From Cryomorphaceae bacterium 1068 (GTDB lineage: Bacteria; Bacteroidota; Bacteroidia; Flavobacteriales_D; Cryomorphaceae): 64,000 bases of DNA. The notes beneath the pieces were generated by a model. It saw nothing but the letters and a program-made list of their open reading frames with translations. It ran no database searches and was not told where the DNA came from. The position numbers and the translations under genes are program-made. The stretch spans positions 124,001 to 188,000 of the forward strand of contig JAPVXR010000007.1 of assembly GCA_027214385.1 (NCBI GenBank), read 5' to 3'. Below are positions 1 through 64,000 of this stretch, piece after piece. Numbering within the stretch: the stretch's first letter is position 1; each line of letters begins with the position of its first letter.

Positions 1-42
1 TTCTGACACTTTAATCTCTGCACCTCATAGCAACTAAACGGA

Positions 43-2880
43 TTGGAAAGTACCGAAACCCTTGAAAAAGAAAGTGTCGAAGTTCTCGGCGCCAGAGTAC
101 ACAACCTTCAGAACATTGATGTAGAAATTCCCAGAAACCAACTTGTGGTCATAACCGGCCTGAGTGGCAGTGGAAAGTCATCCTTGGCATTCGACACGAT
201 TTATGCCGAAGGCCAGAGAAGATATATCGAAACCTTCTCTGCCTATGCTCGGCAGTTCCTAGGCAACATGGAAAGGCCCGATGTGGATAAGATCACAGGG
301 CTCAGTCCTGTGATCAGTATCGAGCAAAAAACCATCAGCAAAAGTCCCCGGTCGACCGTGGGTACGATTACTGAGATTTACGACTTCCTCAGATTGCTCT
401 ATGCCAGAGTAGCAAACGCATACTCATACAAGACAGGCGAAAAGATGGTGAAGTACAGCGAAGATCAAATTGTTGACTTGATCATGGATACTTACCGTGA
501 TGAAAAAATAGCGGTTCTGGCTCCCGTCGTAAGAGGAAGAAAAGGACATTATCGGGAACTTTTCCAGCAAATCAGCAAACAGGGATACCTGCGCGTCAGA
601 GTTGATGGTGAAGTAAAGGAGATCACGAGTGGAATGAGGCTCGATCGCTACAAGATTCACGATATTGAGATAGTCGTAGACCGCATAGTGGCAGGTGAAA
701 AAGACAAGCAACGCCTTCGTCAGAGCGTTACCACGGCCATGGATACCGGAAAAGGCTCGATGATGGTCATGAATTGGGATACTGAAGAAGCACGCCATTT
801 CAGCCGCGATTTGATGTGCCCTACTACGGGTATCTCTTACCCCGAACCCGAACCAAATTTGTTTTCCTTCAACTCACCTTATGGAGTGTGCAAAAGATGC
901 AATGGTATCGGTGAAGTAAGCGAGGTGGATCGGAAAAAAATTATTCCCGATGAGAAAAAATCGATTCGAAAAGGAGGAATCGCGCCACTTGGCTCTTACA
1001 AGAATAACTGGATATTCAGACAAGTAGAAGGGCTCTTGCGGAAATACGAGTACGATCTCAACTCCCCACTGAAGGACATAGACGATGAGCTGCTCGATAA
1101 GATTCTAAATGGTACAAATGAGACTGTAAAAATCGATGGCGCGACAGGTTCTAGCGAGTACAACGTAAACTTTGAAGGTATCATCAATTTCATTTCTCGC
1201 CAGGCCGATGAAAATGCTTCCGCTCCGATACAGCGCTGGGCGAATAGTTTTATGAACCAGATCACCTGCCCGGTTTGTGATGGTGCCCGACTCAGAGAGG
1301 AAGCCCTATACTTCAAACTTGATGACAAAAACATTGCTGAAATATCAAGTTGGGGAATCAACAAGTTTGATGTTTGGGTAAATTCTTTGGAAAAGAAATT
1401 GACCAAGACCCAACTGAGAATTGCAACGGAGATTCTTAAAGAAATCAAAAATCGCTCTGGGTTCTTAATGGATGTAGGCTTGGATTACTTGTCCTTGGAT
1501 CGCAGCGCCAAAACCTTGTCAGGCGGTGAAGCTCAGCGAATTCGTTTGGCTACTCAAATCGGATCAAAACTGGTTGGAGTTCTCTATATTCTGGACGAGC
1601 CAAGCATTGGACTCCACCAAAGAGACAATAACAAGCTGATTGACTCTTTGAGAAATCTTAGAGATATCGGGAATAGCGTAATCGTTGTTGAGCATGACAA
1701 AGACATGATTCTGGCAGCTGATCACCTCATCGACATTGGCCCGTTTGCGGGAGTCCATGGAGGTAAGATTGTAGGTGAAGGCACTGTCAAAGAAGTAATG
1801 AAGTCAGGTTCACTTACTGCAGACTACCTATCTGGGAAAAAGAGAATCGAAATACCAAAAAAACGCAGAAAAGGTAATGGTGATAAAATCACCTTGACTG
1901 GGGCTACGGGCAATAACCTGAAAAATGTGAATGCCATCTTTCCTTTGGGCACTTTCACTTGCGTGACTGGAGTATCGGGAAGTGGCAAGTCTACACTGAT
2001 CAATCAAACCCTCTACCCCATCCTCAACGCTCATGTATATAAAGGGGTAAAGAAGCCATTGACCTACAAGAGCATCAAGGGACTGGAGAAGATTGATAAG
2101 GTGATTGAAATAGATCAATCACCTATTGGCAGGACGCCAAGAAGCAATCCCGCCACTTACACGGGAGTTTTCACAGACATCAGGAATCTTTATGCGCAGT
2201 TGCCGGAAGCAAAAATCAGGGGATACAAGGCAGGAAGGTTTTCATTTAACACTACAGGTGGAAGATGCGAAACATGCAAAGGCGCTGGACTGAAGACTAT
2301 TGAGATGAATTTCTTACCGGATGTCTATGTGCAATGTGAAACTTGTGAAGGCAGAAGGTATAACCGCGAAACGCTGGAAGTTCGCTTTCGAGGTAAATCC
2401 ATTAGTGATGTACTCGACATGACAATTGAGTCTGCTGTTGCATTTTTTGAAGATCATCCAAGAATTTCGTTGAAGCTGAAAACTCTTTTTGATGTTGGAT
2501 TGGGTTATTTGACTTTAGGCCAACCGAGTACTACATTATCGGGAGGTGAGGCACAAAGGATAAAGCTAGCCTCTGAGTTGAGTAAAAAAGGTACAGGACA
2601 GACATTTTACATTTTAGATGAACCTACCACCGGACTACATTTTGAAGATATTCGTTTATTAATCACTGTTCTGAATCGACTAGTCGACCAAGGAAACACC
2701 GTTTTGGTGATAGAACACAACTTGGATGTAGTGAAAGTGGCCGACTATGTTATAGATTTAGGTCCTGAAGGTGGAGAAGGAGGCGGAACGATTATTGCCA
2801 AGGGCACTCCCGAACATGTTGTAAAAAAGGGAGTCGGCCACACTGCTGAATACTTAAAACTCGAATTGAATGTCAAATGA
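43..2880 (+). CDS. uvrA: UvrABC excinuclease subunit A
   Basis: UvrA is the damage-recognition ATPase of nucleotide excision repair; it loads UvrB onto distorted DNA in the cytoplasm. The 945-residue length is normal for the family. Two ABC ATPase halves are visible: Walker [10 protein letters not shown] near residue 39 and GVSGSGKST near 643, with ABC signatures [12 protein letters not shown] near 492 and [12 protein letters not shown] near 832. Zinc-binding CxxC pairs appear as CKRCNG/CPVCDG in the first half and CETCKG/CETCEG in the second. The start is a TTG at 43; an in-frame TAG at 28-30 rules out any upstream start, so the gene is complete. Its last 11 bases overlap the next gene, suggesting co-translation. 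Confidence 0.97.
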
Positions 2881-3580
2881 TGAAAAGCGCATCAAGCGCG
2901 CCTTTAAGACAAAAACATGGAATGAAGTAAAAACCAACGATAGTTGGGCAATCTTCAAGATAATGTCAGAATTTGTTGAAGGTTTTGAGAAGCTCTCCCG
3001 AATAAAACCTTGTGTTTCTATATTTGGTTCCGCTCGATTTACCGATGATGATCCTTCTTACAAAGCAGCTGAAGAAATAGCTTTCCAGCTAAGCCAAGGC
3101 GGCTATGGGGTGGTTACAGGTGGAGGCCCGGGAATTATGGAAGCAGGAAACAAAGGAGCACACCGGGGAGGTGGCGATAGTGTGGGATTGAACATCGATC
3201 TACCATTTGAGCAAAACGGAAATCCATACATTGATAAGGATAAGCTGATAACATTCGATTATTTCTTTGTAAGAAAAGTGATGTTTGTGAAGTACTCACA
3301 AGGCTTTATCGTCATGCCCGGTGGTTTTGGAACATTGGATGAGCTATTTGAAGCCCTTACCTTGATCCAGACGGGTAAAATAGGCCGGTTTCCAATTATT
3401 CTTTACGGTAAAGACTATTGGGAGGGTTTGCTCGATTGGATCAAATCAACATTACTTGAAAACTATAAATCGATTAGCGAACAGGATTTAGAACTATTCC
3501 GACTCGCTAATACTCCGGAAGAGGCTGTTGGTCACATCGATGCGTTCTACCAGAAGTATATGCTCAAGCCAAACTTCTAG
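2870..3580 (+). CDS. LOG family protein (TIGR00730, lysine decarboxylase-like fold)
   Basis: This 236-residue protein belongs to the LOG/TIGR00730 Rossmann family, whose characterised members hydrolyse nucleoside 5'-monophosphates (cytokinin ribotide phosphoribohydrolase type). Visible family motifs are GGGPGIMEAGNKGA near residue 84 and PGGFGTLDE near residue 148, the latter being the hallmark nucleotide-binding and catalytic segment. It starts inside the end of uvrA with an 11-base overlap. That indicates translational coupling, although a functional link to repair is not established. The physiological substrate in bacteria is uncertain. Older annotations call such proteins lysine decarboxylases, which is a misnomer. 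Family assignment is secure; substrate is not. Confidence 0.9.
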   Translation: MSNDEKRIKRAFKTKTWNEVKTNDSWAIFKIMSEFVEGFEKLSRIKPCVSIFGSARFTDDDPSYKAAEEIAFQLSQGGYGVVTGGGPGIMEAGNKGAHRGGGDSVGLNIDLPFEQNGNPYIDKDKLITFDYFFVRKVMFVKYSQGFIVMPGGFGTLDELFEALTLIQTGKIGRFPIILYGKDYWEGLLDWIKSTLLENYKSISEQDLELFRLANTPEEAVGHIDAFYQKYMLKPNF

Positions 3581-3706
3581 GCTTTTTCGACACACTTCCG
3601 ATTTCAACAAAATTCTGTTTGCAAATTCGTTTCGGCTCAACCGAGGCACCTCCACTATTGGATAGCTTTGTTAGAAAGGCTTTTCAAAGAGCTACACCTC
3701 GGAGGT

Positions 3707-5074
3707 ATGACAAGAACATTTTTCATTGGCATTCAGATTTTGGGATTTTTAATCTTTTCTCTTGGACAAAAAGAAGAGGTCAAGATCAAGCATAATCCAC
3801 CCGAAAACATGGGGTCAGGAGAAGAAGCGGTGGTTTTAGTCGAGCTTGATAAATCTGATGTAACGGGTTTTGCTAAATATCAAATTACGGTAGACGAAGG
3901 TTTGGTGATAGAAGTAGTAGAGTCAGCGGGAGCCTCCTTTACCTTTAACAATGGAAAAGCGAAATTTATCTGGATGGCTCTACCGGCCAATGAAGAGTTC
4001 TCCATTTCCTACAGGATTCGCACGACAGGCGCTGCTAAAGGAAAAAAAGCTTTGGACTCACGGTTTTCATATATCTATGAAAATGAGCGAAAGAACCACG
4101 ACGTACCAACCCACTACATTAATGTAGGAACACCACAAGAAATAGTTGCCGAATCGATCAAAGAATCAATGGAGGAGAAAGGCATGAACAAAGAGGCATA
4201 CGCTCTGGCTGATCGCCAAATTCGACCTGATGGATTGAATCAATGGAGAGTGACCGTGGAAATTGAAAAGGAAGGGTTAAGCGGATTTGCTAAAGTAGAA
4301 GAGAATTTACCTGAAGGGTATACAGCTATTGACTTTAAATCGAGTGGAGCTGTTTTCAGCTCAATGGATCAAGTGATTAAATACATTTGGTACGACATTC
4401 CGGAAAATGATGTTATCACCATTTCATACAAGCTTTTGCCTGTAATTGCACAAAATGGAGAAGAACCGAAGATAGAAGGCTCTTTTTCTTACCTCGAAGG
4501 TGAAGAAACAATGGAGATTCCTATTTCTTCAGGCATAGAAATGATGGCTGAGGAAAAATCAAAAGATACCACAGGGGCAGAAGTCACAGGTGACCCAATA
4601 GCGGATATAGTTGAAGAGATGGAAGAAGTAATTGCTGAACCGATGGTAGTCGCTGTAAGCACTCCTCCAGCAAAAACCAAAGAAACGGATACACCAAAGC
4701 CCAAAGAGGAAACTGTAACTGCTTCATTCAACGATTCTAAAAGTCCAACAGATGCGAATATCATTGATGTTCCTCAGCCGGAATCAGGAGTATTCTACAG
4801 AGTGCAAATAGCAGCAGGCAAGAATAATCTTCAAAAGAGCGTTTTCGAGAAACTTTATACTTTCCAAGAGGGATATAAGTTGGAGAATCATAAAGGATGG
4901 TTCAAATACACTACGGGATACCACCAAGTGTACAAGTCTGCTCGAGACGACCGCCAGAGAATCACGGGTAAATACGACAAATTTCAGGGTCCATTCGTAA
5001 CCGCATATAACGATGGTGAAAGGATCAGTGTTCAGGAAGCCCTGATGATAACTGCCCAAAAGTGGTATCCATAA
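3707..5074 (+). CDS. Secreted protein with duplicated beta domain and C-terminal SPOR-like module
   Basis: No named family is recognised. The ATG at 3707 gives a clean signal peptide (MTRTFFIGIQILGFLIFSLG), better than the TTG at 3668; a GGAGGT lies immediately before this ATG, closer than usual. After the signal come two similar segments of about 110 residues, sharing DVTGFAKYQI / GLSGFAKVEE and FIWMALPANEEFSISYRI / YIWYDIPENDVITISYKL, that is, an internal duplication. A low-complexity Thr/Pro/Lys/Glu linker follows, then a C-terminal SPOR-like module beginning FYRVQIAAG and ending FVTAYNDGERISVQEAL. That module closely resembles ones in the next gene, so the two probably share a location or partner. 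A periplasmic or outer-membrane role is likely; peptidoglycan contact is inferred from SPOR domains in general. Confidence 0.7.
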   Translation: MTRTFFIGIQILGFLIFSLGQKEEVKIKHNPPENMGSGEEAVVLVELDKSDVTGFAKYQITVDEGLVIEVVESAGASFTFNNGKAKFIWMALPANEEFSISYRIRTTGAAKGKKALDSRFSYIYENERKNHDVPTHYINVGTPQEIVAESIKESMEEKGMNKEAYALADRQIRPDGLNQWRVTVEIEKEGLSGFAKVEENLPEGYTAIDFKSSGAVFSSMDQVIKYIWYDIPENDVITISYKLLPVIAQNGEEPKIEGSFSYLEGEETMEIPISSGIEMMAEEKSKDTTGAEVTGDPIADIVEEMEEVIAEPMVVAVSTPPAKTKETDTPKPKEETVTASFNDSKSPTDANIIDVPQPESGVFYRVQIAAGKNNLQKSVFEKLYTFQEGYKLENHKGWFKYTTGYHQVYKSARDDRQRITGKYDKFQGPFVTAYNDGERISVQEALMITAQKWYP

Positions 5075-5128
5075 GATACGCAACCTTTTAACCAAAGTCT
5101 CAGTATACGCAAGAGATTAACTCTCGCT

Positions 5129-7174
5129 ATGCGTACCCCTTTGAAGTATATACGAATCGCTCTCTGCGCTACTGTTTTGCTTATTTCCAATCATTTGGTA
5201 ATGGCCCAATCAGACTCAACAGCTACAATAAGCAGCGAAAAACTATTCAGACCTCAAGTGGGTTTGAATACTGGTTTGATCAATTATTTTGGTGACGTTG
5301 GTAGTTTGGATGGTTTAAGCCAGCAATCTCAAATGAACTGGGGACAGAGTCTCTCACTAGTTTCGCCACTGACAGATGCCTTTAGCCTCCGAGCATTTGC
5401 ATTTTTTGGAAAAATCACGCAAGAAGAAAGAATTGAAGGTGGCAATGCTAATTTCAGCACTCCCATACGTATGGGCGGACTTAGTCTTTCTTACAATTTT
5501 GACCATATTCTTCCTAAAACAAGAACCGTAGAGCCTTACGTTTCTCTGGGTATATCAACATTTGAATTCAATTCAAAATCAGACCTAATGGATGCCAATG
5601 GAGAAATCTATCACTATTGGTCGGATGGAACGATAAGAAGTTTGGCGGAAAACGCTCCTAACAAGAGTGACGCCAATACACTTACAAGGGACTATACTTA
5701 CGAATCTGACCTAAGAGCTACAGATGAAAACACGGGCTTACCCTATGCATTGAGAGGCATGAGTATGCCTATCGGAGTTGGAGCGAATTTGAAAATCAAC
5801 GATTTCTTTACCTTAAATATGGGTACTGAGTTTCATTTGAGTTTTACGGATAATATTGACAACATTTCGGATCAACCGAATAGTCGATCAGGAAATGATC
5901 ACTTCTTGTTTTCATCGATTGGTATTCTCTACAACCTCCATCACGAAAAGAAATCTCAGGTCGAGAAATCTTCAGGACTTGAATTTGATGAGATCGAATT
6001 TGAAGATGAAGACATTGATGGCATTGCGGACATAATCGACCTCTGCCCTTTCACAAAAGAAGGCATTGCCATAGACGAATATGGTTGTCCATTGGATACT
6101 GATAATGATGGAGTAGCCGACTATCGGGATGGTGAATTAACAACCCCAGAAGGTAACCTGGTTGACCTGGATGGAGTGACGCTAACAGATGTCGCTATTC
6201 AAAACATCTACTTGACCTACAAGGATAGCATAGGAAACCTTAGTTACCAGAAGAGCAAAAAAGAAACTGCCGATTTCGATAGACAATCGATCAAATTAAG
6301 AGGGAGAAGCAAAGGCTATAGAGTCAGAATTGCCAACACAGAAAACTTAGACGGTCTGGCAATTTCAAAACTGCTGAGTATAGCAGACATACGTGGAAGT
6401 GAGGACGAAAATGGTTTGAACTATTTCATTGGCGATTTCAATAGTTTAGAGGAAGCTCATAGTAGAATGAGACAACTTCAAGAAATGAATTATGAAACAG
6501 AATTGGTCTACAATGATTTTGGCACGTTCAACAGTGTAGACGATACTGAACTTGCTCTGATTGAAAAGAGTTCGGAGTCATTCTTTTCAAATCCTGATCA
6601 AACGACTTTCCGAGTCCAGATCGGTGCGTACCGCTATAGGCTATCGGACAATATTTTTAAAGAGATTAATGATGTCTTGGTAATAACCGGTCAAGACGGA
6701 CTCACACGCTATGTTAGTGGATCATTCGATAACATTAAGGATGCTGCCGAGCATAGAATCGAATTGCTTCTAAATGGATTTGAAGGCTCCTTTGTAACAG
6801 CTTATAAAGGCGGTAAGCGAATATCGTTGAAAGAAGCAGGAGCCAGAGTGAGCAAAAAAGAGGTCATAACAGGAACTCCCGCAACAGGTGGTATCAGTAC
6901 AGAGTACGTAGACTATTCAGTACAGCTTGGTTCTTTCTCAGGGAGAGTTCCTGCCGAAATGTTGAGCAAATTCATCGAACTCGATGACGTAAGCCCAATG
7001 AGAGGATCGAATGGTACCACGAAATATATCTATAAATCTTTCAATGATATTCAACAGGCCCGGGAAGCTTTATCTCTGCTTAAAGCGAAAGGTTTTGAAG
7101 ATGCCATGATAATAGGCTTGTTCAACGGGCAAATCATTTCTGAAGAAGAAGCGAATCGTTTGAAAAACGAATAA
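5129..7174 (+). CDS. Outer-membrane beta-barrel protein with TSP3-like Ca-binding repeats and three SPOR-like modules
   Basis: A 681-residue envelope protein. The signal peptide ends near VMAQSDS. Residues about 35-275 resemble the outer-membrane beta-barrel found in Bacteroidota OmpA-like and PorG-like proteins, with alternating aromatic strands and FSSIGILYNL at the end. A short thrombospondin type 3-like acidic segment follows (DEDIDGIADIIDLCP, DTDNDGVADYRDGE), typical of OmpA-type linkers that bind calcium. Instead of an OmpA peptidoglycan-binding domain, three SPOR-like modules follow, beginning YRVRIANTEN, FRVQIGAYRY and YSVQLGSFSG. The middle one matches the module of the upstream gene almost strand for strand (FVTAYKGGKRISLKEAG). 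The 3' end overlaps convergent comEC by 41 bases. The exact function is unknown. Confidence 0.75.
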   Translation: MRTPLKYIRIALCATVLLISNHLVMAQSDSTATISSEKLFRPQVGLNTGLINYFGDVGSLDGLSQQSQMNWGQSLSLVSPLTDAFSLRAFAFFGKITQEERIEGGNANFSTPIRMGGLSLSYNFDHILPKTRTVEPYVSLGISTFEFNSKSDLMDANGEIYHYWSDGTIRSLAENAPNKSDANTLTRDYTYESDLRATDENTGLPYALRGMSMPIGVGANLKINDFFTLNMGTEFHLSFTDNIDNISDQPNSRSGNDHFLFSSIGILYNLHHEKKSQVEKSSGLEFDEIEFEDEDIDGIADIIDLCPFTKEGIAIDEYGCPLDTDNDGVADYRDGELTTPEGNLVDLDGVTLTDVAIQNIYLTYKDSIGNLSYQKSKKETADFDRQSIKLRGRSKGYRVRIANTENLDGLAISKLLSIADIRGSEDENGLNYFIGDFNSLEEAHSRMRQLQEMNYETELVYNDFGTFNSVDDTELALIEKSSESFFSNPDQTTFRVQIGAYRYRLSDNIFKEINDVLVITGQDGLTRYVSGSFDNIKDAAEHRIELLLNGFEGSFVTAYKGGKRISLKEAGARVSKKEVITGTPATGGISTEYVDYSVQLGSFSGRVPAEMLSKFIELDDVSPMRGSNGTTKYIYKSFNDIQQAREALSLLKAKGFEDAMIIGLFNGQIISEEEANRLKNE

Positions 7175-9119
7175 GATCGTAGGACTCTATTTGAAACAAA
7201 GGCGCATTGGATTCATGAAATACTCGCGCAGGTTCTTTTCTGTTTGCGGTGTGTATTCTCTCTTCTCTAAGATTCCAAATAATATGATGTCCCTCAGATG
7301 AATTTTCTGACATGCGGACATTGAGAATGTCATTGTCTTCGTCAAGATTTACAAACCGAATCTTTTCAGGGTCGCGTACTCCTTTCGTGAGCAAATAAGG
7401 ATAGATCTCTCTCCGCCAATTTGCGCTGAACGTTGCTGTATCTTGGCTGTACACTATCATTTCATCTTGAACTAATCTGATGATAGTGGGACTTTCTCCC
7501 AATAAAGGAAGAAGAACATCGTCCTGCAAAACGACACCAATTCGGCGGTTTAAAAAAAGAAAAAGCAAGCAGGCTGTGGCCAATATCAATAGCCTCAAAA
7601 CTCTAGTTGCGGGCTTCAACAGAAAGATCGTTATGAGAATAATTACGACATAGATAATAAAGGCAGAAAGACTGCTCAAATAGAGCCCATCAATCTTTGC
7701 AAAAGGCAATGTATTGATCGTCTCGATAATCCAATTCAAAAGCCACGTCCACCTTATGGTTACCCACCCCATGACATCCGAGGCATATGGAACCCAAAGA
7801 AGCAAGACCCAGGCAATTCCTGAATATAAAATTATTGAGGCCAAGGGAATAACTAAAATATTCGTAATAAAAAATAGCAAAGGGAATTGATTGAAGTAGT
7901 AAATACTCAATGGAAAAGTAGCTAGTTGCGCGGCAAAAGAGACACAGAATAATGACCACAACATACTGATGTACTTATTCTTAAAATCGAGTGAAGCATA
8001 AAAAATCGGATGAAAAAACACAATGCCCAAAACTGCCAAATAGGAGAGCTGGAAACCAATTTGAGTAATTAATAGCGGATTGATCACAAGCAGAACAAGA
8101 GCGCTTGCAGCAATCATGTTATACGTATTCGTATAGCGCTTATTAAATTTTCCTAAGGCAATAAAGCTGAACATCGTAGCAGCGCGAAGCACGGAAGGCG
8201 AGAATCCCGTGAGCGCGGCATATCCCCAAAGCATCAATAGGACCAATATGAACTTTAAAAGCTTGGCGTTCTTTTTAAATAAAAAGTTGAGGATAGTGAG
8301 AAACAGCAAATAGATTATCCCAACATGCAGGCCACTTACAGCTAGGATGTGAACAGCTCCTGCATCTGCAAAATCACTTCTCAGTTGAGGGTCAAGGAAG
8401 GACCTGTCGCCTACTAGCAGAGCCGAAATTACGCCGAATTCCTTAGTCGGAATGGAATCTTCGTTCAGCTTTTCAAGAAGATTTCCTCGGAGTTTATTGA
8501 GCTTCCCTTTTAAAGAAAAATGATGGACGGAAATGACTTCATAAGACCAACGAGGTATATATACGGAACCCGAAATTCCTGTATTGCGAAGATACCTTCC
8601 ATAATCAAATTGATTCGGGTAAAGCTCTTGATCTAAATTTGAAATACTCCCGGAAAATTGGATGGAATTGCCCGGGACTATCCGTGAGTCAAAATTATCT
8701 TTTGACACGTAGGCGATTATTCTAGCGTTGCACGATCGATAGAGCTGTGAATCGATCTGAACTTTGAATACCTTGAGATGAACAGCATAGCTATTTGGTT
8801 TCTCAATGGGAGAAGATTCTATCACTGCCAAAAAGCTACTTCCTTCTGGAGGGCCTGTTTGCACACTTATTGCTCGATATCCCAATGCCATTCCTAAGAG
8901 AAAAAATGCGGCAACTGAAAGTATTCCAAAATAGTGATTCTTCAACATATTCTTCCAAATCCTATTTAGGGAGAAAAGCAATCCTATGATCACCAAAACG
9001 GCTGATATCCAGACTAGTTTCAAGTCTGAACATGAATCAAAATTGAGAGCTGATATCAGCCCCAACAAAAGAGGTACAAGAATACGCACCAGAGGCGCTT
9101 GGTGCAGAAAAAGTTCCAT
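7134..9119 (-). CDS. comEC: ComEC/Rec2 family DNA uptake channel
   Basis: ComEC forms the inner-membrane channel that passes single-stranded DNA during natural transformation. The 661-residue protein has N-terminal membrane segments followed by an OB-like DUF4131 region. It then carries the Competence domain with the signature AVSGLHVGIIYLL near residue 260 and a run of hydrophobic helices to about residue 520. The short C-terminal part after the helices lacks the metallo-beta-lactamase HxHxDH motif of longer ComEC proteins, as is usual in Bacteroidota. A perfect 9-bp hairpin sits directly before the ATG (see separate feature). Its 3' end overlaps the convergent + strand gene by 41 bases. Confidence 0.9.
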   Translation of the reverse strand: MELFLHQAPLVRILVPLLLGLISALNFDSCSDLKLVWISAVLVIIGLLFSLNRIWKNMLKNHYFGILSVAAFFLLGMALGYRAISVQTGPPEGSSFLAVIESSPIEKPNSYAVHLKVFKVQIDSQLYRSCNARIIAYVSKDNFDSRIVPGNSIQFSGSISNLDQELYPNQFDYGRYLRNTGISGSVYIPRWSYEVISVHHFSLKGKLNKLRGNLLEKLNEDSIPTKEFGVISALLVGDRSFLDPQLRSDFADAGAVHILAVSGLHVGIIYLLFLTILNFLFKKNAKLLKFILVLLMLWGYAALTGFSPSVLRAATMFSFIALGKFNKRYTNTYNMIAASALVLLVINPLLITQIGFQLSYLAVLGIVFFHPIFYASLDFKNKYISMLWSLFCVSFAAQLATFPLSIYYFNQFPLLFFITNILVIPLASIILYSGIAWVLLLWVPYASDVMGWVTIRWTWLLNWIIETINTLPFAKIDGLYLSSLSAFIIYVVIILITIFLLKPATRVLRLLILATACLLFLFLNRRIGVVLQDDVLLPLLGESPTIIRLVQDEMIVYSQDTATFSANWRREIYPYLLTKGVRDPEKIRFVNLDEDNDILNVRMSENSSEGHHIIWNLREERIHTANRKEPARVFHESNAPLFQIESYDLIRFSNDSLLLQK

Positions 9120-9140
9120 AGAGCTCTGTTTCAGAGCTCT
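9120..9140 (-). promoter_or_regulatory. Perfect hairpin abutting the comEC start codon
   Basis: AGAGCTCTG (9120-9128), a 3-base loop and CAGAGCTCT (9132-9140) form a perfect 9-bp inverted repeat whose last base touches the comEC ATG (9119-9117). No U-run follows on either strand, so it is not a normal intrinsic terminator. It occupies the whole ribosome-binding area and could limit comEC translation, or be a protein-binding palindrome. Confidence 0.55.
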
Positions 9141-9160
9141 TAAGATAAAAAAACTTTTAT

Positions 9161-10861
9161 TTAGAAGGTCGTTATCTTTCTGGTTTCTTGATGGACACCA
9201 TTAAATACTCTAAGCAAATAAATGCCCTGAGGTAGGTAAGAAAGATTTAATTGTTCAGTTGCTCCAACTGATAAAACCGGACTCACCACGTCAATCCTAC
9301 GGCCGTTGAGGTCATAAACTTCAATCATTGCTGTTTGGCCGAAGTCTTCAGATGACAAGGTCAAATTGTACAAGCCGGGAGTGTTAGAGACTGTAGACAA
9401 ATCTATTTCCCAATTGGGCTCCATTGCAGCTATGGAAAATGATTCTATTCCAGAGTTGTCACTTGGATCAAATGATATCGTGGACTGCGACATCAACAGA
9501 TTCGGATTTTCGGATGGGCCAATGGTGATATTACAAATCGTCGAGTAGTCTCCGATTAACCCTCCTTGCGCCGCTAAGACTTCTACATCATAACTATCTC
9601 CTTCTATTAGGCCAGTCACAAAATCTAAGTCAACAAAGCGGCTACCGTCGTCTCTAGTATAAAAAAGTGGTGCTTGAACTGAGGTAGTGTTCGTGAATCT
9701 CCAAGTATACGAATCCGCTCTACAAACCTCATTGGCCTGCAGAAAGGAACTGATGGGATAAGTCTGTCCACATGGGTAGACATTACTGTTGAGGCCTGTG
9801 TTTGGAACAGCATTATTCATATTAATAAACCTCAATCCGCCGGAATTACTTTCCTGCCCGGCCACAGTGGCAAATACTGAAACAATGTAAGTAGTTCCTA
9901 ACTGTAAATCAGGGACTCGATACAGGTTGAGCAACCTGCTATCCGACAAACCAATTACTTCGGTTTGTACAGGAGGATTAGAGCCAAAGTCCAAAAAAGT
10001 CCATCTATATTGAGTTGAAAGGGCAACTTTGGTTGCTCCGATTATATCACAGAAATCAAAAAAGCCATTAGAATACTGGTTTTCTAGTGTTGTGGTTAGT
10101 ACGTTATTCTGCAGACCAATAATGCATGAATTTCCATAATCTCCGTATGCGGGTACAATAGCTCTAACCCGAACACTCACCTCGTAAGTTCTTCCATATT
10201 CAATTTGCGGAAACCACTCCAAAAGAAAATTGGGATTTGTTCCGTTTGGTGATGTGATGACATAAGTATTAAACGGTGCCTCTTGTTCAACAAATCGAAA
10301 TTGGTAATTGGTAAAATTGGAGGTGTTTGATGGATTAGTAGCACGAATCACATTATTCGTGTTGTAATCGAGAGTGCCGCAATTGGAAGCGACCAATTCC
10401 ACAAATGGAATGTGAGCAACTGCACTGGTAAATTCCGTTGATACAGGAGTAGAACCAACATGATAAACACGATAGATGTATGTGTTTCCAACGGTAAGCC
10501 CGGTTAATATTGCATTTTCTGTCGCTCCAACACCAGCATTGTTCCTGCAGGTGAGCAAGGTTCCACCGCATGCATCATACACCTCAATAGCCAAGTTCAA
10601 ATCTCCTGAACCTGTAGCTTGCACACCATGGCGTGTCGCAATAGCAACAAAACTATACCATACATCATCACTTCCTCCCGGGCCTGCGCACTGTGCATCG
10701 CCAGAAAACCCTGCTCCTACAAAAGATCCTGCAAGCTCTGAATCAGCAAAATCTTCTTCCGATGAAATGAGATTTGCAGTCAAACAATCATTTGCCATCG
10801 ACGAAATAGTAAAAAGAAACGTCGAAGCCAAAACGGCAATATAATAAGGGGTTGTTCGCAT
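9161..10861 (-). CDS. Secreted protein with T9SS type A C-terminal sorting domain
   Basis: A 566-residue exported protein. The N-terminal signal peptide (MRTTPYYIAVLASTFLFTIS...) is followed by DCLTANLI. Residues about 20-125 look like the beta-sandwich often seen in Bacteroidota adhesins (DDVWYSFVA, NTYIYRVYH). Several Fn3-like or discoidin-like repeats follow, with recurring YRWTF / YTWRFTN and TYIVSV patterns. The last 80 residues form the type A sorting domain: MIEVYDLNGRRID, LSYLPQGIYLLRVFNG and a basic end (ETRKITTF). T9SS substrates with this domain are exported across the outer membrane and usually anchored. No enzymatic motif is visible, so it is probably an adhesin or structural surface protein. 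Confidence 0.85.
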   Translation of the reverse strand: MRTTPYYIAVLASTFLFTISSMANDCLTANLISSEEDFADSELAGSFVGAGFSGDAQCAGPGGSDDVWYSFVAIATRHGVQATGSGDLNLAIEVYDACGGTLLTCRNNAGVGATENAILTGLTVGNTYIYRVYHVGSTPVSTEFTSAVAHIPFVELVASNCGTLDYNTNNVIRATNPSNTSNFTNYQFRFVEQEAPFNTYVITSPNGTNPNFLLEWFPQIEYGRTYEVSVRVRAIVPAYGDYGNSCIIGLQNNVLTTTLENQYSNGFFDFCDIIGATKVALSTQYRWTFLDFGSNPPVQTEVIGLSDSRLLNLYRVPDLQLGTTYIVSVFATVAGQESNSGGLRFINMNNAVPNTGLNSNVYPCGQTYPISSFLQANEVCRADSYTWRFTNTTSVQAPLFYTRDDGSRFVDLDFVTGLIEGDSYDVEVLAAQGGLIGDYSTICNITIGPSENPNLLMSQSTISFDPSDNSGIESFSIAAMEPNWEIDLSTVSNTPGLYNLTLSSEDFGQTAMIEVYDLNGRRIDVVSPVLSVGATEQLNLSYLPQGIYLLRVFNGVHQETRKITTF

Positions 10862-10974
10862 AAAAGCCTTCCTATAAAATGAAATCAGATACTAAATTAC
10901 ACAATCAATTCAGATTGTAGGGGTGATTCAAAAAGAAGGTGGTTAAGATTATTAACGGGATTTTCAACAATAAA

Positions 10975-11000
10975 AAAAGCAAGGCTTTCGCCTTGCTTTT
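10975..11000 (-). terminator. Intrinsic terminator of gapA
   Basis: The stem aaaagcaaggc/gccttgctttt with a 4-base loop lies 31 bases after the gapA stop. Read on the - strand, the GC stem is followed by TTTTTTT, a classic Rho-independent terminator. Confidence 0.9.
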
Positions 11001-11031
11001 ACCACCTACTGAAAATTAACCACGCTTACTG

Positions 11032-12024
11032 CTACTGAACTATCTTAGCGACAAGTTCTGCGGTGCGGCTCGCGTAGCCAAACTCATTGTCATACCAAGA
11101 CATTACTTTTACAAAATTGCCATTGGTAGACGTCATCAAAGAATCAAAAACACTGCTGTGTGGATTTCCAATCACATCAGCTGATACAATTGGGTCTTCA
11201 GTGTACTGAACGATTCCTTTTAATTCATTGTTTGCAGCTTTTTTAATGGCTGCATTTATTTCTTCTGCTGTCACGTCTTTATCCAGAATTGCAACTAAAT
11301 CCGTTATGGAACCGGTGATGGTTGGAACTCGAGTAGCGTTTCCATCCAATTTTCCTTTTAGATGAGGAAGAACCAGTCCTACTGCTTTCGCAGCTCCCGT
11401 TGTAGTTGGGATAATTGAAAATGCACCCGCCCTAGCTCTTCTCAAATCAGAGTGAGGAGCATCTTGCATGCGCTGATCTGCCGTGTAAGCATGGATGGTA
11501 TTGATGTATCCTTTTTGGATCCCGAACTCCCGATCCAAGACCATTGCAATAGGCGCCAAACAGTTTGTTGTGCAGCTAGCATTGGAAACAACATGATCAT
11601 CAGCAGTTAAAGTGTCATCGTTTACACCAATTACTACGGTCTTCACGTCGCCTTTTGCCGGCGCTGAAATAATTACCTTTTGTGCTCCCGCAGTAATGTG
11701 TTTAGAAGCTCCTTCTTGATTTGTGAATCTTCCGGTACACTCGGCTACTACTTGAACTCCAAGTTCCTTCCAAGGAAGATCTTCAGGGCTTCTTTCAGCG
11801 AAAAGCTTATAAGGTTTACCGTCTATTACGATATGGTCATCTCCCGTATAAGATACTTCACCTTGGTATCCACCCTGACTACTGTCATACTTGAATAGGT
11901 GGGCCAAAGTCTTGGCATCTGTCAAGTCATTGATGGCTACCACCTCAACGTCGCTGTTGTTCAATAGCTGACGGAAAGTTAGTCTTCCTATTCGACCGAA
12001 ACCATTTATTGCAACTTTTATCAT
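11032..12024 (-). CDS. gapA: Type I glyceraldehyde-3-phosphate dehydrogenase
   Basis: GAPDH catalyses the NAD-dependent phosphorylating oxidation of glyceraldehyde 3-phosphate in glycolysis and the reverse step in gluconeogenesis. The 330-residue length is standard. The N-terminal NAD-binding motif is [10 protein letters not shown]. The catalytic cysteine lies in [12 protein letters not shown] near residue 150, and the C-terminal [12 protein letters not shown] signature is intact. The gene is transcribed alone: a -7 promoter box is present 33 bases upstream of the ATG and a strong terminator directly downstream. Confidence 0.98.
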
Positions 12025-12056
12025 AGTTTAAAACTCTTCAAAGTGTCATTTGAACA

Positions 12057-12090
12057 CAAAGTTAATATAATTCCAAGAATTCAATACAAC
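12057..12090 (-). promoter_or_regulatory. Bacteroidota-type promoter of gapA
   Basis: On the - strand, TAACTTTG (12064-12057) matches the Bacteroidota -7 consensus TAnnTTTG exactly. GTTG (12090-12087) lies 22 bases upstream, inside the accepted spacing for the -33 TTTG/TTG element. The predicted leader is about 28 nt. Confidence 0.7.
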
Positions 12091-12128
12091 ATTCAAAATT
12101 AATCACATTAATTTAATATCGGAACAAA

Positions 12129-13082
12129 TCAGAGCATTCCTGTAATGATCTTTTCCATCGTAACACCCTCTGCTTCTGCCTTATAATTCCTAACCAAACG
12201 GTGCCTCAGAATTGGTAAGGCCACAGCTTGAACATCTTCAATATCAGGAGAATATTTTCCTTGAAGTGCTGCATGGCATTTAGCTCCCACGATTAGGTAT
12301 TGAGAAGCCCTAGGCCCTGCGCCCCAGCTCAAATAACTGTTGGTGCTTTCAGAAGCATACTCAGTGCCTGGTCGGGACTTGGCCGATAAATTCACTGCAT
12401 ATTCTACCACATTATCAGCCACGGGAATTTTTCGAATCAACTGTTGGAAGAATTGAATTTCATCTCCCGAGATTACCTGTTCAGCTTCTGCGGTAACACC
12501 TGATGTAGTGGATTTTACCACATCGATTTCTTCCTGTATACTCGGATAATCAACAAAGATGTTGAACATAAATCTATCGAGTTGGGCTTCGGGCAATGGA
12601 TAAGTTCCTTCCTGCTCTATCGGGTTTTGAGTCGCAAGTACAAAAAACGGTTTGGGAAGCGGGTACGAGTGCCCTGCTGTCGTAACCATTCTCTCCTGCA
12701 TCGCTTCTAAGAGTGCGGCTTGGGTTTTAGGAGGAGTTCGGTTAATCTCATCAGCAAGTATGATATTCGAAAACAACGGGCCTTTAATGAACTTGAATTT
12801 TCGATTTTCATCAAGAATTTCGGAACCAATAATATCACCCGGCATCAAATCAGGAGTAAATTGAACTCTATTAAAAGTCAATCCCAATGTTTTGGCAATT
12901 GTGTTCACTAAAAGCGTTTTGGCCAAACCCGGAACACCTACTAAAAGGCAATGACCTCCGCTGAATATGCTAATGAGCACTTCTTTGATTACTTCATCTT
13001 GTCCCACAATCACTTTGGCAATTTCTTGCCTCATTGAAGCATATTTATCCGTGAGCTGCTTAACCGCTTCTACGTCTTTCAT
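12129..13082 (-). CDS. MoxR family AAA+ ATPase
   Basis: MoxR ATPases act as chaperones for maturation or assembly of protein complexes, often with VWA-domain partners. The 317-residue protein shows Walker A GVPGLAKT near residue 48, Walker B IILADEINR near 109, sensor-1 ATQNP and the arginine-finger region LPEAQLDRFMF. No VWA or DUF58 partner gene follows: the downstream gene is independently promoted gapA. It follows the SurA-like gene by 15 bases on the same strand, so it is probably the last gene of the guaB-parvulin operon. An envelope-stress role is plausible from that context but is inference. Confidence 0.93.
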   Translation of the reverse strand: MKDVEAVKQLTDKYASMRQEIAKVIVGQDEVIKEVLISIFSGGHCLLVGVPGLAKTLLVNTIAKTLGLTFNRVQFTPDLMPGDIIGSEILDENRKFKFIKGPLFSNIILADEINRTPPKTQAALLEAMQERMVTTAGHSYPLPKPFFVLATQNPIEQEGTYPLPEAQLDRFMFNIFVDYPSIQEEIDVVKSTTSGVTAEAEQVISGDEIQFFQQLIRKIPVADNVVEYAVNLSAKSRPGTEYASESTNSYLSWGAGPRASQYLIVGAKCHAALQGKYSPDIEDVQAVALPILRHRLVRNYKAEAEGVTMEKIITGML

Positions 13083-13097
13083 TATATTCTAAACTTC

Positions 13098-14465
13098 TTA
13101 GTTCTTAATTAAATCGTCCTCTTCGATCCAAGGATAGCCGAATGCGCAATCTCGGTATTTTTCATCGATTTTTACAAAGGAATCACCTATTCTCTCCCTC
13201 ACCCATTTGTCCATTGTTTGCGCTCGAAGCCGCTCAGAAGCCATATTCTGAAGGCTTTGATAATCATCGGTCAAGTTGGCTCTGTGCGGTTCTGTTCTGT
13301 TCATGAGCTTTACGATGCGATAGCCTTTCTCATTGGAACGCGTTTGAAAGTAAAACGGCTTGCTCACCTGTCCCACTGTCATTGTATCAATAATGGGAAA
13401 TAGTGTAGGATCAATATCATCCATTTCGAAAATGGTGCTTCCTGAAGCCTGATTGACTATCGAACCGTTTTGATTCTTGGTCAACTCATCATCGGAATAC
13501 TTATTTGCCGCTAAGGCAAAGGAAACCGAATCTCGAATCACCAAATTCCGAATAGAGTCCAAGTCTGTTCTTGCTTGACTCAATCCATCAGAAGACACTT
13601 CGGGGATGAGCAATATGTGGTTGGCGTCGTACATCTCTCCCCTCCTTTCCAATAACTGCATGATATGAAATCCGTAGTCAGTTTTGAATGGTGTGGATAT
13701 CTGTCCTTCTTCCAAGTTAAAAGCTACTGCATCGAATTCGGGCACCCAAGTACCACGCGCCTGCATGCCCAGAGCACCACCCTTAGCGGCCGAACCAGGG
13801 TCGTCGCTATAGAGAGCAGCCAATGTCTCGAATTCCTCTTGACCTGTTTCGACTTGCTCTTTAAATTCTAATAATCGTGAACGAACCCTCTCCTTCTCCT
13901 TCGTTGAAACTTCGGGATACTTGACAATTTGAGCCATCTGTACAGAAGCATTGACATAGGGCAGACTGTCTTTCGGAATTTCGTTGAAGAAATCCTGCAC
14001 GTCAGAAGGTGTAACATTAATGTCGGCGCTGATCTCAGACTCCATGCGCTGAACGAGTAATTGATCTTTCAGAATGTCGAAAAAATCTTCTCTGATTTCC
14101 GACATCGATTTTCCATAATAGTCTTCGAGAGCTTCCACGGAGCCTATTTGTCGAATGAAGACATCCATCCTTCTATTCAACTGACCTTGCACCATATCGT
14201 CAGTAATTTCAAGAGAATCCACTTTTGCCTGATTCAGCATTAGCTTCTCAAAAAGAATTTCCTCCAAAACCTGGCAATCTGTTATGGTACCTTTAAACCC
14301 CTGTGCCTTAATTTGACTTTTCTGAATTTGTATGTCGCTGTAGAGGATAATTTCATTTCCAATTACCGCTACTATTTGGTCAATTACCTGCGCTTTGGAG
14401 CTATTGACGAAAAACAACAACGCCAACGCGGGAAGTAACCATCTCAAATTTATTCCTTTATCCAT
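13098..14465 (-). CDS. SurA-like periplasmic peptidyl-prolyl isomerase
   Basis: A 455-residue parvulin-type chaperone with a signal peptide (FVNSSKAQ cleavage region), predicted to act in the periplasm on outer-membrane proteins. The N-terminal SurA-like segment begins VIDQIVAVIGNEIILYSDI, which corresponds to the SurA chaperone domain. The first rotamase domain is well conserved (DDPGSAAKGGALGMQARG, FKTDYGFHIMQLLERRG). A second, more divergent domain follows (ANHILLIPEV, KYSDDELTKNQNGSI). It overlaps the preceding lipoprotein gene by 16 bases and sits in a run of three parvulin-like genes, implying coordinated envelope folding functions. Confidence 0.9.
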   Translation of the reverse strand: MDKGINLRWLLPALALLFFVNSSKAQVIDQIVAVIGNEIILYSDIQIQKSQIKAQGFKGTITDCQVLEEILFEKLMLNQAKVDSLEITDDMVQGQLNRRMDVFIRQIGSVEALEDYYGKSMSEIREDFFDILKDQLLVQRMESEISADINVTPSDVQDFFNEIPKDSLPYVNASVQMAQIVKYPEVSTKEKERVRSRLLEFKEQVETGQEEFETLAALYSDDPGSAAKGGALGMQARGTWVPEFDAVAFNLEEGQISTPFKTDYGFHIMQLLERRGEMYDANHILLIPEVSSDGLSQARTDLDSIRNLVIRDSVSFALAANKYSDDELTKNQNGSIVNQASGSTIFEMDDIDPTLFPIIDTMTVGQVSKPFYFQTRSNEKGYRIVKLMNRTEPHRANLTDDYQSLQNMASERLRAQTMDKWVRERIGDSFVKIDEKYRDCAFGYPWIEEDDLIKN

Positions 14466-15325
14466 TCAATTTTGTTCTTTGCGTAGGCCTCTTTAACAGC
14501 TCCTTCACGCATTTTTTTTACCAAATCAGCTTTACGCTGATTAATAATCAAGTTTTGCACTTTTTGCTTTTCGAGCTCGAGTGGAGCATTACTACCCCTT
14601 AATCTATATTCGAAGATTCGGAGTAAATACAGCTGTCCATCTTTTTCAAACTCATGATACGTATTCGTGGTCAAAAAATTGCTCCAATCCTCTTCTTCTA
14701 ATGGGATTTGTTTCAAGATGTCGTCTTTGTACATCCACTGTTCTTCATCGAGGAAGCAAGTTTCAGCATATTTACTGCAATACTCATCGAGATCTTCCAA
14801 GACTTCCTCAGATTCACCGTTGAACCATTTCTGAAGCTTTCTCTTATTTGGCGCATCAGCGCTCACAGACATAAACCATGGCCTTAAGATGGAGCTTTTC
14901 AGTTTGAAGCTCTCAATATTTTCGTTAAAAAATGTTTCGGTCTCTTGATCAGAAACCAGTGTGTCAAGTTTCTGGTTTACAAGTTCCCGCTCGTAGGAAT
15001 AGATGACCAATGAATTTCTGTAATCTTCAAGCTTGGCCGAAAAGTCCTTGTTCTCTTCTGAAAGATTTTTCTCAGCAAGTGATAAAACGGCCTTTTCTTT
15101 TATCCATTTATTAATAATGTCGTCGGCTATCGTCGCAGAATCTTCTTCGGTGTAATTTTTGGGAAGTAAGGATTCGAACTCACTTTGTCGCAAGGAATAC
15201 TCAAACACTTTAGCAACTGCGGGATCATCAGCATTTTCATCTTGAACACATCCATGCAAAACAAAAAATAGCAAGCTCCCGATGAGGAGCTTGCTATTCA
15301 GTAAAGTTGAATTTTTAGTATTCAA
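14450..15325 (-). CDS. Parvulin-associated lipoprotein, hypothetical
   Basis: A 291-residue predicted lipoprotein with lipobox LHGC near residue 26. No isomerase signature is seen. The body is helical and resembles the SurA/PpiD N-terminal chaperone segment (DDIINKWIKEKAVL, FFNEN-type spacing), so it may be a catalytically dead partner of the two flanking parvulins. The start is a TTG at 15325; no in-frame ATG exists before the lipobox. A strong terminator-like hairpin lies inside codons 10-20 (separate feature), which is unusual. It overlaps the downstream SurA-like gene by 16 bases and starts 13 bases after the upstream parvulin stop. Function is inferred from context only. Confidence 0.7.
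   Translation of the reverse strand: MNTKNSTLLNSKLLIGSLLFFVLHGCVQDENADDPAVAKVFEYSLRQSEFESLLPKNYTEEDSATIADDIINKWIKEKAVLSLAEKNLSEENKDFSAKLEDYRNSLVIYSYERELVNQKLDTLVSDQETETFFNENIESFKLKSSILRPWFMSVSADAPNKRKLQKWFNGESEEVLEDLDEYCSKYAETCFLDEEQWMYKDDILKQIPLEEEDWSNFLTTNTYHEFEKDGQLYLLRIFEYRLRGSNAPLELEKQKVQNLIINQRKADLVKKMREGAVKEAYAKNKIEWIKE
15255..15298 (-). terminator. Terminator-like hairpin inside lipoprotein signal-peptide codons
   Basis: AATAGCAAGCTCC (15267-15279), a 6-base loop and GGAGCTTGCTATT (15286-15298) form a perfect 13-bp stem. Read on the - strand, the stem runs straight into TTTTTTGTTTTG. It lies 41 bases after the stop of the parvulin gene ending at 15339, and within the first 25 codons of the next gene. 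It could be a terminator or an attenuator opened by translation. Confidence 0.75.
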
Positions 15326-15338
15326 ACTAGAAAAAGAA

Positions 15339-17285
15339 TTATTTAATGGTGTAAAGAACTTCTTTGTTCACGGTCACTTCGTGTTTAGCTCTCAAAGAAT
15401 CTATCCATTCTTTTTCCAAATAGTTCTGATAGGCTGCAGTGATCAAACCCCGTGCCTCGTCAAAAGCTTTCGGCTCAGGTTCGCGTATCTCTTTAATGTG
15501 AACCACCTTGAGTTGCCCCTCATCATCTATGGGATCAGAAACACCAACTTCCCAAGTTATTTTTTCAAGAATCGGAAGTTGCTTTTGCTCTTTCAAACCG
15601 CTGCTTACTCGCACCTTCAAAGCGCTAGCCTCATTCAATGCATCGCGGATCTCATCTTGGTTCTTGCCCTTTTTCAGCATCTTCTTCACCTTACCTGCAG
15701 TCTCTTCATCTTCTACAGTGTAAATATCGTAGCCCGCTCTTTCTTCCCACATAAAGTCAGTTTGATGACTTTGATAGAATGTCTCCAAGCCAACAGTGTC
15801 TTCAACAGCTTTAGACCAAACCTTCTGATCGGTAAGATCGAAAAGTAAAATACCATCGCGGTACTCTTGCATTAGTGCTTTAAATTCAGGGTACTTTTCT
15901 TCCAGGATACCGTTTTCGAAAGCCATAATTTCAGAGTCAACCCAGTTGTCAAAACTTTCGTTTATCAATAACTCAATATCAATTGGCGTCCGAGTTGCAC
16001 GCATTCTTGACAACAGATATGTAGTGAATTCAGCTTGTGAAAAAGTCAATCCAATCATTTCAAAAAGCACCTTATCCCCGTTTTGCAATTCTGCTGAAGG
16101 CTCCCAACGCGCACTGAAGTAGCTAGTGTCAACACCAGTGTAGAAAGGCTTCAGACGCTTGCGGTAGTCTGCGTACTTGTACTCTTTTTTGCGCTTATTG
16201 ATAAAACTGTCTTTCGTAATATCAGATCGAGAATCGCGAGAAATCTTTGATCGAAGCTCCTTCTCATAATCATCAAATGATTTAACGGGAACTCTTTCTA
16301 TCAATTTAATGATGTGCCATCCATATGGAGATTTAACGGGCTCAGATATTTCACCAGGCTCCGTTAAAGCAAATGAAGCCTCTTCAAACTCTTCGACCAT
16401 CTTTCCTGCCCCAAATGCGGGTAACTCGCCCCCCTTGGCAGCAGAGGTTCTGTCATCGCTAAATTTACGAGCCAGTTCTCCAAAGTCTTCTCCTGCTTCC
16501 AACTTAGCGTATACCTCATCGGCTCTTTTTTTCAGGCTGGCTTTAACATCTTCAGGGTCGGAATCTTCTGATCTGATCATAATGTGAGCCACTCGTATTT
16601 CACCGCGAGCAGGTCTCTTGTCTTGCACCATAACCAAGTGGTATCCAAATCTCGTTCTGATAGGTCCTGATATTTCTCCTACCGGAGTATTGTAAACTGC
16701 TGTTTCAAATGGATACACCATCTGAAGAGAAGTAAAGTAACCTAAATCGCCCCCATTTGTCTTAGCGCTGGGGTCTTCGCTTTCAGTTTTAGCTAGAGAG
16801 CCGAATTTACTCGGATCAACATCCACTTTGGCCTTGATAGCCATAATCTTGTTGTAAGCCTCAAGAGTGTCTTTCGGAGAAGGGGAAGACGGCAGCTTTA
16901 TCAAGATATGCGATGCACGCACATCTTCTTTCAGTCTGTCATAAGCCTCTCTTACCAAAGAATCCGTCACCGCTTTGTCCACCAAATAAGGTCTAGCCAG
17001 CTGGTCGCGGTATCCACTCAGTTCTCTTTCAAATCGAGCCAACGTGTCCATTCCCATTTCTTCAGCTTCCATCACCTTCAATTTAAAGTTGATGAATAGC
17101 TCAAGGTATTCGTCCAAATCCTCTTGTGTGATCGAACTGTCGCGGTTGTTTTTCTTGTAAATGGTTTCGAACTCAGACTTGGTGATCTTGCGGTCGTCAA
17201 TGGTCATTAAGATGGCATCTCCATTGTCTTGCGCCATCACCTGAAGTGTGATGATAGAAAGCAGTAAAAGAATTCCTTTTTTCAT
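15339..17285 (-). CDS. Periplasmic peptidyl-prolyl isomerase with two parvulin domains
   Basis: The start is taken at the ATG at 17285, which gives a signal peptide (MKKGILLLLSIITLQVMAQ); the reading frame extends further upstream but into guaB without a signal. The 648-residue protein begins with ILMTIDDRKITKSEFETIY, typical of Bacteroidota SurA/PpiD-like chaperones. Two consecutive rotamase domains follow: RASHILIKLP... GGDLGYFT ... RFGYHLVMVQDKRP, and RVAHIMIRSE ... KGGELPAFGAG ... PYGWHIIKLIERVP. The C-terminal third is helical and lacks recognisable motifs. It probably helps fold outer-membrane or T9SS cargo proteins. It follows guaB by 37 bases and precedes the lipoprotein gene by 13. 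Confidence 0.9.
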   Translation of the reverse strand: MKKGILLLLSIITLQVMAQDNGDAILMTIDDRKITKSEFETIYKKNNRDSSITQEDLDEYLELFINFKLKVMEAEEMGMDTLARFERELSGYRDQLARPYLVDKAVTDSLVREAYDRLKEDVRASHILIKLPSSPSPKDTLEAYNKIMAIKAKVDVDPSKFGSLAKTESEDPSAKTNGGDLGYFTSLQMVYPFETAVYNTPVGEISGPIRTRFGYHLVMVQDKRPARGEIRVAHIMIRSEDSDPEDVKASLKKRADEVYAKLEAGEDFGELARKFSDDRTSAAKGGELPAFGAGKMVEEFEEASFALTEPGEISEPVKSPYGWHIIKLIERVPVKSFDDYEKELRSKISRDSRSDITKDSFINKRKKEYKYADYRKRLKPFYTGVDTSYFSARWEPSAELQNGDKVLFEMIGLTFSQAEFTTYLLSRMRATRTPIDIELLINESFDNWVDSEIMAFENGILEEKYPEFKALMQEYRDGILLFDLTDQKVWSKAVEDTVGLETFYQSHQTDFMWEERAGYDIYTVEDEETAGKVKKMLKKGKNQDEIRDALNEASALKVRVSSGLKEQKQLPILEKITWEVGVSDPIDDEGQLKVVHIKEIREPEPKAFDEARGLITAAYQNYLEKEWIDSLRAKHEVTVNKEVLYTIK

Positions 17286-17322
17286 GGTTGTAGTTTTCAC
17301 TTGAGCAATTATAGTAAGATCA

Positions 17323-18792
17323 TTATAAACTGTAGTTTGGAGCTTCACGCGTAATGGATACGTCATGTGGGTGGCTCTCTCGAATTCCTGAGTTGGTAAT
17401 TCTGATAAATTTGGCTTCAGCCAACGCCGCAATATCAGCTGCTCCGCAATATCCCATTCCTGCACGAAGACCTCCTATCACTTGGTGCATTACTTCGGCT
17501 AGAGTTCCTTTGTAAGGAACACGGCCTGAAATTCCTTCGGGAACAAGTTTATTCAGGTCGTCCAGCGAATCTTGAAAATATCGATCGCTTGACCCTTGCT
17601 GCATGGCTTCTATAGAACCCATGCCTCTGTATGACTTGAATTTTCTACCTTCATAAATGATGGTCTCACCCGGAGACTCTTCCACACCAGCAAGCATTGA
17701 GCCAATCATTACAGACCCCGCTCCTGCAGCCATTGCCTTAACGACATCGCCTGTATAGCGAACGCCTCCGTCTGCTATAATCGGAATACCTCGGTCCTTC
17801 AGTGCCGATGCGGCATCAAGAACAGCTGTAAGCTGCGGCACACCAACTCCCGCTACTACCCGAGTCGTGCAAATTGACCCGGGACCAATCCCGACTTTCA
17901 CCGCATCAGCTCCTGCATCAGCGAGGTGAATAGCACCTTCGGCAGTAGCCACATTTCCAACTACTACATCAATTTTGTCAAAATTGGACTTGATCTTTTC
18001 CAATACAGCCACCACTCCTTTGGTATGGCCGTGAGCGGTGTCTATTATAACTGCATCAACTCCTGATTTTACGAGCGCTGCAGTTCTCTCCACAGCATCG
18101 GCAGTAACACCTATAGCGGCTGCCACTCTCAATCGACCAAACTCATCTTTACAGCTGTTTGGGTGTTTTTTCAATTTTATAATATCGCGGTAAGTGATCA
18201 AGCCGACAAGCTTGTTGCTATCACCCACTACCGGCAATTTCTCGATTTTATATTCCTGAAGAATGATCTCAGCCTCCTTAAGGGTAATTCCTTTTTTGGC
18301 TGTAATCAACTTCTCTTTGGTCATAACTTCGCTTACCGGCTTAGTCATTTCCTTTTGAAAACGAAGGTCTCTGTTGGTAACGATTCCTACCAAAATATTC
18401 TCAGCATCGACTACGGGAATCCCTCCGATCTTATTCTCAGACATAACCTGAAGGGCATCACCAACTTTGGCTGTCTCGATCATAGTGATCGGATCTTGGA
18501 TCATTCCGCTCTCAGAACGCTTCACTTTGCGCACCTCACGGGCCTGAGCCTCTATGCTCATGTTTTTGTGAATGACTCCAATCCCTCCCTGCTGGGCCAT
18601 GGCTATGGCCATTTCAGATCCGGTTACGGTATCCATCGCCGCCGAAACAATCGGTGTATTGAGCATGATGTTTCGAGAAAATCGCGAACGGATATCAACT
18701 TGACGTGGTAAGATGTCAGAATAAGCCGGCACTAAGAGGACATCGTCGTAAGTCAATCCCTCTCCCAAAATCTTGGATTCGTTAAGTGACAT
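17323..18792 (-). CDS. guaB: Inosine-5'-monophosphate dehydrogenase
   Basis: IMPDH oxidises IMP to XMP with NAD, the committed step of GMP synthesis. The start ATG at 18792 gives [20 protein letters not shown], matching the family N-terminus and a 489-residue length. The open frame to 18849 would add 19 unrelated residues that overlap the -7 box. Two CBS domains occupy about residues 95-205. The catalytic cysteine lies in [17 protein letters not shown] near residue 305, and the flap region GMGSIEAM...SSDRYFQ is present. It heads the apparent guaB-parvulin-lipoprotein-surA-moxR run on the - strand. Confidence 0.97.
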
Positions 18793-18824
18793 GAATCTGA
18801 GTTTGAATTTGAAATAAATTCGGG

Positions 18825-18832
18825 CAAAAGTA
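18825..18832 (-). promoter_or_regulatory. -7 box of the guaB promoter
   Basis: On the - strand, TACTTTTG matches TAnnTTTG exactly, 32 bases before the guaB ATG. No well-spaced -33 TTG is seen; the nearest is 14 bases upstream. Confidence 0.55.
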
Positions 18833-18905
18833 AGAATAATTGACCTCAATTGCTCAGAGGTTTTAATGTGGGAAATTCAAAGGGCTATCCACGCTCTATC
18901 TGACG

Positions 18906-18983
18906 TGTCCGATATGGGCTGTTTTGTCCCGAAATGGCCACTACTGTCTCGTTTTGAACTAAGTGTCCGTTAAAATGGAACTG
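18906..18983. repeat. Four TGTCC/TGTCT repeats phased every 19-20 bases
   Basis: TGTCC begins at 18906, 18925 and 18964, with TGTCT at 18945, so spacings are 19, 20 and 19. The units share extended similarity such as TGTCCcGaaATGG-like cores. Multiple ~20-base repeats are typical of IS21-family transposon ends, so this may be a relic terminus; an operator array is the alternative. No transposase is nearby. Confidence 0.5.
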
Positions 18984-19117
18984 AACCTTAGTTGCATAGG
19001 GATAGCATAGGGACTGAATAGGAGTTAGTATACTTGAGCACAGTAGATGAACTTGAAAAAAAAGAAGACTTGAGGTTGAGTTAACACGCAACAGCGCGTC
19101 AGTTTTGCTTTGATGGT

Positions 19118-21148
19118 TCACTCCGCATTCCGCACCATATACATCACTCCCTCTTCCACAAAGGGCTTCCCGCCGCCATCTCTAAAGCTGATAATGTAGC
19201 GGTAGTAATCTTCGGGCACAACGCTGCCTGAATAGGTGCCGTCCCAACCCGTCTCGATATCCGATGTCTCGAAAAGGAGTTCGCCCCACTTATTGTAAAT
19301 CTCCATGCGGTAAGTCTCAAAGTCAATGAAACCAAGAACAGGCTTAAACTGATCGTTGAAACCTTCGTAAACCATAGCCGAAGGAACCCAAACCAACGGC
19401 TCTTGAGTCACACAGGAAAGATTAGAGAACGATACTGCTCCGGGGCCGTATTGATTGGTGCTTTCTACCGCTTGAATGCGGTAGCAAAACCTGCCTTGGT
19501 TGGTCAGGAATTGCTCGACATCTTCAGACCATTCGGTGGTATTGGGATCGGTCACATCATAGAACGCGGGCTCCTCATCTCCCAATCCGCGGAGGATTTG
19601 GTATTCAACGACCGCTCCGTCCCAAACTCCGTACTTGGTCCAATTGAGCCTGTTCACCAAATTGCTTTTATTCGTTCTGGTTTCTAAGACGATGTTTGAA
19701 CCTTCGTTCGAATCGCCGATCACCTCACCGCATCCGTCAATGGCTTTCCAGTAATACGTGTAGACGAGTTCATTTGCGCGGACATCAGAGTCGATATAAG
19801 TGATGGTATCCTCTCCAGGTATGGCAGCAAAGAGCCCGACAAAATTGTAATTACCCTCCTCCTCCTTTTTGAACAACTCATAGGTTGTACCCACCCCTGT
19901 GGTATCCTGATAAAGATTTACCTCCACTTGTCCTTCTAAATTGGTGGAAACCGAGCTCAGATAATGAAAGTCAATTATGGGAGGATACTCAGTGAATACA
20001 AGAACCCCATTAGACGTTGACGGCTGTTGGAGGCCACTTGAGATAGCCTTGATGTAAAATCGATACTCTAAATTTGGATCGACGTCGACATTGGATATAA
20101 AGCCATCGGGTCCCGCGGTGGCTAGAAGGATATCCGTTCCGTCAGCCAGAATCGCGCGTATCTCATACCCTGACAAATCATCTCCCCAACCTTCGTAGGG
20201 CGTCCAGTCGATGGTTGCGAAATTACTACAGTCCAAGAAGGTCACATTCACTTCCATGGTGGTATGGGGTTGATCAAAACTGTTTTCGTTTCCACAAGTA
20301 TCCAAAGCCAATACCACCCAGGTGACAGGGTCGCTGGATGCAGAAAGATTCAAGGTATAGCTTTGATTGTCTCCCGGTATTGAATCAATTTCGGTGAATA
20401 TATTGTTGGGGATATCAGCATCTTGAATGATGTAGCCAGCGATGTCGGGCGCAGAAGAAGGAGGCCAATAAATAGTTACTTCTCCTGTAACGGGATCTAC
20501 ACTTATGGTTTCAACAACCGGTGCAGGAGGCCCCACATCGTCTTCGAATTCGCTCGATACTTCTTGGGAAGACATAGAGCAAGCACCTTGCTGGTACCTC
20601 ACCCGATAAGTGAATTCTGTCAATTCACATACGCTGTAGAGCGTATCGCGATAAAGGTCAGACGAGGGCGGAAGAGTAGCTATTGCTATAAAAGAAGCTC
20701 CCGCTTCGCTTCTTTCAATGATAAACTCACCCCCTAGAGGCATAGGGTCAAATGGAAAATTCCACTCGAGCTGTGCTACGGATGATGCGCCGGTAGGAAT
20801 CAATTCTAAGAAGATCGTACTAATGGTATCTGCCGGAATACTGCCAGGCAAATCCCGATCTATCACATAGTATCGAATGCTATTCAAGTTGGCTCCCGCA
20901 CCAACATCGTTGAAAGTCAAATCGGGAAATCCTACTGTTGGAGCCAAAGGCCCTGTAAAACCTACACCCTGATCTCTGTATATCTCATATACCGTGCCTG
21001 GTGCGGCATCACTATATACCCACGAAAGCTGAACTCCTCCCGCTCCGTTCACATCGGCGCACAAGGAGGTCGGTTGGCTTTGCGCCAATGATAAAAGCGG
21101 CAACCAACAAGTCAATAAAATCAAGTATGTCAGGAGTCCCAACCTCAT
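19118..21148 (-). CDS. Secreted protein with T9SS type B (gliding-associated) C-terminal domain
   Basis: A large exported surface protein of 676 residues. The start is set at the ATG at 21148 (MRLGLLTYLILLTCWLPLLS signal peptide), because a -7 promoter box lies between this ATG and the alternative ATG at 21163. The body consists of about six Fn3-like repeats (e.g. GVQLSWVYSD, TVYEIYRDQG, GYIIQDAD, AIDTCG-type turns). The C-terminal ~85 residues form the CHU_C/TIGR04131 type B sorting domain: WVPSAMVYEGFNDQFKP, YRMEIYNKWGELLFET and GWDGTYSGSVVPEDYYRY. Type B cargo is secreted by the T9SS, as is SprB. It probably functions as an adhesin; the ligand is unknown. Confidence 0.85.
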   Translation of the reverse strand: MRLGLLTYLILLTCWLPLLSLAQSQPTSLCADVNGAGGVQLSWVYSDAAPGTVYEIYRDQGVGFTGPLAPTVGFPDLTFNDVGAGANLNSIRYYVIDRDLPGSIPADTISTIFLELIPTGASSVAQLEWNFPFDPMPLGGEFIIERSEAGASFIAIATLPPSSDLYRDTLYSVCELTEFTYRVRYQQGACSMSSQEVSSEFEDDVGPPAPVVETISVDPVTGEVTIYWPPSSAPDIAGYIIQDADIPNNIFTEIDSIPGDNQSYTLNLSASSDPVTWVVLALDTCGNENSFDQPHTTMEVNVTFLDCSNFATIDWTPYEGWGDDLSGYEIRAILADGTDILLATAGPDGFISNVDVDPNLEYRFYIKAISSGLQQPSTSNGVLVFTEYPPIIDFHYLSSVSTNLEGQVEVNLYQDTTGVGTTYELFKKEEEGNYNFVGLFAAIPGEDTITYIDSDVRANELVYTYYWKAIDGCGEVIGDSNEGSNIVLETRTNKSNLVNRLNWTKYGVWDGAVVEYQILRGLGDEEPAFYDVTDPNTTEWSEDVEQFLTNQGRFCYRIQAVESTNQYGPGAVSFSNLSCVTQEPLVWVPSAMVYEGFNDQFKPVLGFIDFETYRMEIYNKWGELLFETSDIETGWDGTYSGSVVPEDYYRYIISFRDGGGKPFVEEGVMYMVRNAE

Positions 21149-21152
21149 CCGG

Positions 21153-21160
21153 CAAAGATA
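21153..21160 (-). promoter_or_regulatory. -7 box 4 bases before the ATG of the T9SS type B gene
   Basis: TATCTTTG on the - strand is a perfect TAnnTTTG match, ending 4 bases upstream of the ATG at 21148. Transcription would begin at or next to the start codon, so the mRNA may be leaderless. No -33 TTG is seen at the usual spacing. Confidence 0.55.
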
Positions 21161-21211
21161 CATCGTTTAAGCAACGTCATAAACCTTTCATTATTTTGAC
21201 GTTGCAACCAA

Positions 21212-22501
21212 TTAATCGTTGTCGGAAAAGCCTTCACCGACAATAGCAATGGTGAATTTTTCCGGATCAAAATACTTTTGAGCAACCATTAGAATATCAG
21301 CAGGTGATATCGCGTAGATCTTCTTTAAAAATTGCTCATAATATGACTGTGACAATCCATGCATGAGCATGGTGTTCAACAAAGACGCTTGACTAAAGGT
21401 TCCGTCAAAACTCCTCAACAAACCTCCTGCAGTATAATTCTTTACCAATTCGAGCTCTTCAACGGGCACAGACTCGTTGCGCAATCGATTCACCTCATAA
21501 TGAATCTCTTTTAGCGTAGCATCGGTGTGTTTTGCTCCCACTTGAGTGGAAATGACGACGTAAGCCAAATCCTTCAATTGGTTGATGCTCGACCCGATTC
21601 CGTAAGTGTATCCTTTGTCTTCTCGAATATTTTGCATGAGTCGAGAACCGAAGTAGCCACCCAGAATAGTATTGGCGATGTAGAAAGCGGGATAATCCTC
21701 GTTATGTCTGGCAATAGCCGGAAAGCCAACACGAATGGCACTTTGCAATGCGCCATCTTTTCGAACGAATTTCACTTCCTGCTTAGGACTGAAGTTACCA
21801 ACGGCCTTGCTAAAGACATTACCCTCGCCAGCTTTAAGGGCCTGCTTGAGTAGAGCAATCGCTTTATTTACATCACCACCGCTGATGAAAATTCGGGCAT
21901 CTTTCAATCGATAATTCTCATTGTGGAAAGCCTCCAGATCAGTCTGATCAATTTTATCAAAATCTTCGGGAGCAAATCGTTCTGCGTATTTTGAATCACC
22001 AAAAAACAGCTCGCTAAAAACCAGCCGACAGATGATCTCCACCTTTTCCAGATTGACTTTGAGGCTAGCTTTTGTTCTTCGTTTATAGCTTTCAAATTCC
22101 TTTTCAGGAAAAGCAGGTTTCTGAATAATAGCGACAAAGATGGGTATGAGTTCTTCCAGATTCGACTTGAGACAAACCAGTGTGACAGAAGCTAAGTCCT
22201 TCCCAACTCCCGTTTGAATTTTGGCTCCATAGTAGTCTTTTAATTCGCTGATTTGATTGGCTGAATACTCACCCGCTCCTTCGGTCAACATGGAAGAAGT
22301 AGCTGTGGCCAGAAGTGGTTTCAGCTCCTCTCCTGAACCTGCTGGAAAAACAACTTCTATCTTGTTCAGCTCCTCCGCTTCATCTTCCACCACGAAAACA
22401 GGAGTCCCGTTTATCTGATCTCGTGGCTCAAGAGATGGAACCGAAAGTTCCTTCACTTTCTCAATAGCGGGTGCAGTCGTCCTATCCATTTCTCTTTTCA
22501 T
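21212..22501 (-). CDS. M16 family peptidase-like protein, non-catalytic partner
   Basis: A 429-residue pitrilysin/insulinase-fold protein. It lacks the HxxEH zinc motif: the equivalent region reads SSMLTEGAGEYSANQ. It retains the C-terminal substrate-binding signature REDKGYTYGIGSS of the RY-type subunit. In two-chain bacterial M16B peptidases, one chain carries zinc and the other the RY pair, so this is the second subunit of the enzyme encoded directly upstream at 22482-23720, with which it overlaps by 20 bases. No signal peptide is visible, suggesting a cytoplasmic enzyme that degrades peptides. Confidence 0.88.
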   Translation of the reverse strand: MKREMDRTTAPAIEKVKELSVPSLEPRDQINGTPVFVVEDEAEELNKIEVVFPAGSGEELKPLLATATSSMLTEGAGEYSANQISELKDYYGAKIQTGVGKDLASVTLVCLKSNLEELIPIFVAIIQKPAFPEKEFESYKRRTKASLKVNLEKVEIICRLVFSELFFGDSKYAERFAPEDFDKIDQTDLEAFHNENYRLKDARIFISGGDVNKAIALLKQALKAGEGNVFSKAVGNFSPKQEVKFVRKDGALQSAIRVGFPAIARHNEDYPAFYIANTILGGYFGSRLMQNIREDKGYTYGIGSSINQLKDLAYVVISTQVGAKHTDATLKEIHYEVNRLRNESVPVEELELVKNYTAGGLLRSFDGTFSQASLLNTMLMHGLSQSYYEQFLKKIYAISPADILMVAQKYFDPEKFTIAIVGEGFSDND

Positions 22502-23720
22502 ACCTCAATTCGTTTACACCTCTTTCTATTAGTTTCTTAGCCATGGCCTGCACGTCTTCAGCTGATACTTTCATGTAGTTATCCTGAAAACTGTTTATCG
22601 CCGAAGCATCTCCCAACATTTCATAGTAGCTCAAATTCATCGCTTTCGAGAGGGCACCGGTTTCTGAGAGGGCTTTTTGAGCCAGCACCTTGTTTTTGAC
22701 CTTGGTGAGCTCTCGTTCAGAAGGCGGATCTTTAGCCAACTGTGCCAGCTGATCAAGGACGGCTTCTCTTGCTTCATTATGGTCAACTCCCTCGCTGAGC
22801 ATTCCCGAAACCACCAGAAGACCTTGATCGATACTTCCCGTTATATAAGCTGAAACCTGCGTAAAAATCTCCTTTTCCACAATCAGCTTTCGATACAAAC
22901 GGGATGACTTTCCATTTCCCAAAACATCACTCAAGAGATCGAATTTGTAGTAATCCATCTCTCTTCGATTACTCATAAGCCAAGCCATATAAATGGCTCC
23001 CTGAGGCACATCCCTGATCAGTACTTCGCATTCATCCTCCGCTTTTATTGCCTCCGTCGGGTAGCTACCATTCACACTATTCCCGGAAGGAATGTCCCCA
23101 TACCAATGGTTGACCCTATCGAGGATGAGTTCTGAATCCACATTACCAGCGATTGTCAGAATGGCATTTGATGGAGAGTAATACCGATTATAGAAACTCT
23201 TCACATCATCCATAGTGGCCTCTTCGATGTGAGCTATACTTTTACCGATTGTAGCCCACTGATAGGGATGAACTTTGTAAGCCATTGGCCGCAGCGTCAA
23301 CCACAACTCGCCGTAAGGTTGATTAAGGTAGCGCTGCGTGAATTCTTCGATCACCACTTTTCTTTGTACTTCCAAGCCTTCGGGCGAAAAGCCCAACTCC
23401 AGCATTCGGTCTGACTCCAGCCAAAGTGCCGTATCCAAGTTTTCCTTTGGGAGAGTCACGTAATAGTTGGTAAAGTCATTGTTGGTGAAAGCATTGTTTT
23501 GCCCTCCGGCCCGTTGCAGTGGTGTATCAAAATCAGCCACATTCTTGCTTCCGCTGAACATTAAGTGTTCGAATAGGTGGGCGAATCCCGTTTTGTCCGG
23601 ATTTTCATCACGAGCTCCCACCTTGTATAGGGTATTAACCGAAACAATCGGCGTATTCCGGTCTTTATGTACAATTAAGGTCAAGCCATTTTCCAAGACA
23701 AACCTTTCATATTCTATCAT
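22482..23720 (-). CDS. M16 family zinc metallopeptidase, catalytic subunit
   Basis: A 412-residue M16B peptidase. The inverted zinc motif HLFEH is at residues 48-52 within GFAHLFEHLMFSGSKN, and the distal glutamate lies in the segment RKVVIEEFTQRY. The N-terminus (RFVLENGLTLIVHKD) starts directly in the peptidase domain with no signal peptide. It pairs with the downstream non-catalytic M16 gene (20-base overlap) and follows the flavin oxidoreductase gene with a 4-base overlap, so the three genes form one operon. The expected role is degradation of peptides, including possibly processed targeting peptides; the substrate is unknown. Confidence 0.93.
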   Translation of the reverse strand: MIEYERFVLENGLTLIVHKDRNTPIVSVNTLYKVGARDENPDKTGFAHLFEHLMFSGSKNVADFDTPLQRAGGQNNAFTNNDFTNYYVTLPKENLDTALWLESDRMLELGFSPEGLEVQRKVVIEEFTQRYLNQPYGELWLTLRPMAYKVHPYQWATIGKSIAHIEEATMDDVKSFYNRYYSPSNAILTIAGNVDSELILDRVNHWYGDIPSGNSVNGSYPTEAIKAEDECEVLIRDVPQGAIYMAWLMSNRREMDYYKFDLLSDVLGNGKSSRLYRKLIVEKEIFTQVSAYITGSIDQGLLVVSGMLSEGVDHNEAREAVLDQLAQLAKDPPSERELTKVKNKVLAQKALSETGALSKAMNLSYYEMLGDASAINSFQDNYMKVSAEDVQAMAKKLIERGVNELRYEKRNG

Positions 23721-24664
23721 AAGCTCACTGATCTTGAGTACATCAATTCTCTCGTTTCTTCGTATTCTGAAATGATCTCTTCCAGTATTTTGGCTACCGG
23801 CTTAACTTCGTGAATTCCCGCGGAAACCTGCCCGATTTCCAATTCTCCATTTACCAAATCTCCTTCAAACATTCCTCTTTTGGCTCTTCCACGACCTAAA
23901 AGCGTTCTCAGCTCTTCGGTAGCAGCTCCTCGCTCATAGGCCTCAGAAATAGCCGTATAAAAACCATTTCTAATCAACCTGACAGGCGCTAGTTCTTTAA
24001 GCGTAAGAACAGTATCACCCTCCTTAGCATCAATTACTTGTTGCTTAAATAACTCATGTGCAGAACTTTCACTAGAGGCGACAAACCTACTACCGATCTG
24101 AACGCCATCGGCGCCCAGAGCTAGAGCTGCAAACATGGATTTGCCGGAAGATATTCCACCTGCGGCTGCGACTGGAATGTTTACAGCCTCGCAAACTTGG
24201 GGCACCAAACAGAGCGTGGTAGTCTCCTCGCGACCATTGTGGCCTCCCGCTTCAAACCCTTCGGCAATGACTGCATCAACTCCTGCATCTTGGGCCTTCA
24301 CAGCAAACTTTGAACTGCTCACAACATGTAGCACGGTTATTCCTTCCTTTTTTAATATTTCGGTGTACTTCCCGGGGTTTCCCGCCGAAGTAATAACGGT
24401 TTTCACCCCGTTGGAAAGAATCACTTCAAAATGCTTTTCAATATCAGGATAAAGCAATGGCACATTTACGGCAAAGGGATTTTGAGTGGCAGCTTTGCAT
24501 TTCTTGATGTGCTGATCCAGGACATCAGGATACATAGAACCCGAACCAAGGACTCCAAGCATTCCGGCATTGGCAGAAGCCGATGCCAATTCCCACCCAC
24601 TGCACCAAACCATTCCCGCTTGAATTATCGGGTATTTGATCTTCAGTAATTGTGAAATTTTCAT
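23717..24664 (-). CDS. Nitronate monooxygenase / FabK-like FMN-dependent oxidoreductase
   Basis: A 315-residue TIM-barrel flavoprotein of the 2-nitropropane dioxygenase family. Visible motifs are the N-terminal YPIIQAGMVWCSG, the conserved histidine in EGFEAGGHNGRE near residue 143, and the FMN phosphate-binding AAGGISSGKSM and GADGVQIGSRF. The family oxidises nitronates with FMN and oxygen; close relatives include the enoyl-ACP reductase FabK, and sequence alone does not separate these well. It is the first gene of the operon with the M16 peptidase pair (ATGA-type 4-base overlap), a pairing that does not by itself explain its substrate. Confidence 0.85.
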   Translation of the reverse strand: MKISQLLKIKYPIIQAGMVWCSGWELASASANAGMLGVLGSGSMYPDVLDQHIKKCKAATQNPFAVNVPLLYPDIEKHFEVILSNGVKTVITSAGNPGKYTEILKKEGITVLHVVSSSKFAVKAQDAGVDAVIAEGFEAGGHNGREETTTLCLVPQVCEAVNIPVAAAGGISSGKSMFAALALGADGVQIGSRFVASSESSAHELFKQQVIDAKEGDTVLTLKELAPVRLIRNGFYTAISEAYERGAATEELRTLLGRGRAKRGMFEGDLVNGELEIGQVSAGIHEVKPVAKILEEIISEYEETRELMYSRSVSL

Positions 24665-24771
24665 AGGTAAAACGTGGTTCTGCGAAGAACGTAAAAATTC
24701 GAAGAGAAGAACCCTCTACGAGGCTCTCTTAAAAGGAAATTGAAAACTATTTTCTATTGCATCCATTCTTC

Positions 24772-24779
24772 TATCTTTG
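24772..24779 (+). promoter_or_regulatory. -7 box 5 bases before the PorG-like ATG
   Basis: TATCTTTG matches TAnnTTTG exactly and ends 5 bases before the ATG at 24785. It supports that ATG over the upstream TTG at 24740 and implies a near-leaderless mRNA. Confidence 0.55.
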
Positions 24780-24784
24780 CGCTT

Positions 24785-25744
24785 ATGCTCAGCCCCCGCA
24801 TATTATGTTTTGTAATCCTTTTGGGAATAGCTGCACCTGCGTCGGCCCAATACCAGTGGGACTTTGGTGTGGGTGTCGGTTTTTCCAATTACCTCGGCGA
24901 GATAGGTGGAGAGGAGGAGACACGGAGAGATTTCATTTTTGACATGAAATTGAACCGCACCCAATATGTTTTCGGAGGTTTTGCTCGATACAAGTTTTCG
25001 CCTACATTTTCATTCAATTTAGGAGCCAACTACGGACGTATCCGAGCGAATGACTACAACTCCAAAAACCCTGCACGAGTAGCGAGAAACCTAAGCTTCA
25101 GAAACAACATCTTTGAAGTAAGCGGTCGAGCGGAGATCACCTTGTTTTACGACAACGATGTGAGCGGAAAAGGTTATTACAATCCCGATTTTAAAATTTA
25201 TGCTTTTCTAGGGGCGGGTGTCATGCACCACAATCCAAAGGTGGTATACTACGGTGATTTGGAAGAATTCAATGGAGAGCTTGTTGAATTACAACCGCTT
25301 CAAACCGAAGGAGAGGACTATAGCCGGTGGCAGTTCACCCTTCCTGCAGGTTTGGGGCTATATTTTACTCATAATAAGGTGCATCGTTTCGGCTGGGAAA
25401 TTGGCTACCGTACTACCTTCACAGACTACATAGACGACACGAGTACCGAGTATGCGAGCTTTGATGACCAAAATAGTCTCGCTGCCCAATTGTCCAATCG
25501 CACTACTCCTGAAGCTTTAGCTACTGCAGCTGAGTATGCTGAAGAATTTGGACTAGATGTTCCGAATGCGGAAAGTTTTGCCCCCGGAGAGAAGCGAGGT
25601 GACCCAACCAACAATGATGGGTATCTCTTCACTCAATTCACTTACTCTTATGTTCTCAAGGGAAGGAGTAGTTTCTACAAAAAGCGGTACAACTGGATCA
25701 AGCGCAAGTCGAGAAAACGACGTAAGTCCAGAGCTAAGTTTTAG
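24785..25744 (+). CDS. PorG/DUF6089-like outer-membrane protein
   Basis: A 319-residue predicted outer-membrane barrel. The ATG at 24785 yields the signal peptide MLSPRILCFVILLGIAAPAS; the TTG at 24740 would spoil it and lies upstream of the -7 box. The mature N-terminus (WDFGVGVGFSNYLGEIGG) is the hallmark start of DUF6089 proteins, which include the T9SS component PorG. Barrel strands continue to YLFTQFTYSYVLKGR. The C-terminus is strongly basic (KKRYNWIKRKSRKRRK). A T9SS role fits the two T9SS cargo genes in the window. However, PorG-like paralogues are common in Bacteroidota, so this is family level only. The 3' end overlaps the convergent GT2 gene by 11 bases. Confidence 0.75.
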   Translation: MLSPRILCFVILLGIAAPASAQYQWDFGVGVGFSNYLGEIGGEEETRRDFIFDMKLNRTQYVFGGFARYKFSPTFSFNLGANYGRIRANDYNSKNPARVARNLSFRNNIFEVSGRAEITLFYDNDVSGKGYYNPDFKIYAFLGAGVMHHNPKVVYYGDLEEFNGELVELQPLQTEGEDYSRWQFTLPAGLGLYFTHNKVHRFGWEIGYRTTFTDYIDDTSTEYASFDDQNSLAAQLSNRTTPEALATAAEYAEEFGLDVPNAESFAPGEKRGDPTNNDGYLFTQFTYSYVLKGRSSFYKKRYNWIKRKSRKRRKSRAKF

Positions 25745-26489
25745 TAATCAGGAATTGACTGATTTTTCTGAAAGGCTTTTTGATAAAGGTGAACGTCTCA
25801 GGTTTCACCCCGTTTAAATCCCAGGCAAGTCTATCTTCCTTATTGGCTCTAATTCTGTTTTGCAAACTGAGATTACTCTGCCCACCTCTTTTCATTTTCA
25901 CCATAACTTCGGGCATGTAAGTAGTAGAAATCTTTTCCTTGTACAGCACTCTAACCATAAATTCGTAATCGGCACTTGTGGTGAGGTCTGTGTTGAAAAG
26001 TCCATATTTATCATAGACTTCTTTCTTGACGAAAAAAGTGGGATGTGGAACCATCCAACCCTTCAAGAAGAAAGAGCGAACAAACTTCCCTGCCTTCCAT
26101 CGACGAACCACATTTCCAGCTCTGATGCGATCTACATAGTGTAAATCACCATAAAGAGAATCCGTTTTTGACGCTTTAAGCTGAGAAACTACTTTTTCGA
26201 TAATCGTATCGGAAGCGTAAGTATCGTCTGCATTTAAGATCGCAATGACATCGCCTGTTGCCATTTTGATGCCTTTATTCATGGCAAAATAAATACCCTC
26301 GTCAGGTTCAGATACGACTTGATCAATTTTATCGCGGTATTTGTCAATAATCTCGAGTGAGCCATCATTGGATGCTCCGTCAATCACAATGTATTCCAGA
26401 TCACTGTATGTCTGACCAATCACTGAAAGTATAGTATCTTCCAGTGTATCAACGGCATTGTACGATATGGTAATTACACTAACCTTCAA
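25734..26489 (-). CDS. Glycosyltransferase family 2
   Basis: Starting at the TTG at 26489 gives MKVSVITISYNAVDTLEDTI, the canonical GT2 N-terminus, and a normal 252-residue WcaA-type length. The longer frame adds about 44 residues that merely read through the upstream gene. The GT-A fold is shown by YIVIDGASNDGS and the metal-binding region ILNADDTY, with ADYEFMVR as the acceptor-side motif. It is the last gene of the 20-gene glycan operon and overlaps the acetyltransferase gene by 11 bases. It transfers a sugar from an NDP-sugar to a glycan intermediate; donor and acceptor are unknown. Confidence 0.9.
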   Translation of the reverse strand: MKVSVITISYNAVDTLEDTILSVIGQTYSDLEYIVIDGASNDGSLEIIDKYRDKIDQVVSEPDEGIYFAMNKGIKMATGDVIAILNADDTYASDTIIEKVVSQLKASKTDSLYGDLHYVDRIRAGNVVRRWKAGKFVRSFFLKGWMVPHPTFFVKKEVYDKYGLFNTDLTTSADYEFMVRVLYKEKISTTYMPEVMVKMKRGGQSNLSLQNRIRANKEDRLAWDLNGVKPETFTFIKKPFRKISQFLITKT

Positions 26490-27033
26490 GGATTTCTCTT
26501 GATTTAATTTCCTTCGCAGGATTGCCTGAATATACGGAATAAGAATTGAGATTCGATGTAGCAATGCTACCAACTGATAGGACAGAGTGTGAATAACATG
26601 TAATTCCGGGGCAAACCACACTTTTTGCTCCTATCCAAACTCCTTTTTCCAAGATGATTGGCTTTGCCATCAAATCAAAACGTGACTTTTTATAATCGTG
26701 ATTTCCCGTCAACAGCATAGCGCCTTGAGATATACAAGCGTTGGAGCCTATCGAAACACTGACCAAATTATCTATCCAAACCATCTCACCGATCCATGAA
26801 TGATCCCCTATAGCTAGGAACCATGGGTACTTTATAGCTACTGAAGGCTTTAGGACAACCCCTTGACCAATTCTCGCTCCAAAGAGTCGCAAAAGTACTA
26901 CCTTAAATCCTGAAGGCCATGGAAAAGCTGTTCTAAAAAAAAATAAAGAGACGAGATACCACAAAACTCGCTTGACCGCAGAACCCGGTCGATATTCTTT
27001 GTTGGTGAAAGAGCTAAGATCTGTTTCGATCAT
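26479..27033 (-). CDS. WcaF-like hexapeptide acetyltransferase
   Basis: A 184-residue left-handed beta-helix O-acetyltransferase, starting at the ATG at 27033 (MIETDLSSFTNKEYRPGS). The N-terminal RVLWYLVSLFFFRTAFPWPS and later GNHDYKKSRFD, ILEKGVWIGAKSVVCPGIT match the WcaF type found in colanic acid loci. The active-site histidine is expected in the GNHDY segment. It probably acetylates a sugar on the glycan precursor using acetyl-CoA. It overlaps the preceding GT4 gene by 20 bases and the following GT2 gene by 11. Confidence 0.9.
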   Translation of the reverse strand: MIETDLSSFTNKEYRPGSAVKRVLWYLVSLFFFRTAFPWPSGFKVVLLRLFGARIGQGVVLKPSVAIKYPWFLAIGDHSWIGEMVWIDNLVSVSIGSNACISQGAMLLTGNHDYKKSRFDLMAKPIILEKGVWIGAKSVVCPGITCYSHSVLSVGSIATSNLNSYSVYSGNPAKEIKSREILEG

Positions 27034-28174
27034 GGAATAAATTCTGGTAAGCCATATGCAATTTATCAAGATTTATTAATGCTGCGGCATTGACCTCAAT
27101 ATTTTTATACTGCAACTTGTATTCCTCATCGGCCATCTTTCCAAGCTTATTCAGAAGAACTGTAAACTCCTCCCTGACAAGGGTCAGATCATAACCCATT
27201 TGATTTTCAACCAATTCGCGCCAGGGAGTTTGGTCAGAAATAACGACTGGAACGCCTGTCAACAAAGCTTCTACTATGGCGTGGCCGTAGTTCTCACCAG
27301 CAGTAGGAAGAAAGAAAAAATCAGCTTTTGCAGCAACGCCGGGAATATCCTTACCCGGCATTGCACCCAGGAATCTCACTTCCACATTATCGGGCAAAGT
27401 TTCTATGATCTTTTTACACCGATTCAAATAACTCTGATCATAAACAGATCCGATCATTTGGAAACTCACGGATATTTCGCTGTCAACGTGCTTTAAGCAC
27501 TCCAGTGCAAAATGGATGTTCTTTTCAGGAGCGATACGAGCAACGGTGTAAAGGCTAAGTCTATTTTTCTCCTTGGTATGAGATGATCCGGGACTGTCAA
27601 GGCTTTGGTTCCCCGGAATATTTGCAACAATTTCAATAGGAACTTTCCCAAACCACGTTGAGATCTGCTCGGACTCAACAGAATTGGTCGCATGGAATTT
27701 CACCCCGGAAAAAAGTCCAAATAACTTCGATAGTCTCAGAAAGGTTTTTTTCTTAAATGACTTGATTCCCATAGCAGCAGGGGCCAACATTCCTCTGGGC
27801 GCTATCACTACTTTAGTGGACTGATTTCGCAGGGCGATAAGCGGAAAGATGGTGAATGCTTTGCTGAACATACCGTTCAAAAAAGCCATTTGAGCCTTCA
27901 CTTCTCTAATAATCTTTTTGATATTACTTAGGTCCTGCTTATCGGGGGATAAGTACATCACTTGGGCTTTTCCCACTTGGACCCATTCATTCAGCTTTAC
28001 ACCGCTGTACGACTCATTTTCCAAGTAGTCTCTATCGCTGCACACAACTTTAAAGTCGAATTCATCACCCAGTAGTTCGACGATGTTAGCACAAGAGGTA
28101 ATCGGCCCACCTGCCTTGTATCCAGGCAGGTACCAATCGCTAAAAATGAGAATGGTTCGATTATCAGATTTCAT
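27014..28174 (-). CDS. Glycosyltransferase family 4
   Basis: The ATG at 28174 gives MKSDNRTILIFSDWYLPGYK and a 386-residue GT-B enzyme. The C-terminal Glycos_transf_1 domain shows TVARIAPEKNIHFALECL near residue 200 and the E-x7-E region FFLPTAGENYGHAIVEALLT, with PVVISDQTPW. The acceptor-side N-terminal domain is typical of WcaI-like or WbuB-like enzymes (KAGGPITSCANIVELL). It overlaps asnB by 11 bases. Donor sugar unknown. Confidence 0.9.
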   Translation of the reverse strand: MKSDNRTILIFSDWYLPGYKAGGPITSCANIVELLGDEFDFKVVCSDRDYLENESYSGVKLNEWVQVGKAQVMYLSPDKQDLSNIKKIIREVKAQMAFLNGMFSKAFTIFPLIALRNQSTKVVIAPRGMLAPAAMGIKSFKKKTFLRLSKLFGLFSGVKFHATNSVESEQISTWFGKVPIEIVANIPGNQSLDSPGSSHTKEKNRLSLYTVARIAPEKNIHFALECLKHVDSEISVSFQMIGSVYDQSYLNRCKKIIETLPDNVEVRFLGAMPGKDIPGVAAKADFFFLPTAGENYGHAIVEALLTGVPVVISDQTPWRELVENQMGYDLTLVREEFTVLLNKLGKMADEEYKLQYKNIEVNAAALINLDKLHMAYQNLFHDRNRS

Positions 28175-30038
28175 TTTCGTCGAGCCAAGCTTCAAGAATG
28201 CAAAGATGCCATATTCGTGACCACGAAATCTTGGAGTCGCCTTTCAAAAAGCCATTCCATCGCTTGTCAATCGCTTTAGAGTTGAATGCATCGCGGGCAC
28301 CCAGTTTTTGTAAAGCCTCTCCACAAAACTCTTTGAGCTCATTTCGCATCCAAACTTCCCAAGGAAAAGTAAAGCCCATTTTTGGTCGATTGACAATGGA
28401 ATCAGGCAAATCATCGCCCATCGCATCTACTAAGAGCTTCTTTGGCGAGTAAGGAAACTTGTGCCTGTCACCGATGCCCATCACCATTGATACCAACTCG
28501 TGGTCCAAAAAAGGAACTCTGACCTCTAAAGCGTGAGCCATCGACATTTGATCGGTATCCCTGAGAAGAATATTCTCGAGGTAGGTGGTCAATTCGGCAT
28601 AAGATACGTGGCTCAGAATGGGAAGGGAAAATCCGGGGTTTCCGTACCCTACTCCTCGCTTCACGAGATTGTAAACGGATGATTCGCCTTGCGAAGCTAT
28701 CGCCAGCATATCAGCATTTTGCCCTATGGTAGCCACCTCCCGACTAAAAGGGTAGATGTATTCCAAGTCGAATCTATCTTGATTGAGTACACTACGGGTT
28801 TTAGACGAAGCCACACCGGGATTTCTCATCTCCAGGAGACTTCCCGCAAGGTCTCTGGCGAACTTGGGAAAGCTCAGAAGCCATTTTTTGTTCTGTAAAC
28901 TGCGAAACTGCTTAAAGATCGGGTATCCCGCAAAAAGTTCATCACCACCCAGGCCAGAGAGCGCCACGGTGATACCTTGGCTTTTTGCGGCACCCGATAC
29001 AACGTAAGCGTTGATCCCATCACCTGAAGGATGGTCCATCGCCGACAGAGCTGCGGGAAGCTGGTTGATCAACTCATTTGGAGCCAGCTGAATTCGATGG
29101 TGCTCAGTTCCAAATTTTCGAGCTACTTCTTCGGCATATTTGGCTTCGCTAAATTCTTGTTCTTGAAAATCGATATTAAATGTCTTGATCGGGCTGATGG
29201 AGTGCTTTGCTGCAAGAGCCACAACTGCGCTCGAATCTATACCACCTGAAAGGAAAACTCCAAGCGGCACATCAGCAATTAGCCGTCGTTTTACGCTGGC
29301 ATCCAGCGAGGCTCTGACCGCAGCATAGGTATCCTCGTAGCTCATGCCTCTCATGTCGGTGCGAGCAGATTCTGCCAACTTCCAGTAGTACTTTATTTCC
29401 TGCTCGTTGTCTGTAATCTTCATGTAGCTGCCGGCAGGCAATGAAAACACACCTTCCAAAATTGTAGCAGGACCGTGTACCGTCTGGTATCTGAGGTATT
29501 CGGCAAGAGCTGCAGAATTCAAGTTGGGCTTGGAGTTCAGCCCCGATATCAATGATCGAACTTCACTTGAGAATAAGATTTCATTGTCTTTTCTCAAATA
29601 GTAAAGCGGCTTGATCCCCATTCGGTCTCTGCAGAGAAAAAGTTCTTCCTCCTGATTGTCCCAAAGAGCAAAGGCGAACATTCCATTGCATTCGTTGACA
29701 AACGAAATTCCCCATTTGGCTAAGCCTGCGAGGAGAACTTCCGTATCGCCGTCAGTCTGAAATGAATATCCCGAGAGTTGTTTCTTCAGTTCACGGAAAT
29801 TGTAAATCTCTCCATTGAATACAATCGTATAGCGTCCGGAAGCGTCGGTCATAGGCTGATTGGCCCCGTCACTCAGATCGATGATAGACAATCTCCGATG
29901 AGCCAGAGCTATTCCGTCACTTACGTGGAATCCTTCCGCATTTGGCCCACGGTGCTTGAGTTTATCAGCCATCTTGCGAATACGCAATTGGGCCGAATCG
30001 GAATTAGTGTGTCCGTATATCCCCGCGATTCCGCACAT
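28164..30038 (-). CDS. asnB: Asparagine synthase-type amidotransferase (glutamine-hydrolysing)
   Basis: A 624-residue AsnB-family enzyme. The N-terminal class II glutaminase domain starts with the nucleophile Cys2 (MCGIAGIYGH) and has FNGEIYNFRELK near 74. The synthetase domain carries the PP-loop SGGIDSS at residues 264-270. In polysaccharide loci such enzymes are thought to amidate uronic acid or amino-sugar residues rather than make free asparagine, but a housekeeping role cannot be excluded. It is embedded in the glycan operon: its start overlaps the epimerase stop by one base (TAATG), and its end overlaps the next GT4 by 11 bases. Confidence 0.9.
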   Translation of the reverse strand: MCGIAGIYGHTNSDSAQLRIRKMADKLKHRGPNAEGFHVSDGIALAHRRLSIIDLSDGANQPMTDASGRYTIVFNGEIYNFRELKKQLSGYSFQTDGDTEVLLAGLAKWGISFVNECNGMFAFALWDNQEEELFLCRDRMGIKPLYYLRKDNEILFSSEVRSLISGLNSKPNLNSAALAEYLRYQTVHGPATILEGVFSLPAGSYMKITDNEQEIKYYWKLAESARTDMRGMSYEDTYAAVRASLDASVKRRLIADVPLGVFLSGGIDSSAVVALAAKHSISPIKTFNIDFQEQEFSEAKYAEEVARKFGTEHHRIQLAPNELINQLPAALSAMDHPSGDGINAYVVSGAAKSQGITVALSGLGGDELFAGYPIFKQFRSLQNKKWLLSFPKFARDLAGSLLEMRNPGVASSKTRSVLNQDRFDLEYIYPFSREVATIGQNADMLAIASQGESSVYNLVKRGVGYGNPGFSLPILSHVSYAELTTYLENILLRDTDQMSMAHALEVRVPFLDHELVSMVMGIGDRHKFPYSPKKLLVDAMGDDLPDSIVNRPKMGFTFPWEVWMRNELKEFCGEALQKLGARDAFNSKAIDKRWNGFLKGDSKISWSRIWHLCILEAWLDENEI

Positions 30039-30976
30039 TAATGCGCTGCAAATTGATCAGAGTGAAGAACGTGCTTGATTCCCTCTTCCAACGGCATGAG
30101 GTCTCTCCCGAGTATTTTCAACATTTTCGAATTATCGGGCATTCTTCTGGTCATATCACCTTCAGCAAGGGGCGGAAGATGAATGATCTTAGATTTTGAA
30201 TTTGTTGCTTTAATAATAGTTTGAGCTAATTCTAAAATTGTCACCTCTATGTTTGAACCGATGTTAATCACATCGTTGACCACCTCATCGTTATAAAATG
30301 CCTTAACACATGCTTCGGTATTATCCGATATAAAACAGAAGGTTCTGGTCTGCAATCCATCACCATATACGGGAATATCTCTGTTTTCAAGAGCGGCATT
30401 GATAAATTTCGAAACCACGAAGTCCTTGCTTTGCTTGGGGCCGTAGGTATTGAAAAACCTAAATATGGTATATTCCAAGCCAAACTCTTGCTCATAAGAG
30501 CGCAAGAAGGCCTCGCCGATATTCTTCACAATAGCATATGGTAGACGTGAGTTTAAAGGCGTTGTTTGTTCGTTTTGGGGAATCTCTACGGGTTCGCCAT
30601 AAACTTCCGAGCTGCTGGAGTAAAGAACCCGCTTCACGCCAGTGTTCTTACTCAAGTTGAGTACATTCTTGATTCCTGCAATATCGTCAAGCACCTTCAC
30701 AGGGTTTTTTAGTGTCCGCTTCACTCCTACGAGCGCTGCATAGTGAAACACATAATCAAACTGATAGGCATAGAAAACGGACGAAATATCTTCGTATAGA
30801 TTGACATCACACTTGATGAAATGAATGTTATCGTGAACTCCCTTTGGAACATTTCCAAGGCTTCCCGTTCTCAAATTATCGACAATCACGATGGAGTTCT
30901 TGTGATCTTCTGATAAGCGTAAGGCTAAATCGCTGGCGACAAAACCTGCCGCTCCCGTTACCAATATTCTTTTCAT
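30038..30976 (-). CDS. NAD-dependent nucleotide-sugar epimerase/dehydratase
   Basis: A 312-residue extended SDR. It has the NAD motif GAAGFVASDLAL near residue 8, SSSSEVYGEP near 119 and the catalytic YAIVK of the YxxxK type near 152. Length and the FFNTYGP, GLQTRTFCFISD signatures place it with UDP-glucose 4-epimerase, GDP-mannose 4,6-dehydratase-like or UDP-xylose synthase-like enzymes; precise chemistry cannot be told by eye. The G-x-x-G-x-x-G motif is altered to GAAGFVAS. It is strikingly AT-rich compared with operon members at 37-43 kb. It overlaps the upstream GT4 by 4 bases. Confidence 0.85.
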   Translation of the reverse strand: MKRILVTGAAGFVASDLALRLSEDHKNSIVIVDNLRTGSLGNVPKGVHDNIHFIKCDVNLYEDISSVFYAYQFDYVFHYAALVGVKRTLKNPVKVLDDIAGIKNVLNLSKNTGVKRVLYSSSSEVYGEPVEIPQNEQTTPLNSRLPYAIVKNIGEAFLRSYEQEFGLEYTIFRFFNTYGPKQSKDFVVSKFINAALENRDIPVYGDGLQTRTFCFISDNTEACVKAFYNDEVVNDVINIGSNIEVTILELAQTIIKATNSKSKIIHLPPLAEGDMTRRMPDNSKMLKILGRDLMPLEEGIKHVLHSDQFAAH

Positions 30977-32010
30977 TTCTTTCTATTTGCTAATACTTCC
31001 ACTGTCTTGAGCCATCTCGACACGGTCATATTTTGTCCCAGTTCCTTACTCTCCATGGCCATATGGCGCAGAGTCGAATCGGGCAGTTTTACCATATTTG
31101 AAAGTACGCGTTCCAAATCCTTTTTATTCTTTGCCTTGAAGGCAAAACCATTTTGACCTTCATTTAAAAATGCCGTAGCCGAATTTACTTTATCTGAGAG
31201 AATCAGGGGAAAGCCCGCTGCGGCAAATTCTTGAACCACGACACCCCAAGGTTCTTTGTGGCTTGGCAGAACGAAGATACCTCCTTTGGACATAAATTCT
31301 TTCATTTCTGCGGGCTGCAGAAATCCGTGATGGAAAATGGATGGATGATTTACACGCTCATCCCACAATTCTCCGGTTCCTACACAATGCAGCTCCCACC
31401 CCTTTGGACTCAACTCGATAAAGGCATTCCACAAATCAAAGATTCCCTTAAACTCAAGGTATCGCCCGACATAAACAATCCTTTTTGGAAAGTCGGCTTT
31501 TTCATTCGCAGTTTTTATCGAAGCAAATGCGGCTTCATCAGCAGTGTAGAAGCCTGTGAAGATTTCGTTTCTCTTGAAGCCCATTTTCTCGGCGTATACT
31601 TTTTGTGGTTCGCCGGAAACGAAGGCATAGTCAAAGAGCCGTTTATACTTCGACTTTGCTCTGAGTGATGAGGCTCTGTCTTTTAAAGAGCCCACAAACG
31701 CATTGTCAGAAATCAAAACCCTATTGACATCGTAAGGTATTGCCTGCATAGTTGCTATATAGCCTTCATCAATCCAACCGCTACAGAAGATAGCTTGTGC
31801 ATCAATACCTCTTGCGAATGAGATGAGCCCATCATCGTCAAAATCGTTACGATCGTAGTAGGTCGCTTTGGAAGATTCGTTGAACTCAAAGGGTGCCTCG
31901 GGATTGACCGGATAGGCAAGGACGTGTACCTCTACTCCTGAAGCAGCCAAGCGCTCAAAGCAATTCCGAATGTAATCGGCCAACTCGGTATAAAGAAAGA
32001 TCACTTTCAT
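30973..32010 (-). CDS. Glycosyltransferase family 4
   Basis: A 345-residue GT-B enzyme with no membrane segment. The C-terminal domain has YVGRYLEFKGIFDLWNAF near residue 183 and the donor-site stretch FVLPSHKEPWGVVVQEFAAAG, with the two glutamates of the EX7E motif. The N-terminus MKVIFLYTELADYI is unlike the others, so it is not a recent duplicate of the neighbouring GT4 genes. It overlaps the O-antigen polymerase gene by 4 bases and the epimerase by 4. Confidence 0.88.
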   Translation of the reverse strand: MKVIFLYTELADYIRNCFERLAASGVEVHVLAYPVNPEAPFEFNESSKATYYDRNDFDDDGLISFARGIDAQAIFCSGWIDEGYIATMQAIPYDVNRVLISDNAFVGSLKDRASSLRAKSKYKRLFDYAFVSGEPQKVYAEKMGFKRNEIFTGFYTADEAAFASIKTANEKADFPKRIVYVGRYLEFKGIFDLWNAFIELSPKGWELHCVGTGELWDERVNHPSIFHHGFLQPAEMKEFMSKGGIFVLPSHKEPWGVVVQEFAAAGFPLILSDKVNSATAFLNEGQNGFAFKAKNKKDLERVLSNMVKLPDSTLRHMAMESKELGQNMTVSRWLKTVEVLANRKK

Positions 32011-33329
32011 GCCAATACGGTCGTTTGGAGAGTTTCTTCTTCAGCAGCTTCGGCCGTGAAGATATCGTCTGTTAAAACGGTCAAGCCTATAAAGAATAAG
32101 ATCGAAAAGGGGTTGAGCGAGGCAGCAAGCCATGACTCAGGTAAAATGCTAAACATCACGAGCCAAAGAAAGGGAAAAGCCAAACGAGAACGAGAGGCTC
32201 CTTTGATTACATTTAAAAAGATGGCTCTTAAAAAAAGAAGCAATCCGACTATTCCCGTATTCAGCCAAATTTGAAGGTAGGTATTGTGCACACCTCCTTG
32301 GTGGCCGAGATCATTGAGAGCCTCTTGGTTCTTTGCCATTATCCATTCGTCAAAAGCAAACCCCCTACCAAACCAAAAACTGTCTTGAATAGTCTGCCAA
32401 GCAAGGTTCCAGGCGATCTGTCTTCCTGAACCACCTTCTAATGTGTCGACTCTGAAAAACTCAGAAAGCCCAAAACTCGTGATTATCACAACGATATTTG
32501 AAGCGACCAACTCAGAAATGATGGCGGTACCCAAGAAGGCTAAGAAACCAATCATGGGTGAAACCCGATAAAGCCTGGTGAAAACAAAGAAGATCACTAC
32601 TGCGATGATCGAGGTTCGCGAACCCGCCAAAACCAAAGAAATCAGGGCGGGAATGACCAGCCACCTCAAATCATTCTTCGAAAATAAATTGGGGAAAACA
32701 TCTCTTTTCAGATAAACCAAGGCTATGACCAGCGATGCGAATATTCCCATCCCGTTTGGATTTCCAAATACACCGCGATATCTGCCACCACGAGCATAGG
32801 TATAACCGGGATCGACAATTTCCAAGACGAAACCCATCAAGATCATGAAGCCCGCAAAAAATATGATGTTCCTAATGGCATCGGTACCATGATCATCGTA
32901 TGCCTTGATTAAAAACTGGGGAACGATAAAAATCAACAGTATGTAAGACAGCGTCTTCTGCACTGCCAAAGTAGGAATGGGAGACTGGACTAATCCTATC
33001 AAGCCTGCTAAAATGAAAGGAATAAAGTAGTAGTAAATTCGGTTGATCTTCGGGAATCGATTGCGTTCAATAACGGCAATAGCACCTAGTGCCAGGATAT
33101 AGATATTTTTAAATGTCTTGGCAAAATCGGTAGTACTATTGATCGTATCACTAAGGATGAGGACGAAAAGAAAGCCCATCAATAGCTCGAGAAACATAAG
33201 CTTTCGCCAAAGCAAAATGATACTGACACTCGCCACGACATAAAACGCGGGAGCATTGATTCGTCCGATTACGAACCAAGCCAGAAAGAGGAGTATGGCA
33301 CCCTTATTTTCAGAGAGAAATCGGAGCAT
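32007..33329 (-). CDS. O-antigen polymerase/ligase family membrane protein (Wzy/WaaL type)
   Basis: A 440-residue integral membrane protein with roughly ten to twelve hydrophobic segments starting at residue 12. The Wzy_C-like region contains GRGFAFDEWIM and GGVHNTYLQIWLNTGIVGLLLF, where the conserved histidine (HNTYLQ) of the O-antigen ligase family sits in a periplasmic loop. It would either polymerise undecaprenyl-linked repeat units or ligate the glycan to a carrier or protein; the two cannot be separated by sequence alone. It is the only candidate polymerase or ligase in the locus, 7 bases downstream of a GT4 gene. Confidence 0.85.
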   Translation of the reverse strand: MLRFLSENKGAILLFLAWFVIGRINAPAFYVVASVSIILLWRKLMFLELLMGFLFVLILSDTINSTTDFAKTFKNIYILALGAIAVIERNRFPKINRIYYYFIPFILAGLIGLVQSPIPTLAVQKTLSYILLIFIVPQFLIKAYDDHGTDAIRNIIFFAGFMILMGFVLEIVDPGYTYARGGRYRGVFGNPNGMGIFASLVIALVYLKRDVFPNLFSKNDLRWLVIPALISLVLAGSRTSIIAVVIFFVFTRLYRVSPMIGFLAFLGTAIISELVASNIVVIITSFGLSEFFRVDTLEGGSGRQIAWNLAWQTIQDSFWFGRGFAFDEWIMAKNQEALNDLGHQGGVHNTYLQIWLNTGIVGLLLFLRAIFLNVIKGASRSRLAFPFLWLVMFSILPESWLAASLNPFSILFFIGLTVLTDDIFTAEAAEEETLQTTVLA

Positions 33330-33336
33330 GAATCAG

Positions 33337-34494
33337 TTAACTCAGCGTAAAGGTAATCTTCTCAATGGCGTTGAGATTCTTTTGGGCGATAGCCGACCAG
33401 AGATAATTTTCTGAAATGATGTTCAAGCTTTTTTCTCGGAGTTTCATTAAGTCAGCAGAATCCATCTCGGCCAATTCGGTGAGCACTCCCGACAGTGCAG
33501 CTCTTTGATGAGAAGGTATCAAACGACCATTGCTGTCTGAAACCATCATGGGCACTGCCCCGACGGATGTAGCCAGAATCGCCAGCCCTCTCGACATAGC
33601 TTCCAAAATGACATTAGGCATTCCTTCGGAATGACTCGGAACGACTAATACCTGGCAAGTATCAATGGTGTCCCGCAGCATATTCGAATCTGTCACTTCA
33701 CCGTGATAGACACAATTTGGTGATTTGATTTGCTTGAGCTTTGGAATCGGTCCGACAAAATGAAACTCTATCGGCAGGGTGCTTATGAGGCCACTCAATG
33801 CTTTCAAATCGTCCAAGCCTTTTCTCTTCTCGTTTCTTCCAATGAAGAGAAATCGACGTGTACCTTGTTCTTTTTTGGGTTCCGTAACCAGCCAGCTATC
33901 GTCAATTCCCGATCCGATCGAAACGATCTTATCAGGGTCAACTCCGATTTTCTCAATCACACCATTGATCTCGCCTCCATAAGAAAATACAGCATCAGCA
34001 TTGCGATTGATAAAAACCACCGGTGGCCGCAACATAAACTGCTCAATCTTTCCCTTGATGTTCTTGTTTTTCTGGAACATCTCATAGCCGTGAAACTTCA
34101 CTCCTACGGGCGCCATGTGTTTCCCCTTCTTTTTTTGCTCAAGCAGACACCACGAGGTAAATCCCTTGCAATAGATGAAGTCAAACTTTCCCCACTTATC
34201 CTTCAAAAGCTCGTAGATATTACAAGAGTATTGGTACGATTCCCTGAGGTAATGGCCAGGCACATTTTTCATTTGGGGAAAACGCAGAGTGTGGATTTCC
34301 AATGCTTCGGAACTGGATTCCATTAACTCATAGATTTTTTCCTTTTTTGGAAAACTATCATTGCCACAAACGCAATGCACGAGAGTGATTTTCACCCCTT
34401 TTCGCAAAAGATTTTTCACCAAGTGAAAAGAATGGCGCTGCATTCCTCCAGTGACAAAGGGTGTTATTCCATCCGTGATTACCGCTATGTGCAT
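33337..34494 (-). CDS. Glycosyltransferase family 4
   Basis: The ATG at 34494 gives MHIAVITDGITPFVTGGMQR, the standard GT4 N-terminus with the GGMQRH glycine-rich loop, and a 385-residue protein; the longer frame adds 11 residues overlapping the upstream gene. The C-terminal domain shows FIGRNEKRKGLDDL near residue 235 and VVPSHSEGMPNVILEAMSRG, the EX7E donor-binding motif. It overlaps the upstream GT4 by 10 bases. The donor is unknown. Confidence 0.9.
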   Translation of the reverse strand: MHIAVITDGITPFVTGGMQRHSFHLVKNLLRKGVKITLVHCVCGNDSFPKKEKIYELMESSSEALEIHTLRFPQMKNVPGHYLRESYQYSCNIYELLKDKWGKFDFIYCKGFTSWCLLEQKKKGKHMAPVGVKFHGYEMFQKNKNIKGKIEQFMLRPPVVFINRNADAVFSYGGEINGVIEKIGVDPDKIVSIGSGIDDSWLVTEPKKEQGTRRFLFIGRNEKRKGLDDLKALSGLISTLPIEFHFVGPIPKLKQIKSPNCVYHGEVTDSNMLRDTIDTCQVLVVPSHSEGMPNVILEAMSRGLAILATSVGAVPMMVSDSNGRLIPSHQRAALSGVLTELAEMDSADLMKLREKSLNIISENYLWSAIAQKNLNAIEKITFTLS

Positions 34495-35657
34495 GCCTTC
34501 AATACTTTTTTTGCAGCCGTGTCCCAAGTGTACTCGAGCAAGACTTTTTCATGCCATGCGATGGCAATTTTCTCTCTTAGTTCCGAGTTCTTCACCAGTT
34601 TGTCGATGGCGTCTTTTAGCGCTTCAGCATTCGGTTCCACCAAAAGGCCATTTTCTCCGTCAGACATTACATCTCTGAGTGGACCCAAATCGGGCGCAAT
34701 TACCGGTTTTTTCATCAAACCATACTCAAATATTTTAACCGGCGAGCCATACCAGTTGCTATCGGGCATGCAGCAAATATCCATTGTTTCAATCAAAGGG
34801 TAAACCTCACGATGGGGCACACTTCCTGTAAAAATACACCGATCCAATATCCCAAGACTTCTGGCATTCGCCTTTAGTTCTGGTAGAGCCTCGCCATCTC
34901 CAACGATAAGGAGACGAGCATCCACACTTGAATCTATTTGAGAAAAAGCGTCAATCAGCAAATCAACCCCATGGTAAGGAAAAATGGAACCTACGAACCC
35001 TATGGTGGTTTTTCCTGAAAGCTGATATGACTCGCGAACTGCTACTACATCGCTTGACGAATGTGTAGTCTCGGAAGGGTTTACACAATTCGGAATAACG
35101 ACAATCTTTGAATCGATATCTGTCAGTTTCTTCTGAAGGTGCTCTTTCAAGTCGCTGCTTACGACTGTCACCAAATCAGACTTTGCCAGAATCTGTCTCT
35201 CGTGATCTTTGGCCTGATTGAGGAAAAATGATTTCCCCGAAAAATAGACTCGCTCTTCGGGATAGGGAGCATTAATTTCTGCAACGTGCTTTATACCCAC
35301 ATTCTCAGCGGTTTTTACTCCTGAATTTTGAAGGTACGCGACGCGCTCATAGATTAAGTCAGGTTCAAATTCTTTGATCAATGATCTTAGAGAAGGCTCC
35401 AAACTCTTGTCGAAGCGAATCAACTGAAAGTCTTTTAGGGTTTCCCAAAGAATGGATGGGATGAATTTTTTAAACCGAGCAAATTTTGATGGACGAGCAT
35501 CACCGTACCCGTCACCCCCAAAATCTCCCGCTATGAAAGTTTTGACCTCTACATCCATCTTTCTCCATGCGGCAATCATCTCACGCATATGCGTGCCATA
35601 CCCCGTCGGGGCATTCAGCTTCAGCTGAGGATGTGGTGAATAGTAGAGAATCTTCAT
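34485..35657 (-). CDS. Glycosyltransferase family 4
   Basis: A 390-residue GT-B enzyme. The N-terminal acceptor domain includes MKILYYSPHPQLKLNAPTGY. The C-terminal domain has IGFVGSIFPYHGVDLLIDAF near residue 230 and DSNWYGSPVKIFEYGLMKKP, where the usual second EX7E glutamate is in KIFEYG. The ATG follows the wecB stop codon directly with no spacing. Such tight packing suggests re-initiation by the same ribosome. Confidence 0.9.
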   Translation of the reverse strand: MKILYYSPHPQLKLNAPTGYGTHMREMIAAWRKMDVEVKTFIAGDFGGDGYGDARPSKFARFKKFIPSILWETLKDFQLIRFDKSLEPSLRSLIKEFEPDLIYERVAYLQNSGVKTAENVGIKHVAEINAPYPEERVYFSGKSFFLNQAKDHERQILAKSDLVTVVSSDLKEHLQKKLTDIDSKIVVIPNCVNPSETTHSSSDVVAVRESYQLSGKTTIGFVGSIFPYHGVDLLIDAFSQIDSSVDARLLIVGDGEALPELKANARSLGILDRCIFTGSVPHREVYPLIETMDICCMPDSNWYGSPVKIFEYGLMKKPVIAPDLGPLRDVMSDGENGLLVEPNAEALKDAIDKLVKNSELREKIAIAWHEKVLLEYTWDTAAKKVLKACT

Positions 35658-36770
35658 TTATTGACCGATTTCCAAAAATTGCACAAGCCGCTCCATCACG
35701 CGCTCGGTGGCCTTTCCGTCCCAAAGATGGGGAATCTCTCCATTTTTATAGTTGCCACTTAAAACAGCCTCGACAGATGTCATGATCCTTGCCGTCTCGA
35801 AGGGCAACAAAGTATTTGTTCCGACAGTCAAAGTACTCGGCCTTTCCGTATTCGGGCGCAAAGTGAGACAGGGCTTTCGCAAGAAGGTGGTCTCCTCTTG
35901 GATTCCGCCTGAATCAGTCAGTACCAATCGGCAGTCGGCTACCAACTTTTGAAAATCGAAATAACTAAGCGGAGGCAAAATAGTCAAGCCATCAATGGCC
36001 GCAAAATCATCGGCGATTCCGAACTCTTCCATTCGCTTGGTAGTGCGCGGATGAGCTGTGAAGACGATTTTCACTCGCTTCGACAGTTCGCGCAGGACGT
36101 CTAAAACGAGTAACAGTCCCTCTCTGGAATCGACATTCGAAGGTCTGTGAATGGTCACCAAAGCAAAATCATCTTGATCGGCTTTGATGTCTTTGACAAT
36201 GGTCGACTCCTGAATTTGACTCGAAAAAGCCACCAAGGTGTCAATCATCGTATTTCCCACAAAGGTCAATCCTGCCTCCGAGATTTTTTCGGATCTCAAA
36301 TTTTCCAATCCAGAGTCTTCGGTGATAAAATGAATATCCGCTAAGATATCGGCCACCTTTCGGTTGTGTTCTTCGGGCATCTCACGGTCGTGGCTCCGTA
36401 ATCCACTTTCAAGATGTGCCACGGCTACGCCGCATTTGTTTGCCGCGATAGCTGCCGCCAAAGTCGAGTTCACATCACCAACTACCACGACGATATCAGG
36501 CTTGGTAGATCTAAAGTAAGTTCCCAGTTTATCAATGGTCTCAGCTATTTGAGCAAAAGGCTCTCCCTGACCGACGTGAAGAAAGTGGTCGGGCCTCAAG
36601 CCGAATTGATCAAAAAATATGCTGGCCATTTTCTCGTCGTAATGCTGGCCCGTGTGCACGATTTCTAGCTCCAGACCATCATAAGTTGCAGCCACTTCTT
36701 TAAAGCGAGTCACTTTAATGAAGTTGGGGCGCGTACCCACGATGACGCAAATTCTTCGCTTATTTTGCAT
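35658..36770 (-). CDS. wecB: UDP-N-acetylglucosamine 2-epimerase (non-hydrolysing)
   Basis: WecB interconverts UDP-GlcNAc and UDP-ManNAc in the cytoplasm, supplying ManNAc or, with WecC, ManNAcA. The 370-residue length is right. Motifs include IVGTRPNFIKV, HLESGLRS...MPEEHNR, VTIHRPSNVD, FTAHPRTTKRM, and the UDP-binding TDSGGIQEE near residue 288 with LRPNTERP. No wecC dehydrogenase is next to it, so either ManNAc itself is used or a dehydrogenase is encoded elsewhere. It overlaps the upstream GT gene by 11 bases. Confidence 0.95.
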   Translation of the reverse strand: MQNKRRICVIVGTRPNFIKVTRFKEVAATYDGLELEIVHTGQHYDEKMASIFFDQFGLRPDHFLHVGQGEPFAQIAETIDKLGTYFRSTKPDIVVVVGDVNSTLAAAIAANKCGVAVAHLESGLRSHDREMPEEHNRKVADILADIHFITEDSGLENLRSEKISEAGLTFVGNTMIDTLVAFSSQIQESTIVKDIKADQDDFALVTIHRPSNVDSREGLLLVLDVLRELSKRVKIVFTAHPRTTKRMEEFGIADDFAAIDGLTILPPLSYFDFQKLVADCRLVLTDSGGIQEETTFLRKPCLTLRPNTERPSTLTVGTNTLLPFETARIMTSVEAVLSGNYKNGEIPHLWDGKATERVMERLVQFLEIGQ

Positions 36771-37971
36771 TGAGTTCGCTTTTTAACAAATCCGTTAGAT
36801 CTGCGGTGATTTTAGAAAGGGAATGGCTATTGACCCAATCTTGATTTGGCTCAATTTCTTTTGACTGATCAATGGCTTTCATCAATTCCTTTGTCAATCG
36901 ATCTTCGTGAATAAATTGTCCGAGTGATTTATTCTCAATCAATTCGCTCAAGTTACTTGGCTTACCGATTGCCAAAATAGGCTTTTGACAGGCAGCCAAC
37001 TCATAGAGCTTGGTCAATCCATATCGTTTGCCTTCCGGCAAAAAAAGCAGTGAATACTTGGAAGCTTTCACTCGAGTAAAAAACTCTTTACTCGAAAGAG
37101 GAGGCAGGGCCTTGAAGAACTCGTTTTGAATCGAAGAGTCAACGAGACTTCCCGTGCGAATTTCGATTTTCAGTTCCTTGGCCTTAGCAAAAGCACTCAA
37201 CTCAGCCAAGGCAGGTTCCAAGCCTTCGTAGATGGCGCCGCCATAAATCAGGTCGGGTGGATTCTCCACTTCGCCTTTGCTCTTCAAGTCATCATCATCG
37301 AAGAAATGCGGCAAAACCGAGAGCTTCTTCGCTTGATCGGGATGCCTTTGCTGCAGCTCCTCGATATTTTGAGGCCATGGCATGGTCACCAAATCGAAGG
37401 TATCGACCACTTTGGCTTCTTTCTCTTTTTCGATCTCCAACCTTTCGTTTGAAAGTGCGGAATAGCCAAAGGCCGAACCGTTGACCCAAGGGTCGCGCAA
37501 ATCGGCCAATGAAAGTACATCGGGATGATTCTCCATTTCAATCGCAGCGAAATACAACAGATCAAACGGGGCACCCGTGGCAATGATTACATCGGGATTG
37601 AACTTCTCCATTCGTTGACTGAACAGAGATCGAAAAGCGAGTTGGTCCAATGCGGCCCGATCGTAAGGCGTACCTTTTGTCTTCAAGACCATTTTTCGCA
37701 AAGCCATGCGGTACCTCACTTTGTCGATCAAGCGAGCGGGTTGCATTTTCAGCGAAGCGGGAAATGAAGTTTTGAATCGAAATACGGGAATCCCGTCCAC
37801 ATCGGCAGTCCAAGAACTATCGGTCTCGGCGGGCATATCGGCAGAAATGACTTCCACCTCGATGCCAGAGCGCCTGAATTGTTTGGCAAATTTTGCCCAG
37901 CGCCTCCCGCCTATTCCGCCTTGTGGAGGAAAAGAATAAGCCACAATCAGGATGCGCTTGATTTCGGTCAT
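36760..37971 (-). CDS. Glycosyltransferase family 4-like protein
   Basis: A 403-residue GT-B protein. It begins KRILIVAYSFPPQGGIGGRR, a common opening of Bacteroidota GT4-like enzymes. The donor domain is divergent: LIYGGAIYEGLEPALAEL near residue 245 and SLLFLPEGKRYGLTKLYELAACQKPIL stand where other GT4 enzymes have the EX7E motif. Family membership is clear, activity less so. It overlaps the nucleotidyltransferase by 4 bases and wecB by 11. Confidence 0.82.
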   Translation of the reverse strand: MTEIKRILIVAYSFPPQGGIGGRRWAKFAKQFRRSGIEVEVISADMPAETDSSWTADVDGIPVFRFKTSFPASLKMQPARLIDKVRYRMALRKMVLKTKGTPYDRAALDQLAFRSLFSQRMEKFNPDVIIATGAPFDLLYFAAIEMENHPDVLSLADLRDPWVNGSAFGYSALSNERLEIEKEKEAKVVDTFDLVTMPWPQNIEELQQRHPDQAKKLSVLPHFFDDDDLKSKGEVENPPDLIYGGAIYEGLEPALAELSAFAKAKELKIEIRTGSLVDSSIQNEFFKALPPLSSKEFFTRVKASKYSLLFLPEGKRYGLTKLYELAACQKPILAIGKPSNLSELIENKSLGQFIHEDRLTKELMKAIDQSKEIEPNQDWVNSHSLSKITADLTDLLKSELNAK

Positions 37972-38369
37972 TTTCTGATCTGCTCTACCAGTTTTGAGGT
38001 GCTATAGCCGTGGCTACGGTCGATGTAGACGATTCGCTTGATGGCATCGCCGGCCGTAATCGGCTTGCCCTCGTAATCGTCGCCGAGAAAACGCACGTGG
38101 TAATTTCCCGTCGACATAATCTCGGTCAACTCCTCCTCGGTTTGGTAATCAATAATTTCATCGACGTACTTGATCGATTCGAGCACCATGCGGCGCTCTT
38201 CCAAAGTGAAAAATGGCTTGCGCTTACCAGGGTTGATGGCCTCGTCAAAATTTTCGGAGCGATTGAGGGCCACGGTCAGGTGATCGCAGTGTGCCTTGCA
38301 GTCGTGCAGCATCAGCACGTGACCGGGATGGTACAAATCGAAAACTCCGCACGCAAAACCTCGAATCAT
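37968..38369 (-). CDS. TagD/HldE-C-like sugar- or polyol-phosphate nucleotidyltransferase
   Basis: A 133-residue single-domain nucleotidyltransferase with the HxGH motif HPGH at residues 14-17 (CGVFDLYHPGHVLML) and the C-terminal nucleotide-binding segment HGYSTSKLVEQI, equivalent to ISTTK of TagD. EERRMVLESIKYVD and FLGDDYEG resemble glycerol-3-phosphate cytidylyltransferase more than the HldE C-domain, but context favours a heptose-like substrate. The kinase, isomerase and epimerase genes directly upstream would feed it a sugar 1-phosphate. It overlaps the epimerase and GT4 genes by 4 bases each. CTP versus ATP use is undecided. Confidence 0.88.
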   Translation of the reverse strand: MIRGFACGVFDLYHPGHVLMLHDCKAHCDHLTVALNRSENFDEAINPGKRKPFFTLEERRMVLESIKYVDEIIDYQTEEELTEIMSTGNYHVRFLGDDYEGKPITAGDAIKRIVYIDRSHGYSTSKLVEQIRK

Positions 38370-39277
38370 CCCAAGACAGATTTGATGTAAGATTCCAAAT
38401 CGTACTCCGGCTCCCAGCCCATTACGGCTTTGGCCTTGCTCACGTCAGAGTATGTTATTTCAGCTTCGCCCTCGCGTAGCGGAATGAATTCATATTCGTC
38501 CGAAATCATTTTTGCTAAATCGAGCACTGAGACAGTCCCCGAGGCGCCGATATTGAAAGCGGTGTTGAGTTTTTCGGGATGTACCGCCGCCATGTAGTTG
38601 GCTTTCGCCAAATCGTACACGTGAATGAAGTCGCGCTTCTGCGATCCATCACCCGTAATCAAGAGTGGTTGGTTCTGCTCCTTTCGGTAAAGAAAGATTC
38701 CCACCACCGAACTATAAGCATTGAACTTATTTTCGGGATTGAAACTGCGCGGCCCGAAAGGGTTGAAATACCTCAAATGGACAAAATCCAGAGGGTATCG
38801 CGTCGCCAGCATTTGAAAGTATTTTTCTCCTTCGTATTTCTGAAAAGCATAGGGACTCAAGCAATCCACTTTCTCCGTTTCGGGAGTCGGTATCAAATCG
38901 GGAGTACCGTAGATGGCGCTGGAAGAGCTATTGACGAATCGCGGAAAGTGATTATCGGCGATCATGAGCTCCACCAAGTGAATGGAAGCCAAAAGATTTT
39001 CTTTGATGTGTTCCGTCACCAACTCAAAGCTCGGCTGGATTCTGGGCAAAGCCGCCAAATGAAAAATCGTATCGTAAGGCTTTAATGAGTTAAGCAAAAA
39101 GAGCGAATCTTCGATCAGATTGAATCGTGGATTGTCCAAGTTCTCGGCCACATTCGACCGTCGGCCCGTGCTAAAGTTGTCTATTCCGTCGATCTCCCAA
39201 TCTGTCTTTTCCAAAAGATAATCGAGCAAATTGGAACCGATAAATCCGGCTACACCTGTTATGAGAACTTTCTTCAT
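38366..39277 (-). CDS. NAD-dependent nucleotide-sugar epimerase
   Basis: A 303-residue extended SDR with the complete Rossmann motif TGVAGFIGSNLLDYLL, the substrate serine region NSSSSAIYGTP near 116 and the catalytic YAFQK near 144. HLRYFNPFGPR and GDGSQKRDFIHVYD are typical of UDP-glucose 4-epimerase-like enzymes. Within the kinase/isomerase/nucleotidyltransferase cassette it may act on the NDP-sugar product, as HldD does in ADP-heptose synthesis, although its motifs look more like 4-epimerases. It overlaps its neighbours by 4 bases on both sides. Confidence 0.85.
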   Translation of the reverse strand: MKKVLITGVAGFIGSNLLDYLLEKTDWEIDGIDNFSTGRRSNVAENLDNPRFNLIEDSLFLLNSLKPYDTIFHLAALPRIQPSFELVTEHIKENLLASIHLVELMIADNHFPRFVNSSSSAIYGTPDLIPTPETEKVDCLSPYAFQKYEGEKYFQMLATRYPLDFVHLRYFNPFGPRSFNPENKFNAYSSVVGIFLYRKEQNQPLLITGDGSQKRDFIHVYDLAKANYMAAVHPEKLNTAFNIGASGTVSVLDLAKMISDEYEFIPLREGEAEITYSDVSKAKAVMGWEPEYDLESYIKSVLG

Positions 39278-39792
39278 TGGGCGATTTCATCTAGGATGAC
39301 GTGGAGAATGACTTGGTGGTAGCACTCTACGATTCCGTAATTTTCGACGGTGGTTTGAAAGTTGACATCGCCCATTTGAGAGAGCTTATTGTCTTTCTTG
39401 AATCCCGAAAGCGTCATCACTTTTCCGCCTTTTGCTCGGTGCACATTTACCGCGTTCAAGATGTTGGCAGATTCGCCCGAAGAGCTAATGGCTACCAAGA
39501 GATCACCTTCCTGAAACGAAAAGTTGATCCATTCTTTCATGGCATTCTCGTAGCCGTAGTCGTTGGCAAAACAAGTAATCAAAGCTGCGTCGGTAAAACT
39601 CATCGTTGGCTTTCCGGCAATCTTCATGTAGTCTTCCATCATGTGGCTGCAGATGGCATTGCTGCCTCCGTTGCCGATGAAGATAACCCGCTTCGCTTGG
39701 CGAACCAAGTCCACGGATTGCTCCACACCTTTGGTGATTTCGGGATCGGCAAAGAATTCATCGAATGCCGTTTTATATGAACTGAGCTGCAT
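39274..39792 (-). CDS. GmhA-like SIS-domain sugar-phosphate isomerase
   Basis: A 172-residue SIS protein close to sedoheptulose-7-phosphate isomerase GmhA. Visible landmarks are FIGNGGSNAICSHMMEDYM near residue 36, with the expected catalytic glutamate, FANDYGYEN near 73, AISSSGESANIL near 100, and the C-terminal CYHQVILHVILDEIA with the catalytic histidine. The substrate is inferred as sedoheptulose 7-phosphate or a similar ketose phosphate. It overlaps the PfkB kinase gene by 20 bases, consistent with consecutive pathway steps. Confidence 0.9.
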   Translation of the reverse strand: MQLSSYKTAFDEFFADPEITKGVEQSVDLVRQAKRVIFIGNGGSNAICSHMMEDYMKIAGKPTMSFTDAALITCFANDYGYENAMKEWINFSFQEGDLLVAISSSGESANILNAVNVHRAKGGKVMTLSGFKKDNKLSQMGDVNFQTTVENYGIVECYHQVILHVILDEIAQ

Positions 39793-40663
39793 GTTTTTTC
39801 AATTTTTCGAGGGTGACTTCTTCTTCATTGCACAGCCAGGTACACGAAAGGCTGGCGGCCAATGAAGGAACGGTCATCACGTCATTAACGTCTTCAAATT
39901 TTAATTCGGCGGCCAGGCAGGCAAAGGCGTAGAAGGTATCTCCCGCTCCGATGGTGTCGACGATTTGCCCTTTGAAGACATCTTGGTGAACATAGCTGGA
40001 TCCATCGTAATAAACGGATCCGCGCTTGCCAAGAGTGAGAAATAATTTGTCGGCTCCGATCTCGTAGTTGTAGAGTTCCCTGATGGCATCTCTAGAGCTG
40101 AAATCAGTTTTTCGATTGACCTGAAGGCTGGCTTCACGCAAATCCATACACGCACTTTTCTTCGGAAAAGACTTCCACTTACTCATGCGGTTGTAGCCGT
40201 AATTATTGCTATTAGTTTGGGTCATGTAGTGGTACCGACCATTGACTTTGAGCTCATTGCAGAACCCGTGACCGAAATCGGCTACGATAACCACATCGTA
40301 ATCATGGGTATTGACCTCAAGCGGCCCGAAATTCCCTTGATCAAATTTATTGATCTCTACATGCTTCTTGGCGTCGTCGGCATCGATGAGTCGTGTTTTT
40401 ACGATTTCGTTTCCTGTATTCGTAAACACATCCACCTGCTTCACGAAATCGCGGAGGTGATTGGCTATAGCCGATGCACCACCCTGCTGCTCACGGCTGC
40501 GCCCGTCTTGATGGGCATACCGAAATACGGGACAGAAAGACTTCATGCTCTGGCCCTCGTACTTTACTTCGATGAACTTATCGACGATGGTCTCGCCTAT
40601 TACACAGACTTTAAAGTCTTTCACCGCCTCTGAAAAGGAATTGATTTTATCTTCTAAACTCAT
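39773..40663 (-). CDS. PfkB/HldE-N-like carbohydrate kinase
   Basis: A 296-residue ribokinase-fold sugar kinase resembling the N-terminal domain of HldE (heptose-7-phosphate kinase). The opening KVCVIGETIVDKFIEVK and the GGASAIANHLRDF motif near residue 62 bind substrate. The C-terminal VDTIGAGDTFYAFACL near 240 carries the catalytic aspartate and anion hole. HldE is normally a fusion of kinase and adenylyltransferase; here the two parts are separate genes three positions apart. It overlaps the upstream glycosyltransferase by 4 bases and gmhA-like by 20. Confidence 0.87.
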   Translation of the reverse strand: MSLEDKINSFSEAVKDFKVCVIGETIVDKFIEVKYEGQSMKSFCPVFRYAHQDGRSREQQGGASAIANHLRDFVKQVDVFTNTGNEIVKTRLIDADDAKKHVEINKFDQGNFGPLEVNTHDYDVVIVADFGHGFCNELKVNGRYHYMTQTNSNNYGYNRMSKWKSFPKKSACMDLREASLQVNRKTDFSSRDAIRELYNYEIGADKLFLTLGKRGSVYYDGSSYVHQDVFKGQIVDTIGAGDTFYAFACLAAELKFEDVNDVMTVPSLAASLSCTWLCNEEEVTLEKLKKHAAQFI

Positions 40664-41457
40664 TTCAATCTGCTAAAGAGTCCTCTTTTCGGTTTAAAAT
40701 TAAGTGGATCTCCGAAGTGCTTTTGCCTGATTTTCATCAGATCGGTTTTCACCGGAAGGAGCGCTTCAGGCAGTGCAGCCCTCCATGCTCCAAACCCTTG
40801 CAAGTAGCGAAAGTAGTTGTTTTCAGAAAACTTGCCGCTAGCGGTAGCTGTAATGCTTTCGGGATTCAGGATTCGAACGTAAACCGACTCCTTGGGGTGA
40901 ACGATATTTCGACCGCTGAAAAATATACGCCACGCTCTTGAATGATCGCAAGCGAAGAGATAATTCTCGACACTTCGGCTCCGCTCAGTGTCCGCACTCA
41001 GTGGTCGTGGATCATCTACTTTGGTCATGGCCTTTTCAAAATTCATAATGGCTGTATTCGGAATCCAGTCCCTTTTTTGACGAGAGGCGAGATCGGTAGC
41101 CAAATCGTAGAAGAAGTGCTTTCGGTCGTAGGCAATGTCGAAGTCGCGGTTGGCCAATTCATCAAAGACCATGGGGTTAATCAAATCATCGTCGTCGAGG
41201 CGCACGAGGTACTTGGCAAGTTGTGGCAACTTAGCCAACTGATCTCCTGCTTCTTTCAATTTCTCTTCTTTGGTGGTGCCTTCGCAAACGATCGTTTTAA
41301 AATGGGGATGAGTGATCTCTGCATCACCGAGGAGCCATACCACAAAACTCGATTCGAGCTGGGCCACTTGCTGAAAACAAAGCTTCTGCAAGTCCTTTCG
41401 AAGTGAAGCTTCTGCGAGATCGGGGCTGGTTGGAATGAGAAAAAGGTAGTCGAGCAT
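40660..41457 (-). CDS. Putative glycosyltransferase (rhamnosyltransferase-like, GT-A)
   Basis: A 265-residue soluble protein. The aspartate cluster YLVRLDDDDLINP near residue 85 looks like the DxD metal site of GT-A glycosyltransferases, and the fold resembles the putative rhamnosyltransferase family (Glyco_tranf_2_4 type). The opening MLDYLFLIPTSPDL and conserved tryptophans late in the protein (SRAWRIFFSG, YLQGFGAWRAAL) support this weakly. It starts after the operon's largest internal gap (55 bases following the GT9 gene). The donor and exact family are uncertain. Confidence 0.65.
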   Translation of the reverse strand: MLDYLFLIPTSPDLAEASLRKDLQKLCFQQVAQLESSFVVWLLGDAEITHPHFKTIVCEGTTKEEKLKEAGDQLAKLPQLAKYLVRLDDDDLINPMVFDELANRDFDIAYDRKHFFYDLATDLASRQKRDWIPNTAIMNFEKAMTKVDDPRPLSADTERSRSVENYLFACDHSRAWRIFFSGRNIVHPKESVYVRILNPESITATASGKFSENNYFRYLQGFGAWRAALPEALLPVKTDLMKIRQKHFGDPLNFKPKRGLFSRLK

Positions 41458-41512
41458 GTGGAGCAGCGAAGGTCGGAATTATCAATCGATTATTGGGTTG
41501 ATGTACCGAGAA

Positions 41513-42541
41513 TTAAGCGTTCTCCTTCTCCACCGAAAATTTCTTCGCTTCCTTTTCTATCTCATCGAGGTTGAAAGCGTACTTCAGTGGTTTTCGGGTA
41601 AGGTTTTTTCGAAAGCGGAGGGTGTCGAATAATCCTTTGATGGGTGGCTCGCCGTTGAAGATGAGCAGCACGGGAGTGTTTACGTAGGCACCCATATGCA
41701 CGGCACCTGAGTGTTGGGTGACGATGAGCTTGGCCTCGGCGCAAAACTTGAGGGTATCCGCATTATCGGCCGAGACTTTTACCTCGATGTTTCCATCGCC
41801 TTCTACCTGAGCACTGAGGGACGGATGACCGACCAAATAGACTTTTTCGAAATAGGGGCTCAAGCGGCGGGCGATTTCCAAATAATCCCAAGGGCCGCCA
41901 TTGTTGGGTGTTACCTCTCCGCCTTTTTTGCGAGGAAAGATTACCACCGAATCGGTGGGGTTTTCGCCGTAGGCTTTCGCCAAGTTGTACTTGTGCTGAC
42001 GGCCTTCGAGCTGCCAATTCCGCAAGCCGTGCCAGTAAAAGTCAGATCGGTCAATGTCCAAAAGCGGCATTCCGCTCGACTTGGCCTTTTTTCTCCAAGC
42101 GTCGATCACGGAGGCGACATCTTTAGGGACTTCATTCTGATTGGCGCTGGGCTTTATCTCACCAAAGAAATCGCGAAGCTCGGTGAAAGTCTCTACGATC
42201 GATTCTCCTTTTTCGTCTACCATGAAGGGCTTGTGCAGGCTCATACCGCAGTAGTGAATCTTCACCCCTTTCTTGTGGAGGTGCATGAGGAAAGGCAGAT
42301 TGTGCAAAAGGAAATGTCCGAATTCCCCTTTGAAAGGGCCGTAAAAGCAGGCCTTTTCTTTGAGGGCTTTCTTGTAAAATCGATCCAGCGCCAGAGCGTA
42401 CTTCTTGTACTCCATGCCAAAACCGACCTTTCCCTTCCAGTTCATCCTGTCTTGGATAAGTTCAATGGCAGTGGCATCAGTGCGGCTGATGTACTTCAAC
42501 TCGGATCTACGGATGCCATATTTTTCCAGTACGGGAATCAT
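41513..42541 (-). CDS. Glycosyltransferase family 9-like protein
   Basis: A 342-residue GT-B protein whose C-terminal half matches heptosyltransferase (GT9) enzymes: VVIFPRKKGGEV..NGGPWDYLEIARRL near residue 200, and VTQHSGAVHMGAYVNTPVLL, the ADP-heptose-site signature with H-G-A-x-H-like spacing. The N-terminal half (KYALALDRFYKKAL, GPFKGEFGHFLLHN) is less usual. A GT9 enzyme in the same operon as a heptose-type cassette suggests it may be the transferase that uses the cassette's product. It overlaps the upstream GT4 by 4 bases. Confidence 0.75.
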   Translation of the reverse strand: MIPVLEKYGIRRSELKYISRTDATAIELIQDRMNWKGKVGFGMEYKKYALALDRFYKKALKEKACFYGPFKGEFGHFLLHNLPFLMHLHKKGVKIHYCGMSLHKPFMVDEKGESIVETFTELRDFFGEIKPSANQNEVPKDVASVIDAWRKKAKSSGMPLLDIDRSDFYWHGLRNWQLEGRQHKYNLAKAYGENPTDSVVIFPRKKGGEVTPNNGGPWDYLEIARRLSPYFEKVYLVGHPSLSAQVEGDGNIEVKVSADNADTLKFCAEAKLIVTQHSGAVHMGAYVNTPVLLIFNGEPPIKGLFDTLRFRKNLTRKPLKYAFNLDEIEKEAKKFSVEKENA

Positions 42542-43710
42542 TCTTTGAATAAACCTTTCTTCACGGCGTCGGGCCCAAATCGGGATTTGACGTCTTCCAC
42601 AATTTTTTTAGGATCGTAAATATCGTAATTCGAAACCAATTCTCGCAAAGCTTCGGTCAGCCCCTTCCTACTTCCCTCTCTGAAAAGGATTCCATTGGTG
42701 GAATTGATAATTTCTCGGGTTCCATCGATATCGGAAGAGATGGCGGGAATGCCCCGAGCCATGGCTTCGATCACCACCACGCCGAAGGTCTCAGCGCGAG
42801 AAGCCAGCACGAACACATTCGACCGATCGAGGAGGTCTTTCACCTCATCGCGGTTGAGGTAACCTGGAATATCGACTTGAGTGGAAACACCTAGTTTCTT
42901 GGCCAAGTCAATCAAAGGTTGCTTGAGCTTTCCATCGCCGGCTATCACCAATCGGTAGTTCTCGTCTCCTCCAAAAGCTTCTGCGAAAGCTTCGATAATG
43001 AGGTCTTGCCGCTTCCGCGAATCCATGATGGCCACATTGCAAAAAACGAAAGGCTTCGTAGAGCGCGGCTTGGGATTTTCAACGAAGAAATCATCGGTAA
43101 TGACATTGGGCACCAGCTCGAAAGGAACTTGAAAAATTCGCTCCATTTTTTCAACATAAGCGCCTGTCACGGCAAAGCGTCGCTCTACGTTTTTGACGAA
43201 CTTTTTTCTTTCCTCATCGGTGTCAAATGGATTGGCACAAGGGAAAACACCTGCTTCGATATTCGGGGAATTCTCCATGTACCAAATGGGAAGATCAAAT
43301 TTCTCGGAGAGGTGGTGTGAGATGTAGGTATAATCGAAAATCCCATGGTGAAAAATCACGTCAGGCTTGCCGTGAACAGAAATGTAAGCTTTGAGATTCT
43401 TAACGGAAGCACTGAGTATGTTCCCTTTCCTTTCGGCAATGGGATCTCGAGAATAACGGAGCGGACGCTTGTGAACAGCCAGATTTTCGATGAAAGTGAT
43501 GTCACCCCTTTTTCGAAAGTTCAGGAGTTTCGATTTATCAAAACCTGCCTTTACATAGTTTCCAAAAGTTGTTTCACCATTGAGCATGATGGCGCATTTG
43601 CAGCCACGCGATTGCAAAGCCAAAAGGTGAAGCTCTACAAAGGTTCCCTCAGAGGTGGTAGGAGAAGGATACCAAGAGCTGATAAAGAGCACGTGTGGTT
43701 TATCCTGCAT
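42538..43710 (-). CDS. Glycosyltransferase family 4
   Basis: A 390-residue GT-B enzyme. The N-terminus is HVLFISSWYPSPTTSEGTFV. The C-terminal domain has FCNVAIMDSRKRQDLIIEAF near residue 225 and FVLASRAETFGVVVIEAMARG, a complete EX7E motif. It overlaps the downstream GT9 gene by 4 bases and the upstream GT2 gene by 11. Donor and linkage are unknown. Confidence 0.92.
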   Translation of the reverse strand: MQDKPHVLFISSWYPSPTTSEGTFVELHLLALQSRGCKCAIMLNGETTFGNYVKAGFDKSKLLNFRKRGDITFIENLAVHKRPLRYSRDPIAERKGNILSASVKNLKAYISVHGKPDVIFHHGIFDYTYISHHLSEKFDLPIWYMENSPNIEAGVFPCANPFDTDEERKKFVKNVERRFAVTGAYVEKMERIFQVPFELVPNVITDDFFVENPKPRSTKPFVFCNVAIMDSRKRQDLIIEAFAEAFGGDENYRLVIAGDGKLKQPLIDLAKKLGVSTQVDIPGYLNRDEVKDLLDRSNVFVLASRAETFGVVVIEAMARGIPAISSDIDGTREIINSTNGILFREGSRKGLTEALRELVSNYDIYDPKKIVEDVKSRFGPDAVKKGLFKE

Positions 43711-44755
43711 AATCGGCGAGGGTAACTTTGCAGTAGGTTTTGCTCGGGTAGAAGATCAAATCGCCAAGGTGAGAACGGTAAAACTTCTCCAAGGCACGCT
43801 GCGCTTTAGGCAGGCGATTCCATTTCATATTGTGCTTAAAGCGAATGTACTTGACGCCAAGTTTGTAGCGGTTTTCATCAACCAGATTTCTGTCCTTGGC
43901 CGCTTGCCAATACTCCAAGCCACACTCGCGTGCCTCCTTACCCAACTCACCGATATGCCAACGCATCATTTGGGCTAGGTCGAGCAAATATCTCGAGAGC
44001 AATAATTTCTTTTCTTCTCCCAATTTCCCCGCTTTTTCGAGTAGTTCAGCGTGATGCAAAATCATTTCAAATCGAAATTGAAAATGCTCAACCGTTTGTG
44101 ATTGAAGACGCGGAAGACTGTGAACCTCTTGGCGATAAAAAACATCGGGTTCAACATGGAAATACTTGTAAGAAAAATCAGCTATTAAAGCTCTGACATG
44201 AAGGTCGTAATCTTGCTGACTATGGAGGCTATCATCAAATCCACCCAGCTCATCGAGAACGGATTTTTTCCAAATGGGTCCTGCTATCAGCCATACGATA
44301 TCTCGATTGAGAAACCGATTCAAAGGTGTCTCGTCCGTAGGAATATTGCAAATGATGTCGCTATCGCCGAGTTTGGTGTGAAAGAGCCCCATAGGATAAA
44401 CGGCGTAATCCAATTCAGGATTTGCCCGCATGGTCTTGACTCTCCTCTCCAGACAGTCGGGAGTGAGCAAGTCATCGCTATCGAGGAACATGACGTATTC
44501 CCCTTTGGCGGAAGCCAGACCTTGATTGCGGCAAGATGATGCTCCTTTTTTTCCCTGATTTTGCTGATAGATGACCCGTTCGTCAATCACCGACAGATTC
44601 TTGGCGAGCTCGTCGCTGCCGTCTGTCGAGAAATCGTCGACGAAGAGGAGCTCCCAATCGAGCATGGTTTGCCCCATGACAGATCGGATGCAATCTTCTA
44701 CGAATTGACCCTTATTAAAATTTGGGGTGATAATGGAAACAATGGGTTTGCTCAT
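43700..44755 (-). CDS. Glycosyltransferase family 2
   Basis: The ATG at 44755 gives MSKPIVSIITPNFNKGQFVE and a 351-residue protein; the longer frame runs 11 residues into the intergenic space. The GT-A fold is visible: LLFVDDFSTDGSDELAKNL near residue 38 and the DxD site MFLDSDDLLTPDCLERRV near 83. A C-terminal ~120-residue helical region beyond the catalytic domain is rich in aromatic and basic residues. It follows the first operon gene by 19 bases. Confidence 0.92.
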   Translation of the reverse strand: MSKPIVSIITPNFNKGQFVEDCIRSVMGQTMLDWELLFVDDFSTDGSDELAKNLSVIDERVIYQQNQGKKGASSCRNQGLASAKGEYVMFLDSDDLLTPDCLERRVKTMRANPELDYAVYPMGLFHTKLGDSDIICNIPTDETPLNRFLNRDIVWLIAGPIWKKSVLDELGGFDDSLHSQQDYDLHVRALIADFSYKYFHVEPDVFYRQEVHSLPRLQSQTVEHFQFRFEMILHHAELLEKAGKLGEEKKLLLSRYLLDLAQMMRWHIGELGKEARECGLEYWQAAKDRNLVDENRYKLGVKYIRFKHNMKWNRLPKAQRALEKFYRSHLGDLIFYPSKTYCKVTLADYAG

Positions 44756-44774
44756 CGAGTGGGCGCAAAAATAT

Positions 44775-45734
44775 TCATTCTCGGCCACTTGGCACGTAGT
44801 AGTCCAAATGGTTTTTCACGGGCAGACCGACTACTGTTTTGAGGAAATACTGCACTTTGGGAATTTTCCAAAAGTCAGAACTCGTTTTCATGACGAAAAG
44901 TGCTGCTTTGAAATCAGCCAGTTTGCGGCTTAGCGCTGATTTTTTTGACAAGAGTCGATTCTCCTCATAGTGGTATTTGAGGTAGAGATCGAGCAGAATG
45001 CGTTGGACGGATTCGGGCTGATCTTCTGATTTGGCCCAAGCCATTAGCATGGCTGCCATGAGCACTTTGTCGGTGGCGGTGCGCTCGCTCACCGAAGTGG
45101 TGTTTCTGCCATCTACCGTTCTCAAAGCCACCACTTTCTTCAGGTCTCCGCAGTAGATTTTATGGGTGAGAACAAGCCTGGCCAGCCATTCGGTGTCCTC
45201 TCCTATTTCGAGTCGTTCGGAGAAACCACCGGTGTCTCTTACAGCGTGAGATTTGACGGTAAGGCCACAAACGGAGAAGTGACCGTTTTTGCCGAAAGGC
45301 TCCATCTCGTGAAAAACCTCACCGGGATCGACGTGGATTCGGAGCATGGTCACTTGATCACTCCCCTCCTGCCCGAGCGCCTCAAAAACGCCATCGGCAT
45401 CGGGATGTGTGGTGAAGACTTCGCGAGTGTGCACAAAGCGATTTGGCATCATGTAGTCGTCGGCATCCAAGAAAGCGAGAAATGGTTGGGTGGCATTTTT
45501 GATTCCGAGATTGCGAGCTGCACCTGCTCCCAGTCGCCCGCCGTTGGAGTGTAGCAGGCACTTCACTCGTGAGTCATTTGCAAAGATATTCTGAACCAAA
45601 GTCGCTCCATCGTCGTCTGATCCGTCGTCGATTACCAAGACTTCGGCGGTCTCGGGTTGGCTCAATGCACTCTCGACAGCACGCTTGACAAAGCGCGCCT
45701 GATTGTACAGAGGGATGATTACCGAAACTTTCAA
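44775..45734 (-). CDS. Glycosyltransferase family 2, first gene of the operon
   Basis: A 319-residue GT2 enzyme starting at a TTG (MKVSVIIPLYNQARFVKRAV). VLVIDDGSDDDGATLVQNIF near residue 32 and FLAFLDADDYMMPNR near 85 are the GT-A nucleotide and DxD sites. It is the promoter-proximal gene of the 20 kb - strand operon, only 33 bases from the ATG of the divergent sulfotransferase gene; a -7 box for this operon lies in that gap. Donor unknown. Confidence 0.92.
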   Translation of the reverse strand: MKVSVIIPLYNQARFVKRAVESALSQPETAEVLVIDDGSDDDGATLVQNIFANDSRVKCLLHSNGGRLGAGAARNLGIKNATQPFLAFLDADDYMMPNRFVHTREVFTTHPDADGVFEALGQEGSDQVTMLRIHVDPGEVFHEMEPFGKNGHFSVCGLTVKSHAVRDTGGFSERLEIGEDTEWLARLVLTHKIYCGDLKKVVALRTVDGRNTTSVSERTATDKVLMAAMLMAWAKSEDQPESVQRILLDLYLKYHYEENRLLSKKSALSRKLADFKAALFVMKTSSDFWKIPKVQYFLKTVVGLPVKNHLDYYVPSGRE

Positions 45735-45767
45735 GATATTTGGAACTTTACTTCAGACAAATATAAG
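45735..45767. promoter_or_regulatory. 33-base divergent region with facing -7-like boxes
   Basis: On the - strand, TATATTTG (45765-45758) is a perfect TAnnTTTG for the large operon. On the + strand, GATATTTG (45735-45742) is a 7/8 match for the sulfotransferase operon. The two form a dyad, ATATTTG (45736-45742) and CAAATAT (45758-45764). No -33 elements are obvious. If both work, polymerases would overlap and compete. Confidence 0.4.
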
Positions 45768-46394
45768 ATGGCTGAGAAACCGAAAGAAAAGGTTTTTTGC
45801 ATTGGATTGAACAAGACAGGAACTACTTCATTGGAGAAGTTCATGGAGATTCATGAATTTTCTTGCGGCGATCAAGTAAAAGGTGAGTTGCTTTTAAGTG
45901 ATTTTTCTGCGGGAAACTTCCAAGCTATCCTCGATTTTTGTGATTCGGCCGATTTTTTTCAAGACCTACCCTTCAGTGCTCCGAATTGCTATAAAATTTT
46001 GCTGACCGCTTATCCCGACGCAAAGTATATTTTAACGGTTCGAGATAATGCTGATGTTTGGTATGATTCCTTGGTTCGTTTTCACGAAAGCGTTTTCGGT
46101 AAACCGCTGACCAAGGAATTGTTGATGAGTGTAAAGTACCGATACGTGGGCTTTGCTTGGGAAGCGAATCGAGCGCTGTACAATAGCCCCGAAGGAGATC
46201 CATACAATCGTGATAGCTTGATCGAAACATACAACACGCATCGCTCTGAAGTTATTGATGCTTTTGAAAATCGCAAGAACCTCTTGGTACTGAATGTGGG
46301 AGAAGAGAAAGCCTTGTCGAAGCTTTCAGTATTTCTAGAAATTGAGCCAATGATCGATGAAATGCCTTGGCTAAACAAAACGGTGAAAGCATGA
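45768..46394 (+). CDS. Sulfotransferase family protein
   Basis: The ATG at 45768 gives MAEKPKEKVFCIGLNKTGTT and a 208-residue protein; the longer frame reads through the divergent GT2 gene. The PAPS 5'-phosphosulfate loop is GLNKTGTTSLEKF near residue 13, and the 3'-phosphate region is YILTVRDNADVWYDSLVRF near 90. It would transfer sulfate from PAPS to a hydroxyl, probably on the glycan, giving an anionic polymer typical of marine bacteria. It is followed by the aminotransferase with an ATGA overlap. The acceptor is unknown, and no PAPS-synthesis genes are in the window. Confidence 0.85.
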   Translation: MAEKPKEKVFCIGLNKTGTTSLEKFMEIHEFSCGDQVKGELLLSDFSAGNFQAILDFCDSADFFQDLPFSAPNCYKILLTAYPDAKYILTVRDNADVWYDSLVRFHESVFGKPLTKELLMSVKYRYVGFAWEANRALYNSPEGDPYNRDSLIETYNTHRSEVIDAFENRKNLLVLNVGEEKALSKLSVFLEIEPMIDEMPWLNKTVKA

Positions 46395-47464
46395 GAATAC
46401 CGGTGACGAAACCCTTTTTGCCGTCGAAAGAGCGCTACAAGGAAATAGTGGATCAGATTTGGGACAGCCAATGGCTGACCAACAACGGCGTATTTCTGCA
46501 GCGATTCGAAAAAGAGTTAGAGCTATTCTTGGGTTCGAGTCACACTTCGGTGGTGACCAGCGGAACAATGGCCCTTCAATTGGCATTGAAAACGTTGGAG
46601 CCGGGAGGTGAAATTATCACGAGTCCGTTTTCGTATGTGGCTACTACATCGGCTATTGTTTGGGAAGGCTTCACTCCGATATTCGCCGATGTTGAAGCAG
46701 ATTCGCTTTGCATCGATCCGTCAGAAGTCGAAAAGAAAATCACGAGTAAAACTAAGGCCATTCTGGCGACGCACGTTTACGGAAACCCTTGCAAGATTGA
46801 TGAGTTGGAGCGTATTTCGTCAGTTTACGGAATTCAGCTATTCTTTGACGGAGCGCATGCATTTGGTACGAAATACAATGACAAGTCAGTACTGGAATAT
46901 GGAGATATTTCCGTTCTCAGCTTTCACGCCACCAAGCTTTTTCACACCGTAAATGGAGGAGCAGTCTTTTGTAAATCGGCAACAGGAAAAGAAAAAATCG
47001 ATCGGTTTAGAAATTTTGGTCACGTCGGTGTCAATGAGTTTGACGGTGTAGGCATTAATGGTAAAATGTGCGAATTCCACTCGGCGATGGGGCTTCTCAA
47101 TTTGGAAGTAGCCGATGGGCTAATCGCTAAAAGAAGGGAGCAGTGGCACTTTTACCGCAAGGGAATCGAAGGCAGTGAATTGGGAACAATTTCACTTAGT
47201 GATGAAGGCGGATACAATGGCGCTTATTTTCCCGTGATATTCTCGAATTACTCGAAATTGCAAAAAGCTATAGATTTAGCCACGGAAAAAGGCATTGAAC
47301 TGAGAAGGTATTTCAATCCTTCGCTTAATAAACTGGACTACGTTGATTACCAATCATGCCCAATAAGCGAGGATATTTCAGAGAGAATTTGCTGTCTGCC
47401 TCAATACCACGATTTGACCAATAAAGAACAAAGTGAAGTACTAGAATTAATCTTGTCCATATGA
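46391..47464 (+). CDS. DegT/DnrJ/EryC1/StrS family sugar aminotransferase
   Basis: A 357-residue PLP-dependent fold type I aminotransferase acting on NDP-keto-sugars to make amino sugars. The start is the ATG at 46391 in an ATGA overlap. Motifs are VTSGTMALQLALKTL near residue 57, SPFSYVATTSAIVWEG near 80, the PLP aspartate in FFDGAHAFGTK near 150, and the Schiff-base lysine in LSFHATKLFHTVNGGA near 178. The 4-keto sugar donor requires a dehydratase; one of the two SDR genes in the - operon could supply it. It overlaps the next GT2 gene by 4 bases. Confidence 0.93.
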   Translation: MRIPVTKPFLPSKERYKEIVDQIWDSQWLTNNGVFLQRFEKELELFLGSSHTSVVTSGTMALQLALKTLEPGGEIITSPFSYVATTSAIVWEGFTPIFADVEADSLCIDPSEVEKKITSKTKAILATHVYGNPCKIDELERISSVYGIQLFFDGAHAFGTKYNDKSVLEYGDISVLSFHATKLFHTVNGGAVFCKSATGKEKIDRFRNFGHVGVNEFDGVGINGKMCEFHSAMGLLNLEVADGLIAKRREQWHFYRKGIEGSELGTISLSDEGGYNGAYFPVIFSNYSKLQKAIDLATEKGIELRRYFNPSLNKLDYVDYQSCPISEDISERICCLPQYHDLTNKEQSEVLELILSI

Positions 47465-48336
47465 GTGAACCCTTAGTTTCAGTTATCGTTTTGACTTACA
47501 ATCACGAGCGATTTATCAAATCTTGTCTGGAAGGAATTCTGAATCAGGATTACGAGAACCTCGAGTTGATCGTATGCGATGACTTTTCTGAGGACAAGAC
47601 TTGGGAGATCATTGAATCCATTGACTACGAAAAGGGCAGAATAAGATCTTTTAGAAATAAAGAGAATCTCGGGCCTTCCAAGAATTTTGTATTTGCGTTA
47701 GAACAATGCAAAGGTGACTTTATAGCCCTTTGCGAAGGTGATGATCTTTGGACAAATTCTTCCAAACTCACACTGCAGATGGAAGGAATGAATGCTGATT
47801 CGAGCGTTTCATTGGTGTATGCGGATTACTCGAAAATTGACGACTCAGGAAAAGAAATAGCTGTGAAAGTGCTGGAAGAGCAGCCCGCAAAGTTCGAATT
47901 GAAAGACATGCTATCCAAGCATGGCCCTGCCACAAATTCTATCGTGATTCGAAAGAGTGCTTTTCCAAAAAAATTTCCGAGCACCTTTTTTGAAGTTCTC
48001 AATCCAGATGTTTTTATCATCGGATTTGGACTTTATTCAGGAAGGCCACACTATGTCAATAAAGTGCTCTCAGCTCATCGTGAACATGACGCGGGCATTT
48101 GGACTTCGCTCGATCGATTTGAGCGTGGGCTCATTCGCTATTCCACTTTGGTCAAATTCTACCAAGCCATCGGCGATCGGCAATTGGAGAAAGAAGCTTT
48201 GCAGCTTTTTGAACGCCAAGTTATTTTGGCCAGAGAGAAAGATCGCGAAGTGTTTCAGCAATTTTTTGATGAGCTACCGATCAGTCGCAGGTGGGCGCTG
48301 GGTTTGAAGTGGGCTTACGCGAATATAAAAGGGTGA
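47461..48336 (+). CDS. Glycosyltransferase family 2
   Basis: A 291-residue GT2 enzyme, coupled to the aminotransferase by a 4-base overlap. The GT-A motifs are VSVIVLTYNHERFIKSCLEG at the start, ELIVCDDFSEDKTWEIIES near residue 34, and FIALCEGDDLWTNSSKL near 85, where the DxD is a GDD variant common in this subgroup (WcaA-like). It is likely to add the sugar made by the neighbouring aminotransferase. It is the last gene of the sulfotransferase operon, and the DNA here is clearly AT-rich. Confidence 0.9.
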   Translation: MSEPLVSVIVLTYNHERFIKSCLEGILNQDYENLELIVCDDFSEDKTWEIIESIDYEKGRIRSFRNKENLGPSKNFVFALEQCKGDFIALCEGDDLWTNSSKLTLQMEGMNADSSVSLVYADYSKIDDSGKEIAVKVLEEQPAKFELKDMLSKHGPATNSIVIRKSAFPKKFPSTFFEVLNPDVFIIGFGLYSGRPHYVNKVLSAHREHDAGIWTSLDRFERGLIRYSTLVKFYQAIGDRQLEKEALQLFERQVILAREKDREVFQQFFDELPISRRWALGLKWAYANIKG

Positions 48337-48797
48337 AAAAAATTTCCTTTGGATAATCAGAAATTTACAATTTAACTGTTCTCACAAAGAATCATTGTTC
48401 TCTTTCTGTTCTTTTCCCTTAGAAGAAAAGAACCAAAACTAAGCGGAGCGACCTCATGAACACCTTATAAAAAATGGACATAAGTGAATAAATCATTTGT
48501 TTTCCCAAGGTGTGTCTTCGGTCGCTTCTGAAAAAATAAGCGCCCTCTCGACACGCTCATTCAAATTATTCGCTCCCTGCGGTGGTCTGCATAATTTGCC
48601 TTGAGCTGCACTGTGGGAAAACCTTGAGAATTCAACGGGCATCGAGCCCGATGAATTTCATTAAGATCGTGACTCGCTTCGTTCAGTTCATTATTAACAT
48701 CTCCAAAATATTTGATGTTTTAGCAAGATTCTGTTGGTCTAGTTCTTGAATTCATAAGACTGTCTAACTCAATCCTAAAGAATAATCCAACTTGGAA
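48337..48797. other. 460-base non-coding stretch with inverted repeats
   Basis: No gene is supported in either strand. Inverted repeats seen: AAATTTC/GAAATTT (48340-48366), GTTCTTTTC-N8-GAAAAGAAC (48408-48433), and CGGGC-N5-GCCCG (48636-48650). TGGGAAAAC near 48614 is inverted relative to GTTTTCCCA near 48494. It is AT-rich at both ends and may be a decayed gene or a non-coding repeat element between two transcription units. Confidence 0.6.
48408..48433. repeat. Inverted repeat GTTCTTTTC/GAAAAGAAC
   Basis: Two perfect 9-base arms separated by 8 bases lie 72 bases after the GT2 stop. There is no strong GC stem or T-run, so it is more likely a small palindromic repeat than an efficient terminator. 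Confidence 0.5.
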
Positions 48798-49364
48798 TTA
48801 ACGCTTTTCTGTCCTGAGCTTCTTTTCCAAATTCAGCATTCCTGATTTTCGCGGTTTGATGGTTCGGCAGGGAGTCCCTCTGGCAATTACGCCGCTTGGA
48901 ATATCTCGATTTACCAAGGCCAAGGCCGAAATGGCCGAACCTGCTCCGATGCTAACTCCGGGGAGTATAACCGCACCCGCTCCTACGATAACGTGTTTTC
49001 CCAGCTCAACGGGTTTTGAAATAACATTAGTGTATTGCTCTGGAACCGTGGGGTTGGTCATAAAATCACCCGAGTAATCGTCGCTGCTCGAGTAGATCGA
49101 TACGCGTCCCGATAATCCGGAGAAGTCATTCATCTTGATGGATGCTCTACCAATGAGGGAACAATGCGTGGCGATATGCACATAGCTGCCGATATCGAAA
49201 GGCTGATCAGAAGGGCTAATGACGACAAAATCGTCAATTCGCACATTTTTTCCCAAGGAAATCAGATGAGCATTGTAGATGGAGCACTTATTGGAAACAA
49301 GAACGTTTTCGCCCAATTTGGCAAAACCGATTTCATTCAATTCAGCTTCTGAGAGATAAGCCAT
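48798..49364 (-). CDS. Hexapeptide-repeat acyltransferase
   Basis: A 188-residue left-handed beta-helix transferase with hexapeptide patterns: VLVSNKCSIY, VRIDDFVVIS, YVHIATHCSLIG, and later GKHVIVGAGAVILPGVSIGAG. The histidine in VHIATHCS is a plausible catalytic residue. It resembles WbbJ/NeuD/Maa-type O-acetyltransferases used to decorate polysaccharides. Its ATG overlaps the stop of the tyrosine kinase gene by one base (TGATG), so the two are co-expressed. Confidence 0.88.
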   Translation of the reverse strand: MAYLSEAELNEIGFAKLGENVLVSNKCSIYNAHLISLGKNVRIDDFVVISPSDQPFDIGSYVHIATHCSLIGRASIKMNDFSGLSGRVSIYSSSDDYSGDFMTNPTVPEQYTNVISKPVELGKHVIVGAGAVILPGVSIGAGSAISALALVNRDIPSGVIARGTPCRTIKPRKSGMLNLEKKLRTEKR

Positions 49365-51739
49365 CAGTCTTTTCCTTGATCATCGCCATAGCCTCGACCA
49401 TAGCCGTAGCCATATCCGTAACCATAACCATAGCGGTATGCATATCGGCTATAATAACTTCTCCAGCGCTGTGCTTTCACATTATTCAAGATCAAAGCGG
49501 TATGGCTCAACTTATTCGCCTCAACGATTTCTTCCAGGTGGCGCACACCTCCGCGGGTCGCTTTCTCGGTATTCATAACAAACATTCCCACATCCACATG
49601 GCGCATCAATACCATCGAATCGGAAATCAACATCAACGGAGGAGTATCTACGATGATGTAGTCGTAATCCTTCTTCAATTCATTTAGAAGCTCTTCGACT
49701 TTCGGGCTAAGAACCAATTCAGAGGCATTGGGGGGAATAGGGCCGGCAGTAATCACGTCAAGGTTCTCCAATTTTGTATGTTGGATAATTTCGTCCTTGG
49801 TGTTCTTTGAAACGATGTAAGTGGATAGACCTCTCTCATTTAACAATCCGAGAGATCGATGCACCTTCGGTTTATGCATGTCAAAATCCAGGAGCAAAAC
49901 TCTCTTGTGGGCACTGGCAATAATGGCTGCGATATTCACTGAGCAGAAAGTTTTTCCCTCACCCGGATGTAGACTTGTAACAAGCATAAGCCTACTACCG
50001 GGGGCATCGCTGAAATACTGGAGATTTGTTCGGATACTCCTAAAGGCCTCCGCCACATTTGACCGTGTATTCGTAGAAACCACTAAGCGTTCATCAACAC
50101 CCACATCGGTGCCCGGCACGCCACCAAGAATAGGTAGGTGAGAAATTTGTTTGAGCTCGCGGGTGTTCTGAATTCGATCGAAGAAAACCATTCGAACAAA
50201 GGCGATGACCAATGCTATGAATAATCCAATTGCCAATGCATAGTAGACTATACGGTCCTTCTCAGGACCAACGATTCCGACACCTCGACCTATCTCAATG
50301 ATGCTAACCTCGGGCACAATAGCTGCACGAGCGATCACCGTATTCGCTTTTTTCTCGAGAAGGTAAATGAACATCTTCTCATTTACGTCCAGGTTTCTCT
50401 CTATATTCAGAAGCTCACGTTGAGACTCCGGCAATCTTCGCAATAAGTTTTCGTAGTAGGATATCTCCTTTTTCACATCCTTCATGCGGTCGGCCATGGC
50501 ACTGCGCAGGTTGTTGATGTAAATCAGAATATTCGACCGAAGGTTTTGCATTGTTTCAGCGGCACGATCCGATCCGGGGCTTCCATCTTTGTAATCAAAT
50601 GTAGCCTGTGATTTCTGTACTTCCAGATTGTACAGCTCCCTCAAGGAACCTTGGAGAAATTCATCCTCAGTGATGTATAAAGCCGGTGGAAGAATCTTCG
50701 TGTTCTCCTTACTACTGATCAGGTAATTTTCCAGCGATTCAAGCGACTCCAGCTTCATGTTGATCTGCCGTTTCTCCGACTCAAACCCGAGGAGTTTTTC
50801 AAAAAACTGAGCCTGCTCTCGCGAAAGATCAAGGATGTCTTGCTGCTCTTTGTAAGATTCCAGATTGGTCTCAATCGAGTCCAAAATCCCCGTGATACCG
50901 CTCAACTGACGATCTATGTAATCGAGGGTGTTTTTGTTGAGATCGATTTGAGACTGAATAGTGTAATCGATGTAAGTCTCGGAAAGAGAGTCGAGAAAAG
51001 TCTTTGCTTTCAGCTCCAATTCGTCGCGCATGGAGATCACAAGAATACTCGTATTCTCTTCGTTTCCGATCCTCAAGTTGCTCTTGTACTTACTGATCAG
51101 AAAGTTCTTGCTGTTGACCACAAATCGGTAATCGTTGTTCTTCAGTTGATCGAATGTCTCATCACTTAAAAGACTATTTCGATCGAGACGAAGCAGGTAA
51201 TCAGACTCAATGATGTCTTCGTTGAATTTATGCTGTCGCTCTATCTGCTCACCATTCTTTTCAAAGATCAGCACGAATTCCTCTTTATTGAGAATGCGCA
51301 CATCGAAAGGAACACCAAACAGAGCACCGTCTGATTCGACCAATTTAATGTCGACATCAAAGGCGTCGATATTGGGAATCTCAGTTGTTTTTACCCGACC
51401 TACGATGTAGTAAGAGACTTGAAAGTCGAGCTTTTCGAGTGTCCTCGAAATCAAATCATGAGACTGCAGGACTCTGATCTGATTGGTAATTTGACTTACT
51501 CCCGAACCATACCCCGTCAGGTTTCTATAGATCTGACTTTGGTATTCAGTACCCGTTCCGGAGCCCAATAAAATCTGCGTCTTCGCTCCGTACTCATCGG
51601 GCAAACGATGTGCATAGATATAAGCCCCAATTCCCGCTAAAACGGGAACGACGAGAAGGATCAAGATGTTCTTTGAAAGAAACTTAAGGACTACCAGCAG
51701 GTCGTCAGTATCAATGATGTTGGTCTTCTTTTCGGCCAT
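49364..51739 (-). CDS. Polysaccharide co-polymerase / tyrosine autokinase (Wzc type)
   Basis: A 791-residue inner-membrane protein controlling polysaccharide chain length and export. A Wzz-type N-terminal domain is bounded by membrane helices near residues 29-50 (NILILLVVPVLAGIGAYIYA) and about 500-520. Long coiled-coil segments lie in the periplasmic part. The cytoplasmic BY-kinase domain carries Walker A SLHPGEGKTFCSVNIA near 590, Walker A' RVLLLDFDMHKPKVH, and Walker B YDYIIVDTPPL. The C-terminal tail has 11 tyrosines, including six consecutive YG pairs, as the autophosphorylation cluster. No Wza exporter lies next to it. A -7 box is found 23 bases before the ATG. Confidence 0.93.
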   Translation of the reverse strand: MAEKKTNIIDTDDLLVVLKFLSKNILILLVVPVLAGIGAYIYAHRLPDEYGAKTQILLGSGTGTEYQSQIYRNLTGYGSGVSQITNQIRVLQSHDLISRTLEKLDFQVSYYIVGRVKTTEIPNIDAFDVDIKLVESDGALFGVPFDVRILNKEEFVLIFEKNGEQIERQHKFNEDIIESDYLLRLDRNSLLSDETFDQLKNNDYRFVVNSKNFLISKYKSNLRIGNEENTSILVISMRDELELKAKTFLDSLSETYIDYTIQSQIDLNKNTLDYIDRQLSGITGILDSIETNLESYKEQQDILDLSREQAQFFEKLLGFESEKRQINMKLESLESLENYLISSKENTKILPPALYITEDEFLQGSLRELYNLEVQKSQATFDYKDGSPGSDRAAETMQNLRSNILIYINNLRSAMADRMKDVKKEISYYENLLRRLPESQRELLNIERNLDVNEKMFIYLLEKKANTVIARAAIVPEVSIIEIGRGVGIVGPEKDRIVYYALAIGLFIALVIAFVRMVFFDRIQNTRELKQISHLPILGGVPGTDVGVDERLVVSTNTRSNVAEAFRSIRTNLQYFSDAPGSRLMLVTSLHPGEGKTFCSVNIAAIIASAHKRVLLLDFDMHKPKVHRSLGLLNERGLSTYIVSKNTKDEIIQHTKLENLDVITAGPIPPNASELVLSPKVEELLNELKKDYDYIIVDTPPLMLISDSMVLMRHVDVGMFVMNTEKATRGGVRHLEEIVEANKLSHTALILNNVKAQRWRSYYSRYAYRYGYGYGYGYGYGRGYGDDQGKD

Positions 51740-51761
51740 GCACCTATTTGGAGATAAGCTA

Positions 51762-51769
51762 CAAAGGTA
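51762..51769 (-). promoter_or_regulatory. -7 box upstream of the Wzc-type kinase
   Basis: On the - strand, TACCTTTG is an exact TAnnTTTG, 23 bases before the kinase ATG. A well-spaced -33 element is not seen. Confidence 0.5.
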
Positions 51770-51815
51770 AAATTTAGCCGATTGCAGAAAACCTCTCTAT
51801 CGAAGGAAAAGAAAT

Positions 51816-51823
51816 TATATTCG
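51816..51823 (+). promoter_or_regulatory. -7-like box 5 bases before the MBOAT ATG
   Basis: TATATTCG matches TAnnTTTG at all but one position and ends 5 bases before the ATG at 51829, a spacing also seen at 24772 and 21153. Confidence 0.35.
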
Positions 51824-51828
51824 TCGCG

Positions 51829-53262
51829 ATGCTTTTCAATAGCTTCCAATTTTTAGTATTTCTGGTAATAGCCTTCAGCGCTTATTGGCTATTCTTCCAT
51901 CGCCACCGTGCCTTGAGAAATAGCTTTTTGTTGGTATCCAGCTATCTTTTCTATGGTTGGTGGGACTACCGGTTTCTTGGTTTGATCGCTTTCAGTACGC
52001 TGGCAGATTTCGCGGTTGGACAGGCCATATTCAAGTCTGAGCAGGCCTCTAAACGCAAAATTCTTTTGGCCACGAGCCTACTCGTGAACCTAGGACTATT
52101 GGGCTATTTCAAATACGCCAATTTCTTTGTTGACAGCTTTGCAGACTTTAGTCGAAGTGTGCTTGGCTTGGAACCAAATGTGTCAAGTCTTGCGATAATT
52201 CTTCCTGTTGGGATCAGCTTCTACACCTTTCAAACGCTGAGCTACACCATTGACATTTATCGAAAACGACTCGAACCGACAAAAAATCTCGTTGAGTTCG
52301 CAGCTTTCGTTTCCTTCTTTCCGCAGCTTGTGGCAGGGCCGATCGAAAGAGCATCGAATCTACTGCCTCAATTCAAAGAAAAAAAGAGTTTTCGATACGA
52401 AGACGGTAGCGAAGGAATGCGCCTCATCGTCTGGGGGCTTTTCAAAAAAACCGTCATCGCCGACAATTGCGCACCTTATGTCAATGAGATTTTTTCGAAC
52501 TATCAAGACCAGCCTGCCGCGGTTTTATTCATGGGAGCCGTTCTTTTCGCTTTTCAGATCTACGGCGATTTCTCGGGTTATTCCGATATCGCCATCGGTA
52601 CCGCACGGCTTTTCGGCTTTCGCCTGATGACGAATTTTAACTACCCTTATTTCTCTAGAGATGTAGCGGAATTCTGGCGGCGGTGGCACATTTCGCTGAG
52701 TACCTGGTTTCGTGATTACCTCTACATTCCACTTGGCGGAAGCCGAAGGAACATGAATAGAACCCTGCTGAATGTCTTCATCATTTTTGTAGTGAGTGGA
52801 TTTTGGCATGGAGCCGATTGGACTTTTATCGTTTGGGGTGGCCTGCATGCACTATTCATTATGCCGGTCGTAGCCTTGGGCCTCAACAGAAAACACTTGG
52901 CCGAAGAGCGCACAACCATTCCCAAAATCACCGAAATCGCTCAGATGGGACTCACCTTTTTCTTGGTTTGCCTGGCTTGGGTTTTCTTCCGGGCACCATC
53001 TGTTAATGTGGCGGGTGATTACCTCCTTGGAATGATTCAGCGTCCGCAGCTTCCCGAAAATTTTTACTTCTTCTCACCTTGGCTGTTGGGCTTGATCGGA
53101 TTCATGCTAATCTCAGAGTGGCTGGGGAAAAACCACAGCCCTGAACGGTGGATGGAAAAAATCCCCAAATGGGGCAGGTATGCTTTTTACCTGCTGCTAT
53201 TTGGCCTTTGGTTTCTCTTTGCGTCTTCCGAAAAACAAGAGTTTATCTACTTCCAGTTTTGA
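51829..53262 (+). CDS. MBOAT family O-acyltransferase (AlgI-like)
   Basis: A 477-residue integral membrane enzyme that carries acyl (usually acetyl) groups across the inner membrane for polysaccharide O-acylation. The N-terminus (MLFNSFQFLVFLVIAFSAYW) is typical of AlgI/PatA-type proteins. Characteristic MBOAT signatures include SFYTFQTLSYTIDIYR, FFPQLVAGPIERA, the FWRRWHISLSTWFRDYLYIPLGG region, and the active-site histidine in FVVSGFWHGADWTFIVWGG. It is coupled to the SGNH-like partner gene by a 4-base TTGA overlap. Confidence 0.95.
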   Translation: MLFNSFQFLVFLVIAFSAYWLFFHRHRALRNSFLLVSSYLFYGWWDYRFLGLIAFSTLADFAVGQAIFKSEQASKRKILLATSLLVNLGLLGYFKYANFFVDSFADFSRSVLGLEPNVSSLAIILPVGISFYTFQTLSYTIDIYRKRLEPTKNLVEFAAFVSFFPQLVAGPIERASNLLPQFKEKKSFRYEDGSEGMRLIVWGLFKKTVIADNCAPYVNEIFSNYQDQPAAVLFMGAVLFAFQIYGDFSGYSDIAIGTARLFGFRLMTNFNYPYFSRDVAEFWRRWHISLSTWFRDYLYIPLGGSRRNMNRTLLNVFIIFVVSGFWHGADWTFIVWGGLHALFIMPVVALGLNRKHLAEERTTIPKITEIAQMGLTFFLVCLAWVFFRAPSVNVAGDYLLGMIQRPQLPENFYFFSPWLLGLIGFMLISEWLGKNHSPERWMEKIPKWGRYAFYLLLFGLWFLFASSEKQEFIYFQF

Positions 53263-54176
53263 AAAGGTTTTTGATCCGTATCGCTATTTGGGGGGCGCTG
53301 CTAGCAGTAACATTTGGAATTGTGATAGCTTACCATGCGGGGCCGCGCACAGATTATTTCTACAATCGCTTTACTCAACCAAAAGCCCGAAATCTCATCT
53401 TGGGTTCTTCGCGTGCTGCTCAAGGAATCAATCCTGCAGAATTGGATGAGGAAGGTTCCGTCGAGTTTTTCAACTATTCCTTTACCAATTACAATTCGCC
53501 CTATGGTCAATGCTACTTTGCTGCGGCGAAAAAGAAGTTTCTGGAAAAGAATGGTGCTGTCACCATTTTAGAAGTCAACCCCTTTACCTTGAGTAACTAT
53601 CGAAAAAACATGAAGGGCGACGAGGAGATTTTTGAAGAATGTGAAACGGCCCCTTCCAATATGTGGATGATAGACGCCGACCCCAATTTTGAATACATCA
53701 TCCGAAACTATTCTGATGACCTGCGCACACTCACAGGCATCAAGCCTCGACCCTATGCCATCTACCTTCACGACGATGGCTGGCTAGAGATTGAAATGCC
53801 CTTTGATACCGCATATTTCAAAGAAAACACTGAAGATAAAGTCAGGAATTACAATGAACTCGTTCCAAAAATGAAGCCTTCCACCGAGAGATGGAAGGCT
53901 TTGAATGAAACAGTTGCCTATTTCAAAAAATACGGAGAAGTCTTTTTGGTTCGTGTCCCGGTTTCTCCTGAAATGGAGGAGATCGAAAAAAATTACTACC
54001 CCTCTTTTGATTCAGACGTAATGGCTTTCGCCAACGGCAATAGCATTGAATTTCTCAACTACTTTGATTTGAACGACTCGCTCTATTTCACGGATGGAAA
54101 TCATCTCCATCGAGAGTCGGCTCGAAGATTCTCGAAGATTCTTGGAGAGGATATAAAAACCTCCCTGCATCAATAA
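53259..54176 (+). CDS. SGNH-hydrolase-like partner of MBOAT O-acyltransferase
   Basis: The start is a TTG at 53259 overlapping the MBOAT stop (TTGA), giving MKRFLIRIAIWGALLAVTFG, a clear N-terminal membrane anchor, and 305 residues; the longer frame lies inside the MBOAT gene. GSSRAAQGINP near residue 46 is the SGNH block I with the serine, and the C-terminal FTDGNHLHRESARRFS contains the D-x-x-H pair (TDGNH). The catalytic region is therefore probably intact. Like AlgX/AlgJ or DltD partners, it would complete acetyl transfer in the periplasm. The neighbouring MBOAT gene makes this assignment firm at role level. Confidence 0.85.
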   Translation: MKRFLIRIAIWGALLAVTFGIVIAYHAGPRTDYFYNRFTQPKARNLILGSSRAAQGINPAELDEEGSVEFFNYSFTNYNSPYGQCYFAAAKKKFLEKNGAVTILEVNPFTLSNYRKNMKGDEEIFEECETAPSNMWMIDADPNFEYIIRNYSDDLRTLTGIKPRPYAIYLHDDGWLEIEMPFDTAYFKENTEDKVRNYNELVPKMKPSTERWKALNETVAYFKKYGEVFLVRVPVSPEMEEIEKNYYPSFDSDVMAFANGNSIEFLNYFDLNDSLYFTDGNHLHRESARRFSKILGEDIKTSLHQ

Positions 54177-54296
54177 TTTAATACCGGTTGCAAAGAGTTC
54201 TCAGAGAAAATTTACGAGCAGAGCGCTTTTTTGAGACCGCAGAGTTTCGCAGTCGCCATCAATTGAGAAAAACAGATCTCAAAAAGAATAGCCCTG

Positions 54297-54614
54297 TTAG
54301 TCTAGTTTCTCAAGAAGAGATACGATATAGTCCTCTTTCGAAGTAGCAGAACCTTCAACGAATTTTCCATCTTTAAAAATGGCGAAAAACGGAAGGTTGT
54401 CAACGCCTGCAGCTTTTCGAGCTACCTCGTTCTGCTCGGCATTGGCTTCCAGAAAAGAAATTCCGGTAAATCTTTCATCGTCAGAAAGCCTTCTATACTT
54501 TGGAGCAATCAATTTGCATGATCCACACCAATCGGCATAGTATTTTACGACTGCCTTATTATTGCTTTCCATTACAGCATTGAAGTCTTCTTGAGTGATA
54601 TTTTGTACGCTCAT
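54297..54614 (-). CDS. Thioredoxin family protein
   Basis: A 105-residue cytoplasmic thioredoxin with the redox motif WCGSC (Cys30 and Cys33; consensus WCGPC, Pro replaced by Ser). The cis-proline region is DNLPFFAIF near residue 73. The Ser changes redox potential in characterised thioredoxin variants, so this may be a specialised reductant. It has its own -7 box. The 120 bases between it and the SGNH gene contain only a 6-bp stem (54263-54282) without a T-run. Confidence 0.92.
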   Translation of the reverse strand: MSVQNITQEDFNAVMESNNKAVVKYYADWCGSCKLIAPKYRRLSDDERFTGISFLEANAEQNEVARKAAGVDNLPFFAIFKDGKFVEGSATSKEDYIVSLLEKLD

Positions 54615-54636
54615 AATATTCGTATTTTGTGCTCTG

Positions 54637-54644
54637 CAAAGATA
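54637..54644 (-). promoter_or_regulatory. -7 box upstream of thioredoxin
   Basis: TATCTTTG on the - strand matches TAnnTTTG exactly, 22 bases before the ATG at 54614. Confidence 0.5.
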
Positions 54645-54687
54645 AGTCGACTATCGACTATGAAAATATTATTTCCATAGATATTTA

Positions 54688-55461
54688 TTATGAGGTCTTT
54701 TCCAAATCCTTTGCCCGGTCCCAATAAACATCCATTTCTTCAAGCGTCATGTCGCCCATACTCTTCCCATCTTTGGCCGATTCTACTTCCAGATATTGAA
54801 ACCTGCTGATGAATTTTCTATTGGCTCGTTCTAAGGCGTCGTCAGGATTTACATCCAAAAAGCGCGCATAATTGATCAGGGAAAAAAGCACGTCTCCGAA
54901 CTCACTTTCGATGCGATCGGTTTTTTGATCTACCTCTACTTTCAGTTCTTGAATTTCTTCCTGAACCTTCTCCCAAACCTGATCGGCATTGTCCCAATCA
55001 AACCCAACGCCACGCGCTTTATCTTGAATTCTCCCTGCTTTCACCAAAGAAGGAAGCGATTTTGGCACTCCTTCTAAAACCGATTTCTTTCCTTCTTTCA
55101 ATTTGAGTTTTTCCCAATTGGCTTTCACCTCTTCCTCGTCCTTTACCTCAACGTCGCCGTATATATGCGGATGCCGGTGAATCAGCTTTTCACACACGCC
55201 ATTAAGGACGTCAGCTACATCAAATGCTCCCTTTTCGCTTCCAATCTTGGAGTAAAAAACCATGTGGAGCATCAAGTCTCCCAACTCCTTCTTAACCTCC
55301 TCAAGATCGCCATCAATTATCGCATCCGATAACTCATACATCTCTTCTATACTCAAGTGTCTGAGCGATTCCATGGTTTGCTTTCGGTCCCAAGGACATT
55401 TCTCTCGCAACTCATCCATGATGGTCAGTAAACGCTCAAAAGCTTTCAATTTTTCTTCCAT
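54688..55461 (-). CDS. mazG: Nucleoside triphosphate pyrophosphohydrolase MazG
   Basis: MazG hydrolyses (d)NTPs to the monophosphates and pyrophosphate, housecleaning non-canonical nucleotides. The 257-residue length is right for the two-domain form. The first domain has CPWDRKQTMESLRHLSIEE near 20 and the metal-binding EELGDLMLHMVFYSKIG near 58; the second repeats it as ESEFGDVLFSLINYAR near residue 190. It has a -7 box of its own 16 bases upstream. It is divergent from the PagL-like gene by 63 bases. Confidence 0.96.
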   Translation of the reverse strand: MEEKLKAFERLLTIMDELREKCPWDRKQTMESLRHLSIEEMYELSDAIIDGDLEEVKKELGDLMLHMVFYSKIGSEKGAFDVADVLNGVCEKLIHRHPHIYGDVEVKDEEEVKANWEKLKLKEGKKSVLEGVPKSLPSLVKAGRIQDKARGVGFDWDNADQVWEKVQEEIQELKVEVDQKTDRIESEFGDVLFSLINYARFLDVNPDDALERANRKFISRFQYLEVESAKDGKSMGDMTLEEMDVYWDRAKDLEKTS

Positions 55462-55477
55462 TGGGGCTATTTTAATG

Positions 55478-55504
55478 CAAAAGTAGGGATTTCATTATGG
55501 CAAA
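55478..55504 (-). promoter_or_regulatory. Promoter of mazG
   Basis: TACTTTTG (55485-55478, - strand) matches TAnnTTTG; TTTG (55504-55501) lies 15 bases upstream, slightly short of the usual 17-23. Confidence 0.5.
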
Positions 55505-55524
55505 TTTCAGGTGAAAAAACTTAC

Positions 55525-56610
55525 TTGAAAGCTATTACATTTGGCGTCGTGGCAAGACTTGCACTCTTTTTTCTGTTAATCACATTCTCTACACAAGCCC
55601 AACAGACTTCGTGGGATATTGAGGCTACTGCTCTTGCCGGGGTTCTATTGCCACATCACGAGGATATGCTCTACCTTAGGGATGGACACGTTCTTGGTGG
55701 AGAAATAAGCTTGACCAAAAGAACGGACGGTAGTAAAGATTGGCACCATCGCTATTTTTTTCCTCGATGGGGATTTAGTGTAAACGGCTACGATCTCGGA
55801 TCTCAATACATGGGAAATGGCTATGCGGGAAGGGTTTTCTTCGATCTCCCTATGACGGAAAAGAGAAATTTCTTTTTGAAATTATCTATCGGTGCGGGCT
55901 GGATCGAAAAGCCATTTGAAGCTGATGAAAACACGCGAAATTCAGCGATAGGTTCTCATCTCAATGCGGCCCTCGGACTTGAGGCTCATTTCAATTTGAA
56001 GCTCGGCGAAAAATGGGCGTTCAGACCAGGCATTGGCATTCACCACTATTCGAATGGGGCCTCGAAAATGCCAAATTCAGGAATAAACCTTGGCTTGATA
56101 CGAATGGCATTTATGTATCAGTTTGCCCCTCAGCCTTTACCCGAATTGAAAATACCCGAGTATACACCAACAAAAGCAAACTTAATCGTCGGCGTATCCG
56201 GAGGCATGAAAGAGATTAAGCCGATCGGTGGAAAGAAATACGGCGTCATCAATGTTTTCGGAATTTACCAAAAGCGGATATCCGGTAAATCTTCATTTGG
56301 AGGTGAGCTTGGGGTAAATTACAATGAGAGTCTGCAATACGCTAATGACCAGGCAGATCAGGACAATCCGGATTCAAAGGATAATTTCAGACCTTACATT
56401 GCGGGAATCTACCAACTGCATTTTGATCCACTGTCGATAAGATTGAGTTTGGGTGGCTACATTGCGCCGCGCTATACCGATGACGGACTCATCTTTCTGC
56501 GGTATCACTTGGTTTATGATCTTGATCGAGTACAATTCTTTGCGGGATTGAAATCGCATTACGCGAAAGCGGATAATATCGAAATAGGACTAGCCTATAG
56601 ACTGAAATGA
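55525..56610 (+). CDS. PagL-like acyloxyacyl hydrolase (lipid A 3-O-deacylase family)
   Basis: A 361-residue outer-membrane protein beginning at a TTG (MKAITFGVVARLALFFLLIT signal peptide). The barrel contains GIHHYSNGASKMPNSGINLG near residue 172, the active-site signature of the PagL/acyloxyacyl hydrolase family with the catalytic His-Ser pair (HxSN). PagL removes the 3-O-linked acyl chain of lipid A. The protein is longer than PagL itself, with an additional C-terminal half of barrel strands (YQLHFDPLSIRLSLGGYI), as is common in Bacteroidota homologues. It overlaps the DUF2807 gene by 4 bases. Confidence 0.85.
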   Translation: MKAITFGVVARLALFFLLITFSTQAQQTSWDIEATALAGVLLPHHEDMLYLRDGHVLGGEISLTKRTDGSKDWHHRYFFPRWGFSVNGYDLGSQYMGNGYAGRVFFDLPMTEKRNFFLKLSIGAGWIEKPFEADENTRNSAIGSHLNAALGLEAHFNLKLGEKWAFRPGIGIHHYSNGASKMPNSGINLGLIRMAFMYQFAPQPLPELKIPEYTPTKANLIVGVSGGMKEIKPIGGKKYGVINVFGIYQKRISGKSSFGGELGVNYNESLQYANDQADQDNPDSKDNFRPYIAGIYQLHFDPLSIRLSLGGYIAPRYTDDGLIFLRYHLVYDLDRVQFFAGLKSHYAKADNIEIGLAYRLK

Positions 56611-57335
56611 GAAAAGTCGTCATCATATCGCTATTGTTAATCACTGCTAGTTGTGGCAAGGAAAATCGCTGGGATTGCTTCAAGTCTTATGGAGATAAAA
56701 CAACCGAGACTCGGACTCTTGGTGAATTTGACTCAGTTTTTCTAGAGAGCAATATTGATGTAGAATACCACTATTCAACCGATTATCTAATAGAAGTTGT
56801 TTTTGGTGATAATATCATTGAACACATCAAAACCGATGTAGAGGATGGTGAGTTGAAAATTTCGAACGAGACAACTTGCAATTGGGTAAGAGACTTGAGC
56901 AAGCGTCCGCTTGCCAAAATCTACGCCCCTACCCTTGCATACATGGAAAACAGATGCTCCGGTGACATTACATTCGTGGACACGCTGTACTCAGATGAAT
57001 TCATTTACGAGCAATGGGAAAGCAACGGAGTGGCGAATTTCTTGGTAGAAAATGATCTAACCATTGTTAAAATGCACGTGGGATACTGTGACGTAACGAT
57101 AAGTGGAAACACAGGCCAAGCCGAGTTTTACTCTGCCTCTGTAGGAAGACTTAGAGCGCGCAATTTAATTAGCCCTATAACGCTCAGTAACAATACTTCT
57201 ATTCAAGACATGGAGCTCTATGCGGCTGATTACCTGTACGCGGAGATTAATCTTAATGGTGACATAAGGTACGCCGGAGAACCAGAGGAGATTGATGAAA
57301 ACATCTCGGGCTCCGGAATGCTTTCACCTCTCTGA
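56607..57335 (+). CDS. DUF2807 (GIN-domain) lipoprotein
   Basis: A 242-residue lipoprotein with lipobox TASC near residue 16 (SLLLITASCGK). The rest is the repetitive beta-helix known as DUF2807, or putative auto-transporter adhesin head GIN domain: DSVFLESNIDVEYHY, YLIEVVFGDN, DGELKISNETTC, then stacked short strands to EINLNGDIRYAG. Members are common in Bacteroidota and have no proven enzymatic role. Coupled to the PagL-like gene by an ATGA overlap, it could act on or bind the outer membrane. Confidence 0.85.
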   Translation: MRKVVIISLLLITASCGKENRWDCFKSYGDKTTETRTLGEFDSVFLESNIDVEYHYSTDYLIEVVFGDNIIEHIKTDVEDGELKISNETTCNWVRDLSKRPLAKIYAPTLAYMENRCSGDITFVDTLYSDEFIYEQWESNGVANFLVENDLTIVKMHVGYCDVTISGNTGQAEFYSASVGRLRARNLISPITLSNNTSIQDMELYAADYLYAEINLNGDIRYAGEPEEIDENISGSGMLSPL

Positions 57336-57367
57336 ATTCTTAACTACCACTTTTCAAACTCACTTTG

Positions 57368-57375
57368 TATCTTTG
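57368..57375 (+). promoter_or_regulatory. -7 box upstream of the small membrane protein
   Basis: TATCTTTG matches TAnnTTTG exactly, with a 15-base leader before the ATG at 57391. No -33 TTG at the right distance is seen. Confidence 0.5.
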
Positions 57376-57390
57376 CCGAAAGTTTAAATC

Positions 57391-57585
57391 ATGATTAAGC
57401 TCGTATTTCTTACTGTAGGACTTTTAGCCTTAGCTTTTGCAGGAATTGCTATCAAAATTCTGGTTAAAAAAGACGGACAATTTGCCGGAACTTGCGCGAG
57501 CAACAACCCTCTTGTACAGCAAGAAGGAGCTTCATGTGGTGTGTGCGGCGCACGCCCCGAAGAGCAGTGCCGAAAAGACGATTAA
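57391..57585 (+). CDS. Small single-pass membrane protein with cysteine-rich tail
   Basis: A 64-residue protein. One hydrophobic helix (LVFLTVGLLALAFAGIAIKI) is followed by DGQFAGTCASNNP and CGVCGARPEEQC, giving four cysteines with CxxC spacing that could bind a metal or cluster. Similar small proteins occur near apbE genes in Bacteroidota, so a role in flavinylated membrane redox proteins is possible. The strong -7 box supports that it is a real gene. It overlaps convergent apbE by 4 bases at the 3' end. Confidence 0.8.
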   Translation: MIKLVFLTVGLLALAFAGIAIKILVKKDGQFAGTCASNNPLVQQEGASCGVCGARPEEQCRKDD

Positions 57586-58613
57586 AGATTTTCCAGCGCT
57601 TTTTTCAAGCCTTCGCTTGTATAAGTTATTACCTCACCTTCTTCATCATAAATCAAGAACACCTCGAGATTCATTTCGGGGTGTGAAGCCAAGAACTCCT
57701 TGGTTTCCTCCACTCCCATTACCATGAACGCTGTGGCAAAGGCATCCGCATTCGTGCAATTGGATGCCATAACCGTTGCGCTAAGCAAATTGTGATTTAC
57801 CGGCTCACCCGTTGATGGATCAATGGTATGAGAATACTTCCTCCCATCTTTTTCGTAGAATTTTCGATAGCTCCCTGAAGTGGCCAATGCCGCATTATTT
57901 AACGTTACGATTGCCTCGAGCCGTCGGTTTTGCGAAGTAGAACTTGGCTTGTCCACTCCTATTCGCCAGTATTCTTCATTCTCGTTTTTTCCTGCCGCTT
58001 TTACCTCACCTCCGATCTCGACCATATAATCCGCAATACCTTCACTTTCAAGGAAATCGCTAACAACATCAACCGAATAGCCTTGAGCGATGCCATTAAC
58101 ATCCATTTGGTGTCCCTGATACTTTACGAAAAGGATACTCTCAGAACTCTCATCGGCGATGATTTGAAAATCGTAATTGACAAAATCCCTAAGCGAGTCA
58201 AGGTTTTCTCCTGCATTCAGTTCACCTCCGTCAGGACCAAAACCCCAAGCCCTAACCAAAGGCATGATCATGGGCTGGAAGGCTCCTTGGGTCATATCGT
58301 GAACTTCTCTTCCTCTGAAGAAGACAGTCAAAAAATGGTCGTCAGCAACCAATATGGATTCGGTACCATTGAATTCAGTTAATACAGATTCATCCACCCA
58401 AGCTGATAATGAAAGATCAATTTGACGCAAAATTGAATCAATCTGCGATTTTTCAACCTGCACTTCTCCTGAATATTTAATGGAATAGGTAGTGCCTTGA
58501 GCCTCGCCTTGAATCAATTGGACATCAGTATTTTCCACCTTTTGAGTTTGTGGACTATCGCAGGAATAAAGCAGAAGAATGGCGGATAAAATAAAAAGAG
58601 TGGAGTATTTCAT
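57582..58613 (-). CDS. apbE: FAD:protein FMN transferase (ApbE)
   Basis: ApbE attaches FMN covalently to Thr or Ser in NqrB/NqrC/RnfG-type proteins. The 343-residue protein is a predicted lipoprotein (LLLYSCDS, Cys18), consistent with periplasmic ApbE. Family motifs include GTTYSIKYSG near residue 41, DVNGIAQGYSVDVVSDFLE near 172, and GEPVNHNLLSATVMASNCTNADAFATAF near 270, the FAD-binding and catalytic region with TNADAFAT. No nqr or rnf genes are in the window, so its target lies elsewhere. Confidence 0.95.
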   Translation of the reverse strand: MKYSTLFILSAILLLYSCDSPQTQKVENTDVQLIQGEAQGTTYSIKYSGEVQVEKSQIDSILRQIDLSLSAWVDESVLTEFNGTESILVADDHFLTVFFRGREVHDMTQGAFQPMIMPLVRAWGFGPDGGELNAGENLDSLRDFVNYDFQIIADESSESILFVKYQGHQMDVNGIAQGYSVDVVSDFLESEGIADYMVEIGGEVKAAGKNENEEYWRIGVDKPSSTSQNRRLEAIVTLNNAALATSGSYRKFYEKDGRKYSHTIDPSTGEPVNHNLLSATVMASNCTNADAFATAFMVMGVEETKEFLASHPEMNLEVFLIYDEEGEVITYTSEGLKKALENL

Positions 58614-58620
58614 CTGAATG

Positions 58621-58651
58621 TTGGCTCTCTAGTCCTCAACTAATACCTTAG
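58621..58651 (+). promoter_or_regulatory. Candidate promoter of the ChlI-like ATPase gene
   Basis: TACCTTAG (58644-58651) is one base off TAnnTTTG, with TTG (58621-58623) 20 bases upstream. The leader would be about 25 nt. Confidence 0.35.
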
Positions 58652-58667
58652 AGGATTGTTAGAAGTT

Positions 58668-58702
58668 CAAAGGTATATCATATGTCAAAAAGCCGCGCCA
58701 AA
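58668..58702 (-). promoter_or_regulatory. Promoter of apbE
   Basis: TACCTTTG (58675-58668, - strand) matches TAnnTTTG, and TTTG (58702-58699) lies 23 bases upstream, partly inside the first codons of the divergent gene. The leader is about 50 nt. Confidence 0.6.
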
Positions 58703-60169
58703 ACCTTGGCCGAATTAAAAGCCACGGGATACGAGCCCAAAAACATTAAGGATGAGATCAGGGAAAATCTGATCGAAAAACTCAAGACGGGAGAGCCCGT
58801 TTTTGAAGGTGTCCTTGGTTACGAAAAAACGGTATTCCCCGAAGTTGAAAGGGCCATTTTATCGAGGCATAACATAAATTTCCTCGGTCTTCGCGGTCAA
58901 GCGAAAACGCGCATGGCAAGACAGCTCGTGCAGCTTTTGGACGAATACATCCCAATCGTTAAAGGCTCCGTAATTCACGATGATCCATTGCGACCCATTT
59001 CCAACTATTCGAAAGATATTATCGAGAAGCAAGGTGATGAAACGCTTATTGACTGGGTACATCGCGATGAGCGCTACACTGAGAAATTGGCAACACCCGA
59101 CGTTACAGTCGCCGATCTGATTGGTGACGTTGACCCTATCAAAGCTGCTAATCTCAAATTGGATTATGCTGATGAGCGTGTGATTCACTTCGGGTTGATC
59201 CCCAGATCACATCGCGGAATATTCGTCATTAACGAATTACCTGATTTGCAACCCAGAATTCAAGTGGCTCTTTTCAATATTTTGCAAGAAGGAGATATTC
59301 AAATCCGAGGGTTTAAATTGAGATTGCCTTTGGACGTGATGTTTGTGTTTACGGCCAATCCGGAAGACTATACAAACCGTGGTGCTATTATCACACCGCT
59401 GAAGGATAGAATTCAGAGCCAGATATTGACGCACTATCCCAAGGACATTGAGATCTCAGCTTCCATCACTAAGCAAGAGGCGAAGCTAACCGACGAGCAG
59501 AAGAAAACCGTCGAAATCCCAGACCTGGTTGCAAAAATTATTGAGCAGTTGGCCGTAGAAGCTAGGAATAGCGAATATGTAGATCAAAAAAGTGGTGTAT
59601 CAGCAAGACTCACCATCTCGGCTTACGAGAACATTGCCAGCGCTGTGGAAAGAAGGATTTTGATCAATGGCGAGGCAAAGGGTCGAGCACGAATTGGTGA
59701 CCTATTAGGCATTCTACCTTCTATTACCGGAAAGGTCGAGTTGGTATATGAAGGCGAACAGGAAGGAGCAAAAAATGTGGCGTTCAGCCTTATGGGAAAA
59801 GCCATCCGCAGTCTCTTTGCACAATATTTCCCCGACCCTGAATTGGCCAAGCGCCGAAAAAACGAACCGAATCCCTACGAAAAGGTAATCGGATGGTTTG
59901 GCAAAAACGACTTGGAACTTGAGGCCGATTTTACTGAAAAGGAATACAAGGCCAAGTTGAATGAAATTCCTGACTTGGATAAGATATCGGCAAAGTATAA
60001 TCCGAATGTGAACGAAGAAGATAAACTCTTGCTCATGGAATTCATTCTACATGGATTAGCTGAATATTCGATGCTTAGCAAAAACGTAATGGAAGAAGGG
60101 CTTTCGTTTTCCGACTTGTTCAGTAGCGTATTCAGCATGGACGATTACGACGAGCAAGACAATATTTGA
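58682..60169 (+). CDS. Magnesium chelatase ChlI-like AAA+ ATPase
   Basis: A 495-residue AAA+ protein resembling the ATPase subunit of magnesium chelatase and MoxR-like chaperones, though this organism shows no sign of chlorophyll synthesis. The Walker A is GLRGQAKTR near residue 70. The Walker B reads GIFVINELPDLQPR near 180, with Asn where most AAA+ proteins have Asp before the catalytic Glu. Sensor-1 is VFVFTANPEDY, and the arginine-finger region is PLKDRIQSQI. The C-terminal ~120 residues are helical. Homologues usually pair with a VWA protein, but here the next genes are a CPBP protease (one-base TGATG overlap) and a lipoprotein. Confidence 0.88.
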   Translation: MSKSRAKTLAELKATGYEPKNIKDEIRENLIEKLKTGEPVFEGVLGYEKTVFPEVERAILSRHNINFLGLRGQAKTRMARQLVQLLDEYIPIVKGSVIHDDPLRPISNYSKDIIEKQGDETLIDWVHRDERYTEKLATPDVTVADLIGDVDPIKAANLKLDYADERVIHFGLIPRSHRGIFVINELPDLQPRIQVALFNILQEGDIQIRGFKLRLPLDVMFVFTANPEDYTNRGAIITPLKDRIQSQILTHYPKDIEISASITKQEAKLTDEQKKTVEIPDLVAKIIEQLAVEARNSEYVDQKSGVSARLTISAYENIASAVERRILINGEAKGRARIGDLLGILPSITGKVELVYEGEQEGAKNVAFSLMGKAIRSLFAQYFPDPELAKRRKNEPNPYEKVIGWFGKNDLELEADFTEKEYKAKLNEIPDLDKISAKYNPNVNEEDKLLLMEFILHGLAEYSMLSKNVMEEGLSFSDLFSSVFSMDDYDEQDNI

Positions 60170-60756
60170 TGAAACGCCGATTGATAGGTCTAGCTTGGGT
60201 CACACTTTTGGGTTTCCCACTGATAGGCTGGCTCTTGCTATACTTTTTTCGCGATGAACCTTTACAACTCATTTTCAGAAGTTCATCGTCGATTCCATTG
60301 CAAGTTGTTATTGGTCTCATCTCGGGCACTCTTCTTGGCTTAGCCGCAAAGTGGCTTATCACCAGGCCCTTTCTAAACCAAGTCGGGATCAAGTACGGCC
60401 GGATTATCCAAAATTTTGGTATTTCAACAGCGGGTATTTGGTTCGTCTCATTCTGTGCCGGTTTTGGAGAGGAACTCCTTTTTAGAGGAGCCATTCAGCC
60501 ATTAATCGGAATTTGGGTCACAGCCTTTGTTTTTGTTGCGATACATGGATACCTCGATCCGAGAGATTGGAAGATCTCAGTTTATGGAATATTCATGACG
60601 TTAGCCATTGCAGCTCTTGGTTATCTCACCGAATACTTTGGAATATGGACTGCTGCGACCGCTCATATGATGATAGATGTAGTGTTGTTTTATTACCTTA
60701 CTCGGTTGAAGATTCAACCCGAAAATATTTACCAAGTTGATTCACATGAATTCTAA
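60169..60756 (+). CDS. CPBP family intramembrane metalloprotease
   Basis: A 195-residue polytopic membrane protein of the CAAX/CPBP (Abi) family. The active-site EExxxR motif is EELLFRG at residues 101-107, followed by the downstream histidine motifs VAIHGYLDP and AHMMIDVVLFYY. Such proteases cleave prenylated or membrane substrates in known members. The ATG at 60169 overlaps the ATPase stop by one base; a TTG at 60166 is also possible. It overlaps the next lipoprotein by 11 bases, so the three genes form one operon. The substrate is unknown. Confidence 0.9.
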   Translation: MKRRLIGLAWVTLLGFPLIGWLLLYFFRDEPLQLIFRSSSSIPLQVVIGLISGTLLGLAAKWLITRPFLNQVGIKYGRIIQNFGISTAGIWFVSFCAGFGEELLFRGAIQPLIGIWVTAFVFVAIHGYLDPRDWKISVYGIFMTLAIAALGYLTEYFGIWTAATAHMMIDVVLFYYLTRLKIQPENIYQVDSHEF

Positions 60757-61684
60757 TTTCCTTCTTTTTCTTCTTTTTTTCTTTCTACTCACCTCGTGTG
60801 ATGCCCAAGTGAATACCTCTCCTGATGATCCCTACCAAACTTCTCATCCTGAGTCTTTCGCCAACTACTGGTACTCGGGTGAAGCAGAGTTGAATAGGTA
60901 TGAGTTAGATCAAATGCGATACGGCGAGGTGAGAAAAGGCGAAGCGGTTATGATTTTCGTAACAGAAGATTTCCTTCCTGATGATCAGGTTAAAAAGGAA
61001 TTTGGCGATAAGCCGGCAACAAGCATCTTGAAAATTAACTTCCTTAAAAAATTCATTACGGGCATCTATGATTATTCGACTATGACCAGTGCTTTCACTC
61101 CGATCGAATTTAGAAAGTTTCCCTCTACGCTAAAGGTCACGTTTTCGTCGCAAGATTGGTGTGGACAGGTATTTGGACAAATGAATTTTAAAGATCGAAA
61201 GCTAAATTTTCAAACTCGATCCTACTTCCAGGCAGAAGGAGACGAGGACTTGTCTTTTGATGCGACATATATCGAAGATGACATTTGGAATAGAATGAGA
61301 TTGGAACCTCAAACATTGCCTTTGGGTAAGATTGAGATGGTGCCATCCATGGAATATTTGCGGCTCAAACACAAAGAGGTAAAATCCTACCTATGCGAGG
61401 CAAATCTTTTTCTTCAAGTAAATGACGATAAGTCGGGTGAAGAATTTTATTCCTACCAATTGACATACCCCGAGCTTGACAGGAAGCTCATTGTTAATTG
61501 CGAAAGCCGCTTCCCTTTTAGGATTTTGGGTTGGAAAGAAATATGGAATGCTTCTTCCGGTAATCCTCAAGTCACTGAAGCGAGACTCACCGAAACGATG
61601 AAAAAACCCTATTGGGCTCTCAATTCTGAAAAAGAAAAAGCCCTAAGAGATTCCTTAGGGCTCGACTACCGAATAGATCGATAA
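60746..61684 (+). CDS. Conserved lipoprotein of unknown function
   Basis: A 312-residue lipoprotein starting at the ATG at 60746, with lipobox LTSC (FFFLLTSCDAQ). The mature part begins ESFANYWYSGEAELNRYELD, then MRYGEVRKGEAVMIFVTEDF, a pattern seen in Bacteroidota lipoproteins sometimes mislabelled as Maf. A conserved segment SQDWCGQVFGQMN near 140 contains a lone cysteine. No catalytic motif is evident, so the function is unknown. It is coupled by an 11-base overlap to the CPBP protease. Its last codons contain the terminator of the opposing DUF2911 gene. Confidence 0.75.
   Translation: MNSNFLLFLLFFFLLTSCDAQVNTSPDDPYQTSHPESFANYWYSGEAELNRYELDQMRYGEVRKGEAVMIFVTEDFLPDDQVKKEFGDKPATSILKINFLKKFITGIYDYSTMTSAFTPIEFRKFPSTLKVTFSSQDWCGQVFGQMNFKDRKLNFQTRSYFQAEGDEDLSFDATYIEDDIWNRMRLEPQTLPLGKIEMVPSMEYLRLKHKEVKSYLCEANLFLQVNDDKSGEEFYSYQLTYPELDRKLIVNCESRFPFRILGWKEIWNASSGNPQVTEARLTETMKKPYWALNSEKEKALRDSLGLDYRIDR
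61639..61662 (-). terminator. Terminator of the DUF2911 gene inside the opposing CDS
   Basis: AGCCCTAAG (61639-61647) and CTTAGGGCT (61654-61662) form a perfect 9-bp stem with a 6-base loop. On the - strand it is followed by TTTTTCTTTTTC. It lies 43 bases after the DUF2911 stop, and within the end of the + strand lipoprotein gene. Confidence 0.75.
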
Positions 61685-61704
61685 GTTAATTCGGAAGATA
61701 TTCT

Positions 61705-62223
61705 TTATCCAATTTCGAAAGAAACAACCATATTTTCCCACATCATGGTTACTACTCCGCCTTCAGAAACCCGGAACATCAGTCTTTCCTGACTGTCTTT
61801 GTTCATCTGAGATTTCACGGTAAAACGATGAACGTCTTTGGATTCATCGTAGTTGTATGCGCCCCATTGATCCCATTCACTGTTTAAGATTATTGTCCAT
61901 TCGTCCTTACCGGGAATGGTAAATAGCGCATATTTTCCAGCAGGGACCAACTTTCCACCAATCTTCATGTCTTTTTCTAACATAATCGTAGTGGCCTCAT
62001 TGGCTCCCGTTCTCCATATTTTTCCATAAGGAACAAGTTCTCCCCATATCACTCTATCTTTTACCGCAGGGGAAGAGTAGTCAATGGTCACTTTCCCCGA
62101 AGCCAATGTAGCTTCAGCCGTTTTTGGCGGACTAGGCCTGTCTGCTTTATCTTGAGCGCTCAATGAAGTTCCTACAAAAAGGAAGGCTATAAATAGTAAG
62201 CTGATTGTTTGAATTCTTTTCAT
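61705..62223 (-). CDS. DUF2911 domain protein
   Basis: A 172-residue exported protein with signal peptide ending near SLSAQDKAD. The DUF2911 signature is present: TIDYSSPAVKDRVIWGELVPYGKIWRTGANEATT near residue 46 and GKYALFTIPGKDEWTIILN near 105. The family is widespread in Bacteroidota and secreted or periplasmic, with no established biochemical role. It follows the repeat-protein gene by 20 bases on the same strand, and a terminator lies downstream. Confidence 0.92.
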   Translation of the reverse strand: MKRIQTISLLFIAFLFVGTSLSAQDKADRPSPPKTAEATLASGKVTIDYSSPAVKDRVIWGELVPYGKIWRTGANEATTIMLEKDMKIGGKLVPAGKYALFTIPGKDEWTIILNSEWDQWGAYNYDESKDVHRFTVKSQMNKDSQERLMFRVSEGGVVTMMWENMVVSFEIG

Positions 62224-62243
62224 GATTTTCTGAATTAGATGAT

Positions 62244-62690
62244 TTAGTCTGTGCTTATTCTGTGTACGTCGTTATTGTCTTGTTCAATTATGTCTTTGAC
62301 TTCTTCAATTCGTTTGGCAACAATAGCCATTTCTCGATGACCGTTTTTTATCAGCCAATTAAAGGAGGCTTGGTTTCCGTCGCCTGTCATGGCCACATGG
62401 GCCAAAACGTCAAATTTATACTTCTTTAGCCATTCGACGGCATCTTTCTTTCCTTCTGCACCAGCGATGGTAGCGGCCAAATGCTGATGGCCATTTTCCA
62501 AAAGCCATTTGAGCGCATCATCTTTGTTGTTTAGCGCAAAAACAAAAACGTTTAATTCAGGATAACCGTTGGTCGCGAGCCAATCCCTTATTTTTTTGTT
62601 ACCACCAATGGCCTCGGCCCAAGCCACAAGAATCTTCGCTGGATAAGATGTTTTCAATATCGACGTGATTTTGTCTATTTTTCGGCTCAT
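62244..62690 (-). CDS. Small protein of 25-residue tandem helical repeats, hypothetical
   Basis: A 148-residue protein with no signal or membrane segment. Four tandem units start with tryptophan at positions 37, 62, 87 and 112, exactly 25 residues apart, with a consensus near WLxxNGHxxLAxxxAxxxxKxDAxE. A fifth degenerate unit probably begins at residue 12. The unit is shorter than ankyrin (33) or TPR (34), though it could be a truncated ankyrin-like helix pair. It is predicted to be a small solenoid that binds a protein partner. It is co-transcribed with DUF2911 and divergent from the SDR gene by 15 bases. No family recognised. Confidence 0.75.
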   Translation of the reverse strand: MSRKIDKITSILKTSYPAKILVAWAEAIGGNKKIRDWLATNGYPELNVFVFALNNKDDALKWLLENGHQHLAATIAGAEGKKDAVEWLKKYKFDVLAHVAMTGDGNQASFNWLIKNGHREMAIVAKRIEEVKDIIEQDNNDVHRISTD

Positions 62691-62705
62691 CTAAAATTGT
62701 ACCAA

Positions 62706-63584
62706 ATGCAGTATTCGGAACCGATGTTTAAAGATAAGGTTTTAAAAGACAAAACAATTGTGATAACGGGGGGAGGAACAGGACTCGGAAGGAGTATGTC
62801 AACTTACTTTTCTCAACTCGGCGCTAACGTAGTCATTACCAGTAGAAAGCTAGATGTTCTTGAAAAAACGGCTGAAGAAATTTCAGCAGAAACAGGAGGG
62901 CGAGTGCTAGCTGTAGCTTGTGATGTTAGAAAAGAAGATGAAGTAAAAGCATTACTTGATGCCACGCTCAAAGAGTTCGGAGCGGTGCACGGTCTGTTGA
63001 ATAATGCTGCCGGTAACTTTATAAGCCCGACTGAAAGACTGAGCCCTAAGGCATTTAGTGTTATCATCGATATTGTATTAAAAGGTACGATCAATTGCAC
63101 GATGACCTTTGGTAAGCACTGGATAGAGCAGAAATCACCCGCCACAGTGCTGAATATTGTTACTACCTACGCTTCAACAGGTTCAGGTTTCGTAGTTCCT
63201 TCTGCCTGCGCCAAAGCGGGTGTACTCGCCATGACCAGAAGCTTGGCAGTAGAATGGGCCAAATACAAGATTAGATTTAATGCGATTGCTCCTGGCCCGT
63301 TTCCAACAAAAGGAGCTTGGGAGAGATTAGTCCCTGCCCCACTGAAGGAAAAAATTGCCCTTGAAAAGCGCATTCCGTTAAAGAGAATGGGAGAGCACCA
63401 AGAGCTATCAAATCTCGCAGCCTACCTCATGAGCGATTTCGCGGCTTACATGAATGGTGAAGTTGTTACAATCGATGGAGGCGAATGGCTGCAGGGTGCA
63501 GGACAGTTCAATCAACTAGAAGCTGTACCAAACGAGATGTGGGATGCAATCGAGCAACACATTCGTTCCCAAAAGGGCAGTTAG
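62706..63584 (+). CDS. SDR family oxidoreductase, 2,4-dienoyl-CoA reductase type
   Basis: A 292-residue classical SDR. The cofactor motif GGGTGLGRS and NNAAGNF are those of 2,4-dienoyl-CoA reductase (DECR). The catalytic Tyr, Ser and Lys show the DECR spacing (YAST...PSACAK: Tyr to Ser 11, Ser to Lys 4), unlike ordinary YxxxK SDRs. The protein probably reduces a double bond during degradation of unsaturated fatty acids, using NADPH. The start is taken at the ATG at 62706; a second ATG at 62724 is equally good by family length. The TTG at 62697 is less likely. No other beta-oxidation genes are nearby. Confidence 0.85.
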   Translation: MQYSEPMFKDKVLKDKTIVITGGGTGLGRSMSTYFSQLGANVVITSRKLDVLEKTAEEISAETGGRVLAVACDVRKEDEVKALLDATLKEFGAVHGLLNNAAGNFISPTERLSPKAFSVIIDIVLKGTINCTMTFGKHWIEQKSPATVLNIVTTYASTGSGFVVPSACAKAGVLAMTRSLAVEWAKYKIRFNAIAPGPFPTKGAWERLVPAPLKEKIALEKRIPLKRMGEHQELSNLAAYLMSDFAAYMNGEVVTIDGGEWLQGAGQFNQLEAVPNEMWDAIEQHIRSQKGS

Positions 63585-63663
63585 GCGGATTATTTTCCAT
63601 CCAGCAATCCTGTTAAAGTGTCAAAATTGGTCGTAACCATATAGCCTGAAAGGCAGTAAAAGG

Positions 63664-63691
63664 TCATGAATCCTGCAAATCTGATTCATGA
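63664..63691. repeat. Perfect inverted repeat over the M43 start codon
   Basis: TCATGAATC (63664-63672) and GATTCATGA (63683-63691) are perfect 9-base arms with a 10-base spacer. The right arm contains the ATG of the next gene (63688-63690), so folding of the mRNA would hide the start; it could instead be an operator. Confidence 0.6.
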
Positions 63692-64000
63692 CAACAAGAC
63701 TACTTTGGACATCCCTTTTCTTATTGATATTTAGCGTTTTACCAGCACAAAATAGTACTGAAAATCCGCTATCCTCTATCGAAAATGAACATTCACATGA
63801 GCAGTGCGCTCATAGTAGCATCCATGAAAAGCTCATGGACACGAATGAGGCATATCGACAGGAGCAGTTGAATAGAGAAGCTTCACTAGAGCAGCTTATT
63901 CTGGATACCAGAGCGGGTTTAGTTCCAAAATCGGATGAGATTCTTACCATTCCGGTTGTTGTACATATCATACATGATGGAGACGCACTTGGAACAGGTT
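63688..64000 (+). CDS. M43-type zinc metalloprotease, N-terminal part (cut by the window end)
   Basis: The ATG at 63688 opens a frame that continues for 104 codons to the end of the window. The protein starts with the signal peptide MTTRLLWTSLFLLIFSVLPA, followed by a pro-region (CAHSSIHEKLMDTNEAYRQ...) and ILTIPVVVHIIHDGD. This matches the propeptide and first strand of Bacteroidota M43 (cytophagalysin/pappalysin-like) proteases, many of which are secreted by T9SS. The HExxH zinc motif and C-terminal sorting domain would lie beyond the window and are not seen. Confidence 0.75.
   Translation, partial: MTTRLLWTSLFLLIFSVLPAQNSTENPLSSIENEHSHEQCAHSSIHEKLMDTNEAYRQEQLNREASLEQLILDTRAGLVPKSDEILTIPVVVHIIHDGDALGTG

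Follow-up and report, generated by a model that had tools for sequence, protein, structure and literature searches.

A divergent sugar-activation cassette of Bacteroidota that may make a CDP-linked heptose-like sugar for a polysaccharide operon

Which sugar is activated by four overlapping genes in a polysaccharide operon of Cryomorphaceae bacterium 1068, and with which nucleotide? The window, meaning the whole stretch of 64,000 nucleotides that was analyzed, had been predicted to carry a kinase, an isomerase, an epimerase and a nucleotidyltransferase at 37968-40663. ORF coordinates and Pfam matches (PfkB, SIS/SIS_2, Epimerase and CTP_transf_like) bear this out, and the four ORFs form one overlapping run on the minus strand within the operon. 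They overlap adjoining genes by 4-20 bases, including the genes flanking both ends.

39773-40663, minus strand: PfkB-family kinase, HldA/HldE-N-like (296 aa; PF00294, 44 bits)
39274-39792, minus strand: SIS-domain ketose/aldose phosphate isomerase (172 aa; Pfam SIS/SIS_2; H50-D54-E156-H164)
38366-39277, minus strand: extended SDR, GalE-like epimerase (303 aa; Pfam Epimerase)
37968-38369, minus strand: nucleotidyltransferase, predicted cytidylyltransferase (133 aa; PF01467, CTP_transf_like; HxGH and RSHGYSTS)
41513-42541, minus strand: GT9-like glycosyltransferase of the GT-B type, predicted to use the activated sugar (from its model fold and locus co-occurrence)
40660-41457, minus strand: conserved protein with a DxD-like RLDDDD motif, often adjoining the cassette

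The RLDDDD-motif protein matches no Pfam family and is probably a glycosyltransferase. We give about even chances to the reading that the cassette makes a CDP-linked heptose-like sugar for the polysaccharide operon, parallel to the ADP-heptose pathway and with every reaction predicted.

A second set beside the ADP-heptose pathway

The original prediction had proposed comparing each protein with profiles of known families. This comparison was run against TIGRFAM equivalog models with their cut-offs, and none of the four cassette enzymes reached one. Their substrates may therefore differ from those of the known families. Elsewhere, the same genome encodes GmhA, a GmhB-like protein, HldE1, HldE2 and HldD, so the cassette adds a second, divergent set to an ordinary ADP-heptose pathway and is not the housekeeping pathway split up. 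The genome's own GmhA scored 248.7 bits (TIGR00441, cut-off 209) and its HldD 370.7 bits (TIGR02197, cut-off 274.6), while its HldE2 reached 169.7 bits, slightly below the TIGR02199 cut-off of 181.5. The separation of the classic HldE fusion, which had been regarded as special, was rejected as a novelty: this genome also encodes its housekeeping HldE1 and HldE2 in two genes, and split hldA/hldC is already known from Burkholderia and Neisseria (PMC7993394).

The lack of a GmhB phosphatase had also been pointed out. The window operon contains no GmhB-like gene, but we rejected this as a pathway difference as stated, because the genome has an unlinked GmhB-like gene at C3:181512-181937 and sister cassettes carry one in genomes without it. 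In three sister cassettes (family f53), a GmhB-like HAD gene directly follows the nucleotidyltransferase; it scores above the TIGR01656 cut-off and gives 97-115 bits against NF006506, below that model's cut-off. Apart from this gene, the three f53 genomes encode no GmhB, and canonical GmhA and HldE2 are both missing from them. In each of the eight f1/f2 genomes, all three occur unlinked to the cassette, which has no HAD gene. This complementarity, assessed in f53, f1 and f2, contrasts a single family with related ones, so that phylogeny is a confounder.

The same cassette type occurs in 25 Bacteroidota genomes, window locus included, nearly all with the full set. The same kinase and isomerase are found at the 24 other loci, with 50-82% identity; one of these loci, L014, belongs to Cryomorpha ignava QSSC 1-22. 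Of the 25 loci, 24 keep the kinase, isomerase and nucleotidyltransferase genes together, and 22 have a GT9-like gene near the cassette. The SDR and the GT9-like gene co-occur in 21 loci, and two loci lack both. Between the window and locus L011, dN was 0.13-0.18 against a saturated dS, for which reason no dN/dS ratio is given. Together with the 24 further loci, this shows that the grouping is not chance. Searches of viral contigs gave no match with the kinase and a single distant contig (L062) with a profile. The cyanophage loci P-SSM2 and S-CAM1, which hold a kinase and a nucleotidyltransferase, were rejected as the same cassette since their kinase groups with canonical HldE. In the literature, we found no description of PfkB/SIS/cytidyltransferase cassettes or of heptose genes of flavobacterial exopolysaccharide.

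Enzymes of the cassette

The isomerase scored 76.9 bits against TIGR00441, short of its cut-off. It keeps the GmhA-type SIS active-site serines and the ND(F/Y)G motif, with S44, S103, S105, S108, N77 and D78 invariant in 25/25 proteins. Its metal-site signature is H-D-E-H (H50, D54, E156 and H164) in all 25 window-type proteins versus H-E-Q-H in canonical GmhA (n = 8, a ninth pick being a wrong ORF and left out). The GmhA zinc ligands H64, E68, Q175 and H183 are fully conserved in orthologues, and mutating any of them reduces activity of the B. pseudomallei enzyme (PMC5705639). Judged by this shift in the metal site, the cassette isomerase is not a GmhA orthologue.

The kinase scored 38 bits against TIGR02198, far below the cut-off of 345. 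Its predicted fold is nearest HldA (4e84, Z 22.3, rmsd 3.2 over 268 residues), the seven best Foldseek matches are all HldA structures, and the best ribokinase reached Z 20.5. In the kinase tree, the window-type clade (100/99) is joined with nucleotidyltransferase-kinase fusions (99/99). The enzyme is predicted to be an HldA/HldE-N-like 1-kinase of an aldose-7-phosphate. The fold models of the kinase and of the GT9-like protein are both of middling confidence, and fold likeness alone shows no function.

The SDR scored 135 bits against TIGR01179 (GalE) and 89.4 bits against TIGR02197 (HldD), each below its cut-off. Across 22 sequences, the YAFQK catalytic pair is conserved and the TDE of 4,6-dehydratases is absent. 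By profile score, this extended SDR of the epimerase type is nearer GalE than HldD.

The model of the GT9-like gene (pLDDT 75.5) has WaaC, GT9 3tov and WaaF as its best PDB folds, at Z 13.7-14.2, with TibC at 11.7 and UDP-GlcNAc 2-epimerases at 11.6 and lower; plant NDH-complex chains equal WaaC in score. No Pfam match was obtained at 0.01 and no PDB sequence match with an 11-row profile. A heptosyltransferase-like GT9 gene had been claimed for the operon, and the fold agrees with this, but sequence profiles do not recognize GT9. Near the beginning of their first domain, these proteins share an invariant GEFG motif, a candidate counterpart of the WaaC catalytic residues.

Nucleotide choice

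The nucleotidyltransferase had been described as closer to TagD than to HldE. By profile, the two tie, with 67.8 bits for TIGR01518 (TagD, cut-off 165.4, so under half) and 66.6 bits for TIGR02199 (HldE2), again below cut-off. Among PDB sequences, TagD 1coz matches best, and the motif residues alone favor the CTP type. The protein has H14 and H17 of HxGH, and its RSHGYSTS resembles the cytidylyltransferase RTEG(I/V)ST(S/T), with T and E of RTEG replaced by S/D and H in the cassette enzymes. The motif arginine, R118 in the window protein, is present in 22/22 intact cassette nucleotidyltransferases, a count that leaves out L012, whose frame is broken at the motif; canonical HldE2 has L or F in 9/9. 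In CCT, ECT and GCT, the RTEG-type arginine stacks on cytosine through a cation-pi contact (PMC6060094). The HldE2/HENase motif is (F/L)xxGxSTT, and a single residue does not suffice to read the base preference (PMC11461863). We predict CTP as the donor because this cytosine-stacking arginine stands where heptose adenylyltransferases have F or L.

The main competing reading keeps ADP: a second ADP-heptose set reserved for exopolysaccharide, with the logic and donor of the housekeeping pathway and the SDR as a variant epimerase. We consider this unlikely, on a par with the non-heptose reading below. It would fit the HldA-like kinase fold, the GmhB-like gene of sister cassettes, the WaaC-like transferase fold and the similar TIGR02199 and TIGR01518 scores. 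However, the window nucleotidyltransferase clade falls outside the clade of canonical HldE2 and fusion-type enzymes (97/96), and the motif residues N, K and F/L, invariant in the latter clade, are replaced by C, L and R. The SDR scores higher for GalE than for HldD. Such a set would also be redundant, since the genome already encodes ADP-heptose genes in full elsewhere.

Proposed pathway and known systems

For the CDP-heptose reading, the SIS isomerase would turn a ketose phosphate (in the simplest case sedoheptulose 7-phosphate) into an aldose 7-phosphate, and the HldA-like kinase would phosphorylate C1. A GmhB-like phosphatase, unlinked here and in-cassette in relatives, would remove the distal (7-) phosphate. 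The nucleotidyltransferase would then join the sugar 1-phosphate with CTP to give CDP-heptose, not ADP-heptose, the GalE-like SDR would epimerize the CDP-sugar, and the GT9-like enzyme would transfer it. Heptose-type logic is most likely, given that the closest fold to the kinase is HldA, that a GmhB-like gene occurs in sister cassettes of genomes lacking a separate copy, and that the transferase fold resembles WaaC/WaaF. The CTP preference, carbon number and stereochemistry of the sugar are inferred. A new CDP- or ADP-linked sugar had been suggested; the heptose-type activation set and the CTP-type nucleotidyltransferase agree with this, while seven carbons and newness are putative. The fuller proposal, that Bacteroidota evolved, beside ADP-heptose, a dedicated CDP-heptose pathway having an isomerase, kinase, cytidylyltransferase, epimerase and transferase of its own, and place an undescribed epimerized CDP-heptose into exopolysaccharide, is tentative and somewhat short of even odds.

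A non-heptose CDP-sugar (from a pentose, hexose, octose or keto-sugar phosphate) made by the same isomerize, phosphorylate, dephosphorylate and activate logic is about as improbable as the second ADP-heptose set. The divergence of all enzymes below every equivalog cut-off and the metal site unlike GmhA would suit it, and capsule-locus cytidylyltransferases accept other sugar phosphates, as for CDP-6-D-fructose and CDP-6-D-glucitol (PMC10918830). Yet kinase, sister-cassette phosphatase and transferase are each nearest the heptose branch of their own superfamily, and the known CDP-fructose routes need neither kinase nor SIS isomerase. A teichoic-acid-like CDP-polyol, with a TagD-type glycerol- or ribitol-phosphate nucleotidyltransferase among unrelated neighbors, draws on the 1coz match and the TIGR01518 score but is very improbable, given that score's distance from the TagD cut-off, the three genes kept together in 24/25 loci and the fact that we know of no glycerol- or ribitol-phosphate activation step requiring an SIS isomerase and a PfkB kinase.

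The proposed CDP-heptose route shares with the ADP-heptose pathway (GmhA, HldE1/HldA, GmhB, HldE2/HldC and HldD) the four-step logic, the SIS, PfkB and HxGH nucleotidyltransferase folds, a HAD phosphatase (in trans or in sister cassettes) and an SDR epimerase followed by a GT9-fold transferase. It differs in its enzymes below family cut-offs, H-D-E-H isomerase, cytidylyltransferase-type arginine and GalE-like SDR, and in coexisting with a separate canonical pathway in one genome. TagD/GCT glycerol-3-phosphate cytidylyltransferase shares HxGH, the GDD(W/Y)EGK stretch and the arginine of RTEGIST, but the cassette enzyme lies beside a kinase and isomerase, away from teichoic-acid genes. The CDP-6-D-glucitol/CDP-mannitol pairs (HS5.18/HS5.17 and Mnp1/Mnp2) likewise combine a cytidylyltransferase with an SDR-fold enzyme for a CDP-linked capsule unit, but use two enzymes from fructose 6-phosphate, without kinase, isomerase or phosphatase (PMC10918830). 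Reversed nucleotidyltransferase-kinase fusion cassettes (L079, L192-L197 and plasmid loci L051 and L052) share the kinase clade (99/99) and the H-D-E-H isomerase (8/8). Their nucleotidyltransferase, in contrast, is fused, has no such arginine and clusters with HldE2, and their neighbors are an aminotransferase and other SDRs, with split transketolase genes on the plasmids.

HENases with an STTR5 motif form CDP-/UDP-heptose (Tang et al., as summarized in PMC11573728 and PMC11461863). They resemble the cassette in CDP-heptose, predicted here, and in a base-stacking arginine near the STT loop, but theirs is at motif position 5 ((F/L)xxGRSTT) and the cassette's at position 1 (RxxGxST[ST]), and the cassette has a dedicated transferase and operon attached. 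Promiscuous enzymes were recently found to make CDP-/UDP-heptoses, whose role in the producers has been called elusive (PMC11573728). If true, our reading would give CDP-heptose its first clear physiological role. That role would become open to direct testing through a cassette that has its own transferase in about two dozen genomes and a nucleotidyltransferase with the cytidylyltransferase-type arginine. The H-D-E-H isomerase and the RxHGxST[ST] nucleotidyltransferase are fingerprints that separate such pathways from ordinary LPS heptose genes.

Cassette, operon and housekeeping pathway

The four genes lay exactly where the original prediction had placed them, at 37968-40663 on the reverse strand, with overlaps of 20, 4 and 4 bases between successive genes. 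The run also overlaps its flanking genes on both sides and is therefore part of one long polysaccharide operon, which additionally encodes glycosyltransferases, a WecB-like epimerase, a Wzy-like membrane protein and a Wzc-like protein. Pfam assigned the four products to the PfkB, SIS, NAD-dependent epimerase and cytidylyltransferase-like families; none of them reached a curated NCBIfam equivalog cut-off.

Cassette genes and the nearby GT9-like gene, with NCBIfam scores and cut-offs in bits
39773-40663, - strand, kinase: TIGR02198 38 (cut-off 345)
39274-39792, - strand, SIS isomerase: TIGR00441 77 (209)
38366-39277, - strand, SDR: TIGR01179 135 (262); TIGR02197 89 (275)
37968-38369, - strand, nucleotidyltransferase: TIGR01518 67.8 (165); TIGR02199 66.6 (181)
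41513-42541, - strand, GT9-like gene

An RLDDDD-motif protein without a Pfam family (window 40660-41457) accompanies the cassette in several families and is probably an undescribed glycosyltransferase.

The 4.3 Mb Bacteroidota genome (G000; the window is G000:C7:124001-188000) encodes further heptose enzymes on other contigs. Canonical GmhA (248.7 bits) and HldD (370.7 bits), both above cut-off, were found on C15, a GmhB-like phosphatase below both cut-offs (TIGR00213 126 bits, NF006506 152 bits) on C3, a 172 aa HldE2-like protein slightly below cut-off (169.7 bits) on C2, and on C1 a 333 aa HldE1-like kinase that clusters with E. coli HldE at 100/98 tree support. The window cassette is thus a second, divergent set beside the housekeeping pathway. 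The housekeeping HldE is itself already split, as in Burkholderia and Neisseria (PMC7993394), so the split that had been pointed out in the cassette is not peculiar to it.

Conservation and related cassettes

Kinase matches were collected from 5 loci on genome contigs, 12 of 399 order genomes and 15 of 395 class genomes at no less than 419 bits; removal of duplicates left 25 genomes, G000 included. The isomerase adjoins the kinase in all 25, and the nucleotidyltransferase is at the cassette in 24 of 25, being cut by the contig end at locus L015 and absent at L179. The SDR was present at 22 of 25 loci, as was the GT9-like gene: L188 and L189 have neither, L179 has the GT9-like gene without the SDR, and L078 is interrupted by a contig end. 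Among the genomes compared, the nearest relatives are the Flavobacteriales MAG ALOHA_ZT_11 (L011, same genus; dN 0.13-0.18 against the window, dS saturated) and Cryomorpha ignava (L014, same family). On the short MAG contig L012 (4829-5269), the nucleotidyltransferase frame is lost past about residue 106, likely a sequence or assembly error. The kinase and the GT9-like gene are separated by a SAM-methyltransferase-like gene (KRLEIDxxL...DYGCGSGYG) at three loci (L179 7264-7833, L187 8877-9446, L191 9056-9625), and some strains may therefore methylate the sugar.

A related cassette carries a nucleotidyltransferase-kinase fusion with the nucleotidyltransferase first, the reverse of HldE (L079 8377-11476, L192-L197, and plasmids L051 8434-11515 and L052 6395-15925). 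It occurs in about 23 of 395 class genomes; an isomerase and SDRs belong to it as well, and frequently so does a DegT aminotransferase. Both plasmids carry split transketolase genes close by, which suggests a non-standard ketose phosphate there.

Enzyme assignments

The predicted kinase structure (pLDDT 74.7) best matched HldA of Burkholderia cenocepacia, and HldA occupied Foldseek places 1-7. HldA leads only slightly, at Z 22.3 (268 residues) with the best ribokinase at 20.5, since all are PfkB folds. In the tree, kinases of this cassette type form a single clade (100/99) joined to the reversed fusions at 99/99; these two groups, canonical HldE and the cyanophage kinases are together separated from generic PfkB proteins at 92/88, slightly below the usual threshold. 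The GT9-like protein had no sequence family in Pfam or a PDB sequence search. The closest matches to its predicted structure (pLDDT 75.5) are WaaC, a Veillonella GT9 and WaaF (Z 13.7-14.2), with plant NDH-complex chains equal to WaaC in score, followed by the TibC heptosyltransferase (11.7) and UDP-GlcNAc 2-epimerases (11.6). The modeled folds of the kinase and the GT9-like neighbor each offer one ground for a putative heptose-type route.

The nucleotidyltransferase had been described as closer to TagD than to HldE. The profile scores tie (TIGR01518 67.8, TIGR02199 66.6), but the motif arginine is of cytidylyltransferase type. In an arbitrarily rooted tree with TagD basal, the window-type clade (99/99) falls outside the clade that unites canonical HldE2 with the fusion type (97/96). 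Heptose nucleotidyltransferases carry (F/L)xxGxSTT (PMC11461863); in cytidylyltransferases the motif is RTEG(I/V)ST(S/T), and in CCT, ECT and GCT its arginine is stacked against cytosine (PMC6060094). All 22 intact window-type enzymes have RxHGxS(T/S)(S/T), with arginine at the first position, where canonical HldE2 has L or F (9 of 9). Promiscuous heptose enzymes instead have the STTR5 arginine at the fifth motif position, which the window-type enzymes lack. Both features lead us to predict that window-type enzymes use CTP by the cytidylyltransferase solution, although base choice is not fixed by a single residue (PMC11461863).

The GmhA zinc ligands H64, E68, Q175 and H183 are reported to be completely conserved in orthologues (PMC5705639). 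The cassette isomerase has H50, D54, E156 and H164 at these positions (25 of 25), H-D-E-H also occurs in all eight isomerases of reversed-fusion cassettes, and the active-site serines are retained. Judged by these residues, it is not a GmhA orthologue; it is likely a functional metal isomerase whose metal site has shifted, and its substrate may differ from that of GmhA. Phage genes of about 110 aa are also annotated as phosphoheptose isomerase (P-SSM2, L050 7719-8063; S-CAM1, L053 7719-8042); for P-SSM2 the annotation seems wrong, because the product looks HAD-like (DIDGTI) and unlike a SIS isomerase. The SDR is of the extended type, and 22 sequences share its SSSSAIYG and YAFQK motifs. It lacks the TDE triad found in 4,6-dehydratases, and a redox-neutral epimerase is our best guess.

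Phosphatase and proposed pathway

The original prediction noted a missing GmhB. The cassette of the window indeed has no such gene, but the GmhB-like phosphatase on C3 is encoded elsewhere. In genome family f53, the cassettes (L075, L076, L077) have a fifth gene, a HAD phosphatase, directly after the nucleotidyltransferase (NF006506, GmhB, 97-115 bits against a cut-off of 178; domain TIGR01656 above cut-off). The f53 genomes searched had no canonical GmhA, no canonical HldE2 and, except for a HisB-sized protein in one, no GmhB besides the cassette HAD. In families f1 and f2, all eight genomes encode HldE2, a GmhA above cut-off and, unlinked to the cassette, a GmhB-like protein; their cassettes contain no HAD gene. 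This gene distribution is a third ground for the putative heptose-type route. Read most simply, it would mean that the cassette depends on a phosphatase for a bisphosphate and, in genomes with a housekeeping enzyme, relies on that one; the pattern compares one family with its relatives and is confounded by shared ancestry.

An open-access literature search returned no description of this cassette. Promiscuous enzymes are already known to form CDP-heptose, whose role in the organisms that produce it has been called elusive (PMC11573728). In the proposed pathway, the SIS isomerase would convert a ketose 7-phosphate to an aldose 7-phosphate, which the kinase would phosphorylate to the 1,7-bisphosphate. 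GmhB in trans, or the HAD phosphatase in f53, would yield the 1-phosphate, from which the nucleotidyltransferase would form a CDP-sugar. The SDR would then epimerize the CDP-sugar for transfer by the GT9-like enzyme.
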